Below, one piece after another: positions 1 to 64,000 of a stretch of 64,000 bases of DNA. The notes under the pieces were generated by a model. The model did not search any database. It saw nothing but the letters and a program-made list of their open reading frames with translations, and had not been told where the DNA came from. The stretch spans positions 62,001 through 126,000 of the forward strand of contig NZ_JAUHHF010000002.1 of assembly GCF_030410395.1 (NCBI RefSeq). Reading direction: 5' to 3'. The position numbers and the translations under genes were made by a program. Position 1 is the first letter of the stretch. Each line of letters opens with the position of its first letter. This DNA comes from Zwartia panacis (GTDB lineage Bacteria > Pseudomonadota > Gammaproteobacteria > Burkholderiales > Burkholderiaceae_B).

Positions 1-608
1 GGACCCGCGCCCTTATAAGGAATATGTGTGAGCTGTAGCTTTTCCTGCGTGGCCATTCTCGATGTGGTCAGATGCGACAGCGTTCCGTTACCTGGAGTCG
101 CGAAGGTCAATGTGCCAGGTTTGGCGCGCGCATCCGCAATGTAATCCTTCATCGTTTGATAGGGGCTATCGGCACGGACGACAAACACGACCGGTGCGCT
201 CGTCAATTGGGAAAGAGGCTCAAAATCCTCCTTGGGCTTAAAGCCGGCATTCGCGTACAGCGCTGGATTGACACCAATGATGCTAGTTTGCGAAGTGAGA
301 ATGGTGTAGCCATCAGGTTTGGCCCTTGCAACCGAAGAGGTTCCAAGATTTCCGCCTGCCCCGCCTCTGTTTTCAACCACGACTGGTTGCCCCACAATCG
401 GCGCCAGCTCTGCCGCGAGCAATCGGGAAATCTTGTCATTCCCTCCTCCCGGTGGAAAAGGCGAAACGATTGTGATGGTCTGTTTAGGAAAATCAGCCAA
501 AGGCTTGAGTTCCTGTGCATGACTCTTCGTCACAATGGCACAGGCCAAAAGAGCCGCTGAAAATATGCCAAAACCCACGTGATGCGTCTGTCTTTTGAAA
601 TCGATCAT
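1..608 (-). CDS. Bug-family tripartite tricarboxylate transporter receptor, partial (3' end outside window)
   Basis: This is a periplasmic solute-binding protein of the Bug/TctC family, read on the minus strand from an ATG at 608. A GGAGA ribosome site sits about 8 nt upstream. The first ~30 residues form a signal peptide ending in SHAQ. The mature part shows the family hallmarks: the glycine-rich FPPGGGNDK loop after the first strand, VVVENRGGAGG, KPDGYT and the HIPYKGAG loop at the edge of the window. About 202 of the usual ~325 residues are present and the frame is intact, so the gene is cut only by the window border. Such receptors bind carboxylates or other small organic acids. Ligand cannot be inferred. 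Confidence 0.93.
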   Translation of the reverse strand, partial: MIDFKRQTHHVGFGIFSAALLACAIVTKSHAQELKPLADFPKQTITIVSPFPPGGGNDKISRLLAAELAPIVGQPVVVENRGGAGGNLGTSSVARAKPDGYTILTSQTSIIGVNPALYANAGFKPKEDFEPLSQLTSAPVVFVVRADSPYQTMKDYIADARAKPGTLTFATPGNGTLSHLTTSRMATQEKLQLTHIPYKGAG

Positions 609-649
609 TGCTTGTCTCCGATGCTTATATTCATCTTCATATTTCGATT

Positions 650-670
650 TAAAAATAATTGTTATTTTTT
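650..670 (-). terminator. AT-only hairpin after metC-like gene
   Basis: Arms AAAAATAA (651-658) and TTATTTTT (662-669) around a 3-nt loop lie just past the stop codon of the minus-strand lyase gene. The stem is A/T only, so it would be weak. It could work as a U-tract terminator in the minus direction. Confidence 0.3.
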
Positions 671-1837
671 TTAAAGGTGTAATGTTTTAAAAGCCTGGTC
701 TAAATCCTCAATCAAATCATCCGAATCCTCTAATCCGATGTGCAACCTCACCACGACACCTCTCTGACTCCAATCACTCAAGACCCGGGTACTGGCAAGA
801 TCAGCAGGAATCACCAAGCTTTCAAAACCACCCCAGGAAGCGCCTAATCCGAACATGGACAACGCATCGATCATACGCTCGACAGCATCCCGGGAATGCT
901 CACGCTGGAGTTCAAAAGATACAAGACCATTACTCCCCGAACAATATTTTTTCCAAAGCTCATGATTGGTATCGCTTTCAAGCTCAGGAAAGAAAACGTG
1001 ACGAATCTCTGGTCGCGTCGATAACCACTTTGCAACTTTCAAAGCACCCTCGCCATGCGCTTTGAGACGCAGAGGCATCGTACGCAATCCCCTCAGTGCG
1101 AGAAACGCATCATCAGGACTTGTGGTTTGTCCCAGACCCACCACTGATTTCTGAAGCGCTTGCCAGGTACGTTTGTTTGCAACCGCCGCCCCCATCATCA
1201 CATCCGAATGACCACCGACATATTTTGTGGTGGCCATCACCGAGATATCGGCGCCCAGCATGAGCGGCTGATACAGCCATCCTGAGCCCCAGGTATTGTC
1301 CGCGACGATCACCAGATCGCGGCCAGCGACCAGCTTGGCAATTTGCGGCAGGTCAACCATGTCGTAGGTCATGGTGCCGGGTGCTTCGACATACAGGACA
1401 CGTGTATTGGGACGAAGCTGGCTGTTGATGTCACTGCCATCTGGAGCATAAAAAGAATACTCAATGCCAAAACCCGCTAATTGATGTTTGCAAAAATTAC
1501 GGACAGGTTCGTAAACAGCGTCGCTGAGTAACAAATGATCGCCAGGCTTCAAAAATGCCAAGAGCGTAGCCGCAATCGCAGCTTGACCCGTCGGGAATAA
1601 AAAACACCGATATCCCTGTTCGAGCTCAACAAGCGCATCCTCAAGCGCGTGTCCCGTATCGTTTCCACGAGCGCCATACGAGGGCAAGCGCTCAAGATCT
1701 CTGCGTGCCCGCGTATCTTTCCAGTCTGCGACTGTTTTAAAAACATATGTGCTGGCCCGAGTGGGGGGTACATTGACCCAACCGCTTTTGGGTCGCCCAG
1801 AACGCAACAGTTGGGTGATTCGCTTTTTATTTCTCAT
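671..1837 (-). CDS. metC: Cystathionine beta-lyase-type PLP enzyme (Cys/Met metabolism family)
   Basis: This 388-residue protein belongs to the fold-type I, Cys/Met-metabolism PLP family, probably a cystathionine beta-lyase, which cleaves cystathionine to homocysteine, pyruvate and ammonia in the cytosol. Visible marks are LPSYGARGND near residue 50, the cofactor-phosphate loop PTGQAAIAA, the aspartate of VIVADNTWGSG that pairs with the pyridine nitrogen, and the Schiff-base lysine in ATTKYVGGHSD. The C-terminal part carries GASWGGFESL and VVRLHIGLED, as in MetC. Length is normal for the family. An AAGG motif lies ~9 nt before the ATG. It follows the small unknown gene at 1889-2245 by 51 nt and may be co-transcribed. 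The exact substrate (cystathionine or another cysteine conjugate) is inferred. Confidence 0.88.
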   Translation of the reverse strand: MRNKKRITQLLRSGRPKSGWVNVPPTRASTYVFKTVADWKDTRARRDLERLPSYGARGNDTGHALEDALVELEQGYRCFLFPTGQAAIAATLLAFLKPGDHLLLSDAVYEPVRNFCKHQLAGFGIEYSFYAPDGSDINSQLRPNTRVLYVEAPGTMTYDMVDLPQIAKLVAGRDLVIVADNTWGSGWLYQPLMLGADISVMATTKYVGGHSDVMMGAAVANKRTWQALQKSVVGLGQTTSPDDAFLALRGLRTMPLRLKAHGEGALKVAKWLSTRPEIRHVFFPELESDTNHELWKKYCSGSNGLVSFELQREHSRDAVERMIDALSMFGLGASWGGFESLVIPADLASTRVLSDWSQRGVVVRLHIGLEDSDDLIEDLDQAFKTLHL

Positions 1838-1888
1838 ACATTACCTTGAGCCCTTGAGCGTCCATGCCGAAGGTAATGTTAGCTTTCT

Positions 1889-2245
1889 TTACCCGTTTGA
1901 GGAACGCGCCACCCTCTCAATAATTCCCTCGACCCGAGGACTCAAGGACTTTTGATGAACGCCACAGCGCTCGAGCTCTTTGACCAGACCGAGATAATCT
2001 CCGTAGTATTTCATAAATAATTTGTGAGAGATCTCTATGGACATCGCCTCATCATGAAGCGCGCCAAAAGGGGGGCGGGTTTTTTGAAGCTCCTCCCAGG
2101 CAAAGTCCACATAACGCTGCAACGTCGCACACGACTCATCATAACGAGAGACGACATCAGCTGCCGACAGGTGACTGAAATCGGTCACGGCCACTTGTTC
2201 GAGGGATGAACGTAAACGAAATTTGGATAGAAGGTTTTTAAGCAC
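1889..2245 (-). CDS. Hypothetical protein, 118 aa, helical
   Basis: I do not recognise this protein. The frame starts with GTG and encodes 118 residues with no signal peptide or membrane segment. Composition suggests mostly amphipathic helices, including a stretch around residues 30-85 rich in Tyr, Glu and Lys. The basic first dozen residues (LKNLLSKFRLRSS) could form a membrane-surface helix. Ribosome-site support is weak (GGAAC upstream). It sits 51 nt upstream of the metC-like gene in the same direction. It is believable because no better frame covers the segment and the composition is protein-like, but a spurious ORF cannot be excluded. Confidence 0.5.
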   Translation of the reverse strand: MLKNLLSKFRLRSSLEQVAVTDFSHLSAADVVSRYDESCATLQRYVDFAWEELQKTRPPFGALHDEAMSIEISHKLFMKYYGDYLGLVKELERCGVHQKSLSPRVEGIIERVARSSNG

Positions 2246-2499
2246 GCACGAGTTCCATGCACATCAGTTAAGTAATTTTTGGGACGGCATTTTACTTAGA
2301 GAATAACCTTAACCAAGCCGCACCCCCACCCCGTTTTTATACGTAGGCACAATGGCGTACGAAGATTGCAACTCCTGATAAAAATGCCGAAATACGCAGT
2401 ATTTTCATCACAAGGCATGCATGTCTTTACATAGGGGGACACGCGAGATCTAATTGGCTGATACACGTTAGTCGGTGTACGCTCATCTGTGGAGACCTT

Positions 2500-3468
2500 A
2501 TGAAAATCAAACAATTCCTTGCAGCGCTTGCGGCGATCTGTCTGACAAGCATCGCTGCTGCACAGTCTTATCCGAACAAACCCATCAAAATCGTCGTGCC
2601 CTATCCCGCAGGCGGAAATGCAGACATTACTGGCCGCGTTCTTGCCAAAAAAATGTCCGAGATCCTCAATGTAGCGGTTGTGGTGGAAAACAGAGCTGGT
2701 GCAAATGGCGGGATCGGGACAGATGCTGTCGCCAAAGCTGCGCCAGATGGCTACACACTCTTGCTTGCTGCAAGTGGCCCCATCGTGATCAATCCGGTGC
2801 TCTACGCAAAAGTCCCCTACGATCCGATCAAAGATTTACGTCCCATCAGTCAAGTACTGACGTTTCAATATGTCTTGGTGGTTCCCACGACATCTTCGAT
2901 TAAAAGCATTCAGGATATCGTGACACAAGCGCGTCAGCAGCCTGGCAAGTTGAGCTACGGCTCGACAGGCATTGGAGGTGGCGGTCATCTTGCAGGCGAA
3001 ATGTTTGCCATGCTGAGCAATACCCAATTCAATCACGCACCTTATAAAGGAAGTGCGCCCGCACTCGTGGATCTGATGGGCGGTCAACTCACATTCACTT
3101 TCGATACCGTTCTAACCGCTTCACCCTTGATCAAGGACAATCGTCTGCGTGCATTTGCAGTCTCTGGCCCCAAGCGGGCGAGCTCATTGCCAGAGGTCCC
3201 CACCATGGCCGAGGCCGGCTTCAAAGACTTTGACGTGACGCAGTTTGTTGGACTATTCGCCCCCGCAAAAACAGATACTGCCATTATCCAAAAGCTCAAC
3301 GATGCCGTCGTCCAGGCCGTTAAAGATCCAGAAGTCATTCAGGCTTTGCAAACCAAGGGGGGCAATGATCTTGTCGGTAACTCACCAGAAGAGTTTGCCA
3401 CGATCATCAGTCGCGAACTCAAAATGTACGACGCCTTAATCCAGAAAGCCAAAATCAAACAAGAGTGA
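2500..3468 (+). CDS. Bug-family tripartite tricarboxylate transporter receptor
   Basis: This 322-residue periplasmic solute receptor of the Bug/TctC family has a signal peptide of about 21 residues ending in IAAAQ, followed by SYPNKPIKIVVPYPAGG. Further family marks are the VVENRAGANGG loop, APDGYTLLL, FNHAPYKGSAPA and the LPEVPTMAEAGFKDF segment. Length is typical. A GGAG ribosome site lies 5 nt before the ATG. It is followed after 115 nt by a second, different Bug receptor in the same direction. No TctA/TctB permease is present in the window, so this is an orphan receptor. Its ligand is probably a carboxylate, which is family knowledge only. Confidence 0.95.
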   Translation: MKIKQFLAALAAICLTSIAAAQSYPNKPIKIVVPYPAGGNADITGRVLAKKMSEILNVAVVVENRAGANGGIGTDAVAKAAPDGYTLLLAASGPIVINPVLYAKVPYDPIKDLRPISQVLTFQYVLVVPTTSSIKSIQDIVTQARQQPGKLSYGSTGIGGGGHLAGEMFAMLSNTQFNHAPYKGSAPALVDLMGGQLTFTFDTVLTASPLIKDNRLRAFAVSGPKRASSLPEVPTMAEAGFKDFDVTQFVGLFAPAKTDTAIIQKLNDAVVQAVKDPEVIQALQTKGGNDLVGNSPEEFATIISRELKMYDALIQKAKIKQE

Positions 3469-3583
3469 CGATATCCAAGCTTGCCTTCAGATCGTCCAAC
3501 GAACGATTCTCAGGCATGAAACTTGCTTAAGATTTATTCACCCCCATCATCGGGGATAGGATTTCATTCAAAATTTTTAAGGA

Positions 3584-4576
3584 ATGCGTGTGAAAGTTTT
3601 ATCGAAAATTTTTAAACTGACGCTGGCTAGCTTTGCGCTGTCATCCGCGCTCACCGCGACGGCTACCGCTCAAGATGCTTATCCCTCCAAACCCATCAAA
3701 GTCGTTGTTCCGTTTCCTGCCGGTGGTGCCACTGACATCCTGACCCGTGCGATCACAGAAAAACTTGCGCAACGCATCGGTCAATCTGTCATCATTGAAA
3801 ATAGACCCGGTGCGGGTGCCAATATTGGTGCAGCGACAGTTGCCAAAGCTGCTCCGGATGGCTACACCTTGCTGATGGGCTCGATCGGCTCGCATTCGAT
3901 CTCGGTGACTTACCATAAAGACCCAGGTTACAGCTTTCAAAAAGATCTGCTGCCGATCTCCATGGCAGGTACGCTGAGTAACATCGTAGTAGTTGGCAAC
4001 GAAGTGCCGGCAAAGAATCTGGCTGAATTGGTCGCCTACGCCAAAGCCAATCCAGGCAAGCTGAGTTGTGGCTCCTCAGGGACTGGTGGACTCATCCACT
4101 TGACTTGCGAAATGTTCAAATCAGCCGCAGGCATCGATGTGCTGCACGTCCCCTACAAAGGCACCTCTTTATTGATGCCAGACCTCATCTCGGGTCGCGT
4201 GACCATGGCGCTCGACACACTGCCTCCATATTTGTCCATGCTCAAGGACAAGAAAGTCCGGGCTCTGGCCATCACGACCGCCAAGCGCTCACCTTTGGTA
4301 CCCGATGTACCAACAGTCGCGGAGTCCGGGTATCCCGGATTTGAGTCGGTGGCAAGCTATGGCTTTTTCGCTCCGGCAGGAACGCCCAAAGCAATCGTCG
4401 ACAAGTTGAACAAAGAAATCAACGTTGTCTTACTTGATCCGCAACTTAAGGAAAAACTGCTGGCTCAAGGCATTGAGATCGAGGGCAGCACACCTGAAGC
4501 ACTACAAGCATTTGTCAAGGGTGAAATTGACAAGTGGGCACGCGTGATCAAGACCAGCAACATCAAGCCCGAGTAA
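3584..4576 (+). CDS. Bug-family tripartite tricarboxylate transporter receptor
   Basis: A second complete Bug/TctC solute receptor, 330 residues as drawn. The signal peptide ends at TATATAQ and is followed by DAYPSKPIKVVVPFPAGG. Later marks are VIIENRPGAGANIG, APDGYTLLMG, VLHVPYKGTS and VPDVPTVAESGYPGF. The start needs a decision: AAGGA (3579-3583) abuts the ATG at 3584 with no spacer, but lies 6 nt from an in-frame GTG at 3590, so the GTG is probably the real start and gives a normal signal peptide. It differs clearly in sequence from its neighbour at 2500-3468, so it is not a recent tandem copy. An intrinsic terminator follows at 4595. Confidence 0.95.
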   Translation: MRVKVLSKIFKLTLASFALSSALTATATAQDAYPSKPIKVVVPFPAGGATDILTRAITEKLAQRIGQSVIIENRPGAGANIGAATVAKAAPDGYTLLMGSIGSHSISVTYHKDPGYSFQKDLLPISMAGTLSNIVVVGNEVPAKNLAELVAYAKANPGKLSCGSSGTGGLIHLTCEMFKSAAGIDVLHVPYKGTSLLMPDLISGRVTMALDTLPPYLSMLKDKKVRALAITTAKRSPLVPDVPTVAESGYPGFESVASYGFFAPAGTPKAIVDKLNKEINVVLLDPQLKEKLLAQGIEIEGSTPEALQAFVKGEIDKWARVIKTSNIKPE

Positions 4577-4587
4577 CACTCAGTTTT

Positions 4588-5931
4588 TCAAGCTGAGCGA
4601 CTCTGCATCGTGGAGTCGCTCTTTTTATTTCTGGCCAGCAATACAAGAGGTGGCAATACAAGTAGCCAGGCAATACGCGTCTGATAACGATAATGCGGCT
4701 TAGACAACGCACCCGTTGCGAAAGCATTTGCCAACAAACCAATCCAGACCATCATAATCAACGCGAGCACCGTCCAATCGCGTCTGCGCCAGGCCTGTAA
4801 CAGGAGATTGATGCTCCATAAAAAGCCTATCACCACAGCAACGGCCCCAGTCGCGCTCACAAAGGATACGCGCTCGAGCATTGTTCCCTGTACTTGCCTG
4901 GATTGGTTGTACCGCTCCAGCTCAGCGGGTGTGAAAAACTTTTCGATGCTTTTCGCGACAGTGAGATCAAGCCAATCAGAGTTGACCGTATCCCCGAGCT
5001 TGACCATCCAAAGCTGAGTCGCCGTATTTTGTATGGCAGACCACAGTACCGGGAGTGGTCTGTGACGGACAGTCAGTGCCACAATTTCAGATGCCTCAGG
5101 CGCCAGACCAATCGGGCCACCAGGATGACTCCATACTGGACCATTCGCATCCCACATGAATGAGTCGCTGTCTTGAGCCAGACGCTCCGTCCATGCACAT
5201 AAATGCCAGGATTTCTCAGGGCAGTATTTCTCCAGGATACTTTTAACGTTACCGTCCGCTGACATACGCGCCAGCATGAATACTGAACCAAAAGGAGAAA
5301 CGGCAACCTTGTTGAAGGCATAAATGGTCGTTCCAACAAGAGCCGCCAGAGCCAACACGAGAGGGATCAGCGCATAAAGCAGACGGCGCCATTTCAGCAT
5401 CAGCACCACGAGTAGTGAAGCTGCCGCAATCACAAGATGTGAAAGATGCACGGAGATGGCGAGTGCTCCAACCAAACTGATCCAAACCGTCATAGCCCGA
5501 CTGAGCTTGGTCGAAAAGCCCAGCACGAATATGCTCAACACCACCATGCCAGAAAAAATATCCGGCATGACGAGGGAGACAAACCAGGAGGCGCCCGTTA
5601 AAAGCGATACAGCGAAACAAATCAGTAGATGTCGAACAGCTGATGCGGGACGAACAGCTTGTTGTGTCAACCAGATGAGCTGTGAAAGGAGGATGCCTTG
5701 AACGAGAACCACACCCCAAAGAGATTGCCAGGCATGAAAGGGAAGCATCCAGGGGCCGTAAATGAACGGCTTGTCCCAGTTAAAGTGGCCGGGAGTGGGC
5801 TGAGTGATAAAGACATGGGTATCGCTGTAGAGCAGCGGGTAGCCATTCCAGAGGGCGGGCCAAACAAAGAGCACGCCCCCGCACAAAACGGCCAGAAGGT
5901 TCAGGACACGGGAGGACTTGAAAAAGTCCAC
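4588..5931 (-). CDS. Polytopic inner-membrane protein of unknown function
   Basis: I do not recognise a named family. The 447-residue product has roughly ten hydrophobic segments separated by short basic loops, with one larger hydrophilic region at about residues 220-330 that contains several Trp, Cys and Pro. The arrangement of a first membrane helix, then an acidic-aromatic loop (YSDTHVF, ~residue 36), then many helices resembles GT-C-type glycosyltransferases or lipid-linked sugar transferases, but I see no decisive catalytic motif. The start is a GTG 4 nt after the ilvE stop codon, so translation is probably coupled to ilvE. The last ten codons are made by the convergent gene's terminator hairpin. 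Confidence 0.75.
   Translation of the reverse strand: MDFFKSSRVLNLLAVLCGGVLFVWPALWNGYPLLYSDTHVFITQPTPGHFNWDKPFIYGPWMLPFHAWQSLWGVVLVQGILLSQLIWLTQQAVRPASAVRHLLICFAVSLLTGASWFVSLVMPDIFSGMVVLSIFVLGFSTKLSRAMTVWISLVGALAISVHLSHLVIAAASLLVVLMLKWRRLLYALIPLVLALAALVGTTIYAFNKVAVSPFGSVFMLARMSADGNVKSILEKYCPEKSWHLCAWTERLAQDSDSFMWDANGPVWSHPGGPIGLAPEASEIVALTVRHRPLPVLWSAIQNTATQLWMVKLGDTVNSDWLDLTVAKSIEKFFTPAELERYNQSRQVQGTMLERVSFVSATGAVAVVIGFLWSINLLLQAWRRRDWTVLALIMMVWIGLLANAFATGALSKPHYRYQTRIAWLLVLPPLVLLARNKKSDSTMQSRSA
4595..4626 (+). terminator. Intrinsic terminator of the second Bug receptor gene
   Basis: A perfect 9-bp stem, GAGCGACTC (4595-4603) and GAGTCGCTC (4613-4621), is followed by five T on the plus strand. 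It lies 18 nt past the stop of the upstream gene. It also falls inside the last codons of the convergent minus-strand membrane protein, whose C-terminal residues it encodes. No T-run follows in the minus direction, so it should work one way only. Confidence 0.85.
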
Positions 5932-5935
5932 GCGC

Positions 5936-7033
5936 CTAGACCAACCGCTTGAGCCAACCGTGGCGATCAGGTAACCGTCCGTACTGAATATCAGTGAGCT
6001 CTTGGCGTAATGCCATGGTCAGCTTGCCGGCAGGTGCGGACTCATCGCCGGCGATAAACCCACGACCTTTGAGGGCGGCGATTGGCGCAACCACTGCCGC
6101 AGTCCCGCAAGCGAATGCTTCGGTAAACTCACCCGAAGCCATTCCCTGGCGCCACTCGTCAATTGAAATCTTGCGTTCTTCGACTTTGTGGCCACGGTCT
6201 TTTGCGAGCTGGATGATGCTCGCACGCGTCACACCCTCGAGGATGCTACCAGTCAACTCGGGCGTCACGAGCGTTCCGTCTTTTTTGACCAGGAAAATAT
6301 TCATCCCGCCCAATTCCTCAAGATACTTGCCTTCTTGAGCGTCGAGGAACAGAACTTGGGAACAACCGTTTGCATAGGCTTCTTGCTGTGGCAACAAAGA
6401 AGCGGCGTAATTACCACCGCATTTTGCCGCGCCTGTTCCACCATGCGCCGCACGTGAATAATCCTCGACCAACCAGATGGAAACTGGGGCGACTCCTTTG
6501 GCGAAATAAGGACCTACAGGACTTGCGATGACGTAGTACGCTGCTTTTTGCGCCGCACGAACACCTAGAAAGTTTTCATTGGCAATGCTGAAAGGGCGCA
6601 AGTAGAGACAGGTCTCTGGTGCCGACGGCACCCAGAGAGCATCCATGGTCACGAGTTGTTTAATGGATTCCAAAAATAGTTCGGTGGGTAACTCAGGCAA
6701 CGCGAGCCGATGGGCGGAGCGTTGCATGCGGGCCGCATTTTGTTCCGCGCGAAAGGACCAAATTGAACCATCCGCATGTCGATAGGCCTTCAGACCCTCG
6801 AAAATTTCCTGAGCGTAATGCAGCACTGAAGCAGCCGGGTCAAGAGAAAGCGGACCATACGCCTTGACCTGCGGGTCATACCAACCCTTCTCGACGGTCC
6901 AGTCGATCGAGACCATGTGATCCGTGAAATATTTACCAAAGCCGGGATTCGCCAAAATGGCTTCGCGCTCAGCTGTCGAGCGAGGATGCGATGAGCGTAT
7001 TGCCTTGAAAACCAGAGGTGTGTTCGCAGTCAT
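5936..7033 (-). CDS. ilvE: Branched-chain amino acid aminotransferase
   Basis: This PLP-dependent class IV aminotransferase moves the amino group between glutamate and the branched-chain 2-oxo acids, the last step of valine, leucine and isoleucine synthesis. The frame is open to 7111, but homology to the family begins at the ATG at 7033 (MTANTPLVF), giving 365 residues, normal for the longer BCAT type. Visible are [12 protein letters not shown] near residue 75, the Schiff-base lysine in [14 protein letters not shown] (Lys204), EELGGMNIF and the late CGTAAVV loop that holds the cofactor phosphate. The region before this ATG lacks a clear Shine-Dalgarno motif, so the start is moderately certain. 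The unknown membrane gene follows 4 nt downstream. Confidence 0.93.
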
Positions 7034-7120
7034 GGAATGAATCGAGTGGTTGGAATGATAGAGGTTGATTATAGCCACGCCCGAGCGCTTGAGCGGGCCG
7101 ATGGCAAGCATTCGTAGCGC

Positions 7121-7972
7121 TTAGTCCTGACGCTCTTGCAAACGTCTCAAAAGCGCCTCTTGTTCGCGCCGGGTTTCTTCGATTTCATGCATCAGCCCTG
7201 CCATATCCACTGGGGTGGTATCCGCCTCAAATTGGCCAGTCAGGGCATATTCAGGGGTCAACTCCCCTGCTTCGTAGAGCTTCCAGATTTCTTTGCCAAA
7301 ATCCGTGGCCAGCAACTCCGGGGCGAATTGCCCAAAGTACACCGCCAGGTTCTGAACATCCCGCAACAACATGGGACGGGCCTCATTGTTACCGGCCGCG
7401 TCAACGGCCTGAGGTAAATCGATAATGACCGGGCCGTCCGCAGCCATCAGAATGTTGTATTCAGAAAGATCACCATGAATGATGCCGGCGCACAACATGC
7501 GAACGACCTGATTGATCAGATAGGCGTGACATTCGCGCGCACGCTCCGGTGTCAACTCGACATCATTGAGACGAGGCGCCACATCACCCTCAGCGTCGGT
7601 CACAAGCTCCATCAGCAACACACCATCGGTGCAAATGTAGGGCTGCGGGACTCGGACACCCGCATTGGCCAAGCGAAACAGTGCGTCCACTTCGGCATTT
7701 TGCCAAAGTTCTTCTTGCATCTGCCGCCCGTAACGCGTGCCCTTTTCCATCGCACGCGCCTGACGGCTATTTTTGACCTTGCGACCCTCAGTGTAGGAAA
7801 CCGCGTTTTTAAAGCTGCGCTGTTTCGCGTCTTTATAGACCTTGGCGCAACGGATCGAGTCCCCACTGCGCACAACATACACAGTCGCCTCTTTACCACT
7901 CATCAATTGGCTCAGCACTTCATCCACGAGCCCCTCTTCCACGAGGGGTTTGAGCCTCTGAGGAACTTTCAT
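7121..7972 (-). CDS. RIO1-family atypical serine protein kinase
   Basis: A 283-residue protein of the RIO kinase superfamily. Marks are the flexible phosphate loop region SGKEATVY (25-32), the ATP-binding lysine in CAKVYKD (Lys44), the catalytic loop HGDLSEYN (Asp168, Asn173) and the metal-binding IDLPQAVD (Asp185), where RIO kinases have IDxxQ instead of DFG. Bacterial RIO proteins are little studied; a role in stress response or ribosome-related phosphorylation is family-level inference. The C-terminus after about residue 255 is a charged helix that may form a coiled coil. Its ATG overlaps the TGA of the upstream amidase gene (ATGA), so the two are translationally coupled. Confidence 0.9.
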   Translation of the reverse strand: MKVPQRLKPLVEEGLVDEVLSQLMSGKEATVYVVRSGDSIRCAKVYKDAKQRSFKNAVSYTEGRKVKNSRQARAMEKGTRYGRQMQEELWQNAEVDALFRLANAGVRVPQPYICTDGVLLMELVTDAEGDVAPRLNDVELTPERARECHAYLINQVVRMLCAGIIHGDLSEYNILMAADGPVIIDLPQAVDAAGNNEARPMLLRDVQNLAVYFGQFAPELLATDFGKEIWKLYEAGELTPEYALTGQFEADTTPVDMAGLMHEIEETRREQEALLRRLQERQD

Positions 7973-9321
7973 CGGTGCGCACGCAAGGCGTCTTCGACCG
8001 CCAAAGCGACTGCCGACAATCGTGCATCGTCTCCATGCACAGACGACAACATGAGTCCCACAGGTAACTCATCATCGCGATGGCAAGGCAAACTATATGA
8101 ACAGCCATCAAGCAAATTGATGATGAATGTATTGCGAAGCATCTGGCCATTGGCTTTGAAAAAAACCTCATCGGAGGCGACGAGTTTTTCAATCTCCGGG
8201 GCCACCGCTGGAACGGTCGGACACAAGAGCGCGTCATAACCTTCCATGGCACGCTCCACGCTGGCAATCCAGGCACGTCGCTTGTCCAGCAAGGCAATGT
8301 ATTGCTGCGCCGTGACAGACGCCCCCATCATCACGCGAGCTGCTACGCGCTGATCAAACTGGGCCTGTGCGCGCGCCAAACGCTCATGGTGCACAGCGTA
8401 AGCCTCGATCGGGGAGAGTCCGCCGGGCGAATTCACCTTGGGGATATCTGCGAACTCAGTCAGCGCAATCTCAATAATCTGCGCGCCCGCCTCGGACAAT
8501 ATCGACAAACTGCGATCGAAGGCCTGAGAGACGGTTTTATCCAGCCCATCGAGCACAACCGTTTGCGGGACGGCCAAACGCATTCCCGTGAGAGGACGGC
8601 GACGCACGGGCAACATGGCACCAGAGAGCACGGCATCGACAGTGATGCAATCCTGAACACTTCTGGTCATCGCGCAGACGGTGTCTAGCGAACGTGAAAG
8701 TTCGAGCGCGCCTTCCAGGGGCACCCGATTTTGCGTGCTCTTAAAGCCCACAATGCCGCATAACGCTGCGGGAATGCGAATCGAGCCTCCCGTATCGGAA
8801 CCCAGACCTGCGACCGACAACCCGAGCGCGACTGAAACGCCAGCACCCGACGAGGAACCACCTGGAATACGCGCCACATTCGAATCGGAAGGATTGACGG
8901 GCGTACCATAGTGAGGATTGATACCGATGCCTGAAAAAGCGAACTCAGTCATGTTGGTCTTGCCGACAATGGCAGCGCCTGCGCTACGCAGCCTTGCGAC
9001 GACCGGAGCATCCTGTTTCTGTGGTGGTTCACCCTGACACACGATTGAACCGGCCATTGTGGTTTCCCCGGCGACCCCATAGAGATCCTTGATGGAAACG
9101 GGCAAACCCGCCAAGGCAGGCTGGACCACACCCGCTTTTTGGGCCGCATCGGCAGCGCGGGCCGCCGCAAGTGCAGCCTCCGGATACAACTTTGTAAAGA
9201 CACTTTTAGCAGCCGGCTGCGCAGCCGCTTCGAGAGCACCCGAAACAAGTGCCTCGCGAGTGGTCTCACCTCGCGCCAAACGCTGATTTAACTGGTCAAT
9301 TGTTTCTTGAATATAGATCAT
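7969..9321 (-). CDS. Amidase signature family hydrolase
   Basis: A 450-residue cytosolic amidase-signature enzyme with the full Ser-cisSer-Lys triad: Lys78 in VSIKDLYGV, the cis-Ser in PGGSSSGAG (about 157) and the nucleophile Ser180 in GSDTGGSIRIP. It resembles AtzF/allophanate-hydrolase-like and GatA-like amidases. No gatB or gatC lies nearby, so a stand-alone small-molecule amidase is more likely than the tRNA amidotransferase. The open frame runs to 9402, but residues before the ATG at 9321 do not look like the family, and MIYIQETIDQL is a natural N-terminus. It overlaps the RIO kinase start by 4 nt. The substrate cannot be read from the sequence. Confidence 0.9.
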   Translation of the reverse strand: MIYIQETIDQLNQRLARGETTREALVSGALEAAAQPAAKSVFTKLYPEAALAAARAADAAQKAGVVQPALAGLPVSIKDLYGVAGETTMAGSIVCQGEPPQKQDAPVVARLRSAGAAIVGKTNMTEFAFSGIGINPHYGTPVNPSDSNVARIPGGSSSGAGVSVALGLSVAGLGSDTGGSIRIPAALCGIVGFKSTQNRVPLEGALELSRSLDTVCAMTRSVQDCITVDAVLSGAMLPVRRRPLTGMRLAVPQTVVLDGLDKTVSQAFDRSLSILSEAGAQIIEIALTEFADIPKVNSPGGLSPIEAYAVHHERLARAQAQFDQRVAARVMMGASVTAQQYIALLDKRRAWIASVERAMEGYDALLCPTVPAVAPEIEKLVASDEVFFKANGQMLRNTFIINLLDGCSYSLPCHRDDELPVGLMLSSVHGDDARLSAVALAVEDALRAHR

Positions 9322-9533
9322 CAGAAAGACTCTTTGTTGAGGGCGCCTGCGCGCGAAGCTAATCCGACAATGTAAGGAACAACAGCTCTCGGGGTCAAGC
9401 AAGCTTTTGCGGACTGTTTGACCTACGCCCGACTATCCCCTATCGAAACAGGTCTATTCAGGCTCCCGTCCTGCCGGAAGGGGATAAAATGAAATGTGCA
9501 TCGTTGGGATGCAACCTCATACAGGATACGACT

Positions 9534-9839
9534 ATGCAATCATCACGTCGCCAGTTCATCATCTACTCGACAGCCGGCCTAGCCTCCCTCACGATGGCAA
9601 GCCAGGCGCAGGCACAGGCCATGCTGGGCGAAGCTGAGCCAACAGCCGTTGCTTTGGGCTACAAGGCTGACGCCAAGACAGTCGACAAGGCAAAATTTCC
9701 CAAATATGCTGACGGTCAGCTTTGTTCGAATTGCCAACTGTACGCCAGCAAATCGGCTGATGCCGGCACCTGTACCATCTTCCCAGGCAAATTGGTTGCC
9801 GGTCCGGGCTGGTGCAACGCCTACATCAAAAAGGCTTAA
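9534..9839 (+). CDS. High-potential iron-sulfur protein (HiPIP), Tat-exported
   Basis: A 101-residue precursor of a periplasmic HiPIP, a one-electron carrier with a 4Fe-4S cluster. Four cysteines at 64, 67, 80 and 94 (CSNC, GTC, GWC) have the family spacing, and the residues around them (GQLCSNCQLY, GPGWCNAY) are typical. The N-terminus has a twin-arginine motif, SRRQF, then a short hydrophobic stretch and an AQAQA cleavage region, which fits export in folded form with the cluster inserted. The start at 9534 is chosen over 9489 because AGGA lies at the right distance and the Tat signal begins there. In other bacteria HiPIPs carry electrons to oxidases or photosynthetic reaction centres. Confidence 0.95.
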   Translation: MQSSRRQFIIYSTAGLASLTMASQAQAQAMLGEAEPTAVALGYKADAKTVDKAKFPKYADGQLCSNCQLYASKSADAGTCTIFPGKLVAGPGWCNAYIKKA

Positions 9840-9860
9840 CGCCTAGCATTTAAGTGAAGT

Positions 9861-9886
9861 TGAGTCAGTCAACTGAGTCAGTCAAG
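9861..9886. repeat. Tandem 13-bp direct repeat
   Basis: TGAGTCAGTCAA plus one base occurs twice back to back (13-bp unit with a single mismatch at its end), just after the HiPIP stop codon and before its terminator. It is probably a slippage duplication; no function is evident. Confidence 0.7.
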
Positions 9887-9910
9887 TTCGTCAATTTCAC
9901 TTGAATCATT

Positions 9911-9946
9911 AAAAAAAGCTGCAACAGGAAACTGTTGCAGCTTTTT
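9911..9946. terminator. Bidirectional intrinsic terminator between HiPIP and glycine-zipper lipoprotein genes
   Basis: A strong hairpin with arms AGCTGCAACAG / CTGTTGCAGCT closes on a GAAA tetraloop. It is flanked by an A-run on the left and a T-run on the right. It can therefore end transcription of the HiPIP gene on the plus strand and of the convergent lipoprotein gene on the minus strand. Confidence 0.9.
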
Positions 9947-9990
9947 CACTTTACCCGAATTCACAAGCCGCAATAGCCGGCTCGAGTCAT

Positions 9991-10440
9991 TTACTGGGCA
10001 ACGACACGTGCTTCTGTGCCAGAACCTTCGATATAAACCTTCTGACCCACGCGCAAATTGCTGGTAGGCTGAGTCACGCTGACCAAGACACCGCCGCTCG
10101 TGCGAACGAAAATCTGCTGACCCTCGACTGGTTTGTCGTAGTGTTTCTGGATTTCATTACCCGCCACCGCACCGCCGATTGCGCCGAGCACCATCGCCAC
10201 TGTCTTACCTGTGCCCGCACCGATCAGGGCGCCAATCCCGAGACCGCCCAAGCCACCCACCACTGCGCCCACGCCAGTTTCATGACTGCTCTTAATCTGA
10301 GCGGCATTAATCTGCTCAATCACGCCAGAGCGAATTTCCATCGGGGCACTGGGTCCTGTCGGCGCGCACGCAACCAGTCCGATCGTAACCAAAAGTGATA
10401 GCGCAATTTTAGAAATCTGTCTTAACATGTCCATTCTCAT
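9991..10440 (-). CDS. Glycine-zipper outer-membrane lipoprotein (SlyB-like)
   Basis: A lipoprotein of about 149 residues. The signal peptide ends with a lipobox (LVAC), after which the mature N-terminal Cys would be acylated. The middle carries a long glycine-zipper hairpin (VGAVVGGLGGLGIGALIGAG and a second GAIGGAVAGNEI) typical of the SlyB/Rickettsia 17-kDa antigen family, followed by a small beta-rich C-terminal domain. The frame is open to 10698, but only the starts at 10440, 10434 or 10428 give a sensible lipoprotein signal; the first is used. It overlaps no other gene with this start. Related proteins support outer-membrane integrity. It is transcribed divergently from the Rap1a-like gene. 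Confidence 0.88.
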   Translation of the reverse strand: MRMDMLRQISKIALSLLVTIGLVACAPTGPSAPMEIRSGVIEQINAAQIKSSHETGVGAVVGGLGGLGIGALIGAGTGKTVAMVLGAIGGAVAGNEIQKHYDKPVEGQQIFVRTSGGVLVSVTQPTSNLRVGQKVYIEGSGTEARVVAQ

Positions 10441-10556
10441 TAAATTTGTTAATCTTTGTAAAAAGATGCAGTTGGAGTGTAACGCCAAGCTGGTCATTTT
10501 GACTATCTCATGTCGTATCAAAGCACTTTCAACCTCTTCACCTTCAGGAGACTGAT

Positions 10557-10928
10557 ATGAAATTGACCTTTGCCGCAGCAGGAGCCTGTGTGGTGTTGTT
10601 GAGTGCAACAGCCCCCGCGCAGGCACAAGTTCCTCGTGCCTCAACAACGACACAAGAGTATGTCGCCATGTGCGCCAAAACAACCGATGTATCGGCACAA
10701 AACTTTTGCCATGGTTTCGGGCAAGGTGTGTATGAAACTTATTTGATCACTCGCCATCCAAAGAAAGCCCCACCATTCATTTGCGGGGAAAACTCCAAGA
10801 GCACTCGCCAGGATTACATTAACGGTTTCATTAAGTGGTCTGCCTCCAATCCTAAATTCAATCAAATGTCGGCTGCCGACACGATTTTGCGTTATCTGGC
10901 TGAAACCTTGCCATGTAAAAAAGGCTAA
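10557..10928 (+). CDS. Exported Rap1a/Tai-family-like protein
   Basis: A 123-residue exported protein with a signal peptide ending at AQAQ (~23). The mature part has four cysteines (CAKT, FCHGF, FICGE, LPCKKG) placed as in the Rap1a/Tai fold, with the pattern FCHGFGQGVYE ... FICGE ... DYINGFIKWSASNP ... LRYLAETLPC matching that family as I remember it. Rap1a and Tai proteins are periplasmic immunity proteins to type VI secretion effectors, but many chromosomal homologues have no effector partner. No effector or secretion gene is seen here. An AGGAG ribosome site lies 7 nt upstream. A function beyond the family fold would be a guess. Confidence 0.78.
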   Translation: MKLTFAAAGACVVLLSATAPAQAQVPRASTTTQEYVAMCAKTTDVSAQNFCHGFGQGVYETYLITRHPKKAPPFICGENSKSTRQDYINGFIKWSASNPKFNQMSAADTILRYLAETLPCKKG

Positions 10929-10988
10929 TACGTACTTAAGCCTTTGAGCACAATATCGTTTGAATTCAAGCACTTTAGGAGCTTTATC

Positions 10989-11219
10989 ATGAAAAGAACG
11001 CTACTCGCACTTCCTCTTGTTGCCGCACTGACCCTGACGGGCTGTTCGGGCATGACAACCACACAGCAACGTGAACTCTCCGGTGGCGCAATCGGTGCCG
11101 CGGCAGGTGCCGGCATCACTGCAATCGCGGGTGGGAATCCGATTTGGGGCGCGATCGGCGGTGCCGCAGTCGGCGCTGTTGGTGGTTTTCTCTATGACAA
11201 ACATGAACAGGGCCAATAA
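10989..11219 (+). CDS. Small glycine-zipper lipoprotein
   Basis: A 76-residue lipoprotein with signal peptide and lipobox LTGC. The mature chain is almost entirely a glycine-zipper hairpin (GGAIGAAAGAGITAIAGG and a second GAIGGAAVGAVGG) ending in a short charged tail. The start at 10989 has AGGAG 8 nt upstream; the earlier in-frame ATG at 10944 lacks this and would disrupt the signal peptide. It is probably an outer-membrane lipoprotein of the YMGG-type glycine-zipper family. It follows the Rap1a-like gene by 60 nt and may share its transcript. A terminator follows at 11285. Confidence 0.88.
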   Translation: MKRTLLALPLVAALTLTGCSGMTTTQQRELSGGAIGAAAGAGITAIAGGNPIWGAIGGAAVGAVGGFLYDKHEQGQ

Positions 11220-11284
11220 GTCCTGATTGTTTTGTCAAGGATGCTCCCCAGGCACTAGACTGGGGCAGATATCCAGTTTTGCTC

Positions 11285-11310
11285 AAAGCCCCGCTATCTA
11301 CGGGGCTTTT
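11285..11310 (+). terminator. Intrinsic terminator of the small lipoprotein gene
   Basis: Arms AAAGCCCCG (11285-11293) and CGGGGCTTT (11301-11309) with a 7-nt loop are followed by one more T and, after GA, another T-run. The loop and right arm overlap the stop codon and last codons of the convergent minus-strand AcpS/acyltransferase gene. Confidence 0.85.
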
Positions 11311-12544
11311 GATTTTTCCAGCGACGGTGCACCCACCACCATTGCTCAGGATGCCGAACGATGGAGAGCTCAATGGCCTGGTTATAGGCTCGGGTATTTT
11401 TGATGATTTCCTGACCGACATCGTCATCAAGCAGCGGCTTGAGCGGCGCGAAAAATTTAAGGACATGCGTACCGTCGGGCTCTCGCCACGAAGCGGCAGG
11501 GATGACGGGTGCGCCGGTCGCCATGGCAATCACAGCCATGCTTTTATAGGTGCCCGCCGCTTGCCCAAAAAACTCGACTTCGATGCCTTCAGGTCGGCGT
11601 GCGTATTGATCAAAAGGAAACACGATCGCATCACCGGCCTCAATGGTCGAGACGATTTCTTCGAGCGATCCGCGCCGACCGACCACTCCAAAACCCGCCT
11701 GATTAAAACGTCTGGTGAGCAAGTCACTCAACCATTTGGGTTTGATCGGGCGTCTGAGAAAATGAATCCGCCCTTTGACCTGCGGAAAGTGCTCGATTCC
11801 CGCAACGGTGGAAACTTCGAAATTTCCAAAATGTCCGGTCAGAATCAAGATTCCCCGACCGGCTTCGAAAGCCTCGATCATCCCCGGAACACCCTCGACA
11901 CGAACGATAGATTTTTTACGTGCCGCCGATAAAAATCGAAACTGGATAAGCTCTTTGAGTAGCTTGAGCAAATGGCCGTAGTGCGCCTGGGCTAGCAAGT
12001 CTATTTGAGAGGCCTCTACATTGGCGCCATACACGCGATTGAGGTTTTCTAAAATCACTTTGCGGCGATACGGTAACCAGCGGAAAATAAAACGACCGCC
12101 CCAGGATGGCTTGATCGTGCGCTGAATACGCAAAGCGACAGCTGTTGCCGTCGTTTCGCTATGTGTGAGTGATATTTTGATTTCGGCCACAAGGTGGCGC
12201 CCAAGCACGATTTCAGCTGCGGGCGTCACAGATATATGAGGAGCCCCATATTCATCCTTGACGACGGAGAAATCCATCGCAGTGATGGTGTTCAAAGCCG
12301 TCTCGCGTGGAAAGAGCTTCAGACAAGCTTCTTTTGCCGCGAATCGCGCGGCCAGACTAGCGATGCGGCCAGGCCCCTGTCCAGCATCCTCAATCTCTTG
12401 ATGCGAGAATAGCTTGTCGAGCTCGCCCGACATGGCCTCAACCAGACGCGCGACCCGCGCAATTTCAACGGTGTCGACTGCGCAACGATCGGGTGCAGTA
12501 TCGCTGACAGCCTCAGCAGCAGACAGGTGATTAGGTGTGGTCAC
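11294..12544 (-). CDS. Fused holo-ACP synthase (AcpS) - lysophospholipid/lipid A-type acyltransferase
   Basis: A bifunctional protein of 416 residues from a GTG at 12544, 5 nt past the preceding ketosynthase stop; an upstream ATG at 12610 is possible. Residues ~20-138 are an AcpS-type 4'-phosphopantetheinyl transferase, with the magnesium-binding Asp24 in AVDTVEIAR and Lys71-Glu72 in RFAAKEACLK. Residues ~145-410 are an LpxL/HtrB-type acyltransferase with the HX4E motif HFGNFE (His238, Glu243) and the later FPFDQYARRPEG segment. AcpS would load phosphopantetheine on a carrier protein; the second half would move an acyl chain from a carrier to a lipid. Both active sites look intact. It is the last gene of the acyl-chain cassette. 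The substrates are inferred. Confidence 0.86.
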   Translation of the reverse strand: MTTPNHLSAAEAVSDTAPDRCAVDTVEIARVARLVEAMSGELDKLFSHQEIEDAGQGPGRIASLAARFAAKEACLKLFPRETALNTITAMDFSVVKDEYGAPHISVTPAAEIVLGRHLVAEIKISLTHSETTATAVALRIQRTIKPSWGGRFIFRWLPYRRKVILENLNRVYGANVEASQIDLLAQAHYGHLLKLLKELIQFRFLSAARKKSIVRVEGVPGMIEAFEAGRGILILTGHFGNFEVSTVAGIEHFPQVKGRIHFLRRPIKPKWLSDLLTRRFNQAGFGVVGRRGSLEEIVSTIEAGDAIVFPFDQYARRPEGIEVEFFGQAAGTYKSMAVIAMATGAPVIPAASWREPDGTHVLKFFAPLKPLLDDDVGQEIIKNTRAYNQAIELSIVRHPEQWWWVHRRWKNQKPRR

Positions 12545-12549
12545 GCCAT

Positions 12550-13827
12550 TCAACGCGCGCGCGCAGCGCGCAGCAAGACAGCGGCATTTGTGCCTGCAAA
12601 ACCTCTGCACAACACCAAGACTACATCACTACGCGCGGGACGATTTTCTTTGCTGACATTGAGACCTGCGCAGGCAGGTGCGAGCTTGTCGAGCGTTGCG
12701 ATACCTGGCACAACATTACGACTGCAGGCCTCCAGCCCTAAAGCCACATCGATGGCGCCAGAAGCTGCAAAGAGGTGACCAATCGACCACTTGAAACCAG
12801 TGACGGGGGGCATGTCAGAACCAAATACGCGCAGAAGCGCAGCGGCCTCTGAACTGTCTGAGCCCTTTGTGCCATTGGCATGCGCAACGATCATGCCGAC
12901 ATCGGCAGGTTTCAAACCAGCATCGGCCAATGCACACTCGATCGCACGACTCAAACCATCTCCATCTGTGCGCACATCAAAGATGCCCTCGCCCTCAGAT
13001 GCGTCACCGCCACCGAGATATTCGCCCAACACCTTGGCACCACGTTCTTGGGCGGAAGCTTCTGTTTCCAGGACGAGCGAAGCTGCACCCTCACCCAGCA
13101 AGCAGCCATCATGGCGCTCATCGTAGGGACGCAACAAATCATTTGAAATCAGGCCGACTTTGTCGAGATAAAGAAGCGTTTGAGGTTCGATCGGCGCATC
13201 GTGTCCAATAGCCACGACGCGTTGTGCATCGCCCTCACGCAACGCCCAAGCACTCTCGATCACGGAGAGCACGCCACTCGTGGTGTGGTTAGTGATGCAA
13301 CCGTTGGGGCCTTTGAGCTGGTTACGAATACTCACATGGCAAAGCACGTTGTTCGGCAAAGAACGCAGGAGCCACATGGGATTGACCATGTTCGACAACT
13401 CTTGGCCGAACTTGGGCAAACTCCCACCCGTCTCAGCCATCAAGGGGAAAAAATCATAGTTGACTTCAAACGCGCCACCACCAGATCCAACGTAACAGCC
13501 TGTCTGGTCTGCATAGTCATTTGCGGCTGACTCATCCAGCGTTTCGCGCCAGGCCGGCAACCCTGCCTGCTCAATCGCCTGGGTACCCGCGTAAATACCA
13601 AATACATCGGAACGTCTGACCAGCTTGAGCAACTTGCGATCGCCCAGCAATTTGCCGCCGTTGTAGTCCTTGACCTCAGCGGCCAGCTTGCCCACCCAGG
13701 TCTGGGCATCCCAGGCTGAAATGGGAGCCAGAGCAGATTGGCCCTCAAGCAATGCATCCACAATGCTGGCTGGATCTTGGCCTGCGCCACAAATCGCACT
13801 ATTTCCGGTGATTACGATACGGGTCAT
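12550..13827 (-). CDS. Beta-ketoacyl synthase homologue lacking the active cysteine (chain-length-factor-like)
   Basis: A 425-residue thiolase-fold protein of the FabF/KAS family, from the ATG at 13827, 5 nt past the previous gene's stop, with AGGACGG upstream; the frame is open further. The nucleophile motif TACASG is replaced by NHTTSG, so the catalytic cysteine is Thr182. The other catalytic residues are kept (His316 in VAHANGTKGSD, Lys346 and His351 in FKWSIGHLFAASG). Losing only the cysteine while keeping the fold is typical of chain-length factors, the inactive partner in type II polyketide KS heterodimers. It most likely pairs with the active ketosynthase encoded immediately upstream. 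Decarboxylation or a structural role is possible. Confidence 0.88.
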   Translation of the reverse strand: MTRIVITGNSAICGAGQDPASIVDALLEGQSALAPISAWDAQTWVGKLAAEVKDYNGGKLLGDRKLLKLVRRSDVFGIYAGTQAIEQAGLPAWRETLDESAANDYADQTGCYVGSGGGAFEVNYDFFPLMAETGGSLPKFGQELSNMVNPMWLLRSLPNNVLCHVSIRNQLKGPNGCITNHTTSGVLSVIESAWALREGDAQRVVAIGHDAPIEPQTLLYLDKVGLISNDLLRPYDERHDGCLLGEGAASLVLETEASAQERGAKVLGEYLGGGDASEGEGIFDVRTDGDGLSRAIECALADAGLKPADVGMIVAHANGTKGSDSSEAAALLRVFGSDMPPVTGFKWSIGHLFAASGAIDVALGLEACSRNVVPGIATLDKLAPACAGLNVSKENRPARSDVVLVLCRGFAGTNAAVLLRAARAR

Positions 13828-13832
13828 CACTA

Positions 13833-15146
13833 TTACCGTCCTGCAGCGATCAACGCTGCGGTTTCTTCGGGGTGACGGAAAGCCAGACAACTATTGCTGC
13901 CACCAAAGCCGAGTGAATTAGAGAGTGCCATGCCGATGCGCGCTGGACGCGGTACGTCACGAACGATATCGACATCGCAATCGGGATCGAGTTCTCGCAA
14001 GTTCGCGCTGGGAGGCATCAAGCCATCCCGAATCGCCAGCGCACAAAAACCCGCTTCAACGGCGCCAGCAGCGGCAATCAGATGACCCGTCACGCTCTTG
14101 GTCGAGCTCACACCCACTTGTTTGGCGCGTTCGCCAAATACGGCATGAACAGCCGCGCATTCGCTTCGATCATTCATCGGCGTAGAAGTGCCGTGCGCAT
14201 TCAAATAATGAATATCTTGCTCCGTGGCACCCGCATCGTAAATAGCGCGACGCATGGCCTGAATCGGCCCATCACCCGAGGGGTGTGAGTCCGTGATCCG
14301 GTATGACGACAGGGAGTTTCCATCTCCTGCCAGTTCAGCGTAAATGGTCGCGCCGCGTTGAACGGCGCTATTCCATTCTTCGAGAACGAGAAAGCCAGCA
14401 CCTTCGCCTAAAACGAAACCATTACGCGTCAAATCAAAGGGACGGCTCGCACGCTCTGGAGCGTCATTGTCCGGCGAAACCGCTGATAGCAAACAGAAGC
14501 CAGATAAACCAACGGGCGAAATCATTGAATCAAAACCACCGGTTAGCACGCGGTCCGCGACACCTCGACGAATCAACCTCAGCGCCGTGCCAATGGCTTG
14601 ACCGCCTGAGGCACATGCAGTGTGAACAGTCGAGGCATAACCCCTGATTCCGAAACGACGCAAGAGCAGCGACACGCCAGCGGTCGAAAGGCTGCGGCTA
14701 AATGCCATCACATCATTGGCGACCGGCTCGGCCAAAATAGCGGAAGGCTCAAACTCACCCTGAGGTGCCGCGGCTTGTTGAATGGCGGCGATCTCTTCGT
14801 GCGCGACAGTCATCATGCCCGCACCCACCACACACCCCCAGCGGGCGGCATCTTGCTGGGTTGGACGGATGCCGGCATCTGCCATTGCCTGGTCTGCAGC
14901 ACCGATCGCGAAACGATGTGCCCGGCTCGCATATTTAAGGAGCTTGCGATCATCCAAGGGAGGAAGATCATCAAATCCTTTCACCTCGGCGGCGATACGC
15001 GTGGAAAAACCAGACGCATCAAAAATAGTGATCGGACCTGCGCATCCCTTGGCGGCTTTGATACGCGCCCAAGTTGATGCCACATCCAGACCGGCTGGCG
15101 TGACCAGCCCAATGCCTGTAATCGCTACGCGACGTCTTGCGGTCAT
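13833..15146 (-). CDS. Beta-ketoacyl-ACP synthase (FabF-like), catalytically complete
   Basis: A 437-residue condensing enzyme of the FabF/KAS II family. All catalytic residues are visible: Cys178 in HTACASGG, His318 in NAHGTSTP, Lys350 and His355 in TKSVTGHLIAAAGA, and the C-terminal SNSLGFGGSNS loop. It would elongate an acyl chain on an acyl carrier protein with malonyl-ACP, losing CO2. Its ATG overlaps the stop codon of the dehydratase gene by 4 nt, and the cysteine-less homologue follows 5 nt downstream, so the two are probably made in equal amounts as a heterodimer. It is unlikely to be the housekeeping FabF, which normally sits beside fabD-fabG-acpP. Confidence 0.92.
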   Translation of the reverse strand: MTARRRVAITGIGLVTPAGLDVASTWARIKAAKGCAGPITIFDASGFSTRIAAEVKGFDDLPPLDDRKLLKYASRAHRFAIGAADQAMADAGIRPTQQDAARWGCVVGAGMMTVAHEEIAAIQQAAAPQGEFEPSAILAEPVANDVMAFSRSLSTAGVSLLLRRFGIRGYASTVHTACASGGQAIGTALRLIRRGVADRVLTGGFDSMISPVGLSGFCLLSAVSPDNDAPERASRPFDLTRNGFVLGEGAGFLVLEEWNSAVQRGATIYAELAGDGNSLSSYRITDSHPSGDGPIQAMRRAIYDAGATEQDIHYLNAHGTSTPMNDRSECAAVHAVFGERAKQVGVSSTKSVTGHLIAAAGAVEAGFCALAIRDGLMPPSANLRELDPDCDVDIVRDVPRPARIGMALSNSLGFGGSNSCLAFRHPEETAALIAAGR

Positions 15147-16075
15147 GCGGTGTCTCCGGTGTCAGGCACAAAAAACATCTTGGCGCCTGCAATCGTGCGG
15201 CCCTCAGCCTGAGCGCCGACTTTGATCATAATAGGTTCGGATTCTGTCTGGCCAGATTCAGTGTGCTCGGCAAACAACGTGAGTGTCGCGCCCGGGGCTG
15301 TGAAGGCTCTGACTTTGACGTTCGTAATACTCTGGACGCGAACAGGCCCTGCAGCCTGCGCACTGGCCAAACGCTGCGCCAACTGAAGTTGAGCGTCGAG
15401 CAAAAGGGTGGCGGGAAAAACAGGACGGCGGGGAAAATGATCCAGGAAAAAATCAGCCTGCGCAGGCACAGATAAATGCGCCTCAAGACGCTGCGGAGTC
15501 GAACCCGGAATATCCTCAAGCACAGGACGCGGCACGCCCTTGAACGCGCCAGGCGCGCGACCAGCATGTGTCAAGAGGTCGAAATCCGCGCGTAGCGCAT
15601 CGGGCGCGTCAAACTCATGAATATCGAGCATCGAGCCCAAGGTATCGCTCAGCTCAAGGATCAGATTTCCGTCAACCAAGGCGCGTCCACGATACTGGAT
15701 CGACTCGGCATCGCAAGATTCAATCTCGACCACGAGTTCCAGTGTGTCGCCTGCACGCGGCAAACGATGCATCCTGGTATCTCCGGCCAAAGCAGCGACT
15801 GGACGATGCGTAAAATCGACCACCGACATCGCCACCCAGGCAGCGAGTTGTCCGATCGCTTCAGCAACCAGACTGACAGGAAAGTGGGAGACTTCAGGCG
15901 GGATAGTGTAGAGACCGCAAACGCGAGAGGTCCCTTCGATCTGGGTGATGCGATCAACGAACGAGAAAGCCGCGAAGCGACTCGAGCGACCCAAGCAACC
16001 CGAACCATCATTTGGCGAGGCCGAAGCGGCCTGCGCCATGGACTCAACCATATCAGCCAGCGGCTTGTGACTCAC
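15143..16075 (-). CDS. Double-hotdog 3-hydroxyacyl-ACP dehydratase-like protein
   Basis: A 310-residue protein made of two hotdog halves. The second half has HFPRRPVFPATLLLDAQ, in which His213 and Asp227 are 14 residues apart as in FabA/FabZ (FabA also uses Asp). The first half has SHFPVSLVAEAIGQ, with His64 and Glu72 only 8 apart: the PxxPG turn is deleted, so this half may be structural or specialised. The likely job is removal of water from 3-hydroxyacyl-ACP in the cassette's elongation cycle. The start drawn is a GTG that overlaps the ACP gene by 23 nt; an ATG at 16051, right at the ACP stop, is an equal candidate. The stop overlaps the ketosynthase start. Confidence 0.8.
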   Translation of the reverse strand: MSHKPLADMVESMAQAASASPNDGSGCLGRSSRFAAFSFVDRITQIEGTSRVCGLYTIPPEVSHFPVSLVAEAIGQLAAWVAMSVVDFTHRPVAALAGDTRMHRLPRAGDTLELVVEIESCDAESIQYRGRALVDGNLILELSDTLGSMLDIHEFDAPDALRADFDLLTHAGRAPGAFKGVPRPVLEDIPGSTPQRLEAHLSVPAQADFFLDHFPRRPVFPATLLLDAQLQLAQRLASAQAAGPVRVQSITNVKVRAFTAPGATLTLFAEHTESGQTESEPIMIKVGAQAEGRTIAGAKMFFVPDTGDTA

Positions 16076-16481
16076 GCTGAGCGCGGATCACGAGCTTGCA
16101 GAACGTTTCGGGTGTGTAGAGACGGGCGATGTGATCCACACGCATCGGTGTCTTGAAGCGAGAAGCGTCAATCTCAGACAAATACTCGCGCAAACGGGCC
16201 AAGCCCTTTTCAGTCAGAACACCATTTTCCTCGAACTCGGAAACGGGCATGTCGCCGCGTACATCCTCGATGATCTTGCCACGTGGCACTTTAATCTTAA
16301 AGGCACGCTCAAGACGGAAAACCATGTCTAGAAAGTCGATCGATTCGGCATCGAGGCCTTCGATCAGGGAGACATCGAGTTTGATGTCATCAACGTCACA
16401 GCCAAGTGCATCGGCCATCGTTTTTTGAACGGTCGGGAAAACCGCCATGATTTCTTCTTTCGAGATGACTGCTTCAGCCAT
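16053..16481 (-). CDS. Acyl carrier protein with C-terminal extension
   Basis: A 142-residue protein whose first ~85 residues form an ACP domain. The phosphopantetheine serine is Ser47 in GLDAESIDFLD, followed by the acidic helix II LDMVFRLERAFKIKVP. A normal ACP is ~78 residues; here about 55 further residues follow, predicted to be helical and ending in TPETFCKLVIRAQRES. The extension may dock to partner enzymes. The protein should be activated by an AcpS-type enzyme, and one is encoded at the end of this cassette. It begins 99 nt after the fabG stop codon, the largest gap inside the cassette. Confidence 0.9.
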   Translation of the reverse strand: MAEAVISKEEIMAVFPTVQKTMADALGCDVDDIKLDVSLIEGLDAESIDFLDMVFRLERAFKIKVPRGKIIEDVRGDMPVSEFEENGVLTEKGLARLREYLSEIDASRFKTPMRVDHIARLYTPETFCKLVIRAQRESQAAG

Positions 16482-16580
16482 GATTTACTCCGTATGTGTA
16501 TCAGCGCGCGCTATTTTAACCCAACTATCAGGGAAATCCCGCCCCGCGAAACCGCTTAGACAAGAGTGAATTCCCCTGTT

Positions 16581-17339
16581 TCAGCCCATTTTAAAACCGC
16601 CATCGACATAAAGAATCTGTCCGGTGACGTAGCCAGCCATGTCTGACACCAAGAATGCTACTGCATTTGCCACATCCTGAGCCGCACCATACCGTTTTAA
16701 CAGAATGTTGCCCTTTACCTCGTCTTCGGCCAAATCCCTGACTTGTTGGGACATTTCTGTCTCGATCACACCGGGTGCCACCGCATTGACCAGGATCTTG
16801 CGCGGTGCGAGTTCAACCGCCATCGCACGGGTTAAGGCATCGACCGCACCCTTGCTCGCGGCGTAATTTGCCTGCCCACGCCCAGCTTTGGCACCTGCGA
16901 CAGAGGAAAGATTGACAATTCGGCCGGCGCGCTGCGACATCATGTAAGGAATCACCGGGCGCGTGACGTTGAACACGCCGCCAACATTGGTGTTGAGGAC
17001 AGAAGAGATTTCCTCGTCTTCCATCGCGGCCATCAGGTTATCGCGCACAATTCCGGCATTGTTGACCAGAATATCAATCCGCTCGCAGCGGTCAGCAACG
17101 GCCTCGACCGCAGCAGCGCAGGCCGCCGCATCGCTGACATCGACTTGCACAGCCGTCGCCTGGCCACCTGCAGCAGAAACGGCTGCCACGACCTCGTCGG
17201 CCGCGGCTTGATTGCCTTTGAAGAAAAAAGTGACATTGACCCCTTCAGCCGCGAGTGTTTCCACGATCGCACGGCCAATTCCACGAGACCCACCGGTCAC
17301 AATCGCGACTTTTCCCGACAAACCTGATTTGAACGTCAT
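16581..17339 (-). CDS. fabG: 3-oxoacyl-ACP reductase (FabG-type SDR)
   Basis: A 252-residue classical short-chain dehydrogenase/reductase. The cofactor loop is TGGSRGIGRA, followed by LVNNAGIV, the catalytic serine in NLSSVAG and YAASK (YX3K), and the C-terminal GYVTGQILYVDGGF of FabG. It would reduce 3-oxoacyl-ACP to 3-hydroxyacyl-ACP with NADPH. The start at 17339 lies 5 nt after the stop of the FabL-like gene; the open frame continues upstream into that gene but the homology does not. The position between the enoyl reductase and ACP genes marks it as part of the dedicated cassette, separate from the housekeeping fabG usually found with fabD. Confidence 0.92.
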   Translation of the reverse strand: MTFKSGLSGKVAIVTGGSRGIGRAIVETLAAEGVNVTFFFKGNQAAADEVVAAVSAAGGQATAVQVDVSDAAACAAAVEAVADRCERIDILVNNAGIVRDNLMAAMEDEEISSVLNTNVGGVFNVTRPVIPYMMSQRAGRIVNLSSVAGAKAGRGQANYAASKGAVDALTRAMAVELAPRKILVNAVAPGVIETEMSQQVRDLAEDEVKGNILLKRYGAAQDVANAVAFLVSDMAGYVTGQILYVDGGFKMG

Positions 17340-17344
17340 GATTT

Positions 17345-18115
17345 TTAACCCGAAATGGCGAAACCGCCGTCGACAACCAAAGTATGTCCATTGACCCAGG
17401 CAGCCTCGGGCAAGCACAACAGATAGACCGCATCCGCGACATTGGCAGGCAATAAACTGGGGCCTGCTGGCGTACGCGCCGCGAATTCAGACAGCACTTG
17501 ATCGCGATTGGGAAAATGGCTCAACGCATCGGTATCGACCACACCGGCAGAAACGGTGTTGACACGGATACCGCGTGGACCCAGCTCTTGGGCAAGCGTG
17601 CGCACCAGGGACTCCAGTGCGGCTTTCGAGGCACCAATAAAACCATAATGCGGCATCGCGCGCTGGGCGCCAAGACTGGACATAGCAATAATTCGACCTC
17701 CGTTTTTCATCAACGGCGCGGCGTGCTGGGCCAGTAAATTCACCGCAAAGGCATTCGTCTCGAGACACCAGCGAAAATGCTTGAGTGTCATATCCATCGC
17801 GGGTTTGAGCACACCCGAAGCTGCATTGCTGATGACGATATCGAGATGACCAAACTCTTTGGTGATGACCTCGAACATTTCCGCCACGCTGTCTGGCACA
17901 CCAACGCTCGCCTGAACCGCGATCGCGCGTCGGCCCATGGCGCGCACCTCGGCGCACACCGCCTCGGCTTCGTCAGAGCTGTTGTAGTAGTTGGCAACGA
18001 TATCGCAACCGGCGGAGGCCAGTTTCAGGGCACATGCACGACCGATGCCGCGTGCGGCGCCGGTCACCAAAGCCACTTTACCTGACAGAGGCAGACTCAT
18101 CATGGGGGGGATCAC
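17345..18115 (-). CDS. FabL-like enoyl-ACP reductase (SDR)
   Basis: An SDR of ~252-256 residues that resembles Bacillus FabL more than FabG. It has TGAARGIGRA, the segment SNAASGVLKPAMDM, and an active-site pattern YGFIGASK, which is YX6K as in enoyl-ACP reductases rather than the YX3K of ketoreductases. The later DTDALSHFPNRD and RTPAGPS segments also match FabL as I remember it. It would reduce trans-2-enoyl-ACP to a saturated chain. Start is uncertain: GTG at 18115 or ATG at 18103 or 18100, none with a clear ribosome site. It is the first gene of the cassette and diverges from mmsA, so the 119-nt gap to 18235 should hold both promoters. Confidence 0.85.
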   Translation of the reverse strand: MIPPMMSLPLSGKVALVTGAARGIGRACALKLASAGCDIVANYYNSSDEAEAVCAEVRAMGRRAIAVQASVGVPDSVAEMFEVITKEFGHLDIVISNAASGVLKPAMDMTLKHFRWCLETNAFAVNLLAQHAAPLMKNGGRIIAMSSLGAQRAMPHYGFIGASKAALESLVRTLAQELGPRGIRVNTVSAGVVDTDALSHFPNRDQVLSEFAARTPAGPSLLPANVADAVYLLCLPEAAWVNGHTLVVDGGFAISG

Positions 18116-18234
18116 TTGTAAGAGAAAGCAAAAGTTTAACCAAGATCACAAAAAGCGACCAATCAGGACCGCAGAGACGATCCAGCCATCTTACAATGGA
18201 GAATTGACTGATCACTTACGCTAAAGGAACATGC

Positions 18235-19758
18235 ATGTCCAAGCAGCCTCCAATGCCCGCCATTCCCGCCATCGTCTCCCAATGGATTCATGGCCAATCC
18301 GTCACGCACCCAGGGGCACGGACTCAGGATGTGTTCAACCCGGCGACTGGACAGGCCACCCGCAAAGTTGAACTTGCGACGCTGGAAACCGTCAACGAGG
18401 CTGTCGCGAGCGCAAAAGCCGCCTTCCCCGCCTGGTCGGACACCCCACCCATCCGCCGCGCCCGCATCATGAACAACTTTCTGGCGCTGCTCAATACTCA
18501 CAAGGATGAGCTCGCCTCGATCATCACCCAAGAGCACGGCAAGGTCTTTACCGACGCCCAAGGTGAGGTGATGCGCGGCATCGATATCGTCGAGTTCGCT
18601 TGCGGCATGCCCCAGTTGCTCAAAGGCGACTTCACGGATCAGGTGTCGACCGGCATTGACAACTGGACTTTGCGCCAGCCTCTTGGCGTGGTTGCGGGCA
18701 TTACCCCTTTCAACTTCCCATGCATGGTGCCTTGCTGGATGTTCCCGGTCGCGATTGCGGCAGGCAACTGTTTTGTACTCAAGCCGAGCGAACGCGACCC
18801 TTCCGCCTCGATTTTCATGGCTGAATTATTTAAAAAAGCCGGTCTTCCAGATGGCGTTTTCAACGTCGTCCAGGGTGACAAGGTCGCGGTTGACGGTTTG
18901 CTCGAGCATCCTGATGTCAAAGCCATCAGCTTTGTGGGTTCGACCCCGATTGCACAGTACATCTACCAGCGCGGCGCCGATCTCGGTAAACGCGTCCAAG
19001 CGCTTGGGGGTGCGAAAAACCACATGGTCGTCATGCCAGATGCGGATATCGAACAGGCGGTCGACGGACTGATTGGCGCGGCCTACGGTTCCGCCGGCGA
19101 GCGTTGCATGGCGATCTCCGTCGCGGTGCTGGTAGGTGATGTCGCCGACAAGATCGTGCCCTTGCTGGCCGAGCGCGCTAAAAAGCTCAAAATTAAAAAT
19201 GGACTGGAGCTCGACGCTGAAATGGGTCCGATCGTGACTCGCCAGGCTCTCGAGCGTATCGAGGGCTATATCGACATTGGCGTGAAAGAAGGCGCCAAAC
19301 TGGTGGTTGACGGTCGCGGCCTCAAGGTCCCCGGGCACGAGCAGGGTTTCTTTACCGGCGGTTCACTGTTTGACCATGTCACGCCCGAGATGCGCATCTA
19401 TAAAGAAGAAATTTTTGGACCTGTCCTGGGCTGCGTTCGAGTCAAGGATTTTGCACAGGCTGTCGATCTCATCAACGCCCATGAGTTTGGCAATGGCGTG
19501 TCTTGCTACACCCGCGATGGAAACGTCGCGCGTGAGTTTGGTCGCCGCATTCAGGTCGGCATGGTGGGTATCAATGTTCCCATCCCTGTGCCCATGGCCT
19601 GGCATGGTTTTGGTGGGTGGAAAAAGAGCTTGTTTGGCGACATGCATGCCTACGGCGAAGAGGGTGTGCGTTTCTACACCAAGCAAAAATCCATCATGCA
19701 GCGCTGGCCCGAAACCATCGGCAAGGGCGCTGAATTTGTCATGCCGACCGCCAAATAA
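18235..19758 (+). CDS. mmsA: CoA-acylating methylmalonate-semialdehyde dehydrogenase
   Basis: A 507-residue aldehyde dehydrogenase that converts methylmalonate semialdehyde (and malonate semialdehyde) with NAD and CoA to propionyl-CoA (or acetyl-CoA) and CO2, in valine, inositol or beta-alanine breakdown. Visible are Asn160 in ITPFNFP, the catalytic Cys291 in [11 protein letters not shown] and the [11 protein letters not shown] segment, where MmsA lacks the general-base Glu of ordinary aldehyde dehydrogenases. The end carries KSIMQRWP, typical of the family. AAAGGA lies 6 nt before the ATG. queC follows 14 nt downstream. No mmsB or inositol genes are in the window. Confidence 0.94.
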
Positions 19759-19772
19759 CAACGGAAACAGGC

Positions 19773-20468
19773 ATGACAAAAAGAGCAGTATGTTTACTCA
19801 GCGGTGGTCTGGACTCGACCACCGTACTTGCGATCGCACAGGATGAAGGCTATGAGGTCTTTGCCCTGAGCTTTCGTTACGGTCAGCGTCACTCCGTCGA
19901 GCTTGAAAAGGCGACGGAGTTTGCGCGAGCCCGTGGCGTGTCTAAACACGTCATTCTTGATTTGGATTTACGCAGTTTTGGCGGGTCTGCGCTAACGGCC
20001 GACATTCCCGTACCCAAAGGGCACTCTGTTGACGATATTAGTGCAGGGATTCCCATCACATATGTCCCCGCAAGAAATACGATTTTTTTAAGTCTTGCTC
20101 TAGGTTGGGCTGAGGTGCTTGGCGCACAGGATATTTTCGTAGGCGTCAATGCGATGGACTACAGCGGCTATCCGGACTGTCGGCCCGAATACATCGAAGC
20201 CTTTGAACACTTGGGCAACCTGGCCACCAAAGCAGGTGTCGAAGGCCGTCAGCGCCTCAAAATTCGAGCCCCGCTAGTCAAAATGACCAAAGCGGACATT
20301 ATTCGACGTGGTATGGAGCTAGGGGTCGATTATGCTGAAACCACAAGCTGCTATGACCCCAGTCCACAGGGCGCACCTTGTAAACAATGCGATTCGTGCC
20401 TATTGCGCGCCAAAGGTTTTGCCGAGTTGGGCCTGACTGATCCGCTTGATTTGAAATTCTCGGCCTGA
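19773..20468 (+). CDS. queC: 7-cyano-7-deazaguanine synthase
   Basis: QueC converts 7-carboxy-7-deazaguanine to preQ0 with ATP and ammonia, on the way to queuosine in tRNA. The 231-residue protein has the PP-loop SGGLDS (10-15) and the four zinc cysteines at 193, 203, 206 and 209 ([17 protein letters not shown]), with [16 protein letters not shown] in between. Length and order are those of the family. It is 14 nt from mmsA and probably shares its transcript, although the two pathways are unrelated. No other queuosine genes are nearby. Confidence 0.96.
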
Positions 20469-20501
20469 CACCAAACCGCTCGGGCTCTGGCGAGCAAAAA
20501 T

Positions 20502-21776
20502 CTAGCGGGTCTGCAAGGCAAGCGAAAATTCTGGCACGTAGGTCACAAGCATCAACACCACCAGCATGATCGCGATAAAAGGCCATATTTTCGAGGCCAC
20601 TTCGCCAAGCTTCAGTCCGCTGATCGCCATGCCGACAAACAAGCAATAACCGATGGGAGGCGCAGCCATTCCAATCGCAACGTTCGTCACAATGATCGCG
20701 CCAAAATGAATCGGATCGATCGCAAAGCTCTTTGCAATCGCAATTAAAAGTGGGCCCAGAACGACCATGATGGCAATTTCATCCATCACGGCTGCCAACA
20801 AGAAAAACGCGATATTCAATACCAGCAGCATTAACCACTTTTGCTGAATATTTTCTGACAGCCAAGCCGCCAATTTCGGCGCAAGTTGCTCCTGCGCGAT
20901 CAAGATGCCAAAACCTGCCGAAAAAATCACAATCGACATCACGATCGCCGTGATTTTGAGAGAACGCCAGATAATGGGTGAGAGGTCTGCAAACTTCAGC
21001 TGCTTTTCAATCACCATTCCTACAAATAGTGCATAGACACAGCTCACAACAGCCGCTTCAGTGGGAGTAAACACACCGCCGTAAATACCACCCAGCACGA
21101 TCACCGGTGCCAGGAGCGCCCAGACACCCTCGCGCAAAGCGAGTCGAATTTCCTTGAGACTCGCACGCTTTTGAGTGGGGATCTTATTGCGCTTGGCATA
21201 CCACCAGCACACAAGCGTCAAACCAAACGCCATCACTAACCCGGGAATAACACCCGCACTAAAAAGTCTAGAAATAGATTGCTCGGCGATCACCCCCCAA
21301 ATCACAAAGGCGATAGAGGGCGGGATCAGGGGAGCTAACACACCGGCACTCACCGCGAGCGCTGTTGCGAAGGCTTTGCCATAACCACGCTCCGCCATCG
21401 CGGGGATCATGATCGCGCCAATCGCCGCTGTCGTTGCGGGAGCTGATCCTGAAATCGCTGCAAAAATAGCCGCGGCCAATACCGTGACATGGCCCAGGCC
21501 ACCTGTTAGATGCCGTACAAAAACATCTGCAACCCTGATCAGGCGCGCCGATAAACCGCCGGCCGACATCAACTCTCCGGCCAGCATAAAAAAAGGAATG
21601 GCTAATAATGAAAAAGACTGCGTGCCCGCCAATACCGACTGTGGCATCAACAAAGGTTCAATACCGGCCACTAACAAAGATACCGCAACGACAATACCGA
21701 TCGCAAAAGCAAACGGGACGCCGAGCAGCATGAGCACACCAAATCCGGCCGACAACAGAAATGCCACACTACTCAT
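20502..21776 (-). CDS. dctM: TRAP transporter large permease subunit
   Basis: A 424-residue integral membrane protein with about twelve hydrophobic segments, the large (M) subunit of a tripartite ATP-independent periplasmic transporter. Typical features are the early SLLAIPFFMLAGELM, the glycine- and alanine-rich ISGSAPATTAAIGAIMIP and GMAAPPIGYCLFVG near the end. It forms the ion-coupled translocation path. It overlaps the small subunit gene by 8 nt and is the last gene of a four-gene minus-strand unit (hydrolase, dctP, dctQ, dctM). Confidence 0.95.
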   Translation of the reverse strand: MSSVAFLLSAGFGVLMLLGVPFAFAIGIVVAVSLLVAGIEPLLMPQSVLAGTQSFSLLAIPFFMLAGELMSAGGLSARLIRVADVFVRHLTGGLGHVTVLAAAIFAAISGSAPATTAAIGAIMIPAMAERGYGKAFATALAVSAGVLAPLIPPSIAFVIWGVIAEQSISRLFSAGVIPGLVMAFGLTLVCWWYAKRNKIPTQKRASLKEIRLALREGVWALLAPVIVLGGIYGGVFTPTEAAVVSCVYALFVGMVIEKQLKFADLSPIIWRSLKITAIVMSIVIFSAGFGILIAQEQLAPKLAAWLSENIQQKWLMLLVLNIAFFLLAAVMDEIAIMVVLGPLLIAIAKSFAIDPIHFGAIIVTNVAIGMAAPPIGYCLFVGMAISGLKLGEVASKIWPFIAIMLVVLMLVTYVPEFSLALQTR

Positions 21777-22239
21777 TGAGGGACTCCGCCCAAGGCATCA
21801 GCCTCTCAAACGAAAACAAAGCGATCAGTACGCCAAAAACAGGTGCGGCGGCATAGAGTAGCTCGATCGGGAAACCCACCGCAGCCGAGGTCGATCCTCG
21901 CGTTTCCTGCAGGTAACCCCAGCCGGAGTAGGCGATAAATAGACCCAGCGCGAGCAAGAGCAAGGCAATCAGTCGCTCCAGCCATTTGTGCATTGACACC
22001 GGCAAGACATTGATCAGCAAGTCCATCCGGGCATGTGTCATACGACGCACCCCGATGGAGGTAGAAATCACAATGACCCACGCAAACCCGAGCAGGGCAA
22101 GCTCTTCGCTCCAGCTCAGAGACTTGCCAAAAACATAACGCAAAAACACCTGCGCCGCCAAGGCTAAAAGCATCAGCATCACGAGTGTGACAGCAGTGAG
22201 CTTTAAAACCTTTTCGAGCAAATCAAAATAGCGGCGCAT
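21769..22239 (-). CDS. dctQ: TRAP transporter small permease subunit
   Basis: A 156-residue protein with four membrane segments, the small (Q) subunit of the TRAP transporter. It contains the family pattern SWSEELALLGFAWVIVIST and RRMTHARMDLLI. Its gene lies between dctP (27 nt away) and dctM (8-nt overlap), as expected for a complex needing matched amounts. It stabilises the large subunit and helps to receive the solute receptor. Confidence 0.94.
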   Translation of the reverse strand: MRRYFDLLEKVLKLTAVTLVMLMLLALAAQVFLRYVFGKSLSWSEELALLGFAWVIVISTSIGVRRMTHARMDLLINVLPVSMHKWLERLIALLLLALGLFIAYSGWGYLQETRGSTSAAVGFPIELLYAAAPVFGVLIALFSFERLMPWAESLNE

Positions 22240-22266
22240 CGGTGTTTCCTAACATGTGCTCGAAGA

Positions 22267-23262
22267 TTACTTCACGGAGTCGAGAGCCTGATTCACCATG
22301 GACTCGCCCACAGTCTTTTTGGCCTTTTCATACATAGGCTGAACAGACGCGCGGAAAGCACTGACGTCACCAACAGTATTGACTTTCATGCCCTTCTTTT
22401 CGAGACCGCTCAACAACGCTTTTTCATTTTTATTCACGGCGATACGTTGCGCTGCCGTCGCCTGCTTGCCCGCCTCGATCACCGCCGCGCGCTGCTCTGC
22501 ATTGAGCTTGTCAAAGCTTCGCTTGGACATAATCAGCTCAATCGCCGAGTAGGTGTGATTAGTCAGAGAAAGGAACTTTGTCACCTCGTACATTTTGCTG
22601 CTGTCGATCACAGCGATCGGGATTTCAAGACCATCGATTGTGCCTTGCTGGACTGCGGTGAAAGTTTCACCCCACGCCATTGGCACGGCAGCACCACCCA
22701 TCGAAGTGAACATATCAATGAACACAGGGTTTTGCATCACACGGTATTTCACACCCGATACGTCAGCAGGTGCGCTCACTGGTTTTTTGTTATTGATCAT
22801 CTGGCGGAAACCACCTTCCATATAGCCTAGCACCATGATGTTTTTCTTGGCGAGCAAGGCAGACAGGTCCTGTCCGACTTTTCCGTCCAGAGCTTTCTGT
22901 GCCTGTGCCTCATTTGAATAAAGGAAAGGCAGGTCATTGATCTGGAAAGCAGGCTCGATCTGCGCGATCACAGCGTTTGTAATAATCGCTGAATCGACCG
23001 TACCAAAACGCACACCCTCCATCATCTGCTTTTCGTCACCAAGTTGGCGATTGGGATAAAGCTGCACCTGAACAGATCCTTTGGTCAGCTTTTCAACAGC
23101 ATCTTTAAAAGCGTGCGCACCCACGGCGTACGGATCGGTTGGGCTATCTGCGGTGGTCCAGCCCAGTTTGAGCACAGTTTGAGCACTGGCGACAGTCGGC
23201 ATGGAAAAAGTGAATGCAGCTGAAACAATAGCGGATAAGGCCAGCAAGTGACGACGTTTCAT
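22267..23262 (-). CDS. dctP: TRAP transporter substrate-binding protein
   Basis: A 331-residue periplasmic receptor of the DctP family with a signal peptide ending in ASA (about 1-27). Family marks include YPNRQLGDEKQMMEGVRFGTVD, the region around LPFLYSN, KYRVMQNPVF with the conserved arginine that binds the ligand carboxylate, and AVQQGTIDGLEIPI. Carboxylate-containing ligands are therefore likely. Its gene is preceded by a lactonase-like hydrolase gene 42 nt upstream, which suggests that the imported compound or its breakdown product is handled by that enzyme. Confidence 0.95.
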   Translation of the reverse strand: MKRRHLLALSAIVSAAFTFSMPTVASAQTVLKLGWTTADSPTDPYAVGAHAFKDAVEKLTKGSVQVQLYPNRQLGDEKQMMEGVRFGTVDSAIITNAVIAQIEPAFQINDLPFLYSNEAQAQKALDGKVGQDLSALLAKKNIMVLGYMEGGFRQMINNKKPVSAPADVSGVKYRVMQNPVFIDMFTSMGGAAVPMAWGETFTAVQQGTIDGLEIPIAVIDSSKMYEVTKFLSLTNHTYSAIELIMSKRSFDKLNAEQRAAVIEAGKQATAAQRIAVNKNEKALLSGLEKKGMKVNTVGDVSAFRASVQPMYEKAKKTVGESMVNQALDSVK

Positions 23263-23304
23263 TTTTTATCTCCTGAATGAATTGAAAGCAATGACGATAT
23301 GAAA

Positions 23305-24195
23305 TTAAGCACGCGCACCAGAAAATGGGGCGAAACCGTACAGCACCTCGGGATTTTTAACCAAAATCTGCTGACGCAAAGCCTCAGTCGGTAACCAAGT
23401 AAAAACAGTGTCCGCAATATCGCCATCATTGGGCATCGGCGCGGGAATATTCGGATGAGGCCAGTCTGTCCCCCACACTAACCGGTCGGTGCGTGTATCC
23501 AGCAAGGTATCGACAAAAGGCTGAATCGCTGACCATTTATTAGCGGGTTCAACGACTCGGTATGCGCCTGACAATTTCACCCAAGCTGTGCCTTCCCGCA
23601 CGAGTGCGCACATATTCTGAAAGCCCGCATCTTTGACATCCGGTTTCGAGGGATGTCCAAAATGATCAAACACCACGGGCACACCCAGCTTGGAGGCCCA
23701 AGCGGGGATATCGGGCTGCGCGGCGACATCGACCAAAAACTGAATATGCCAGCCAAAAGGTTTGATCCGGCGCGCAAGTGTTTCGGCGTCGCTCAACTGA
23801 TTGCCGCCAGCGAACAAAATATTGACTCGTGTACCACGCGTACCGGCCTGATGCAGCCGCTCAATCTCTGCATCAGAGCTATCCACAGAGAGAACTGCCA
23901 CTGCACGCAAACGATCTGCATGGGCACGCATCGTGTCATAGAGCGTGCTGTGATCATGGCCATAAACGGAAGGATGCACCAAGACTGCGCGATCCGCGCC
24001 GATCTTGTTGTTCATCGCTTCGAAAGCCGCCCATGGAGCAAGGGTAGGCGTATAAGAACGATTCGCCGTGTGGGGATAAATCGCCGGATCTTCAAAAACA
24101 TGGAAATGGCAATCGACTGTACCTGCAGGCAAACGATTCCTCGGCGCCACCACAGGATCGAAAGGTAAATATTCTGAAGTCATCATGTCGCGCAT
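23305..24195 (-). CDS. Amidohydrolase, 2-pyrone-4,6-dicarboxylate lactonase-like
   Basis: A cytosolic metal-dependent hydrolase of the amidohydrolase superfamily, closest by eye to the LigI / COG3618 lactonases. The barrel motifs are visible: VDCHFHVFED (HxH), the VFDHFGHPSKPD strand, and LVWGTDWPHPN with the catalytic aspartate. The frame opens with TTG at 24204, but the ATG at 24195 or 24186 is more likely; GGGGA precedes the first. It is the promoter-proximal gene of the TRAP unit. A role in opening a lactone of the imported carboxylate, or in aromatic-ring breakdown, is inference from family and context. Confidence 0.88.
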   Translation of the reverse strand: MRDMMTSEYLPFDPVVAPRNRLPAGTVDCHFHVFEDPAIYPHTANRSYTPTLAPWAAFEAMNNKIGADRAVLVHPSVYGHDHSTLYDTMRAHADRLRAVAVLSVDSSDAEIERLHQAGTRGTRVNILFAGGNQLSDAETLARRIKPFGWHIQFLVDVAAQPDIPAWASKLGVPVVFDHFGHPSKPDVKDAGFQNMCALVREGTAWVKLSGAYRVVEPANKWSAIQPFVDTLLDTRTDRLVWGTDWPHPNIPAPMPNDGDIADTVFTWLPTEALRQQILVKNPEVLYGFAPFSGARA

Positions 24196-24397
24196 TGTCC
24201 CCAATATATTTTTTATATGACTGATTTGTCTGTCCGTGATTTAAGCATTTCTAGCGCACAAATGCGATTGACACCTTCTTTGAACAGATCGAGAGGCTCT
24301 AAAACTAGGGTAAACGCTGAGATATTTTTTCTTGCATGCAAGCACCCTCCTCCGGATGCATAATCCACACATCATCTGCCCAACTTTGGAAAACATC

Positions 24398-25207
24398 ATG
24401 AAAACTATGACAATCCGTTTACTGGCTGCCAGCTTGTTCGCTTTGGTTTTAAATTCGGCACAAGCCTATGAGGCGCCAAAAGTCACGCAGACCACGCCAA
24501 GCGTTCCGAAATCAGGCATCTTTATCGGAAATAGCTTTTTCTATTACAACAACAGCATGCATGGCCATTTACGTAACTTTCTCAATGCCGCCGACCCCAA
24601 GCTGCCATTTCGCGGCACCTCTGTCACGATCAGCGGCGCGGGTCTAGACTGGCATAACGTCGAGGCTTACTTTGCGCCTAATGCGATCGGTCGCTATTCC
24701 TTCATCGCCAACAACGAGGTGCGTTTCAACAAAAACGACAAGCTGTTCGACATTGCGATCATGATGGACTGCAGTCAATGCCCCGTGCATCCACAACTGA
24801 AATCCGTGTTTACCGAGTACGTTAAAAAGCACGGCGACACGATTCGCAAAAATGGGGCGGATCCCATTTTGTTCATGTCCTGGGCTTATGCGGACAAACC
24901 TGAAATGACAGAAACCCTCGCAGACGCCTACATCAAGGCCGGCAATGAAAACAACATGATGGTGATCCCGGCTGGAATCGCGTTTGCCAATTCCATCGCA
25001 GGTCGCAAGGACATCGATCTTTATGTCAAAGACAAGCGCCACCCCAGTCTCGCGGGCACTTACTTGGCCGCGGCAGTCACTTACGCATCGCTTTTCAAAA
25101 AATCGCCCATCGACAATAGCTACACTGCGGGGCTTGATCCTGAGGTGGCCAAATACCTGCAAACAGTTGCATGGAACACAGTAAAAGATTTTTATAAATT
25201 GCCATAA
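24398..25207 (+). CDS. Secreted SGNH/GDSL-like hydrolase
   Basis: An exported protein of about 269 residues from the ATG at 24398, with a signal peptide ending in SAQA. The mature N-terminus shows [13 protein letters not shown], in which GNS replaces the GDS of block I, and the C-terminal part has [15 protein letters not shown], the block V Asp-x-x-His pair. Together these suggest an SGNH-fold esterase or a DUF4886-type relative. The middle contains CSQC, which may form a disulfide. It lies 13 nt upstream of glpK, so a shared transcript with the glycerol genes is likely. It could release glycerol or a related alcohol from esters outside the cytoplasm; that is inference. Confidence 0.75.
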
Positions 25208-25220
25208 GCACTCAACGGAC

Positions 25221-26726
25221 ATGAAATATATCCTTGCGCTGGACCAGGGCACAACGAGCTCGCGGGCGATACTTTTTGATGCAAACGGTTCGCTGGTCGA
25301 CTCTGCGCAACGCGAGTACGCACAACACTTCCCCCAGCCAGGGTGGGTCGAACATGATGGTCGGGATATTTGGACTTCGCAACTTGAAGTCGCACAAACG
25401 CTCATCAATCGCTGCCCAGATCCAGGCAGCATCGCCGCCCTTGCGATCACTAATCAACGCGAGACGACCGTGGTGTGGGACAGACTCACGGGGGAACCTG
25501 TGGGTCCGGCGATCGTTTGGCAAGACCGGCGCACGGCGGATCAATGTGCCGCCATGCGGCAAGAGGGCCTCACCGATCTGATTCAGACTAAAACGGGACT
25601 CGTGCTTGATGCCTATTTTTCTGGCACAAAACTGGCTTGGTTACTCGACAATATCGAGGGTGCGCGGTTTCGCGCCGAACGCGGCGAACTCGCCTTTGGT
25701 ACGGTCGATACCTGGCTTGTCTGGAATCTGACTCGGGGCGCCTCGCATATTACAGATGTGAGCAACGCGTCACGGACGCTTTTGTTTAACTTGCACACCC
25801 TGGACTGGGACGACGATCTGCTGAGGTTGTTCAATATCCCTCGCGCCATTCTTCCAAAAGTTGTGCCAAGCGCTGGTCAGCTCGCTCAAACAAATCCTTC
25901 AGTACTGGGACGCTCTCTTCCAATCGCCGCAATGATCGGAGATCAGCAAGCTGCAACGTTTGGTCAAGGGTGTTTTCAGCCTGGAATGGCCAAAAATACC
26001 TACGGCACGGGATGTTTCATGCTGCTCAACACTGGTTCTGAACCGATCGCGAGTGGCCATCATTTATTAACAACGATCGGCTGGCAGCGCCCGGACGTAT
26101 CGTCGGCCGGCTTACACACCACCTACTGTCTTGAAGCTTCAGTCTTTATGGGGGGCGCAACGATCCAGTGGCTGCGCGATGGTCTCAATATCATCCAAAC
26201 CGCCGCGGAAGTCGAACCACTGGCGCTCAGCGTTCCGGATGTTGGAGACACCTATCTCGTGCCAGCCTTTACTGGCCTAGGCGCACCACATTGGGACGGA
26301 CACGCGCGGGGCACCTTGATCGGCATGACGCGCGGCACAAGCAAAGCGCATATTGCGCGCGCAGCGCTAGAGGCGATCGCGCTGCAGGTCGCGGATGTCT
26401 TTGAGGCGATGGAAAAAGACGCGGGTCTGACTCTCACAGAACTACGGGTGGATGGTGGAGCATCGAAAAATAATTTGCTATTGCAAATGCAAGCCGACAT
26501 TCTCGGCATACCTGTGACGCGTCCAAAAATTGTCGAGACGACTGCGCTGGGTGCCGCCTACCTTAGCGGGCTGGCGGTTGGCCTTTGGTCAAGCACCTCT
26601 GACATTTCTGCGCTGTGGCAAGAGGACAAGCGGTTTGAACCACAATGGTCAGACGCACAACGAAAGACTAAACGCGCACGCTGGCATCAGGCAGTCGAAC
26701 GCGCCAAATCCTGGTCAGAGGACTAA
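25221..26726 (+). CDS. glpK: Glycerol kinase
   Basis: A 501-residue FGGY-family sugar kinase that phosphorylates glycerol to sn-glycerol 3-phosphate with ATP. The N-terminus [16 protein letters not shown] and the segments [43 protein letters not shown] (second half) and [16 protein letters not shown] are those of GlpK. Length is exact for the family. It is followed 8 nt later by glpD, with a ribosome site (AGAGGA) inside the end of glpK. No glycerol facilitator or glpR repressor gene is in the window. Confidence 0.97.
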
Positions 26727-26734
26727 ACGATCAC

Positions 26735-28357
26735 ATGACCTCATCACAAGCGGATCTTTTTGACGATTCACCACTGGCGCCTTCAACGACCGAGCGGCGC
26801 GCATTACTTGCCAAGCTCGAACGGCCTGAGCCATACGATCTCGCGATTATTGGCGGAGGCGCGACAGGTCTTGGACTCGCTCTAGATGCTGCCGCACGTG
26901 GTTTTACGGTCGCCCTAATCGATGCCACCGATTTCGCCAAAGGCACTTCTTCGCGCTCAACCAAACTTGTTCATGGTGGAGTACGTTATCTCGCTCAGGG
27001 CAACATCTCACTGGTCTACGAAGCCCTGCACGAGCGCGCTACGCTTTTGCATAATGCGCCTCATCTCGCACGAGCGCTGTCTTTCGTGATGCCCTGTTAT
27101 CGTTTCTGGGAAATGCCTTTTTACGGTGCAGGCCTGCTTTTATACGACTTGCTGGCTGGTCGCCGAAGTCTGGGCCGCACACATTTCCATGGCGTAGCTG
27201 CGACACAAACTGCACTTCCCAATCTCAATTCCAATCGACTAAAAGGCTCAATACAGTATTGGGATGGACAGTTTGATGATGCGCGACTCGCTTTAGCCTT
27301 GGCGCGAACTGCCGCCCAACACGGTGCCACGCTGGTGAATTATTGTCGCGCGGTCGAGTTACTGCATGATGAAAACAATCACGTATGTGGTCTCTTGGCC
27401 CAAGATGTCGAGAGCGGACTGCCCTATACGATTCGCGCCCGCTGCGTCGTCAATGCCACAGGGGTTTGGGTCGATGAAATACGCCAACTCGATGATGAGG
27501 CGCGCGGTGAGCCGAGCCAGTCAATCGTCTCGCCCAGCCAAGGTGTTCATGTTGTGGTTGACCGGGAGTTTCTTCCGGGCGATCAGGCATTGATCGTTCC
27601 CCACACAAGTGATGGCCGTGTCTTGTTCGCCGTGCCCTGGCTTGGCAAAGTCATTCTGGGCACGACAGATACGCCACGCCATGACTTGAGTCAGGAACCG
27701 GAGCCTTTTCACGAGGAGCTCGAGTTTATTTTGCGAGAGGCCGCAAAATATTTGCAACGTCCACCGACCAGGGCCGACATCAAAAGTATCTGGGTTGGAC
27801 TCCGCCCTCTTGTCAAACCACCCACCGATGCGGCGGGTAATACTAAAAAAATCAGTCGCGAGCACACCGTACTGGTTAGCCCAAGTCAACTCGTCACGGT
27901 GACGGGTGGGAAATGGACGACCTATCGCGCCATGGCTGCCGATGTCCTCAAACACTGCTATGAAGCAAAACTGCTGGTCGAAAAAGCGCCCTGCACGACC
28001 GAAAATCTCTTACTCATCGGTGCGCAAACTGGTCAAGCCGTTGAGCACTCGCTGCATGAGATGCCGGGTTTGGCAGCCTATGGTGATGAAGCCTCTTTTG
28101 TCCAGACACTGCCTGGCGCAGGACAAGTACTCGGTGCGGGAATCACTGCCGCAATGGTCAGGTTTGCCGTACGTTACGAATATGCGCGTACCGTCGAAGA
28201 TGTGTTGGCCAGGCGCTCAAGGCTACTCTTTCTCGATGCGCGTCTTGCCGCTTCGATTGCGCCCGCAGTCAGTCAAATCATCGCCGAGGAAACTGGTCAA
28301 GATCCAGGCCTTGCAGCTTTCTTGGCACTTGCATCACACTACACAACTTTGCCGTAG
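26735..28357 (+). CDS. glpD: Aerobic glycerol-3-phosphate dehydrogenase
   Basis: A 540-residue FAD-dependent, membrane-associated enzyme that oxidises sn-glycerol 3-phosphate to dihydroxyacetone phosphate and passes electrons to quinone. The Rossmann motif YDLAIIGGGATGLGLALDAA begins near residue 34, preceded by an unusual ~30-residue hydrophilic extension. GTSSRSTKLVHGGVRYL, GRVLFAVPWLGKVILGTTDTP and TVTGGKWTTYRAMA are GlpD landmarks. It forms an operon with glpK and probably with the upstream SGNH hydrolase. The gene is convergent with the GMC oxidoreductase, with 8 nt between stop codons. Confidence 0.96.
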   Translation: MTSSQADLFDDSPLAPSTTERRALLAKLERPEPYDLAIIGGGATGLGLALDAAARGFTVALIDATDFAKGTSSRSTKLVHGGVRYLAQGNISLVYEALHERATLLHNAPHLARALSFVMPCYRFWEMPFYGAGLLLYDLLAGRRSLGRTHFHGVAATQTALPNLNSNRLKGSIQYWDGQFDDARLALALARTAAQHGATLVNYCRAVELLHDENNHVCGLLAQDVESGLPYTIRARCVVNATGVWVDEIRQLDDEARGEPSQSIVSPSQGVHVVVDREFLPGDQALIVPHTSDGRVLFAVPWLGKVILGTTDTPRHDLSQEPEPFHEELEFILREAAKYLQRPPTRADIKSIWVGLRPLVKPPTDAAGNTKKISREHTVLVSPSQLVTVTGGKWTTYRAMAADVLKHCYEAKLLVEKAPCTTENLLLIGAQTGQAVEHSLHEMPGLAAYGDEASFVQTLPGAGQVLGAGITAAMVRFAVRYEYARTVEDVLARRSRLLFLDARLAASIAPAVSQIIAEETGQDPGLAAFLALASHYTTLP

Positions 28358-28365
28358 TGGATCGT

Positions 28366-29964
28366 TCAGGCTTTTGCAGCATCCTCAAGAATGAAATCCG
28401 CTGCACGCTCAGCCACCATCATCACTGGAGACTGGGTATTACCCGACACCATCGCGGGCATGACCGAGGCATCGACGATCCGTAAACCTCTCAAGCCTTT
28501 AAAACGCAATCTGACATCCACAACGGCTTGCGCATCAGAGCCCATGCGGCAAGTGCCGATCGGATGATAGATAGTCTGACCATTGGCACGTCCAAATTCC
28601 AACCATTGCTCATCGGTCTGAACACCTGGTCCAGGGCTCATTTCAAAATCAATGTAGTTGGACAGTGCGGGCTGCCCCACGATTTTGCGGGCAATCTTCA
28701 TCCCGTCGATCAAAGTTTGACGATCCTCTGCTGTCGCTAAAAAATTAGGCCGGATCGCAGGTCCCTGGGTTGGATCTTTCGTTTTGCTGTGGATACTACC
28801 CTGTGAAGTCGGTCTTAACCCCGCAACACCTATCGTCATGCCGGGCGCATTGTCGAGCTTGCGGATTGCCGCATTGGCATAACTCGCATGCATGAAAAAA
28901 TACTGTACGTCCGGCGTAGGCATGTGTGGTTGTGTTTTGACAAAACCATGTACCAGACCTGTTCCGAGAGTCAGCAAACCTTTGCGGCGAATAAAGTATT
29001 GAAGCGCTGCGACACCCACGCGCCAGCCCTGAGCAAGCTCGTTCAATGTCTGTGTGTTTTTGACACGCCAGTTCATCCGAGTGGCGAAGTGATCAATATA
29101 GTTTTCTCCGACTCGCGGCGCCGCACATACCAGCTCGATCCCTAAACGCTGCAACAGCGCAGGATCCCCTATTCCTGAAAGCTCGAGTAACTGCGGTGTT
29201 TGTACGGCACCCGCTGAAAGAATGACCTCACGATGCGCTCGCACAGTGAAAGTACCGGACGCAGTCCGATATGTCACACCGTCGCAGACGCCCTCGGTGA
29301 CATTCACTTTTGTGACCATGGCGCCGGTACGGACAGTCAAATTTTTACGCTGCCGGACAGGCTTCAGATATCCCTCGACCACACTCCAGCGTTGTCCGTC
29401 TTTTTGAGCGACCTGATAGTAACCAAAACCTTCTTGCGTGCGACCGTTGTAGTCGTTCGTCAAAGGCTGACCGTCTTGTGCAGCCGCCTGCAAGAGAGCA
29501 TGCGCCAAAGGATAACGCTCGCTGACTTGATGAATATGCATCGGACCATTTTTGCCGCGCATCTCATCACCAGGCAGGTAGGTTTCCATTTTTTTGAAAT
29601 AAGGTGCGACATCCTGCGCGGACCAACCTGTCGCGCCAAGACGGGCCCAATGGTCGTAATCCTCTGGCTGACCATGCACATAGATCATGCCGTTGATCAG
29701 GCTTGATCCACCCAATCCTTTACCGCGCGGAATCGCGATTTTGCGTCCAAGCGTATTGTCTTCAGGTTCAGTTTCAAAACGCCAGTTGTAAACCGGATCG
29801 TTGAGCAATTTGGTAAAACCTGCCGGGATTTTGATCCACATGCTTTTGGGCTCGCCACCTGCTTCGAGCATCAGCACGCTCAAGCGTCCACTGGCCGTCA
29901 AACGATTGGCTAACACGCAGGCCGCCGTGCCCCCTCCGACAATCACGTAGTCGAACTGTTCCAT
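28366..29964 (-). CDS. GMC-family FAD oxidoreductase (choline dehydrogenase-like)
   Basis: A 532-residue glucose-methanol-choline oxidoreductase. The FAD-binding motif DYVIVGGGTAACVLANRL is at the N-terminus, GKGLGGSSLINGMIYVHG follows, and the C-terminal part has HPIGTCRMG with the catalytic histidine and VDASVMPAMVSGNTQSP. No signal peptide is seen. It is an alcohol dehydrogenase or oxidase of unknown substrate; choline is not implied because no betaine genes are nearby. The ATG overlaps the TAA of the upstream shikimate-dehydrogenase-like gene (TAATG), indicating tight coupling. The frame is open upstream but the family begins here. Confidence 0.92.
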   Translation of the reverse strand: MEQFDYVIVGGGTAACVLANRLTASGRLSVLMLEAGGEPKSMWIKIPAGFTKLLNDPVYNWRFETEPEDNTLGRKIAIPRGKGLGGSSLINGMIYVHGQPEDYDHWARLGATGWSAQDVAPYFKKMETYLPGDEMRGKNGPMHIHQVSERYPLAHALLQAAAQDGQPLTNDYNGRTQEGFGYYQVAQKDGQRWSVVEGYLKPVRQRKNLTVRTGAMVTKVNVTEGVCDGVTYRTASGTFTVRAHREVILSAGAVQTPQLLELSGIGDPALLQRLGIELVCAAPRVGENYIDHFATRMNWRVKNTQTLNELAQGWRVGVAALQYFIRRKGLLTLGTGLVHGFVKTQPHMPTPDVQYFFMHASYANAAIRKLDNAPGMTIGVAGLRPTSQGSIHSKTKDPTQGPAIRPNFLATAEDRQTLIDGMKIARKIVGQPALSNYIDFEMSPGPGVQTDEQWLEFGRANGQTIYHPIGTCRMGSDAQAVVDVRLRFKGLRGLRIVDASVMPAMVSGNTQSPVMMVAERAADFILEDAAKA

Positions 29965-30761
29965 TACTTCGCGACTCCCATAAAGTCCGCCATCAATTCG
30001 ATCTGACACTCCAGCATCGGCAAACCATACTGTATCCGACAACCCATCTCCCGGGCAGCCGCCAGCAAAGGTGTGAGTGCAGGTGTCATAATGATTTCAG
30101 CCACCGTCTGCTGCGCGCTTAAACCCTTTACATCAAAGGGCATTGGATCGTCAGACTTCATGCCCAGCGAAGTCGCGTTGATCACCAAATCATAGCCAGT
30201 GGGACTCGCGCCGACTGCCGACATCGGCACTGACGGATAAACGCCTTGTAGACGGGTAATGATGTCTTGGGCTTTGCTTTGCGTACGGTTGTACAAATCC
30301 AGACGTGCAACACCCGCATCAGCCAGTGCAAAAGCGATCGCTTTCGCGGCACCTCCCGCACCACAGAGAAATACACTCAACCCTCGCGGCTCGATGCCAT
30401 GTTGACGCAAACCGCCCACAAACCCCTGTCCATCCAGAATATCCCCTGACAGGGTTCCATCCTCATTACGTCGAACAATGTTCACAGCACCCACCAAACG
30501 TGCTGCGGGCGTGACGTCATCACACAGATCCAGCATGGCGGTTTTATGCGGAACCGTTGCGATCATGCCACCGAAATTCATCACTCCCCTTAACCCTTGC
30601 ACAAAGACAGCCAAGTGCTCTGACCTGACATGCATCGGCACCAGTACGCCGTCGGTTCCTCTTTTTTCAAATACTTTGCGCATCGTCTGCGGGGTCTTGA
30701 CCTGTGCAACGGGGTCGGCCACGATGCCATACAGTCGCGTGTGTCCTGTAATTTCCATCAT
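29964..30761 (-). CDS. Shikimate/quinate dehydrogenase-family protein, divergent
   Basis: A 265-residue AroE-superfamily protein. The catalytic lysine appears in ATVPHKTAM (canonical VTVPFK), the aspartate in GDILDGQGF (canonical NTDG), and the NAD(P) domain has CGAGGAAKAIAFAL and LYNRT, typical of the family. The ligand-binding SxS motif of true shikimate dehydrogenases is not conserved (DPVAQVKTPQTM), and Asn-Thr before the Asp is Ile-Leu. It is therefore probably not the biosynthetic aroE but a relative acting on another cyclitol or hydroxy acid. It is coupled to the GMC oxidoreductase by a TAATG overlap, suggesting two consecutive oxidations in one pathway. Confidence 0.86.
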   Translation of the reverse strand: MMEITGHTRLYGIVADPVAQVKTPQTMRKVFEKRGTDGVLVPMHVRSEHLAVFVQGLRGVMNFGGMIATVPHKTAMLDLCDDVTPAARLVGAVNIVRRNEDGTLSGDILDGQGFVGGLRQHGIEPRGLSVFLCGAGGAAKAIAFALADAGVARLDLYNRTQSKAQDIITRLQGVYPSVPMSAVGASPTGYDLVINATSLGMKSDDPMPFDVKGLSAQQTVAEIIMTPALTPLLAAAREMGCRIQYGLPMLECQIELMADFMGVAK

Positions 30762-30811
30762 AATGTCTGCTAGTGATTGTTTTTTTCAGGCTTAGATGCT
30801 GAAGTGTACCT

Positions 30812-31702
30812 ATGAATCGTCTTAAAAGACTCGCTCGCATTCTGTCTATCGCACTCTGGCCGGCACTCTGGCCGGCGCTGGGATTGACTGCCCCTGTTCA
30901 GCACCATACTTTTAAAACCTCTGACGGTGTTCGACTCCACTACATCGAGGCAGGTCGTGGCGACAAGACAATCGTGCTGATCCCTGGCTGGCTGATGCCA
31001 GCCGCGGTTTTTGAAAAACAATTCGAAGCTTTGTCCAACTCGTATCGGGTGCTCGCCCTTGACCCAAGGTCTCAGGGGCTCTCTGAGGTCACCAAACGAT
31101 CCCATGCACCCAAAAGACGCATTCAAGACATCGCGGAGTTTTTAAAGGCTGCTCAAGTCAAGGATTTTGTTCTGGCTGGCTGGTCTCTGGGCGTGCTGGA
31201 ATCGCTGGACTACATTGCAAACTACAAGCCTAAGGGTTTGCGCGGCCTGATTCTGATCGACAACTCGGTCGGTGAGGGTCGGCCTCCCGCCTCGCGCCGC
31301 TCGAACTTTGCGCAAACCATGAACGATCCTGTCAAGCGTGAACAATACATGCGCACATTCAGTCAGGATATTTACCGCAAACCACCTCCACCTCTGGTCG
31401 CACAAGCAGTGCTCGACTCAGCCCTTCAGGCGGCGCCAGACGTCGCCATTCAGCTGTTGAATCAACCCTATCCTCGCACGTACTGGAGCGAGACCCTCCA
31501 GAAGCAGCAGATTCCGGTGCTATACGCCATCAGACCTTGGCTCAAAGAGCAAGGAGATGCCCTTCAAAAGAAACGTGCCCGAGACCTGATCACCGTTGAG
31601 ATGTTTGACCAGGCAGGGCACGCTTTATTCGTGGACGAGGCTGAAAGCTTTAACCAGGCCGTTCTGAAGTTTAGTCAGCAAGCCTTCGCTCGCAAGCAAT
31701 AG
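30812..31702 (+). CDS. Exported alpha/beta hydrolase
   Basis: A 296-residue alpha/beta hydrolase. The N-terminus is basic and hydrophobic with a signal-like stretch (residues ~8-28) ending in GLTAP, so export is likely. The oxyanion region is VLIPGWLMP, the nucleophile is the Ser of AGWSLGVLE, and the late MFDQAGHALFVDE supplies the histidine. The coding sequence for the signal region contains a 12-bp tandem duplication (CTCTGGCCGGCA/G) encoding WPALWPAL. It is divergent from the shikimate-dehydrogenase-like gene and convergent with the next exported unknown. Substrate unknown. Confidence 0.88.
   Translation: MNRLKRLARILSIALWPALWPALGLTAPVQHHTFKTSDGVRLHYIEAGRGDKTIVLIPGWLMPAAVFEKQFEALSNSYRVLALDPRSQGLSEVTKRSHAPKRRIQDIAEFLKAAQVKDFVLAGWSLGVLESLDYIANYKPKGLRGLILIDNSVGEGRPPASRRSNFAQTMNDPVKREQYMRTFSQDIYRKPPPPLVAQAVLDSALQAAPDVAIQLLNQPYPRTYWSETLQKQQIPVLYAIRPWLKEQGDALQKKRARDLITVEMFDQAGHALFVDEAESFNQAVLKFSQQAFARKQ
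30851..30880. repeat. 12-bp tandem duplication in the alpha/beta hydrolase signal region
   Basis: CTCTGGCCGGC is repeated directly, giving a doubled WPAL in the signal peptide. The frame is preserved and the hydrophobic stretch simply lengthens by four residues. Likely a recent slippage event. Confidence 0.7.
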
Positions 31703-31713
31703 ACAGCAAACCT

Positions 31714-32820
31714 TTAATTCTGACGACGCACGATCTGCACGCTACGTCGCTCATTTGTTTTGTTGTAACTGAATGCAAATGGCAACGGTTTGACGTTCTT
31801 GGATTCACGATACGCCTGCGCCAGGGATTCCTGCTTTTTGCGATTGAACAACTCATGGGGATACAAGAACCCGCCATAGAGGTCGACAGGGCCAATTTGA
31901 GCGAAATAGCTATAGTTCAAGCCTGTTTCATCTTGAACCACCATCGTTGCGTGTGCGACCAAAATGTCACGCAAAATTGAAAAGTATGTTTCTTGAAGCA
32001 AATGTGAAGCCGCTTTGATCAATACAGGATTGCTCGCTTCGCGTGCCAGCCATTTACGCATGGGTTCGTTTTTGCTCAGACTTGCATCGGACAAGTCCAG
32101 GCTCACATAGTCCAGCGTGACAGGCTTGCCCGCCTTGCTGAGTACCAAACGTACCGATTTCCAGGGACCTGTTTCGCTCTTGATGAAGTCGTCCGTCTTT
32201 TCGTCATAAACGATAGGATAGATTTCCATCACATCAAAACCAGAGTACAACGCGAAAGTGGACAGAATTGTGGTGACACCAATCGGTGCGAACTGATCAC
32301 GCTGATCTTCGTTCAGATCATCCGTACGAAAAAAGGCAAGACGGCTGAATTTCATCCATTCGCGAATAAATTTCGACTGAAAACCCTGAACTCGGGCGGC
32401 AGGCATGGTCGCCAGTGTGACTGGAGCGCCAGCTGCCTGCATCGCGACCATTACGTAACGATCGGCATTCGGAAACGCATGCGCAACCGTCACAAAGTCA
32501 GGACCAGAAAAGGGATAAAAGACCGTGCCACCGGCTTTAGGAGCAATCTCTGCAGCCGCCCAAGTCGACAACGGCTGTCCGATCGTCTTTTGATAGAAGC
32601 CCCAGGCATCATCAGCCTGTGTTTTAAGCGCTCCCTGTAAAAACGGAAAGGCGGGCGCTGGCTGTTGCGCGGTCGGCAAGTAGAGACCTTGCGACTGAGC
32701 TTGCGACTGACCTTGAGATTGGGTCGTTGATGCAGCGCCGATGACCGGAAGCACGCTCAAGACCGTCAGTGCCGCAACAGCCGCTAGTTTGTTTGCAATA
32801 CTCGTCGACCAAGACTTCAT
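31714..32820 (-). CDS. Exported protein of unknown family
   Basis: I do not recognise this protein. From the ATG at 32820 it has about 368 residues and a signal peptide ending in IGAAS; a TTG at 32841 would add seven residues. After the signal comes a low-complexity Gln/Ser linker (TTQSQGQSQAQSQG), then a compact domain with GGTVFYPFSGPDFVTVAHAF, NADRYVMVAMQAAG and a late YSYFAQIGPVDLYGG. There are no cysteines for haem or disulfides that I can see and no lipobox. It is probably periplasmic. It converges with the alpha/beta hydrolase gene (11-nt gap) and lies downstream of serS. Confidence 0.8.
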   Translation of the reverse strand: MKSWSTSIANKLAAVAALTVLSVLPVIGAASTTQSQGQSQAQSQGLYLPTAQQPAPAFPFLQGALKTQADDAWGFYQKTIGQPLSTWAAAEIAPKAGGTVFYPFSGPDFVTVAHAFPNADRYVMVAMQAAGAPVTLATMPAARVQGFQSKFIREWMKFSRLAFFRTDDLNEDQRDQFAPIGVTTILSTFALYSGFDVMEIYPIVYDEKTDDFIKSETGPWKSVRLVLSKAGKPVTLDYVSLDLSDASLSKNEPMRKWLAREASNPVLIKAASHLLQETYFSILRDILVAHATMVVQDETGLNYSYFAQIGPVDLYGGFLYPHELFNRKKQESLAQAYRESKNVKPLPFAFSYNKTNERRSVQIVRRQN

Positions 32821-32872
32821 GACGCTATAGACCTTATTCAAACCACACTAGAACCAAAAAAAGTGACCCGGC

Positions 32873-34228
<1,356 letters not shown>

Positions 34229-34330
34229 CTAGTGAATTGCATATTGTATCCGCCGCAGCACCCACGCCACAGCCGATAACGCCCCCACACTTAATAACCA
34301 GATCAATAACAACCAGCCCCAGCGTTTCAT
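34229..34330 (-). CDS. Small membrane protein of the bd-oxidase operon (DUF2474/CydX-like)
   Basis: A 33-residue ORF directly after cydB, below the usual gene-finder size. Translation gives a basic, Trp-containing start (MKRWGW), one hydrophobic helix (LLLIWLLSVGALSAVAWVL) and a basic end (RRIQYAIH). Single-helix proteins of this size and position accompany bd oxidases: CydX in enteric bacteria and the DUF2474 group next to CIO-type oxidases, which this resembles more. The ATG lies 7 nt past the cydB stop. It probably binds the oxidase and stabilises its haems. Confidence 0.8.
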   Translation of the reverse strand: MKRWGWLLLIWLLSVGALSAVAWVLRRIQYAIH

Positions 34331-34337
34331 GAATGTC

Positions 34338-35342
34338 CTAGTGATAATCGTGTGTCGGACCCACTTTGCCCCGGAACACCCAATAGGCGTATGCGCTGTA
34401 AGCCAAAATGATGGGGATCAGAAACACCGCGCCGACCAATAAAAATTTCAGACTATTGTCGGGCGCGGCAGCCTGCCAAAGCGTGACGGACGAGGGCACC
34501 ATATAGGGAAAAAAGCTAATGACAAGTCCGATATAAGACAAAATGAACAGACCCTGAACCGCTAAAAATGACATCAACGGCCGATCCCGATGGATCCCGC
34601 GAAACAAAGCGATCGCACAAACGAGTACCAATACAGGCACTGGCGCGACAATTAGCATGGCCGGCCACGCGAACCACTTTTGCATGAAATGTTCGTGCAA
34701 AAAGGGAGAAATGAGGCTCACCAGAGCAATGAGGCCCAGCATCACGACGCCTAAATAAAAAGCTGAACTCTTGGCCCGTTTTTCAACGGACCCCTCAGTT
34801 TTGAGCATCAGCCAGGTCGATCCAAGCAAGGCGTAACCCACCACCAGGGCGACACCGGTCAGCAAACTAAAGGGGGACAACCAGTCCCACCAGCCACCGG
34901 CATAGGCGCGTCCGGAAACCTGTATCCCTTGCACCAAAGCACCCAAGGCAATACCTTGGGCAAAGGTTGCCACCAGGGATCCGCCGGCGAATGCCCAATC
35001 CCACAGGTATTTGCGGTGCTGACTTTTCCAGCGAAATTCGAAAGCCACACCCCGAAAAACCAGGGCAAGCAACATGATGATGATCGGCGCATACAGGGCA
35101 GGCATGATGATGGAATACGCCAGCGGAAAAACAGCGAACAATCCTCCGCCGCCAAGCACAAGCCAGGTCTCGTTGCCATCCCACACAGGGGCGACAGAAT
35201 TCATCATCAGGTCGCGCTCTTGCTCAGTGCGCGCCCAGGGAAACAGTATGCCGACCCCTAAATCAAAACCATCGAGGACGACATAGGCCAATACTGCAAA
35301 AGCAATCAGTCCGGCCCAGACCAAGGCGTAATCGATTGTCAT
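34338..35342 (-). CDS. cydB: Cytochrome bd ubiquinol oxidase subunit II
   Basis: A 334-residue membrane protein with eight or nine hydrophobic helices, subunit II of a bd-type terminal oxidase. The opening YALVWAGLIAFAVLAYVVLDGFDLGVGIL and the segment NSVAPVWDGNETWLVLGGGGLFAVFP are characteristic. Its ATG overlaps the cydA stop codon by 4 nt. Length (below 340) and sequence fit the shorter cyanide-insensitive (CIO) group. Confidence 0.96.
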   Translation of the reverse strand: MTIDYALVWAGLIAFAVLAYVVLDGFDLGVGILFPWARTEQERDLMMNSVAPVWDGNETWLVLGGGGLFAVFPLAYSIIMPALYAPIIIMLLALVFRGVAFEFRWKSQHRKYLWDWAFAGGSLVATFAQGIALGALVQGIQVSGRAYAGGWWDWLSPFSLLTGVALVVGYALLGSTWLMLKTEGSVEKRAKSSAFYLGVVMLGLIALVSLISPFLHEHFMQKWFAWPAMLIVAPVPVLVLVCAIALFRGIHRDRPLMSFLAVQGLFILSYIGLVISFFPYMVPSSVTLWQAAAPDNSLKFLLVGAVFLIPIILAYSAYAYWVFRGKVGPTHDYH

Positions 35343-36817
35343 GTCCGATCTCCCCGTGAACCTGTCACACCTGTTTGAGTGGTTTTCGCAGCCAACGTCG
35401 ACCCGGGCACAATACCAGCAGCGCGAACGGGCTCATGGATGGAAAGATCTGCCGCACCTGAGCCCACGCCAGGTGCGCTCCTCATCAAACGCAAGATGTA
35501 GTAGACCCCTGCGCCAAACAATGAGAAATACACGACGACAAACGCGGCGAGCGAAAACGCGATGGCCGTCGCATCAATCGGCGAGTGTGAGTCCGCGGTT
35601 CGCAGCAGGTTGTACACGGTGAAGGGCTGTCGACCGACTTCGGTCACAATCCAGCCAGACAACACTGCAATAAAGCCGGAAGGCCCCATCAGGACAGCCA
35701 ATCTATGCATCAGCGGGGTGTCGTACAAGCGTCCGCGATAACGCAACCACAAACTCCAGAGCCCCACGCACAGCATCAACATGCCGATGCCCACCATCGA
35801 GCGGAAGGCGAAAAACACGATACCTAAAGGAGGACGGTCCGCCACAGGAAACTCTTTGAGACCTGGCACCACACCATCGAGTGAGTGCGTGAGAATGAGA
35901 CTGCTCAGATAGGGAACCTTGACTGCGTAATCAATTCTCTCTTCCTTGGCGTTCGGGATGCCAAATAAAACCAGCGGAGCACCTTTTTGAGTTTCGTAGT
36001 GTGCCTCGATCGCCGCGATCTTGGCAGGCTGATGCGCGAGGGTATTCAGTCCGTGGGCGTCGCCCGCCATGATTTGAATAGGCGCCACGATCGCCGCCAT
36101 CCACATCGCCATCGAAAACATCACGCGGGTCGCCTCGTGAGAGCCCGGTGAAGGCACTGCACCAGGCTCGCCCATGCGCTTGCGTTCTTTGAGTAAATGA
36201 AAAGCCGCGACGCTTCCCACCACAAAAGCAGTCGTCAGATAAGCCGCCAACAACATGTGGACCAGTCGATAGGGGAACGACGGATTAAAAATGACTTTGA
36301 ACCAGTCTTCGACAATAAATTGTCCGACATCGTTGATCGCATAACCAGCAGGCGTTTGCATCCAGCTATTGACGGACAGAATCCAGAAGGCCGACATGAA
36401 CGTGCCCAGCGCGACCATTGCGGTTGCGAAGAAATGCAGCTTGGGCCCTACCCGCGCCCGTCCAAACAGCATGACCCCCAGAAATCCAGCCTCCAGAAAG
36501 AACGCCGACATCACTTCGTAACCCATCAGGGGACCCAGTACAGGTCCGGTCTTGTCCGCGAAGACGCTCCAGTTAGTGCCGAACTCGTAACTCATCACGA
36601 TGCCGGACACCACACCCATCCCGAAGGCTACGGCAAAGATTTTTTTCCAATAGTTGAAAAGAGTCAGGTAGACCTCTTTTCCAGTCCAGAGATGGAGACC
36701 ATTCAAGACGGCCAGATAGCTGGCCAGCCCGATTGAAAACGCTGGAAACACAATATGAAAGCTGACTGTAAACGCAAACTGAATTCGGGCGAGCGTGACC
36801 GCATCTAACCATTCCAT
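35339..36817 (-). CDS. cydA: Cytochrome bd ubiquinol oxidase subunit I (CIO type)
   Basis: A 492-residue haem-bearing subunit of the bd quinol oxidase, which reduces oxygen to water with electrons from ubiquinol without pumping protons. The start at 36817 gives MEWLDAVTLARIQFAFTVS, with haem ligand His21 in FHIVFP. Later marks are YRLVHMLLAAY, GDAHGLNTL and GRQPFTVYNLLRT. The quinol loop around GLKEFPVADRPPLG is short, as in CIO-type enzymes. AAGGAG for this start lies in the last codons of rarA, whose stop codon is 4 nt upstream of the ATG. The frame is open further upstream but would run into rarA. Confidence 0.95.
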   Translation of the reverse strand: MEWLDAVTLARIQFAFTVSFHIVFPAFSIGLASYLAVLNGLHLWTGKEVYLTLFNYWKKIFAVAFGMGVVSGIVMSYEFGTNWSVFADKTGPVLGPLMGYEVMSAFFLEAGFLGVMLFGRARVGPKLHFFATAMVALGTFMSAFWILSVNSWMQTPAGYAINDVGQFIVEDWFKVIFNPSFPYRLVHMLLAAYLTTAFVVGSVAAFHLLKERKRMGEPGAVPSPGSHEATRVMFSMAMWMAAIVAPIQIMAGDAHGLNTLAHQPAKIAAIEAHYETQKGAPLVLFGIPNAKEERIDYAVKVPYLSSLILTHSLDGVVPGLKEFPVADRPPLGIVFFAFRSMVGIGMLMLCVGLWSLWLRYRGRLYDTPLMHRLAVLMGPSGFIAVLSGWIVTEVGRQPFTVYNLLRTADSHSPIDATAIAFSLAAFVVVYFSLFGAGVYYILRLMRSAPGVGSGAADLSIHEPVRAAGIVPGSTLAAKTTQTGVTGSRGDRT

Positions 36818-36821
36818 CGCA

Positions 36822-38138
36822 CTACTCCTTGGTTTTCTTCCGAGCTTGTCGATCCATTTCACGCAGATGCGAAAGCTTTTCTGCAATCTTTATTTCCAGG
36901 CCGCGAGGGACTGGCTGATACCAGCCTGGTTCGCGCATCCCCTCCGGCAAATACGTTTCACCTGCCGCATACGCGTCAGGTTCATCATGCGCATAGCGAT
37001 AAGCATGACCGTGACCAAGTTCTTTCATCAGTTTGGTCGGGGCATTTCGCAGATGAATGGGCACTGGCAAAGAAGCACTCTGTTTAATGAAAGCGACAGC
37101 TTGATTGTAGGCTTGATAACCCGCGTTACTCTTGGCTGCCACTGCTAAATATAAGGTCGCCTGCGCCAATGCCAGCTCTCCCTCGGGAGAGCCCAATCGC
37201 TCATACGTTTGAGCGGCATCATTGGCGATTTGCATCGCACGGGGGTCAGCCAGGCCGATATCCTCCCAAGCCATTCGTACGATCCTGCGGGCGAGATACT
37301 TCGGGTCGGCTCCACCATCAAGCATTCTCGTCAGCCAATACAGCGCTGCGTCAGGATTGGAGCCGCGCACGGACTTGTGAAGCGCAGAAATCTGGTCGTA
37401 AAAATTATCACCTCCCTTGTCGAAGCGACGCGCACTCATGCTCAATGCATTTTCAACAAGGCCGGCATCCACCCGAGTCGTATGTGCATTCTCTGCGGCA
37501 ACGCTGGCTTGTTCTAGCAAGCTCAAAAACCTGCGCGCATCACCATCTGCGTAACCAATCAACGTATCAATCGCGGCATCTTCAAAGCTGAGGTCTTTGA
37601 GAACGGTCTGCTGCGCGCGCGCCAGCAACTCGCGCAACTCAGTTTCATTGAGCGATTGCAAAACATACACCTGAGCCCGCGACAGCAAAGCCGCATTCAC
37701 CTCGAACGAGGGATTTTCCGTTGTAGCACCAATAAAGGTCACCAAACCCGACTCGACAAAGGGGAGCAAAGCGTCCTGCTGCGCTTTGTTGAAACGATGA
37801 ATTTCGTCGACAAACAATAGTGTCCGACGATGATATTGGTCCAGGGTGAGTTGTGCCTCGTCCATCGCCGCTCGGATTTCTTTGACGCCGGCAAACACGG
37901 CGGAGATGGCGATAAAGGCACAATCGAAAGCGTTGGCGGTCAATCGGGCAAGGGTTGTTTTTCCCACACCTGGCGGGCCCCACAAAATCATTGAATGCGG
38001 ACGACCGGACTCGAACGCGACACGCAAAGGTTTACCGGGTCCTAACAGGTGCTTTTGTCCAACCACCTCCTCAAGAGAGTGGGGACGCAGCGCCTCCGCC
38101 AACGGGGGTCTGGGAACGGCTTTAAATAAATCAGCCAT
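36822..38138 (-). CDS. rarA: Replication-associated recombination protein A (AAA ATPase)
   Basis: A 438-residue AAA+ ATPase of the RarA/MgsA/WRNIP1 family that acts at stalled replication forks. Walker A is [12 protein letters not shown] (around 52), Walker B is [10 protein letters not shown], followed by sensor 1 GATTENPSF, and the C-terminal tetramerisation half has [17 protein letters not shown] and [13 protein letters not shown]. Length is normal. It lies between lolA (39 nt) and cydA, whose ribosome site it contains. Confidence 0.96.
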
Positions 38139-38177
38139 CGTAAGAAATACAAATCTTGAACTTGGCTGAGCAAAACA

Positions 38178-38825
38178 TCATTGCATCCTGACGACATCCG
38201 CCCCTTTGGGGGGAATGAAGTCGAAATTGCTCGTAGACAGTCCGGGATTACGGATCAACGCGGACAACTCGACATGCGTGGTCTGACCAAAAGCATCCAG
38301 CAAAATGATCCGGTGCGGAATACCGTCTCTAAATCCAAGATCGACGTGTACAAAACCAGCATCGGCCTGTTTGGGTTTAGCACGCAGCCAGACCAGCATA
38401 TCTTTGTCCGGAAGTGGCATGACTTCGAACGACTGCTCAAGTGAACCTGAGCCGAACAAGATCGCAGCGGGTGAAGCCCCGATCGCCTGGTCCACCTTGC
38501 GCACGGTCACCTGGTTAAGATCAGGGTCAAACTGAAAAATTTCTTTTCCGTTCGACACGATCTGTTGTTCATAAGGCTTCAACACATCCCACTTGAAGCG
38601 ACCTGGTCGCATGAATAAAAACTTTCCCCGTTGAGCAGGTTTGGTTTGCCCTTGCGGCCCAACGGTGTATTGGGAAAAGTCGCCACTGGCCACTTGCACT
38701 TGTTCGACAAATGCCCTGAGCTGTTCTCGGGCATTCTGCGCATGCGCAGGCAGCGACGCAAAGACCCCGGCCAAGGCAAGCGTACCCGCCATCGCAAGTC
38801 GCCGCACTTTAGAGAGCTGAAGCAT
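38178..38825 (-). CDS. lolA: Outer-membrane lipoprotein carrier protein LolA
   Basis: A 215-residue periplasmic chaperone that takes lipoproteins from the LolCDE complex to LolB at the outer membrane. The signal peptide ends in PAHAQ (~30). LolA features are [37 protein letters not shown] (described here in part), [13 protein letters not shown] and the late [21 protein letters not shown]. It starts 5 nt after the ftsK stop, forming the common ftsK-lolA-rarA unit. Confidence 0.95.
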
Positions 38826-38830
38826 TCGCG

Positions 38831-41215
38831 TTACTCCTCACGAGGAACGTTAGGGGCGAGAATTTCGCGATTTCCATTAGACTGCATCGTCGAAACCAAA
38901 CCGGAATTTTCCATTTGCTCAAGCAAACGGGCCGCTCGGTTGTAACCAATACGCAAATGACGCTGCACCAGAGAAATCGAGGCACGGCGATGCTTGAGCA
39001 CCACTTCGACTGCCTGATCGTACATCGGATCTGCTTCGGCATTCGCCATCCCGGTCACACTCCCCAGGCCGTCCCCGGTTTCACCCTCGGAACTTCCCTC
39101 AAGCAAACCATCGATATAGTCGGGCTCACCTTGTGACTTGAGTGATTCCACCACGCGATGGACTTCTTCATCCGAGACAAAGGCGCCATGCACGCGGACA
39201 GGTAATCCGGTACCGGGTGGCATGTAAAGCATATCGCCTTGTCCCAGCAAAGTCTCTGCACCCATCTGGTCAAGAATCGTACGCGAGTCGATCTTGGAAG
39301 AGACCTGGAAAGCGATCCGCGTTGGAATATTGGCTTTGATCAAACCGGTAATCACATCCACGCTTGGACGCTGTGTCGCCAGAATCAGATGGATTCCGGC
39401 GGCTCGCGCTTTTTGAGCCAAGCGCGCAATTAATTCCTCTATTTTCTTGCCGACGACCATCATCAAGTCTGCCAACTCATCGATCACCACGACAATCGTT
39501 GGCAATTCTTTCAGAGGCTCGGGGGCATCGGGGGTCAACGAGAAGGGATTAGGGATAGGCTCTTCACGTTTGATCGCCTCGCGGATCTTGTTGTTATATC
39601 CGGTCAGGTTACGCACCCCCAGTTTGCTCATGAGGCGGTAGCGTTTTTCCATTTCGCCCACGCACCAGTTCAGTGCGTTCGCCGCCTGCCGCATGTCTGT
39701 CACGACAGGGGCAAGCAAGTGCGGAATACCCTCGTATACGCTCATCTCGAGCATTTTCGGATCGATCAAGATCAGACGTGTCTGCGAAGCGTCTGCTTTG
39801 TACAAAAGAGACAAAATCATCGCATTAATACCCACAGATTTGCCAGAACCCGTAGTACCCGCAACGAGCAAGTGAGGCATCTTGGCCAGATCTGCCACGA
39901 CAGGATTGCCGGCAATATCCTTACCAAGCGCCATCGTGACCACCGAAGCGCTCGAATGGTAAACCTGGGAGCCCAAAATCTCCGAAAGCTTGACCATTTG
40001 GCGACGCGGGTTGGGCAATTCAAAACCCATCAGATTCTTACCAGGTATCGTCTCAACGACCCGAATACTGACCAGGCTCAAGGCACGGGCCAGATCCTTG
40101 GCCAGATTGACAATTTGGCTACCCTTGACGCCCGTCGCTGGCTCAATTTCATAACGCGTAATCACTGGGCCAGCCTGAGCCGCCACGACCTGGACCTCGA
40201 CACCGAAATCGGCCAGCTTTTTCTCAATCAGTCGGGAGGTGTATTCGATCGTTTCATCGGAAACCGTTTCGAAAGCTTCGCCCGGCTGATCAAGCAAGCT
40301 CAGTGCGGGCAAATCACCCGTCACAGTCGGCTCGACGAACAATGACTGTTGCTTTTCTTTTTGCACCCGCTCGGATTTTGGAACCGCGACAATCGCGGGT
40401 TCAATGCGAATAGGTTGCTCATGAACAATTTTTTCATGCTTGGCTTCGACCTGTTCGTGCCGCACGGCTTGCGCGACCTGACCCGCGCGACGATCCTGTC
40501 GGGCTGTCCTGCCCTCCTTGAGTTTGAACCACACCCACTCAAGGCCGGCGCCTACTTTTTCAGCGATGGCCAGCCAGGAAAAGCCAAAAAACAGACTGCA
40601 TCCAAAAAGGATTAAAGCCAACAAAATCAATGTACTACCGGAAAAACCAACGGCTGCGGACAGGAAACTGGACCAAGCATGTCCAATCACACCACCCGCT
40701 CCGCTGGTGAAGTCCGTGCGACCAGGTAACTGCATTCCCCAGGAGCTCAGGCGGTAGGCCTCCAGACCGACCGAACCCAGCATCACCATAAAAAAGCCAA
40801 TACCCTGCTCCCAGCGAACCCGGGCAAGTGTTTCCGGCTCTCCGCGAGTACGAATCTGATTCGCCAACCTGAGATAACCCGCGCGGACCCGGTGCAGCAA
40901 TAAAATCACCAGCCACCAAGCGGAAAAACCAAATAAATACAACAAGACATCGGAAATGTAGGCACCAATCAGACCGCCGCGATTATGCAACTCGGTCGCA
41001 TCACGTCCAAAAGAGTGCGACCAGCCAGGATCGCTCCCATTCCACGTCGCCAGGACGAGGGTTAACCAGGCGGCCAGGGCTGCAAAGACGATCCAGCGCG
41101 CCTCTCGAAGGATCGAGAGAATCCGGGTTTGCATCACCGAGGGCCCGTTTCGGGTATTTCGGGTCGTTCGCGAAGTCCGCGTAGTGGCTGGGGAAAGTCT
41201 AGGCATAGTCGCCAT
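38831..41215 (-). CDS. ftsK: DNA translocase FtsK
   Basis: A 794-residue membrane-anchored DNA pump that clears chromosome ends from the division septum and activates XerCD at dif. Four or five membrane helices occupy roughly residues 35-225, followed by a short charged linker (~225-300), then the RecA-like motor with Walker [15 protein letters not shown] and Walker [12 protein letters not shown]. The C-terminal gamma winged helix ([11 protein letters not shown] to the end) reads DNA polarity. The linker is short compared with E. coli FtsK. Start could also be the internal Met28. It is divergent from trxB, 34 nt apart. Confidence 0.96.
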
Positions 41216-41237
41216 TATAATTTGCTGGTCAATCTAG

Positions 41238-42906
<1,669 letters not shown>

Positions 42907-43498
42907 TCAGGGCGACAGGTTTTGGGGTCAAGTACGACACCAGCACGATGACGATAAAAGCGACAGGCGCACCAAACACGCCCGCAGCGATTGGCTGAAT
43001 TCCCCACCATAATTCGACGGGGGTGCTGCGCGGCACACCCAGCACGAGTTCGCGCAACCAAGCCTGGGTTTGCACCATATAGAAAACAGTCATCAACAAA
43101 CCCGAAACCATCCCGGCGGTAGCGCCCCACTGATTGGCGCGTTTCCAAAAAATACCCATCACAAGCACTGGAAAAAAGGTCGAGGCGGCGAAAGAGAAAG
43201 CAGCGCCCACCAGGAACAAGATGTCAGCGGGTGTGCGTGTCGCAGCCCAGGCCGCGGCAAACGCCACCACCAACAACAAGACCTTTGACAAAATCACCTG
43301 TCGTCCGCCCCCCATGCGTGATGACACCACACGCAACAGCGTGTCATGAGACAACGCGTTGGAAAGCGTCAACAACAAACCGTCTGCAGTCGACAGGGCA
43401 GCCGCCAACGCGCCCGCAGCCACCAGCCCGGAAATCACATAAGGCAAACCACCAATTTCAGGTGCGGCCAGCACAATCACATCGCCACCGATTTGAAT

Positions 43499-43534
43499 TT
43501 CTGAAAGTTGGACAATGCCATCATGGTTGAGATC
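43499..43534 (-). other. EF-hand-like calcium-binding loop codons in the symporter gene
   Basis: These twelve codons read D-L-N-H-D-G-I-V-Q-L-S-E. The Asp, Asn, Asp at positions 1, 3, 5, Gly at 6, a hydrophobic residue at 8 and Glu at 12 match the canonical EF-hand loop. It lies in a soluble loop between two membrane helices, with GD and IVLAAPE following. Confidence 0.7.
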
Positions 43535-44940
43535 CAGGATGCTGATGAGCGCCCGATCCACCGCCGACCAGGCACTCACCCAGGCCGGCAGATCAACAAA
43601 CGGCATACCGACAAGATTGTTGTATATCTCCGACTTCACCAGTATCGCCAGTGCCGGAGCCGTCATATAAAGAAGCAAAATGAATAATAAAGACCAAAAC
43701 ACCGATTGCCGCGCCGCCCCGACGGACGGTGTCGTCAGGGAACGCATCAGTATGTGTGGCAAACCCGCTGTCCCCAGCATGAGACAAAGGACTGTCGCGA
43801 GAAAATTGTTTCTGATCGCCTGGGGTGACTCTTCTGTTTTGCTGGAAAAGGGTTCCGCTTGCGGCATGGGCGGTGCAGCTCGCGCCGCGAAATCATCTCG
43901 CGCCTTGGTCCAGGCAGTACGCGCCGCTTCCACAGATTTTGGATAGGCGGCGTACTCACGCTCAAGTGAACGAATCTCAACCATCGGCGCATCGTTGGCA
44001 CGCGCACGCAGTAACTTGACGCTCAGCTGCTGCTTTTCAAACTCCCAAGACTCAGGCAGTTTGGAGATCCTGGACTGCATCAGATCAGCGCGACTTTGCC
44101 AGATATTTCTGACTTCCAGCTCAGCGGCGTCCTGGCTTAACACTTGCTCCCGTTCCACGACTTGGGTCAGCACTGAACTGGCGGCAAATTGCGGTATCGG
44201 ATCGCCAGTTTGTTTGACGGCCAGCCAGATGACTGGAACGAGATAAGCGATGACAAGAATGATGTATTGCCCAACCTGCGTCCACGTAACCGCCCGCATC
44301 CCCCCGAGAAACGAGCAAACCAAAACGCCACCCAAACCGATAAAAATCCCAAGCTCGAATGAAATGCCAGTCATCCGTGTCGTAATGATGCCCACTCCAT
44401 ATATTTGGGCGACCAGATAGGTAAAAGAACAAAGCACTGCGCACATCACCCCCACCAGGCGCGGCATATTTCCATCAAATCTTGCTCCCAGGAACTCGGG
44501 GATGGTGTAGCCACCAAACTTACGTAAGTAGGGTGCCAGCAACAAGGCGACAAGCACATACCCGCCTGTCCATCCCAATATGTAAGCCAGACCGTTGTAA
44601 CCGGACAGATAAAGGGTTCCGGCAACACCGATAAAGGAAGCGACGGACATCCAGTCCGCCGCGGTTGCCATGCCGTTGAAAATGGCTGGAACACGGCGGC
44701 CTGCAACGTAATATTCGACTGGATCGGAGGTGCGGCACATGATGCCAATACCTGCATACAGTGCGACCGTCGAAAGCAAAAAAGCGTAGCCAATCCACTG
44801 CCGCTCGAGTCCGAACACTTCGAGCATTGCCAGAAGGAGGACCAGGACCACAAAGCCCAACGTGTAGGCGGCATAACCGCGAAAGAGCTTCGCGTTAAAC
44901 GCCTTTTGCCGACCCAGTCCGGTCGTGTCTGAAATCCGAT

Positions 44941-45231
44941 TCAATTCTCTGCCGCCTGGGCAGCTCTGCGCTGCTGGTCCACACATTCCATCTTCCAGGC
45001 ATACACACCCACAAGAATCAGAAATGCAGACGGCGCACCGAAAGCAGCCGCCCAAAAGGGAAACGGCCATTCTAAAAACGTGAAGTCAGAAAACGACAGG
45101 GCGTAATAAGCCGGTAGAAAAGTGACAAGCGCCCAGATCGCAAGCAAAATACCGACCAGTCGCAGATTACTGCGCCAGTAGGGTGTCGATCTGCCAGAGT
45201 CGGGCTTAGCAATCATGAAGTTGTCAGGCAC
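44941..45231 (-). CDS. Symporter small subunit (DUF4212)
   Basis: A 96-residue protein with two membrane helices (about 26-48 and 58-80) and a WPFPFWAAAFGAPSAFLIL segment, matching the DUF4212 small subunits that are encoded just upstream of VC_2705-type symporters. Its stop overlaps the inferred TTG start of the large subunit. An ATG five codons in (MIAKPDSG) is an alternative start. Confidence 0.88.
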   Translation of the reverse strand: MPDNFMIAKPDSGRSTPYWRSNLRLVGILLAIWALVTFLPAYYALSFSDFTFLEWPFPFWAAAFGAPSAFLILVGVYAWKMECVDQQRRAAQAAEN

Positions 45232-45258
45232 GTAAAACTAAAGTCTGGGCCGCATGCG

Positions 45259-45291
45259 ACAACGGCCGACACCTGAAGTGCCAGCCGTTGT
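45259..45291. other. Inverted repeat upstream of the symporter genes
   Basis: Perfect 8-bp arms ACAACGGC (45259-45266) and GCCGTTGT (45284-45291) enclose an inner CAC/GTG stem. T-rich sequence follows on the plus strand, but no plus-strand gene ends here. On the minus strand it would lie in the leader of the symporter transcript. It could be an operator or a leader hairpin. The rest of the 266-nt gap to DUF1841 shows nothing else I can name. Confidence 0.4.
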
Positions 45292-45497
45292 GCGTTTCTT
45301 TTTTATTCTGAGTACTGCTTTTAACACTGCTTATTTTTATAATGCCGATGATGCTGGCGCGCCCTTTTTGAGCTTTGTCTCCTCACCTGCATGTCATGGA
45401 TTCTGCACCACAGTTCAACACACCGCATCAGGGAATGCCCTAATTCAGGGCCAAAAGTATCATTTTCTTTTCACTCACAGAGGTTTTAGCCCCATTT

Positions 45498-45926
45498 ATG
45501 TTCAATCCCTCGCGCGATCAGGTCCGCCAATTTTTCATCGATACATGGCGCAAACATCAAGAACTGCAAGTTTTGACTCCGCTTGAGGACATCGCACTGA
45601 ATTGGATCGAACAACATCCCGAATACCACGACGTCCTCATACAACCGGATGCCATGACCCGCGAATTTAACGTCGAGGAAGGTCGGACCAACCCCTTTTT
45701 GCATTTATCCATGCACTTGGCTATCGCAGAACAACTATCGATTGATCATCCGAGGGGTATTCGTCAGGCTTTCGATAAATTGGCATCGCGCACCGATCCA
45801 CATCATGCAGCGCATGAGATCATGGAGTGCCTGGGGCAAGTGGTTTGGGAGTCTCAACGCCTGGGGACCGCTCTGGATAGCGAGGCGTATATAGAACTAA
45901 TCAGACAAAGGGTCAGCCGAGACTGA
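45498..45926 (+). CDS. DUF1841 family protein
   Basis: A 142-residue cytosolic protein of the DUF1841 family, found in beta- and gamma-proteobacteria, function unknown. The opening MFNPSRDQVRQFFIDTW, the central NPFLHLSMHLAIAEQLSIDHPRG and the H-rich DPHHAAHEIMECLGQVVWE are its marks; the His/Glu clusters could bind metal, which is a guess. It ends in a hairpin and converges with two cytochrome c genes. Confidence 0.92.
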   Translation: MFNPSRDQVRQFFIDTWRKHQELQVLTPLEDIALNWIEQHPEYHDVLIQPDAMTREFNVEEGRTNPFLHLSMHLAIAEQLSIDHPRGIRQAFDKLASRTDPHHAAHEIMECLGQVVWESQRLGTALDSEAYIELIRQRVSRD

Positions 45927-45930
45927 CCCT
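45909..45930. terminator. Hairpin at the end of the DUF1841 gene
   Basis: Perfect 8-bp arms AGGGTCAG and CTGACCCT with a 6-nt loop span the DUF1841 stop codon. No strong T-run follows on either strand, so it may be a weak two-way terminator or only an RNA-stabilising hairpin between the convergent genes. Confidence 0.45.
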
Positions 45931-45939
45931 CAGAGCGAT

Positions 45940-46302
45940 TTAGCGACGGACGGACAACGGGCCTGGCTGGGCGGCGAGCCAAGCTGACACGTTTTTGATG
46001 TCCTGTGGGGACAATTGCTTGGCAAAAGCACCCATGATGGCATTTTTACGAACGTTGGCCGAAGCTGGAGCGCCAGAGGCGCCGCGCTGGTAGGCTTTGA
46101 GTGCGTGTACCAAAAAGTCGGCGTGCTGACCTGCCAGAATCGGGTAGGCGGGATCAACTGATTTCACTGCATCGGCGCCATGACAGGAGGCGCAGTTCAG
46201 CTTTTCCCAGACAGCTTTTCCAGCAGCCAGATCAGCAGCCTGTGCCAGCGTAGCCGAACCGAACAAAAGGGCCCCGGTGAGGGCGATCTTGATGTATTTC
46301 AT
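45940..46302 (-). CDS. Periplasmic class I cytochrome c
   Basis: A 120-residue precursor with a signal peptide ending in AQA (~22). The haem site is CASCH (37-41) and Met90 in NAIMGAFAKQLS is the likely sixth ligand. It resembles one half of a cytochrome c4 or a c553. It lies 12 nt downstream of a second cytochrome c gene, so the two are probably co-expressed and together may act like the two domains of c4. Likely electron donor to an oxidase. Confidence 0.93.
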   Translation of the reverse strand: MKYIKIALTGALLFGSATLAQAADLAAGKAVWEKLNCASCHGADAVKSVDPAYPILAGQHADFLVHALKAYQRGASGAPASANVRKNAIMGAFAKQLSPQDIKNVSAWLAAQPGPLSVRR

Positions 46303-46314
46303 ATAAGCCCCCGA

Positions 46315-46719
46315 TTATTTGAGATTTGCGTAGTAAGCAGCCAGATCGGCGATGTCCTGATCCGACAAGCTCTTGGAAATCGCATCCATCGTGGGATGAG
46401 TCCGCTCGCCTGTTGCATAGGCACGCAAAGCAACCTGAATGTACTTGTCATTTTGCCCGGCGATCTTGGGGACTGAATACACCTCAGGGAAACTGGCGCG
46501 GTAGCCAGGGATCCCATGGCAACCAATACACATTGACACTTTGGCCTTGGCGGCTTCGATGTTGCCTTTTGGGGGGTCTGCTGCGAGGACCGGAAAGGCC
46601 ACTGCACAGGTGCCTGCAAGGGCCAATCTGGCGACCTTGGCCGAGAACGGCAGATGCATCGAGGCGCGCTTGGTCGTCGCACCAACAAACAGAGACTTCA
46701 AATTGTTCGGAAACTTCAT
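46315..46719 (-). CDS. Periplasmic class I cytochrome c
   Basis: A 134-residue cytochrome c with haem site CIGCH (64-68) and probable Met ligand at 111 in HPTMDAISKSLS. The N-terminus drawn is unusually long before the signal sequence (about residues 25-47, ending VLAAD); an internal ATG at residue 21 would give a standard signal peptide, so the start is uncertain. It is the first gene of a two-cytochrome unit. A short inverted repeat (CCGGGA/TCCCGG, 46750-46766) lies in its leader. Confidence 0.92.
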   Translation of the reverse strand: MKFPNNLKSLFVGATTKRASMHLPFSAKVARLALAGTCAVAFPVLAADPPKGNIEAAKAKVSMCIGCHGIPGYRASFPEVYSVPKIAGQNDKYIQVALRAYATGERTHPTMDAISKSLSDQDIADLAAYYANLK

Positions 46720-46857
46720 AATCGACTCTTGGTCTGGCAGGGAAAAGTCCCGGGATCATCTCCCGGCCGCAAAACGTTAGGATTGTACGATAATTGGGAA
46801 AAATAGACTTTAAATATGTACTGCGACCGACCCTGATCACCTTCATTTTGGCAAATA

Positions 46858-47757
46858 ATGACTTCCCAGACCCCTTCTCAAGCACAAACCACCCGCTTTG
46901 ACGGTACCGAGCGCTATGTGGCCACAGACGATCTGAAACTGGCCGTCAATGCCGCACTCACTCTGCAACGCCCCTTGCTCATCAAGGGCGAGCCGGGAAC
47001 TGGCAAAACCATGCTGGCCGAAGAAGTCGCCCAGGCACTTGGACGCCCTCTCCTGCAGTGGCATATCAAGTCCACCACCAAAGCTCACCAGGGCCTCTAC
47101 GAGTACGACGCCGTCTCAAGGTTGCGGGATTCGCAGCTGGGCGATGAAAAAGTCAAAGACATCCGAAACTACATCATGCAAGGTGTCCTGTGGCAGGCGT
47201 TCGAATCACCCGAACCTGTCGTGCTCCTGATTGATGAGATCGACAAGGCTGACATCGAGTTTCCGAATGATTTGCTACGCGAACTCGACCAGATGGAGTT
47301 TCACGTTTACGAGACACGCTCGACGATCAAGGCACGCCATCGTCCTCTTGTGATCATCACATCGAACAACGAAAAAGACCTCCCCGATGCCTTCCTGCGT
47401 CGCTGCTTTTTCCATTACATCCGGTTCCCCGATCGCGACACCCTGCGCAGCATTGTCGAGGTGCATTTCGCCAATCTGCATGCCGACGTCCTGCGCGCAG
47501 CACTCGATACTTTTTTCGCCCTGCGCGAAGCGCCTGGTCTGAAAAAGAAACCATCCACCTCTGAGTTTCTCGACTGGTTGCGCCTGTTGATTGCCGAAGA
47601 TGCGACCGCCGAGCAAATTGATGCCCACGCAGCCACTTCAATCCCGATGCTGGCCGGTGCGCTACTGAAGAACGAGCAAGATCTGCAGCTGCTGGAACGC
47701 CTTGCCGCAGTGACGCGCTCCACCCGCCGTCCTCCAGGATCCCCCAATGGCGCCTAA
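46858..47757 (+). CDS. MoxR-family AAA ATPase
   Basis: A 299-residue AAA+ ATPase of the MoxR group. Walker A is GEPGTGKT (44-51), Walker B is VVLLIDEIDKAD, and the sensor region has ITSNNEKDLPDAFLRRC. MoxR ATPases act as chaperones with VWA-domain partners to mature enzymes or complexes. The expected VWA partner is encoded two genes downstream, but an acetyltransferase gene lies between them, overlapping this gene by 11 nt. Confidence 0.94.
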   Translation: MTSQTPSQAQTTRFDGTERYVATDDLKLAVNAALTLQRPLLIKGEPGTGKTMLAEEVAQALGRPLLQWHIKSTTKAHQGLYEYDAVSRLRDSQLGDEKVKDIRNYIMQGVLWQAFESPEPVVLLIDEIDKADIEFPNDLLRELDQMEFHVYETRSTIKARHRPLVIITSNNEKDLPDAFLRRCFFHYIRFPDRDTLRSIVEVHFANLHADVLRAALDTFFALREAPGLKKKPSTSEFLDWLRLLIAEDATAEQIDAHAATSIPMLAGALLKNEQDLQLLERLAAVTRSTRRPPGSPNGA

Positions 47758-48364
47758 TCAAGGTTTTTTACACCCCCCAAAACCCTGCACGCTGTCAGGG
47801 CATGGCGTGCGCCTGGAGCCTTTATCACTGAGCCACGCCGAGGCACTGACCCGCGCAGCCCGTGATGGAGAGCTCTGGAATTTGCGCGTCACCTCTGTGC
47901 CAGAACCTGACCAGACCGCAAATTACATTCAAGCGGCACTCGATGGGTATCAGGCCGGACACATGTTGCCTTTTGTTGTGATTCACGCGGGCACTGGGCA
48001 AATCATCGGCTCCACCCGTTATCACGACATCATTACCTCGGTCGCGCGGCTTGAGATTGGTTACACGTGGTATGCCAAAAGCCACCAACGCAGCCATGTC
48101 AACACCGCCTGCAAGCTTCTTCTCATGGAACACGCGTTTGATACGCTCGGCGCAGCGGTCGTGGGCTGGAGGACAGACAACTACAACTTCGCCTCGCAAC
48201 GCGCCATTGAGCGACTGGGCGCCAAGCGGGATGGTATCTTGCGCCATCATGCGCTGCGACGGGACGGCACGGTCAGAGATACCGTGATGTACAGCGTGAT
48301 CGCGGGCGAATGGCCCGAAGTGCGGGAGCACTTGAACTATCAACTCAAACGCCATGCTTGTTGA
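47747..48364 (+). CDS. GNAT acetyltransferase (RimJ/RimL-like)
   Basis: A 205-residue GNAT N-acetyltransferase. RLEPLSLSHAEALTRA at the start, the central IIGSTRYHDI and EIGYTWYAKSHQRSHVNTACKLLLMEHAF (motif A) and NFASQRAIERLGAKRDGIL match the RimJ/RimL branch that acetylates protein N-termini or small amines. It overlaps the MoxR gene and the VWA gene by 11 nt each, so it is locked into their operon. Its target is unknown; the context suggests the MoxR/VWA substrate or an unrelated passenger role. Confidence 0.9.
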   Translation: MAPNQGFLHPPKPCTLSGHGVRLEPLSLSHAEALTRAARDGELWNLRVTSVPEPDQTANYIQAALDGYQAGHMLPFVVIHAGTGQIIGSTRYHDIITSVARLEIGYTWYAKSHQRSHVNTACKLLLMEHAFDTLGAAVVGWRTDNYNFASQRAIERLGAKRDGILRHHALRRDGTVRDTVMYSVIAGEWPEVREHLNYQLKRHAC

Positions 48365-49523
48365 CTTCTTCTATCACCTGCGCTCGCAAAAACTCCTGGT
48401 CTCCGTCAAGGAGTATCTGACATTGCTCGAGGCGCTGTCGAGTCCGATCATGCCACCCACGCTTGAGGATTTTTACTACCTCGCGCGCACCACACTGGTC
48501 AAAGACGAGACGCTATTCGACCGCTTTGACAGGGCTTTTGCCAGCTACTACCGCAGCCTTGAACAAAAGCTTCCCCCGGGCAAAAAAATCCCACTCGACT
48601 GGCTGGTAGCTGAGCTTGAAAAGCGCCTCACCCCGGAGCAAAAAGCCGAGTTGGAAAAGCACGGCTGGGACAAGCTCATGGAGATGTTCAAAGAACGACT
48701 CGAGGAGCAAAAAGGTCGCCACCAGGGGGGGAACAAATGGATCGGCACAGGCGGCACCTCCCCATTCGGCAATAGCGGCGCACACCCGGAAGGCATCCGT
48801 GTGGGTGGCTCGGGAGGCAACCGTTCTGCGGTTAAAGTCTGGGATGAGCGTAATTTCAAGGATTACGACGACTCGATCGAACTTGGCACACGCAACTTTA
48901 AAGTGGCTCTGCGCCGGCTCAGACGATTCGCGCGCGAAGGCTCAGATCTGGAACTCGATCTGGGCGACACGATCAGCAGCACGGCGCGCAATGCCGGTTA
49001 CCTCGATATCAAAATGGTGCCCGAACGCCACAACAACGTCAAAGTCCTGATGTTGCTGGATGTTGGTGGCAGCATGGATGACCACATTTCGCGCGTCGAG
49101 GAGTTGTTTTCGGCAGCCAGCAGCGAATTCAGGAATCTCGAGGTTTACTATTTCCATAACTGCCCCTACGAACATCTCTGGAAATCAAATCGACGTCGAC
49201 AGATGGAGCGCTTTGAGACGTGGGATGTCCTACGTAAATTCAACACTGACTGGCGACTGATTTTTGTGGGAGACGCCACCATGAGTCCCTACGAAATCCT
49301 GCAACCCGGCGGCTCTGTCGAGCATTACAACAAGGAACCCGGTGCGGAATGGCTGCAGCGCATGGTCAATGCCTGGCCCAAAGCCGTATGGCTCAATCCG
49401 GAACCACAGGCCTCCTGGCAATACCGTCAATCAATATCCATCATCCGCAATATTGTCCAGAACAAAATGTTCCCAGTGACCGTTGCCGGCATTGAACAGG
49501 CCATGCGTTTGCTTTCCAAGTAG
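48354..49523 (+). CDS. VWA-domain protein (CoxE-like)
   Basis: A 389-residue VWA protein of the CoxE/COG3552 type that works with MoxR ATPases. The N-terminal ~120 residues are helical and charged; a Gly-rich linker follows (~123-157). The metal site is LLDVGGSMDDH (236-240 DVGGS), which replaces the standard DxSxS by DxGGS, a common variant of this group. It is translated from an ATG that overlaps the acetyltransferase gene. It probably binds the client protein through its metal site. Confidence 0.9.
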   Translation: MLVDFFYHLRSQKLLVSVKEYLTLLEALSSPIMPPTLEDFYYLARTTLVKDETLFDRFDRAFASYYRSLEQKLPPGKKIPLDWLVAELEKRLTPEQKAELEKHGWDKLMEMFKERLEEQKGRHQGGNKWIGTGGTSPFGNSGAHPEGIRVGGSGGNRSAVKVWDERNFKDYDDSIELGTRNFKVALRRLRRFAREGSDLELDLGDTISSTARNAGYLDIKMVPERHNNVKVLMLLDVGGSMDDHISRVEELFSAASSEFRNLEVYYFHNCPYEHLWKSNRRRQMERFETWDVLRKFNTDWRLIFVGDATMSPYEILQPGGSVEHYNKEPGAEWLQRMVNAWPKAVWLNPEPQASWQYRQSISIIRNIVQNKMFPVTVAGIEQAMRLLSK

Positions 49524-49535
49524 CTTGTCAAAAGT

Positions 49536-49569
49536 GAACCATTTCGGGCGTCCGCGCTCCAAATGGTTC
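49536..49569. other. Inverted repeat between the VWA and M16 genes
   Basis: Perfect 9-bp arms GAACCATTT (49536-49544) and AAATGGTTC (49561-49569) with a 16-nt loop, followed by a T-rich GTTGTTTCTTT. This may end the moxR transcript with modest efficiency or be a regulator site. It covers the upstream ATG of the M16 frame, which supports the start at 49593. Confidence 0.5.
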
Positions 49570-49592
49570 GTTGTTTCTTTCAGGACTCTCAA

Positions 49593-52343
49593 ATGTCGCT
49601 GTTCACTGATGCCCTGAAGCGCGCCTTTCTAGGTGTCGCATTCGCCTTTATTGGAAGTCAATCAATGGCCTCTGCCATTCCAGCAGGTATCACCCAAGTC
49701 ACGAGCGTCGAAGGCATCACCGAGTACCGACTCGACGCCAATGGCCTGCGCATTTTGCTCGCGCCCGATGAATCCAAGCCAACCACCACCGTCAATATGA
49801 CCTACCTGGTGGGCTCTCGCCACGAGAATTATGGTGAAACGGGAATGGCTCACCTGCTCGAGCACATGCTGTTTAAGGGTACGCCCACGATGCCCAATGC
49901 CCTGGGTGAGTTCTCCAAACGCGGACTCCAGGCCAATGGTACGACATCGGTCGACCGCACCAACTACTATGCGAGTTTCGCTGCTAATCCAGACACACTG
50001 GCCTGGTATCTGAACTGGCAAGCCGATGCCATGATCAACGCCACCATCAAGCGCGAAGATCTCGATACTGAAATGACCGTTGTGCGTAACGAGATGGAGA
50101 GCGGCGAGAACAATCCTTTCCGCATCTTGTGGCAGAAAATGCTCAGCATCGCCTATGAGTGGCATAACTACGGAAAAACTCCGATTGGTGCGCGCTCCGA
50201 TGTGGAAAACGTGGATATCGCGCAGCTTCGGGCATTTTATAAAACCTATTATCAGCCCGATAACGCGGTCCTGATCGTGACGGGCAAGTTTGACACGTCC
50301 ACCGTCCTAGCCGATGTGATGAAGTCATTCGGTAAAATCCCTCGCCCCACACGCACCCTCCCACCCGAATACACCGTAGATCCTGTTCAGGACGGCGAAC
50401 GCAGTGTCATTCTGCGACGCGTCGGTGGCGCGCCTTTGGTCGCCGCGATGTATCACGTGCCCTCCGCCGCCCACAAAGACTTTGCGGCGATCGATCTGGC
50501 CAGCATGATTCTTTCGGACACGCCATCCGGGCGTCTTTACAAAGCCATGGTTCCTTCCAAGCAAGCCGCAAGCGTGTTTGGTTTCACAATGGACCGCACC
50601 GCACCTGGTACCGTGATGTTCGGCGCAAGCTTGCAGCCCGGAATGGATCAGGCAGAATCGCTCAAGACGTTGACGAGCACGCTCGAGTCCATTTCCAAAC
50701 ATCCTTTTACTCAAGAAGAATTGGATCGAGTACGCAATCAGTGGCTCAAATCCTGGGACCAAATGTTCAGCGACGCCCAGAAAGTCAGTTCTGGTCTGTC
50801 TGAAGCAGTCGCAGTGGGCGACTGGCGCCTTTGGTTTCTGGCACGAGACCGTATTCGCGCGGTGACGCTCGCTCAGGTGCAACAAGCCGCTGATCAGTAC
50901 CTGACCCAATCGAATCGGACTGAGGGCCAATATATTCCGACTGAAAAGCCGGTGCGCGCACCCGCTTTCAGCAAGCCTGATCTCGCCGCCGAGCTGAAAG
51001 ATTACGTAGGAGACACTCAGCTCAAGCAGGCAGAAGCTTTTGATCCGGATCCGAAAAACATCGATCAACGTACACAACGTAAAACGGTCAAGCTTTCAAA
51101 TGGCACGCTCAAACTGGCTCTGCTGCCTAAAGAGTCGAGAGGAGAACGCGTGCAGACTGTGATCCAGTTGCAGTTTGGTGATGTGGATTCACTCAAAGGT
51201 CAACGTATCGCCTCAATTGCAACACCTGATTTGCTCTTGAGCGGTACGGAAAAACTGACACGCCAACAAATCAAAGATCAAATTGACGCGCTGGGTGGTC
51301 AAGTCGGCATCTCCGGATCTGGCGGTTCTGTCAACATCAGCTTATCCACGACTCGCGCCAATATCGACTCTCTGGTGAAGCTCGTCCTGGACGTCGTGCG
51401 TCAGGCAAATTTTCCACAAACAGAAGTGGATGAGTACAAAGGCAAGTTGCTGACCTCGATTAAAAGTTCAATGACCGAACCCACGGCGATTGCCTCGCGC
51501 ATGCTTGCCCGCCACGACAACCCGTGGCCCAGGGACGATATCCGATATCAACCGAGTTTCGAGGAATCGATCGAGGCTGTGTCAGAACTCAAACGCGAGA
51601 CTCTTTTGGCATTTCACAAAAAGTTCTATGGCGCCAATCAAATCATGACTGCCGCAGTCGGCAGCTTCGATCCGGTCAGCCTGGAAAAGACGCTCAAACA
51701 ATCGCTTGATCAATGGACCGAGGGTGTCGCCTACAAACGCATTCCCAATCCTTACCGTGACATCAAGCCTGCGCAAATGCAAGCACTGACACCGGATAAA
51801 GCCAATGCGTTTTATACAGCAGCCATGCCTCTGAAAATGCAGGATACCGATCCAGACTATGCTGCGCTTTCACTCGCGAACTTTTTACTGGGTACCTCAG
51901 AGACTTCCAGACTGTGGATGCGTGTGCGCGAAAAAGAAGGGCTGTCCTACAACGTCCGGACACGACTGAACGTATCGGCTTTTGAGCCCAGCGGCTCCTG
52001 GGGCGTGTATGCGATCTTTTCACCTGAAAATCGCAGCAAAGTCGAAGCTGCCATTCGCGAGGAGTTTGAGCGCGTGCTGAAGGAAGGCTTTGGTGAGGCC
52101 GAAGTGCAAGATGGCATCAAAGCGCTACTCAACTATCGCAAGCTCGCACGGGCTCAGGATAGCGGTCTGTCAGGCGCATGGATCAACTATCTCGATACCG
52201 GCCGCACATTTGCCTGGGCCGCGGAGCTTGATCACAAAATGTCCAAGCTGACTGCAGACCAGGTCAATGCGGTGGTTCGCAAATACCTCAAACCCGCAGA
52301 GTTCAGCAGTGTGGCTGCGGGAGATTTCGAGAAGAAAAAGTAA
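49593..52343 (+). CDS. M16-family zinc protease, two-domain, exported
   Basis: A 916-residue metalloprotease of the pitrilysin/M16 family, from the ATG at 49593, which starts a signal peptide ending in SMASA. The first half is active: inverted zinc motif HLLEH (87-91) and downstream ETEMTVVRNEMESGENNP with the third ligand. The second half (from ~475) is the usual inactive M16 partner domain, with YNVRTRLNVSAFEPSGSWGVY near the end. It is probably periplasmic and degrades peptides. It converges with dnaJ without a single spare base between stop codons. Confidence 0.93.
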   Translation: MSLFTDALKRAFLGVAFAFIGSQSMASAIPAGITQVTSVEGITEYRLDANGLRILLAPDESKPTTTVNMTYLVGSRHENYGETGMAHLLEHMLFKGTPTMPNALGEFSKRGLQANGTTSVDRTNYYASFAANPDTLAWYLNWQADAMINATIKREDLDTEMTVVRNEMESGENNPFRILWQKMLSIAYEWHNYGKTPIGARSDVENVDIAQLRAFYKTYYQPDNAVLIVTGKFDTSTVLADVMKSFGKIPRPTRTLPPEYTVDPVQDGERSVILRRVGGAPLVAAMYHVPSAAHKDFAAIDLASMILSDTPSGRLYKAMVPSKQAASVFGFTMDRTAPGTVMFGASLQPGMDQAESLKTLTSTLESISKHPFTQEELDRVRNQWLKSWDQMFSDAQKVSSGLSEAVAVGDWRLWFLARDRIRAVTLAQVQQAADQYLTQSNRTEGQYIPTEKPVRAPAFSKPDLAAELKDYVGDTQLKQAEAFDPDPKNIDQRTQRKTVKLSNGTLKLALLPKESRGERVQTVIQLQFGDVDSLKGQRIASIATPDLLLSGTEKLTRQQIKDQIDALGGQVGISGSGGSVNISLSTTRANIDSLVKLVLDVVRQANFPQTEVDEYKGKLLTSIKSSMTEPTAIASRMLARHDNPWPRDDIRYQPSFEESIEAVSELKRETLLAFHKKFYGANQIMTAAVGSFDPVSLEKTLKQSLDQWTEGVAYKRIPNPYRDIKPAQMQALTPDKANAFYTAAMPLKMQDTDPDYAALSLANFLLGTSETSRLWMRVREKEGLSYNVRTRLNVSAFEPSGSWGVYAIFSPENRSKVEAAIREEFERVLKEGFGEAEVQDGIKALLNYRKLARAQDSGLSGAWINYLDTGRTFAWAAELDHKMSKLTADQVNAVVRKYLKPAEFSSVAAGDFEKKK

Positions 52344-53468
52344 TCATGAGAAAAAGTCCTTGACGCGATCCGTCCAGGACTTGCTCTGAGGAGAATGACG
52401 TTCACCACCCTCGCCCAGCGAAGCCTCGAACTGGCGCAGGATTGATTTCTGCTCATCCGTCAGCTTGACGGGTGTTTCCACCACGACGTGGCAATACAAG
52501 TCTCCTGGGTATGCGCCTCGTACACCCTTGATACCTTTGCCACGCAGTCTGAATGTTTTACCCGACTGTGTGCCTTCGGGAATGGTGATCTCGGCTTTGC
52601 CATTCAAGGTTGGCACCTGAATATCGCCGCCAAGCGCAGCGGTCGTAAACGGAATGGTGAGCTCGCAATGCAAGTCATCATTTTCACGCTGGAAGATCTT
52701 GTGCTCCTTGATGTGGATTTCCACAAACAAGTCGCCCGGGGGGCCGCCATTGATGCCGGGCTCGCCATTACCCGAGGAACGGATACGCATCCCGTCATCG
52801 ATTCCCGCAGGTATCTTGACTTGCAAAGTCTTGTTGCGGCGTGTGCGTCCGACGCCATCGCAAGACACACAAGGATCAGTGATTTCTTTGCCGCTGCCGT
52901 GACACGTCGGACATGTCTGCTGCACGCTGAAGAAACCCTGTTGCATGCGGACCGCACCCGAGCCACCGCAAGTGCGGCAAGTTTTGGGCGTTGTCCCTGG
53001 CTTGGCGCCACTGCCTTTGCAGACCTCGCAATTCTCCCAGCTCGGTACGCGAATTTCAGTATCGAAACCGTTAGCCGCCTGTTCAAGGGTGATTTCCATC
53101 GCGTATTTGAGGTCAGCGCCACGATAAACCTGAGGTCCACCGCCGCCACCACGACGACCACCCCCGAAGATTTCACCGAAAATATCGCCGAAGGCATCGC
53201 CAAAACCAGCACCACCCGCGCCACCCATTCCGGCCGCGTTGGGATCGACACCGGCGTGCCCATAGCGATCGTAGGCAGCACGCTTGCTGTCATCAGACAA
53301 AATCTCATAAGCCTCTTTGGCTTGTTTGAATTTCTCTTCGGCTTCTTTGCTGTCCGGATTGCGATCCGGATGGTATTTCATCGCCAACTTTCGGTAGGCT
53401 TTTTTAATCTCATCATCCGAGGCATTTTTAGCAACGCCAAGGATTTCGTAAAAATCACGTTTTGCCAT
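52344..53468 (-). CDS. dnaJ: Chaperone protein DnaJ
   Basis: The 374-residue Hsp40 co-chaperone that stimulates DnaK. The J domain has YHPDRN with HPD at residue 33, a Gly/Phe-rich region follows (~75-110), and four zinc-finger repeats are clear: [32 protein letters not shown]. The C-terminal substrate domain is complete. It lies 101 nt downstream of dnaK, with a strong hairpin between them. Its last codons appear to encode its own terminator. Confidence 0.97.
52351..52382 (-). terminator. Probable dnaJ terminator inside the end of dnaJ
   Basis: On the minus strand, AAGTCCT, a GACG/CGTC inner stem and AGGACTT form a hairpin followed at once by TTTTTC, ending three codons before the dnaJ stop. 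The sequence therefore codes for the C-terminal residues and also looks like an intrinsic terminator. The neighbouring M16 gene leaves no space for one elsewhere. Confidence 0.55.
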
Positions 53469-53507
53469 GATCTCAGGCTCTTTAAGTCAAACAGAAGGAA
53501 CTAAGGC

Positions 53508-53546
53508 AAAAAAATGCGCCCGGGTTGCTCTGAAAGAGTCCCGGGC
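53508..53546 (-). terminator. Strong intrinsic terminator/attenuator between dnaK and dnaJ
   Basis: GCCCGGG (53540-53546 on the minus strand) and CCCGGGC (53518-53524) enclose an inner CTCT/AGAG stem, and a run of seven T follows (53508-53514). It begins 24 nt past the dnaK stop codon. It should end most transcripts after dnaK and let some read through to dnaJ. Confidence 0.88.
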
Positions 53547-53569
53547 GAATCGCTTTGAAGGCTAGGCGA

Positions 53570-55507
53570 TCACTTCTGATCGCGCTTGACTTCTTTGAAC
53601 TCAGCGTCGACGACGTTGTCATCGGCTGGCTTGGCACCAGCTTCTGAACCTGCGCCGCCTTGCGCTGCAGCCTGAGCGGCCTGGGCATCGGCATACATCT
53701 TCTCACCAAGCTTTTGCGAGGCAGTCGAAAGTGCTTCAACCTTGGCATCGATGGCTGCTTTATCGGCACCGCTCTTGAGCACTTCTTCAACCTCGGTAAT
53801 CGCAGCTTCGATGGCGGTTTTTTCAGCCGCATCGAGCTTGTCACCATACTCGGTCAAGGACTTGCGGGTGGCATGAACCAAAGCGTCCGCGCCATTTCGA
53901 GCAATCGCCAACTCAGCCATGCGGTGATCTTCCTCGGCATTCGCCTCGGCATCCTTCACCATACGCTGGATCTCTTCTTCGGTCAGACCAGAGTTTGCCT
54001 TGATCGTGATCTTGTTTTCCTTGCCTGTGCCCTTGTCCTTGGCGGACACATGCACGATACCGTTCGCGTCGATATCGAAGGTCACTTCGATCTGGGGTGT
54101 GCCACGTGGTGCTGGTGGAATACCCTCAAGATTGAACTCACCCAGCGTCTTGTTACCGGCGGCAATTTCACGCTCGCCCTGAAACACTTTGATGGTCACG
54201 GCCGGCTGATTGTCATCGGCCGTCGAGAACACCTGCGAGTGGCGTGTCGGGATGGTCGTGTTCTTGGTGATCATCTTGGTCATCACGCCACCGAGCGTTT
54301 CAATACCAAGCGACAAAGGTGTCACGTCCAACAACAACACGTCTTTACGATCGCCAGACAAAACCGAACCCTGAATCGCGGCACCTGCAGCCACAGCTTC
54401 GTCCGGGTTCACGTCTTTACGCGGATCACGACCAAAGAACTCTTTGACCTTCTCCTGAACCTTGGGCATGCGGGTCATACCGCCCACCAGAATCACGTCG
54501 TCGATGTCGCTGACCTTGACGCCTGCGTCCTTGATCGCGATGCGGCAAGGTTCGATCGTACGGGCGATCAGTTCCTCGACCAGCGACTCAAGCTTGGCAC
54601 GTGTCATTTTCAGGTTCAAGTGCTTGGGACCTGAGGCATCCGCTGTGATGTAAGGCAGATTGATTTCAGTCTGCTGGCTGGAGGACAACTCGATCTTGGC
54701 CTTTTCAGCGGCTTCTTTCAGGCGCTGCAGCGCAAGGACATCCTTGGACAGGTCCACGCCCTGCTCTTTCTTGAACTCGGCGATCACATATTCGATGATG
54801 CGTTGGTCGAAGTCTTCGCCACCAAGGAAGGTATCGCCGTTGGTGGACAATACTTCGAACTGCTTCTCGCCATCGACATCCGCAATTTCGATAATCGAAA
54901 TATCGAACGTACCACCGCCCAGGTCGAACACCGCGATCTTGCGATCGCCCTTTTCCATCTTGTCCATACCAAAAGCCAATGCGGCAGCGGTCGGCTCGTT
55001 GATGATGCGTTTGACATCCAGACCCGCGATACGACCAGCGTCTTTGGTTGCCTGACGCTGGCTGTCGTTAAAGTAGGCAGGAACCGTGATCACAGCCTCA
55101 GTGACCTCTTCGCCGAGGAAGTCTTCCGCTGTCTTTTTCATTTTGCGCAATACATCGGCTGCGACCTGCGAAGGCGCGAGCTTTTTGTTCTGTGCCTCAA
55201 CCCATGCATCACCATTGTCAGCCTTGACGATTTTGTAAGGCATCAGGTGGATGTCTTTTTGCACAGCATCTTCAGTGAACTTGCGACCAATCAGACGCTT
55301 CACGGCGTAAAGCGTATTTTTGGGGTTAGTGACTGCCTGTCGTTTAGCAGGCGCGCCAACCAGCGTCTCGCCGTCTTCCATATAGGCGACGATCGAAGGA
55401 GTGGTGCGGGCGCCTTCGGCGTTTTCCAGGATTTTGACCTGACCGCCATCCATGACGGCCACGCAGCTGTTGGTGGTGCCAAGGTCGATACCGATAATCT
55501 TGCTCAT
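53570..55507 (-). CDS. dnaK: Chaperone protein DnaK
   Basis: The 645-residue Hsp70 chaperone. The ATPase domain opens with [20 protein letters not shown], contains [11 protein letters not shown] and [11 protein letters not shown], and the linker is [14 protein letters not shown]. The peptide-binding domain and helical lid follow, with the acidic tail ending [12 protein letters not shown]. It is preceded by a sigma-32-type promoter at 55563-55588 and by grpE. Confidence 0.98.
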
Positions 55508-55562
55508 GGTGAAAGTACCTTTAAAGAATCAGAATTAGATGAAATGCTTGGTTGAGGAACAG

Positions 55563-55588
55563 ATGGGGCACAAATTGATGATTTCAAG
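55563..55588 (-). promoter_or_regulatory. Sigma-32 heat-shock promoter of dnaK
   Basis: On the minus strand CTTGAAA (55582-55588) and CCCCAT (55563-55568) are 13 nt apart, a near-perfect match to the RpoH consensus. It lies in the 108-nt grpE-dnaK gap, about 56 nt upstream of the dnaK start. Confidence 0.88.
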
Positions 55589-55615
55589 CCCAAACCACCT
55601 GTTTTCTTCCTGAAA

Positions 55616-56179
55616 TCAGGCCGCAACCGTAACTAAAGCAGGTCTGAGTACGCGGTCCGCGATGAGATAACCCTTTTGCAAGGTCGCCACCACCGTGTTG
55701 GCTTCTTGCTCGGCCGGAACCGTAGCGATCGCCTGATGGTGATGCGGGTCAAACTTAGTGCCCGGTGCTGGTGCGATTTCCTTAAGATGGTTGCGCTCAA
55801 AGCCGCTGACCAATTGCTTAAGGGTCATCTCGATACCCGCACGCATGTCCACTTGGGTTTGCTCGCCCTGGGACAACGCGGCCTCCAGACTATCCTTGAC
55901 CGGCACCATGCTCTCGGCGAAAGACTCGATTCCGAACTTGCGCGCCTTGGAAACCTCTTCCTGAGCGCGTCGTCGGACATTTTCCATTTCGGCGTGCGCA
56001 CGCAATACCTGGTCTTTGTGCTCGGCAACCTGAACAAGCGCTGCGGCCAACTCGGCCTCCAGTCGAGCGACAGGATCTTGATGTTCGACACCTTGGGTGG
56101 CTGAGGGATCGCCCGCAGGCTGTTGATCTTGAGGGGCTGTGTCGGGCTTAGAATCAGCCGAACCGTTTTGAGCCGTCAT
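55616..56179 (-). CDS. grpE: Nucleotide exchange factor GrpE
   Basis: A 187-residue nucleotide exchange factor for DnaK. An acidic, disordered start is followed by the long coiled-coil helix (about 40-90, [19 protein letters not shown]), the [16 protein letters not shown] segment, and the beta domain with [14 protein letters not shown] and [16 protein letters not shown]. It begins with ATG at 56179 preceded by GGAGAAG. A heat-shock promoter precedes it. Confidence 0.96.
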
Positions 56180-56196
56180 TGTGAACTTCTCCAGAA

Positions 56197-56220
56197 AAGT
56201 GCTTCATTAGCTATGCACTT
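56197..56220. promoter_or_regulatory. Inverted repeat at the grpE start site
   Basis: Arms AAGTGC (56197-56202) and GCACTT (56215-56220) are separated by 12 nt. The right arm overlaps the -10 box of the heat-shock promoter, and the repeat would lie at the start of the transcript. It is not a CIRCE element (arm order differs), but could be an operator or a leader hairpin. Confidence 0.4.
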
Positions 56221-56244
56221 GGGGACAAAATCCCCACTTTCAAG
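56218..56244 (-). promoter_or_regulatory. Sigma-32 heat-shock promoter of grpE
   Basis: On the minus strand CTTGAAA (56238-56244) and CCCCAAG (56218-56224) are 13 nt apart. The spacing is the same as for the dnaK promoter. It sits in the 86-nt gap between hemH and grpE, so the chaperone genes can be induced without hrcA and hemH. Confidence 0.85.
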
Positions 56245-56265
56245 AGAAAACTGGAAAAATTTCAC

Positions 56266-57333
56266 TCACTCCGGACGAATCGGCCAACCTTGCAAGTGTT
56301 CCTGGACCAGGTCGGCCAAACCGCTCAGCCAGGCTGGGTCATCATTTAAGGCCGAGATATAACGAAACTGCTTTCCACCGGCGTGTTTAAACGTTTCACC
56401 CACCTCGATTGAAATTTCCTCCAGAGTTTCCAGGCAATCCGCCAAAAAACCGGGACAGACAACATCGACCTCAGTCACGCCCTCTTTGGCTAAACGCTCA
56501 AGCGTGGGCTCGGTGTAGGGCTCCAGCCACTTGGCAGGACCAAAACGGCTCTGAAATGTGACCAGATACTGGTCATCAGAAAGACCTAAATGGGTGGCAA
56601 GTGCACGCGCCGTCTCGTAAGAGTCCCTGCAATAAGGATCACCCATGTTCACACATTGCTGAGGCAACCCGTGAAAACTCATCACAAGCTTCTGTGGTCG
56701 ACCATGTTGAGCCCAGAAAGCTGCAATTTTGTCACCAAGCGGCTGGATAAAAGAAGCATGCGTGTGAAATCGCTTGATGAACCGCATGGCGGGCTGATCA
56801 CGTAATCGGGCCGCCACCTGCGTCACCGCATCCACGACCGTTGCGGTCGTACTGGATGCGTACTGAGGATACAACGGCACGACCAGAATGTGTTCGCACC
56901 CTCGATCACGCAGGGATAACATGGCGTCCTTGATGGACGGATTGCCATAACGCATCCCCGTCTCTACCTCGACCTCAAGACCGCGCTGCGCAAATATCTT
57001 TCGCAAACCCTCTGTCTGTCGCTGGGTATAGACTAGGAGTGGTGAGCCTTCTTTCATCCAGATACTTTGGTAACGCGGCGCGAGCTTGCGGGGCCGTGCC
57101 AACAAAATGGGACCGTTCAGAATCGGCCACCATAGCAACTTGGGGATTTCGATCACACGCGGATCGGACAAAAACTCACGCAAATAACGCTTGATTGCAG
57201 GTGCAGTCGGCTCGTCAGGGGTACCTAAATTGACGAGTAACACCCCTACGCGGGCTGTTGTAAAAGGCTTTGGCCAAGGCACAAAACGTGTTGCAGGAGC
57301 GCTTGCACGCTTGGGTTGAGGCCAAAATCGCAT
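56266..57333 (-). CDS. hemH: Ferrochelatase
   Basis: A 355-residue enzyme that inserts Fe2+ into protoporphyrin IX, the last step of haem synthesis. The catalytic histidine is in VMSFHGLPQQ, and the acidic metal path is in CPGFLADCLETLEEI. GVLLVNLGTPDEPTAPAIKRYLREFLSD is at the N-terminus after a ~25-residue basic extension. Its ATG follows the hrcA stop by one base. The position between hrcA and grpE is typical of beta-proteobacteria. Confidence 0.96.
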   Translation of the reverse strand: MRFWPQPKRASAPATRFVPWPKPFTTARVGVLLVNLGTPDEPTAPAIKRYLREFLSDPRVIEIPKLLWWPILNGPILLARPRKLAPRYQSIWMKEGSPLLVYTQRQTEGLRKIFAQRGLEVEVETGMRYGNPSIKDAMLSLRDRGCEHILVVPLYPQYASSTTATVVDAVTQVAARLRDQPAMRFIKRFHTHASFIQPLGDKIAAFWAQHGRPQKLVMSFHGLPQQCVNMGDPYCRDSYETARALATHLGLSDDQYLVTFQSRFGPAKWLEPYTEPTLERLAKEGVTEVDVVCPGFLADCLETLEEISIEVGETFKHAGGKQFRYISALNDDPAWLSGLADLVQEHLQGWPIRPE

Positions 57334-57334
57334 G

Positions 57335-58357
57335 TTAGGAACGCTCGGAGGAGTTGTGGCTGAGCGCGTTGGAAAGCAAGCGCGCTGTAATGTCGACGAT
57401 CGGAATCACACGTTCATACGCCATACGGGTCGGACCGATGACGCCAAGCGTCCCGATCACATGACCATCAATACTGTATGGTGCCGTGATGACGGAAAGA
57501 TCGGAAGTGGGAACAAGGTCGGAGTCCCCGCCGATGTAAATCTGCACACCCTGCGCGCGGCTAGAAACCTCGAGCAACTGCAACAGGTCGGTCTTTTTTT
57601 CAAACAAAGAAAAAGTTTTACGTAAACGATCCATATCGGAGGCGAGCTCATTCACATCGAGAAGTCTGCGCTCACCGGAAATGACCATTGTTTCGACCTC
57701 GTCCGCAGCCTGCGCGCCCGCCTCGACGGCAGCCTGCATGAGCCTGGACATGTCTTCCTGAAGGCGGGCCAGATCCTGTGAAAGCGTCTGACGCACCTCC
57801 GCGAAAGACTTGCCCGCGAAGTTGTGATTGAAAAAATTAGCCGCTTCGATGAGTGCGGTGCTGCTGTAATCACGCGGCGTCAACAAGATACGGTTCTGAA
57901 CGTCACCGTCCGGCGTCACGATGATCAGGAGAATACGCTTTTCAGAGAGCCGGATGAACTCGATCTGGCGAAAAACCTGAGCGCGCCTAGGGGATAACAC
58001 CACGCCGGCAAACTGGGTCAAATTGGAGAGCATCGATGCCGCGGCATTGACCGCGCGCGATGGATCGGAAGCAGACTGGAGATCCCTGACGTTGGAAGTG
58101 GAGGCAAGCTCGAAAGGCTTGGCTGTCAGCATCGTATCGACAAATAAGCGGTAGCCCTTGGGTGTCGGCACACGGCCAGCCGAAGTATGGGGGCTGTGGA
58201 TGAGTCCGAGTTCCTCCAGATCGGCCATGACATTGCGGATCGTGGCAGGAGACAGGTCGAACAACTTTGAAAGCGTACGGGAGCCGACGGGCTGGCCGTC
58301 ATCAATGTACCGCTCGATTAAAGCTTTAAGAAGCGCGCGCGCACGATCATCCATCAT
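57335..58357 (-). CDS. hrcA: Heat-inducible transcription repressor HrcA
   Basis: A 340-residue repressor. The N-terminal winged helix has [35 protein letters not shown], and the GAF-like domain follows with [19 protein letters not shown] and [24 protein letters not shown]. HrcA normally binds CIRCE repeats. I find no CIRCE repeat in this locus. It is divergent from nadK and heads hrcA-hemH. Confidence 0.96.
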
Positions 58358-58385
58358 GACCCTATTTTACCTTCCTCACCTCTAT

Positions 58386-58408
58386 AATCGAATAGTTTTT
58401 CGTCGATT
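58386..58408. promoter_or_regulatory. Inverted repeat between hrcA and nadK
   Basis: AATCGA (58386-58391) and TCGATT (58403-58408) are separated by 11 nt in the 60-nt gap between the divergent hrcA and nadK genes. The position suits an operator for either gene. Arms are short, so chance is possible. Confidence 0.3.
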
Positions 58409-58417
58409 GGGCTTTGC

Positions 58418-59317
58418 ATGCATTTTCCCATAATTGCTTTAGTAGGTCGTTATCAAGACTCGGGCTTGCATGCTCCGTTACGGGCGCTTGCCACCCTGTT
58501 GAGCGAAGCTGGCCGACAGGTCCTCATCGAAGCCGAAACCGCACGCCACACTGGGGTATCCGAATACCCTGCCGCCGACTTTGCCGAAATCGGCCAGCGA
58601 GCGGACCTCGCGATTGTGATGGGAGGCGACGGCACGATGCTGGGCGCGGCCCGGCATCTCGCGCCTTTTGATGTCCCTGTCGTCGGCATCAACCATGGCA
58701 GACTCGGATTTATCACCGACATTCCCGTCCACGATGCAAACGCGGCGCTCACGGATTTGCTTGAGGGCCGCTACGATACCGAGGAGCGCATGCTGCTGAG
58801 CGCGACCGTATGGCGTGGTCAGGAACAAATGTTTGCCGCGACCGCTCTCAATGACGTGGTGCTCAACCGTGCAGGCCGAGGCGGCATGATCGAGGTCCGC
58901 GTCGAGGTCAATGACGCTTTTATGTATACCCAGCGCGCTGACGGGCTCATCGTTGCCACGCCGACAGGTTCGACCGCCTACGCGCTCTCAGCGGCAGGGC
59001 CGATCTTGCATCCCTCCGTCAGTGCGATGCTCTTGGTCCCTGTCGCCCCCCAGACGCTTTCGAACCGACCGATCGTGATTCCCGCCGACAGCGTGCTCAA
59101 CATGACGCTCAGCTCGATGAGCCGTGTCGAACTTGGCGCAAGCGTGCACTTTGACATGCAAACCTGGTCGGACCTGACATCCGGCGACCGGATTGTGGTG
59201 CGCCGCGCACCTCATACGATCCGCTTTTTGCATCCGGCTGGGTACAGTTTTTTTTCCACGCTACGACGCAAGCTTGACTGGAATCGACTCCCGCAGTCCG
59301 GCAACGAAGGAGAGTAA
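58418..59317 (+). CDS. nadK: NAD kinase
   Basis: A 299-residue enzyme that phosphorylates NAD to NADP with ATP. The GGDG motif is in VMGGDGTMLGAARHL, followed by TALNDVVLNR (the conserved N-D/E site) and ADGLIVATPTGSTAYALSAAGPI. Length is normal. recN starts 3 nt downstream. Confidence 0.97.
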   Translation: MHFPIIALVGRYQDSGLHAPLRALATLLSEAGRQVLIEAETARHTGVSEYPAADFAEIGQRADLAIVMGGDGTMLGAARHLAPFDVPVVGINHGRLGFITDIPVHDANAALTDLLEGRYDTEERMLLSATVWRGQEQMFAATALNDVVLNRAGRGGMIEVRVEVNDAFMYTQRADGLIVATPTGSTAYALSAAGPILHPSVSAMLLVPVAPQTLSNRPIVIPADSVLNMTLSSMSRVELGASVHFDMQTWSDLTSGDRIVVRRAPHTIRFLHPAGYSFFSTLRRKLDWNRLPQSGNEGE

Positions 59318-59320
59318 GCC

Positions 59321-60964
59321 ATGCTGCGCGCGCTTCACATCCGGGATTTCGTGATCGTCACCGAAGCCGAAATCAATTTCGAAAACGGCTTTACTGTCTT
59401 TTCGGGCGAAACGGGCGCGGGCAAATCCATCCTGATCGACGCACTCGCACTGACTTTGGGTGAAAGAGCGGACTCCTCTGTACTTCGCAATGGGGCAGCG
59501 CGCGCAGAAATCAGCGCAGTGTTCGACCTGCCGCCTGAATTGACGAAATGGCTTGACGAGCATGACCTGAGCGGCGAAGGCGAGCTTGTCTTGCGACGCG
59601 TTGTCGATGCGCAGGGTCGCAGCCGGGGATATATCAATGGCTCGGCTGTCACCATTGCCCAGCTTCGCGAAGTCGGGGAATATCTGGTCGACATCCACGG
59701 CCAGCACGCCCATCAAAGTCTGTTACGCACCGAAAGTCAGCGTGACATGGTTGACGCGCATGGCGGACACCAGACGTTGAAACAGCAAGTCGCGCTGGCA
59801 TGGAAGGCCTGGCGCAAAGTTGAAAAACAACTCTCCCTTTCCGAACAAGATGCGAGTGCCCTGAACGCTGCCCGCGAAAAACTCGAGTGGCAGCTCGCCG
59901 AGCTCGACCGCCTCGCGCTCGGTGCGAACGAATGGGATGAAGTGTCAGCCGAACAAACACGACTGGCAAACGCGCAATCGTTGCTGGATGGTGCCGCGCA
60001 TGCTTTGGGGCGTCTGGACGAAAATGAAGACTCGGCCCATCACCAGATAGTCGGCGCACTCCAGAAAATTTCCCAGTTGCTGCGTCACGATCCCGCTTTG
60101 CAGGCAGTTCACGAATCTCTCGAATCCGCGCGCATCTCCGTCAGCGAAGCCGTGTCCGATCTCAATGCTTACCTTTCACGCGTCGAGCTGGATCCCGAAC
60201 GACTGGCGGTTGTAGACGAAAGAATGCGCACTATCTTTGATCTCGCGCGCAAATTCAAAACTGAGCCTGAACAACTCTACGCATTGCATGCTTCCCTGCG
60301 CCATGAGCTGGAAGCACTCAGCGCATCGGCCGATATCGAAACGTTGCGCGCCACTGCGGCAACGCTCAAAGCAGAATACCAAGCCCATGCGAAAGCACTG
60401 ACAACCGCGCGACGCAAGGCCGCTCTCGATCTTGGCAAACAAGTGACCAAAGCCATGCAGACTCTCGCGATGGAGGGAGGACAGTTTAGTGTTGCACTTT
60501 CCGAAGGTTCTGCCTCAGCGCAAGGTCAAGACAATGTCGAGTTTTTAGTTGCTGGACATGCAGGCACCTCGCCCAAGCCACTCGCAAAAGTCGCCTCGGG
60601 TGGCGAGCTTGCCCGTATTTCTTTGGCGCTGTCCGTCATTGCCAGTCGTGCCGCACGTGTGCCCACTCTGATTTTTGATGAGGTCGACAGCGGAATTGGT
60701 GGCGCCGTGGCGGAAGTAGTTGGCAATCTTCTGCGCGAATTGGGCGCACGCCATCAGGTTCTGTGTGTCACACACCTTCCTCAGGTCGCTGCGCGCGGGC
60801 AACATCACTTTCAAGTCAGCAAGCAGCAATCCAAAGGCAGCACCGAATCCTCCATTGCAAAACTGGATACTGAAGCACGCATCGAAGAAATCGCCCGCAT
60901 GCTCGGGGGAATCAAAATCACCCCGACCACACTCAAGCATGCCCAGGAGCTGCTTGAAGCTTAA
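59321..60964 (+). CDS. recN: DNA repair protein RecN
   Basis: A 547-residue SMC-like ATPase for double-strand break repair. Walker A is GETGAGKSILIDAL, the coiled coil spans about residues 150-385, the ABC signature LAKVASGGELARISLALSV and Walker B TLIFDEVDSGIGG follow, and HLPQVAARGQHHFQVSK closes the core. It follows nadK by 3 nt. I found no clear LexA box in front of it; it may be expressed from the nadK promoter. Confidence 0.96.
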   Translation: MLRALHIRDFVIVTEAEINFENGFTVFSGETGAGKSILIDALALTLGERADSSVLRNGAARAEISAVFDLPPELTKWLDEHDLSGEGELVLRRVVDAQGRSRGYINGSAVTIAQLREVGEYLVDIHGQHAHQSLLRTESQRDMVDAHGGHQTLKQQVALAWKAWRKVEKQLSLSEQDASALNAAREKLEWQLAELDRLALGANEWDEVSAEQTRLANAQSLLDGAAHALGRLDENEDSAHHQIVGALQKISQLLRHDPALQAVHESLESARISVSEAVSDLNAYLSRVELDPERLAVVDERMRTIFDLARKFKTEPEQLYALHASLRHELEALSASADIETLRATAATLKAEYQAHAKALTTARRKAALDLGKQVTKAMQTLAMEGGQFSVALSEGSASAQGQDNVEFLVAGHAGTSPKPLAKVASGGELARISLALSVIASRAARVPTLIFDEVDSGIGGAVAEVVGNLLRELGARHQVLCVTHLPQVAARGQHHFQVSKQQSKGSTESSIAKLDTEARIEEIARMLGGIKITPTTLKHAQELLEA

Positions 60965-60993
60965 GCTTAAAAAATCGATTTTTGACTGCAATT

Positions 60994-61413
60994 TCAACTG
61001 CAGTTCTTACAGACACCGTACAAGACCATGTCATGGCTTTCGAGCGTAAAGCCGTTGTCGCGGGCGATTTTGTGCTGGCGTTTTTCAATCTCGGCGTCCG
61101 TGAACTCTGTCACTGAGCCGCAATGCGTGCAGATCAGATGGTCGTGATGATCGCCATCGTTGAGTTCAAAAATCGACTTGCCACCGTCGAACTGACTCCG
61201 CGCAAGAATCCCCGCCTGTTCAAACTGAGTCAGAACACGGTAGACGGTTGCCAGACCGATATCGATATTTTCAGCGATCAAGGAACGATAGACATCCTCG
61301 GCACTTAAATGTCGCTCATCCGACTTGCGAAAAATGTCCAGAATCTTCAAGCGCGGAAACGTTGCTTTCAAACCGACGTTTTTTAAATCACTCTGATCGT
61401 TTTCGAGATCCAC
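60994..61413 (-). CDS. fur: Ferric uptake regulator Fur
   Basis: A 139-residue iron-responsive repressor. The winged helix covers residues 12-85 ([40 protein letters not shown]). The metal sites are visible: the HHDHLIC cluster, C-x2-C in CTHCG and a second CKNC near the end. It is divergent from bamE. Length is typical for the family. Confidence 0.95.
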
Positions 61414-61495
61414 GGATTGTCCTGTAGGGTGAAGACTTCAGCTCTGTAAAGCTTTATGATAACGTCTTTGGTCCTTTACCCATCAGAGGTTTGCA

Positions 61496-62080
61496 TTGTT
61501 TATGCTTCGTCGATACACCTCTCCTTTGCGCGCCGGCTTGACTGTAGTTGCCCTGGCGGTTGGAATGGTCGCACTTACAGGTTGCACCTCCAGCAAATGG
61601 GGCTTCCCCTACAAGGTAGGGGTTCAGCAGGGTAACTGGGTCACCAAAGACCAGGTTGCACTTCTTCGTCCCGGCATGACGCGTGAACAGGTTCGTTTTG
61701 CGCTCGGAACACCGACACTGACCAGCGCTTTGCATGCCAACCGCTGGGACTACCCTTACTACTACCGCTCCGGAAACGGCAAAGTCGAGGAGCGCGTCTT
61801 CACCGTATTGTTTGATGGCGGACAACTCGCAAGCTGGAAGGGTGACGAACAACCGGATCTTCAACCGTTCCAGATCGCGAAAGATGAAGTCGGCATTTCC
61901 AAGCGTGAAGCCGCCCAGGACGCCCTCTTCAAAGAGCGTCAGGCGAATGACGCTGGACTGGGAGCACCGATTGAAGTGGCGCCAGGTTTAAGCCTGGGCC
62001 AAACAATTGGCGACACCTCGATTTCCGACCCGGCAGCGATTCCTGGCGCGCCAGACGACGCTCCCGCCCCACTGCAATAA
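61496..62080 (+). CDS. bamE: Outer-membrane assembly factor BamE
   Basis: A ~192-194-residue lipoprotein of the Bam complex, which inserts beta-barrel proteins in the outer membrane. The signal sequence ends in LTGC. Mature landmarks are QGNWVTKDQVALLRPGMTREQV, ALGTPTLTSALH and WDYPYYYRSGNGKVEERVFTVLF. The start may be TTG at 61496 (AGAGG 6 nt upstream) or ATG at 61502. The C-terminal ~65 residues extend beyond the core and are low in complexity. It is divergent from fur, as in many proteobacteria. Confidence 0.93.
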   Translation: MFMLRRYTSPLRAGLTVVALAVGMVALTGCTSSKWGFPYKVGVQQGNWVTKDQVALLRPGMTREQVRFALGTPTLTSALHANRWDYPYYYRSGNGKVEERVFTVLFDGGQLASWKGDEQPDLQPFQIAKDEVGISKREAAQDALFKERQANDAGLGAPIEVAPGLSLGQTIGDTSISDPAAIPGAPDDAPAPLQ

Positions 62081-62107
62081 CCACTGTTTACAACTTAGAA
62101 AGAGTCC

Positions 62108-62902
62108 ATGATGCGAATTGCAATTGCAGGAGCCAGTGGCCGTATGGGGCGCATGCTCATTGAAGCGGTCTCCCAGTCCTCTGATCTGAAACTCACCGCT
62201 GCGCTTGATATCGCTGGCGCCCCGATGCTGGGTCAGGATGCATGCGGCTTCCTGGGACAAAACAGCGGCGTACTCATCACGGATCAATTATCTGCCATCC
62301 AGCAGGCTGATTGTCTGATTGACTTCACCCGCCCGGAAGGCTCTCTTGAGCATCTGGCGGCCTGCGTACAGTACGGGGTCAACATGGTGATCGGCACAAC
62401 GGGTTTCGACGAAGCCGGCAAAGCTGCCATCACCCAAGCATCTGAGAGCATTGGTATCGTTTTCGCACCCAACATGAGCGTGGGCGTCAATGCCACTCTC
62501 AAACTGCTCGACATGGCTGCGCGCATCCTGAATTCTGGCTATGACGTCGAGGTTTTTGAGGCGCACCATCGTCACAAGGTCGATGCCCCCTCGGGCACTG
62601 CCCTCAAAATGGGCGAAACAATCGCCCAGGCCTGGGGTAAGCCACTGGACGAAATCGCCACCTGGACACGTCACGGACATACCGGTCCACGCAAAACAGG
62701 TGAAATCGGCTTTTCAGTCGTGCGCGGAGGGGATATCGTGGGCGATCACACAGTATTCTTTTGTGGCACAGGGGAACGCATTGAGATCTCCCACCGGTCA
62801 AGCAGCCGCGCGGGTTACGCTGAAGGGAGTCTGCGGGCCGCTCGCTTTCTCGAGGGCAAGCGCAAAGGTCTCTTTGATATGCAGACTGTTTTAGGTCTCT
62901 AA
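62108..62902 (+). CDS. dapB: 4-hydroxy-tetrahydrodipicolinate reductase
   Basis: A 264-residue enzyme of the lysine/diaminopimelate pathway that reduces hydroxy-tetrahydrodipicolinate with NAD(P)H. The nucleotide loop is [19 protein letters not shown] follows, and the active-site motif is [20 protein letters not shown]. It follows bamE by 27 nt. Its terminator lies inside the convergent murB. Confidence 0.97.
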
Positions 62903-63987
62903 ACTCGCGGCCCGCTTACTCCGGGGACTACAACGGGTTCTATTTCGAGTTTGACCCCAAAAAGCGCCTCTACCGAGGCGCTTATTTTTTGAGCCAAGTC
63001 CAACAGCTCTGCAGCATTCGCTTGGCCATAGTTCACTAAGACGAGAGCCTGACGTTCGTGAACGCCAACATGTCCAAGACGTCTGCCTTTCCATCCGCAG
63101 CGCTCAATCATCCAGCCGGCTGCGAGCTTGAAACTTCCATCATTTTGGGGATAGGCAATTAAATCGACAAACTTTTCCTTGAGTTGTTGATGCAACGCGG
63201 CCGAGACAACTGGATTTTTAAAAAAGCTTCCTGCATTGCCTAACACCTCAGGATCCGGTAATTTGGCTCGACGAATCTCACATACGGCATCCAGAATATG
63301 CTGTCCCGTGACACGCTCGAGCTCCATTGTCGAAAGAACCGGATGATTTCTTAAGTCCGGGTAGGTCAATACGGGCACCCACCGCTTGGGTAACATAAAT
63401 CGTACCGAGACAATCAGCCATGTTCCGGGTGCTGCGCGTTTAAAGATGCTGTCACGGTAAGCAAAAGCGCAGTCCTGGGCAGGCAGAGTGATCAACCGAC
63501 CCTCCGGAATATTCCAGGCTGTCACGGATTCGATTCGATCCTGTAACTCGACACCATAGGCACCAATATTTTGGACAGGCGCGGCACCCACCGTCCCGGG
63601 AATCAGGGCAAGGTTTTCCAGTCCGAACCAGCCATGTCGGGTTGCAGTCTGGACCCAGTCATGCCAGTTCTCACCCGCGGCAACGTCAATTCGCCATGTC
63701 TGGGCAGAACTGTGATCAGGATCTTCAACTGGAGTCATTCCCTTGAGGGCAACACGTACAACGAGTCGGTCAAGCACCTCTGGCAAGATGACGTTACTGC
63801 CGCCACCCAGCACCACCACTGCTCCTCTGGTACGTGACCACTGCGTCACTTCGGGACACTGCTCGAGCGATGACAAGGTCAATACGTGCCGGGCCTGACA
63901 GACCAGACCCAGCGTATTTTGTCGGGTCAATGCCATTGAACATGGCGAATGGCCAAATTGAGGGGAAATCTGGGTTGGATTTGACAT
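62899..63987 (-). CDS. murB: UDP-N-acetylenolpyruvylglucosamine reductase
   Basis: A 362-residue FAD enzyme that reduces enolpyruvyl-UDP-GlcNAc to UDP-MurNAc in peptidoglycan synthesis. Type I marks are [51 protein letters not shown] and [13 protein letters not shown]. The start at 63987 or Met18 (63936) is uncertain, since the window ends 13 nt upstream. It overlaps dapB by 4 nt at the stop codons. Confidence 0.95.
62962..62990 (+). terminator. Intrinsic terminator of dapB, inside murB
   Basis: Perfect 9-bp arms AAGCGCCTC (62962-62970) and GAGGCGCTT (62975-62983) with a TACC loop, then A and six T on the plus strand. It begins 59 nt past the dapB stop codon and lies in the murB coding region. 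Confidence 0.85.
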
Positions 63988-64000
63988 GCAGGTGGGTAGT

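What the first reader, a model, noticed from the sequence alone, without database searches (positions are those of the whole stretch)
11294..18115. Self-contained seven-gene acyl-chain cassette ending in a fused AcpS/acyltransferase
Minus-strand genes for a FabL-like enoyl reductase, FabG, long ACP, double-hotdog dehydratase, an active ketosynthase, a ketosynthase homologue without its cysteine and a fused AcpS-acyltransferase follow each other with gaps of 0-5 nt or overlaps, apart from one 99-nt gap before the ACP gene. They cover a complete reductive elongation cycle plus carrier activation and lipid transfer. FabD and FabH functions would be borrowed from primary metabolism. Enoyl reduction, with no ammonia-lyase or export genes, argues against a classical aryl polyene. 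Inference: the cassette makes a special saturated or partly reduced acyl chain that is transferred to a glycerolipid or lipid A.
Basis: partly seen in the sequence, partly recalled or inferred. Interest (0 to 1): 0.82.

Follow-up and report, generated by a model that had tools for sequence, protein, structure and literature searches.

The report
Extra fatty-chain assembly and transfer cassette
Seven neighbouring genes in a freshwater bacterium look like a private assembly line that builds a fully reduced fatty chain and attaches it to a membrane lipid, probably the lipid anchor of the cell-surface polysaccharide; it resembles the machinery rhizobia use for very long chains but seems to have been put together separately.

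Summary
In detail: seven minus-strand genes (FabL-type enoyl reductase, FabG, 142-aa ACP, double-hotdog dehydratase, active KS, Cys-less KS, AcpS-LPLAT fusion) with gaps of -4 to +5 nt and one of 99 nt. Of 64 loci fetched with the fusion protein, 52 are cassette loci; 38 hold all seven genes in one order and the other 14 are cut by contig ends. The host, Zwartia-like, has separate FabF, FabI-like, AcpS-like and PF03279 genes, so this is an extra pathway. The nearest non-cassette relatives of the acyltransferase domain sit beside lpxA/lpxD/lpxB in the one Legionella locus annotated and in an Omnitrophica O-antigen locus, favouring lipid A over a glycerolipid. The gene set parallels the rhizobial acpXL...lpxXL cluster, whose FabF2XL also lacks the Cys, but KS phylogeny and curated cut-offs speak against membership. 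Best reading: an independently assembled, fully reducing acyl-chain and lipid A acylation cassette. Product unknown, acceptor inferred. Ten paper searches showed nothing on it. New variant of a known kind.

The parts
17345..18115 (-). FabL-type enoyl-ACP reductase (SDR, Y-x6-K); first gene, divergent from mmsA; ATG starts at 18103/18100 also possible
   Evidence: NF005975 FabL 338.7 bits, over its cut-off 328; best solved-structure sequence match 3oic, an enoyl-ACP reductase that aligns along the whole length, E 3e-63 (that it is B. subtilis FabL is recalled); Y-x6-K 38 of 38 loci
16581..17339 (-). FabG-type 3-ketoacyl-ACP reductase (ATG at 17339; the ORF runs to 17417)
   Evidence: NF009466 FabG subfamily 241.7 bits over its cut-off 222; TIGR01830 265.8, below its 297.75; YxxxK 38 of 38; start
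16053..16481 (-). 142-aa acyl carrier protein with a conserved ~65-aa C-terminal extension; phosphopantetheine Ser in AESID
   Evidence: PF00550 32.9 bits; 59-93% identity to 18 relatives, invariant S46
15143..16051 (-). double-hotdog protein, presumed 3-hydroxyacyl-ACP dehydratase; Glu in N half (AEAxGQLAAW), His and Asp in C half (DHF...LLLD)
   Evidence: PF07977 47.8 bits in the C half; alignment A2; AF2 model pLDDT 88.8, pTM 0.86; Foldseek top 2cf2_C, a FAS dehydratase domain, most further hits thioesterases
13833..15146 (-). KS1: active FabF-type ketosynthase (Cys-His-His)
   Evidence: NF005589 KAS II subfamily 413.7 bits over its cut-off 387; TIGR03150 429.3, below its 493.75; TACAS, NAHGT, TGHL at the three catalytic positions
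12550..13830 (-). KS2: full-length FabF homologue with Cys replaced by Thr/Ser/Ala, presumed KS partner (CLF-like)
   Evidence: PF00109/PF02801; own clade 100/100 in the KS tree; residues at the Cys position
11294..12544 (-). fusion: AcpS domain in front of an LpxL/LpxM-family acyltransferase (LPLAT) domain; GTG start at 12544, longer frame to 12610
   Evidence: TIGR00556 56.6 bits over cut-off 45.35; PF01648 27.3 over 25, PF03279 115.3 over 22.3; both motifs in one frame in 48 of 52 loci, three of the others cut by contig ends

Best explanation
A dedicated type II fatty-acid-synthase-like cassette. The AcpS half of the fusion loads phosphopantetheine on the long ACP; KS1, with Cys-less KS2 as partner, condenses malonyl units; FabG, the double-hotdog dehydratase and the FabL-type reductase fully reduce every round; the LPLAT half takes the finished saturated chain from the same ACP and puts it on a lipid A-type acceptor. 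It works like the rhizobial acpXL-fabZXL-fabF2XL-fabF1XL-lpxXL very-long-chain system but was assembled independently. Shown by sequence: the enzyme families, their motifs, gene order, conservation, presence of separate housekeeping genes. Inferred: KS1-KS2 pairing, full saturation, lipid A as acceptor. Guess: the chain is longer than the usual C14-C18.
For: All 38 complete loci keep the seven genes in one order. FabL-family reductase over its curated cut-off with Y-x6-K in 38 of 38. Own genome has a separate FabI-like gene (280 bits to the FabI model NF005717, under its cut-off of 337, which none of the 14 control genomes passed either), a FabF, two more PF01648 genes in frames of 147 and 251 aa, taken by length as AcpS and Sfp-type, and two more PF03279 genes, one in a 198-aa frame. 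LPLAT domain: 44% to a protein in an Omnitrophica O-antigen locus, 37% and 29% to two tandem Legionella LPLATs that in L086 stand beside lpxA, lpxD and lpxB, against 23% to two LPLATs of rhizobial-type clusters taken as LpxXL. LpxO-type gene directly downstream in 3 related loci. FabF2XL also lacks the Cys (Glu in 14 of 15 rows, two of which are the same gene; the 15th was misread). In 11 of the 25 non-own genomes hit by the dehydratase profile the hit is the FabZ next to FabF2XL (coordinates compared; only six first-look candidates a genome were scored). Legionella lipid A carries C28-C30 hydroxy/oxo acids (PMC7867332, passages).
Against: No product, lipid A structure or mutant is known. Published fatty acid profiles of Zwartia show nothing unusual (C16:0, cyclo-C17:0, 14:0 3-OH, 16:0 2-OH; PMC10535154, passages), though the MIDI method stops near C20 (recalled). 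By solved structures the LPLAT matches mycobacterial PIM acyltransferases best (E 1e-8), a lipid A acyltransferase less well (E 1e-5). The ACP scores higher with general ACP models (45 bits) than with the AcpXL-type model (35.6) and the LPLAT higher with PRK08419 (113) than with the LpxXL-type model (96.5). Foldseek neighbours of the dehydratase model after the first are mostly thioesterases. No lipid A gene was seen among the flanking ORFs of 4588-26726, most of which I read by eye only. Of 18 deep-branch loci laid out, 11 have an upstream condensation-fold/hydrolase cluster, hinting at another outlet.
Confidence: 0.52

Rival explanations
1. Same synthase, other acceptor: the reduced chain goes on a glycerolipid, ornithine/amino lipid or glycolipid of the envelope.
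For: Best solved relatives of the LPLAT are mycobacterial PIM acyltransferases; Zwartia vadi has unidentified phospholipids, an aminolipid and other lipids (PMC10535154, passages).
Against: Nearest non-cassette relatives found for the domain sit in LPS loci; LpxO-type neighbour in 3 loci.
Confidence: 0.22
2. Partly reduced or polyene product (aryl-polyene-, flexirubin- or highly-reducing type II PKS-like); the FabL-like SDR acts only in some rounds or is not an enoyl reductase.
For: KS plus chain length factor, dehydratase, FabG and LPLAT also occur in the APE locus; KS1 groups weakly (90/92) with a KS of a Streptomyces plasmid cluster that looks like a highly reducing type II PKS.
Against: FabL-family reductase with Y-x6-K in 38 of 38 loci; no APE-type synthetase, thioesterase or exporter gene within the operon; full-length KS2 instead of half-size ApeC; Z. 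hollandica unpigmented.
Confidence: 0.14
3. The chain is a precursor of a secreted or ester-linked lipid (lipopeptide, wax-like) made with a condensation-type enzyme; the LPLAT is one of two exits.
For: A cluster of a condensation-fold protein and a GHSQGG lipoprotein-like hydrolase stands upstream in 11 of the 21 loci laid out; by motif the first is seen in 7 loci and the second in 8; fold.
Against: Neither gene was found in the window's own genome (empty answers without a positive control). The LPLAT closes the cassette in all 38 complete loci, but loci were selected with it.
Confidence: 0.08
4. Relic or silent genes without a product.
For: Rare and patchy: full-length dehydratase in 3 of 300 genomes of the order and 1 of 398 of the phylum, own genome included in both (only the top 6-8 first-look candidates a genome were scored); one of seven same-genus genomes has no match to the fusion; one same-genus copy shows a TAA inside.
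Against: Motifs kept across deep divergence; ACP 59-93% identical.
Confidence: 0.04

Closest known systems
Rhizobial VLCFA cluster acpXL-fabZXL-fabF2XL-fabF1XL-(adh)-lpxXL (VLCFA on lipid A; PMC5613085, passages)
   Same: special ACP, FabZ-type dehydratase, active KS plus Cys-less KS, terminal LPLAT; order ACP-DH-KS/KS-LPLAT; FabZ next to FabF2XL is the hit of the dehydratase profile in 11 genomes
   Different: KS1 and KS2 do not group with FabF1XL/FabF2XL; own FabL-type reductase and AcpS; AcpS fused to LPLAT; double hotdog; order of the two KS genes swapped. FabG is not a clear difference: two of the five fetched alphaproteobacterial loci have a FabG-like SDR in the cluster
Aryl polyene (APE) cluster (E. 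coli CFT073)
   Same: KS with chain length factor, FabG, hotdog dehydratase, ACP, LPLAT
   Different: full-length KS2, one ACP, enoyl reductase present; no second active KS, thioesterase, acyl-CoA synthetase, glycosyltransferase, MMPL or LolA-family gene in the operon
FabL enoyl-ACP reductase (3oic; B. subtilis, recalled)
   Same: whole-length match E 3e-63, Y-x6-K spacing
   Different: in a Gram-negative operon, in a genome that also has a FabI-like gene
Legionella tandem LpxL-type acyltransferases (L086 and nine like it)
   Same: 29-37% identity over the LPLAT domain
   Different: two stand-alone genes; in L086 no AcpS domain and lpx genes around them; no other cassette gene in order near any of the ten
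Actinobacterial type II PKS KS/CLF
   Same: active KS followed by a KS-like partner
   Different: the two CLFs compared have Gln at the Cys position and neither His; separate clade

Membership tests
acpXL/lpxXL VLCFA cluster | AcpXL-family ACP (NF005079; that this model is AcpXL is recalled) | tested here: not met
   35.6 bits against cut-off 83
acpXL/lpxXL VLCFA cluster | FabF2XL-family KS (NF005084; identity recalled, supported by gene neighbours) | tested here: not met
   KS2 38 bits against cut-off 320; KS2 and FabF2XL in separate clades
acpXL/lpxXL VLCFA cluster | LpxXL-family acyltransferase (NF005120; identity recalled) | tested here: not met
   96.5 bits against cut-off 273; 23% identity to two presumed LpxXL
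acpXL/lpxXL VLCFA cluster | active KS paired with a Cys-less KS, plus dedicated ACP, DH and LPLAT in one cluster | tested here: met
acpXL/lpxXL VLCFA cluster | very long chain on lipid A | not testable with these tools
   needs lipid A mass spectrometry
Aryl polyene cluster | half-size CLF, second active KS, transporter and synthetase genes, no enoyl reductase | tested here: not met
   gene content compared with CFT073; KS2 is 426 aa from 13830; reductase present; genes outside the cassette partly identified by eye only
Flexirubin cluster | FlxB-type reductase (NF053542) | tested here: not met
   245.5 bits against cut-off 340
FabL enoyl-ACP reductase | curated model over cut-off and Y-x6-K | tested here: met
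   338.7 against 328; 38 of 38
FabL enoyl-ACP reductase | reduces trans-2-enoyl-ACP | not testable with these tools
   needs enzyme assay
Lipid A late acyltransferase (PF03279) | Pfam cut-off and HX4D/E catalytic motif | tested here: met
   115.3 bits against 22.3; GHFGNFE
Lipid A late acyltransferase (PF03279) | acts on lipid A | not testable with these tools
   supported only by relatives' neighbourhoods
Type II PKS chain length factor | Gln at the Cys position and membership of the CLF clade | tested here: not met
   T/S/A; separate clade from two Streptomyces CLFs

The most novel reading that the evidence does not exclude
A second, independent origin of very-long-chain (or otherwise special) lipid A acylation, in Betaproteobacteria: a fatty acid synthase in one operon that activates its own carrier, elongates and fully reduces on it, and hands the chain to lipid A through an acyltransferase covalently joined to the carrier-activating enzyme. 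KS2, which lacks the nucleophile but keeps the second His (a first His is aligned too, but its place is ambiguous), may also decarboxylate malonyl-ACP and so prime the chain without FabH.
Probability: 0.27. Interest if true: 0.78.

Novelty: new variant of a known kind. Interest (0 to 1): 0.6.

Why it matters
If right, Gram-negative bacteria evolved dedicated synthase-plus-acyltransferase cassettes for special lipid A chains at least twice from different FabF ancestors, each time pairing an active KS with a Cys-less one. The AcpS-LPLAT fusion would be a neat device: the enzyme that switches the carrier on is tied to the one that unloads it, insulating the pathway from housekeeping ACP. Cultured freshwater species with the cassette (Zwartia vadi, Z. 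hollandica, Jezberella montanilacus) make a gene deletion plus lipid A mass spectrum a direct test.

Tried and rejected
Membership in the acpXL/lpxXL cluster: rejected on family cut-offs and KS tree. Aryl polyene and flexirubin: rejected. Legionella as carriers of the cassette: rejected, only an LPLAT pair in the ten loci (one, L086, annotated). Claim that KS2 lost its first active-site His: dropped, the alignments put a His there though the local shift is ambiguous. FabL-like gene as the genome's only enoyl reductase: rejected, a FabI-like gene is present. The idea that the AcpS domain replaces an N-terminal piece of the LPLAT was dropped: PF03279 is matched from position 41 in the fusion but also from 41-51 in the stand-alone Legionella and Omnitrophica relatives.

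The LPLAT tree is not used: my script took the longest frame of a locus instead of the matched one for the own-genome and family rows, and those rows are wrong or unsure; only its BLAST lines for the window domain against the cassette, Omnitrophica, Legionella and presumed LpxXL rows are cited. The first longest-ORF neighbourhood failed in high-G+C loci and was replaced, itself approximate (antisense calls remain). ilvE near the cassette in both window and deep branches turned out to be only about 30% identical, so it is no shared synteny. The regex was too strict; one search replaced it; one of its 15 FabF2XL rows (L149) was read on the wrong strand, and two rows are the same gene. (companion genes in the own genome) had no positive control; the model has a cut-off that no control genome passed. 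Searches scored only the top first-look candidates of each genome.

Literature: ten searches (listings and abstract starts seen) showed no paper on this cassette; four papers were seen as passages only (PMC10535154, PMC7867332, PMC5613085, PMC8358021). Most subscription papers are not held, so absence in print is not shown.
Full report
WHAT IS THERE. Seven genes run on the minus strand from 18115 to 11294, divergent from mmsA (18235-19758, +). Domains: FabL-type reductase, FabG, ACP, double hotdog, KS1, KS2, AcpS-LPLAT. With the likely starts the stop-to-start distances are 5, 99, 1, -4, 2 or 5, and 5 nt.

HOST AND REDUNDANCY. The window is part of contig C22 of a 3.34-Mb, 54-contig genome. 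The closest named species for the fusion protein is Zwartia vadi (86%; Z. hollandica 76%, Jezberella montanilacus 71%; best segments), so the host is taken as Zwartia-like (Alcaligenaceae). It has two other PF01648 genes in frames of 147 and 251 aa (AcpS and Sfp-type by length), a second FabF-type KS outside the cassette at 43% identity to KS1, a FabI-like gene (280 bits, below the model's cut-off of 337, which none of the 14 control genomes passed) and two other PF03279 genes, one in a 198-aa frame. The cassette is therefore an extra pathway.

CONSERVATION. One search returned 64 loci with the fusion protein as query. Ten are Legionella or Legionellaceae LPLAT pairs, one an Omnitrophica LPLAT and one (L094, labelled Desulfobulbaceae) a contig-end fragment of 79% identity; these 12 were set aside. 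Of the remaining 52, 38 carry all seven genes in the same order; the other 14 begin inside the cassette at a contig end. In L081 the KS1 match is split in two pieces. tblastn identities of the window to the deep branches (L061-L076, L078-L079, L081-L082, L096, where covered) are 73-79% (reductase), 63-71% (FabG), 66-73% (KS1, L081 apart), 55-67% (KS2), 52-60% (fusion) and 42-52% (dehydratase); the ACP is 59-77% in the aligned ones. In 151 genomes of the family the long match is in 8: own, five more of the genus and two of another genus, the last two matched from residues 82 and 105 on; one of the seven same-genus genomes has none. The other matches listed cover the LPLAT part. A profile of the dehydratase finds a full-length match in 3 of 300 genomes of the order and 1 of 398 of the phylum, own included in both (only the top 6-8 first-look candidates a genome were scored). 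G554 and G785, the two others, carry the cassette (L164, L165; they may be the same records as L075 and L082). The cassette looks rare and scattered in Betaproteobacteria; one locus, L096, is titled a gammaproteobacterial MAG.

ENZYMES. The reductase passes the curated FabL model and keeps Y-x6-K, the spacing seen in 3oic. The dehydratase is a double hotdog (AF2 pLDDT 88.8; Foldseek top hit 2cf2_C, a FAS dehydratase domain, with high rmsd; most of the next hits are acyl-ACP or acyl-CoA thioesterases). Fold alone does not separate dehydratase from thioesterase; the FabA-family match and motif do. In alignment A2 the His of the C half (DHF) and the Glu of the N half (AEAxGQLAAW) are conserved, and the C half has an Asp in the FabA position, so one composite site is expected (the pairing rule is established knowledge of FabA/FabZ dimers). 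The ACP has the Ser and a further conserved ~65 residues. KS1 has Cys-His-His. KS2 has T, S or A at the Cys position in the 44 of 50 sequences caught by the pattern; it is full length. The fusion shows both the AcpS and the LPLAT motif in 48 of 52 loci; L080, L083 and L084 are cut and L077 has a shortened frame.

WHAT IT WORKS LIKE. In rhizobia the cluster acpXL, fabZXL, fabF1XL, fabF2XL, lpxXL makes a very long chain (C26 hydroxy in the Bradyrhizobium studied, 27-hydroxyoctacosanoic acid in R. leguminosarum) and puts it on lipid A (PMC5613085, passages). I fetched five loci of that type (identified by gene content, some incomplete in my gene calling). FabF2XL has Glu for Cys in 14 of 15 rows, two of them the same gene, so both systems pair an active KS with a Cys-less one. 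The dehydratase profile's hit in 11 of the 25 non-own genomes is the FabZ next to FabF2XL (coordinates). But in a 34-row KS tree KS1, KS2, FabF1XL and FabF2XL are four separate clades (each 100/100; deeper order unsure, long branches), and KS2, ACP and LPLAT fall far below the cut-offs of the corresponding curated models. The ACP scores better with general ACP models and the LPLAT with PRK08419. So: works like, is not a member.

ACCEPTOR. Outside the cassette loci the LPLAT domain is closest, among what one search found, to an Omnitrophica protein (44%) in a locus with O-antigen ligase, ABC-2 exporter and Wzt-type genes and to Legionella tandem LPLATs (37% and 29%) which in L086, the one annotated, stand beside lpxA, lpxD and lpxB. 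Legionella lipid A carries C28-C30 hydroxy/oxo chains (PMC7867332, passages); which enzyme transfers them I did not find. Two presumed LpxXL are 23% identical, one of them over part of the domain only. Three related deep-branch loci have an LpxO-type hydroxylase gene right after the fusion (L062 by Pfam, L061 and L071 by similarity), and four have a heptosyltransferase gene within 1.4 kb, which may be ordinary synteny. This favours lipid A but does not prove it; by sequence the best solved relatives are PIM acyltransferases.

AGAINST. Published fatty acid profiles of Zwartia show common acids only (PMC10535154, passages); chains above about C20 would escape that method (recalled). In 11 of 21 loci laid out (11 of the 18 deep-branch ones) a cluster of a condensation-fold protein (PF00668 only at E 0.0015-0.005, Foldseek condensation domains; model pLDDT only 64) and a GHSQGG lipoprotein-like protein precedes the cassette; neither was found in the window's genome (no positive control). 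They may mark a second outlet for the chain.

VERDICT. Real, conserved, extra to primary metabolism, and not seen in the ten paper searches. Most likely an independently assembled, fully reducing acyl-chain synthase with built-in carrier activation and transfer to lipid A (0.52). New variant of a known kind.

Noticed in passing
L064:1576-3971, L062:1966-4387, L078:721-3265 and similar: Two genes without a Pfam match over the curated cut-off precede the cassette in deep-branch Betaproteobacteria: a stand-alone condensation-fold protein and a lipoprotein-like GHSQGG hydrolase. The cluster appears in 11 of 21 loci laid out.
   Followed up: partly
L062:11366-12283, L061:11303-11922, L071:10996-12129: LpxO-type Asp/Arg hydroxylase gene directly after the fusion gene in three related loci.
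   Followed up: partly
L075, L078, L079, L081 downstream of the fusion: A heptosyltransferase (PF01075 in L075) gene lies about 0.1-1.4 kb downstream on the other strand in four loci.
   Followed up: partly
L086:6767-11642: In this Legionella locus lpxA-, lpxD- and lpxB-type genes stand beside two tandem LpxL-type genes that are relatives of the LPLAT domain.
   Followed up: partly
L038, L039, L041, L043, L050, L094: MAG contigs titled Bordetella parapertussis, Candidatus Methylopumilus or Desulfobulbaceae carry a Zwartia-like fusion gene at 74-79% identity; the labels or bins look wrong.
   Followed up: no
L006 (G144:C11:16113-17390): The fusion frame of this same-genus genome is reported with one TAA inside.
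   Followed up: no
window 16482-16580: The 99-nt gap before the ACP gene is 67-183 nt in the Zwartia/Jezberella-like loci but -4 to 19 nt in deeper branches; it may hold a regulatory element.
   Followed up: no
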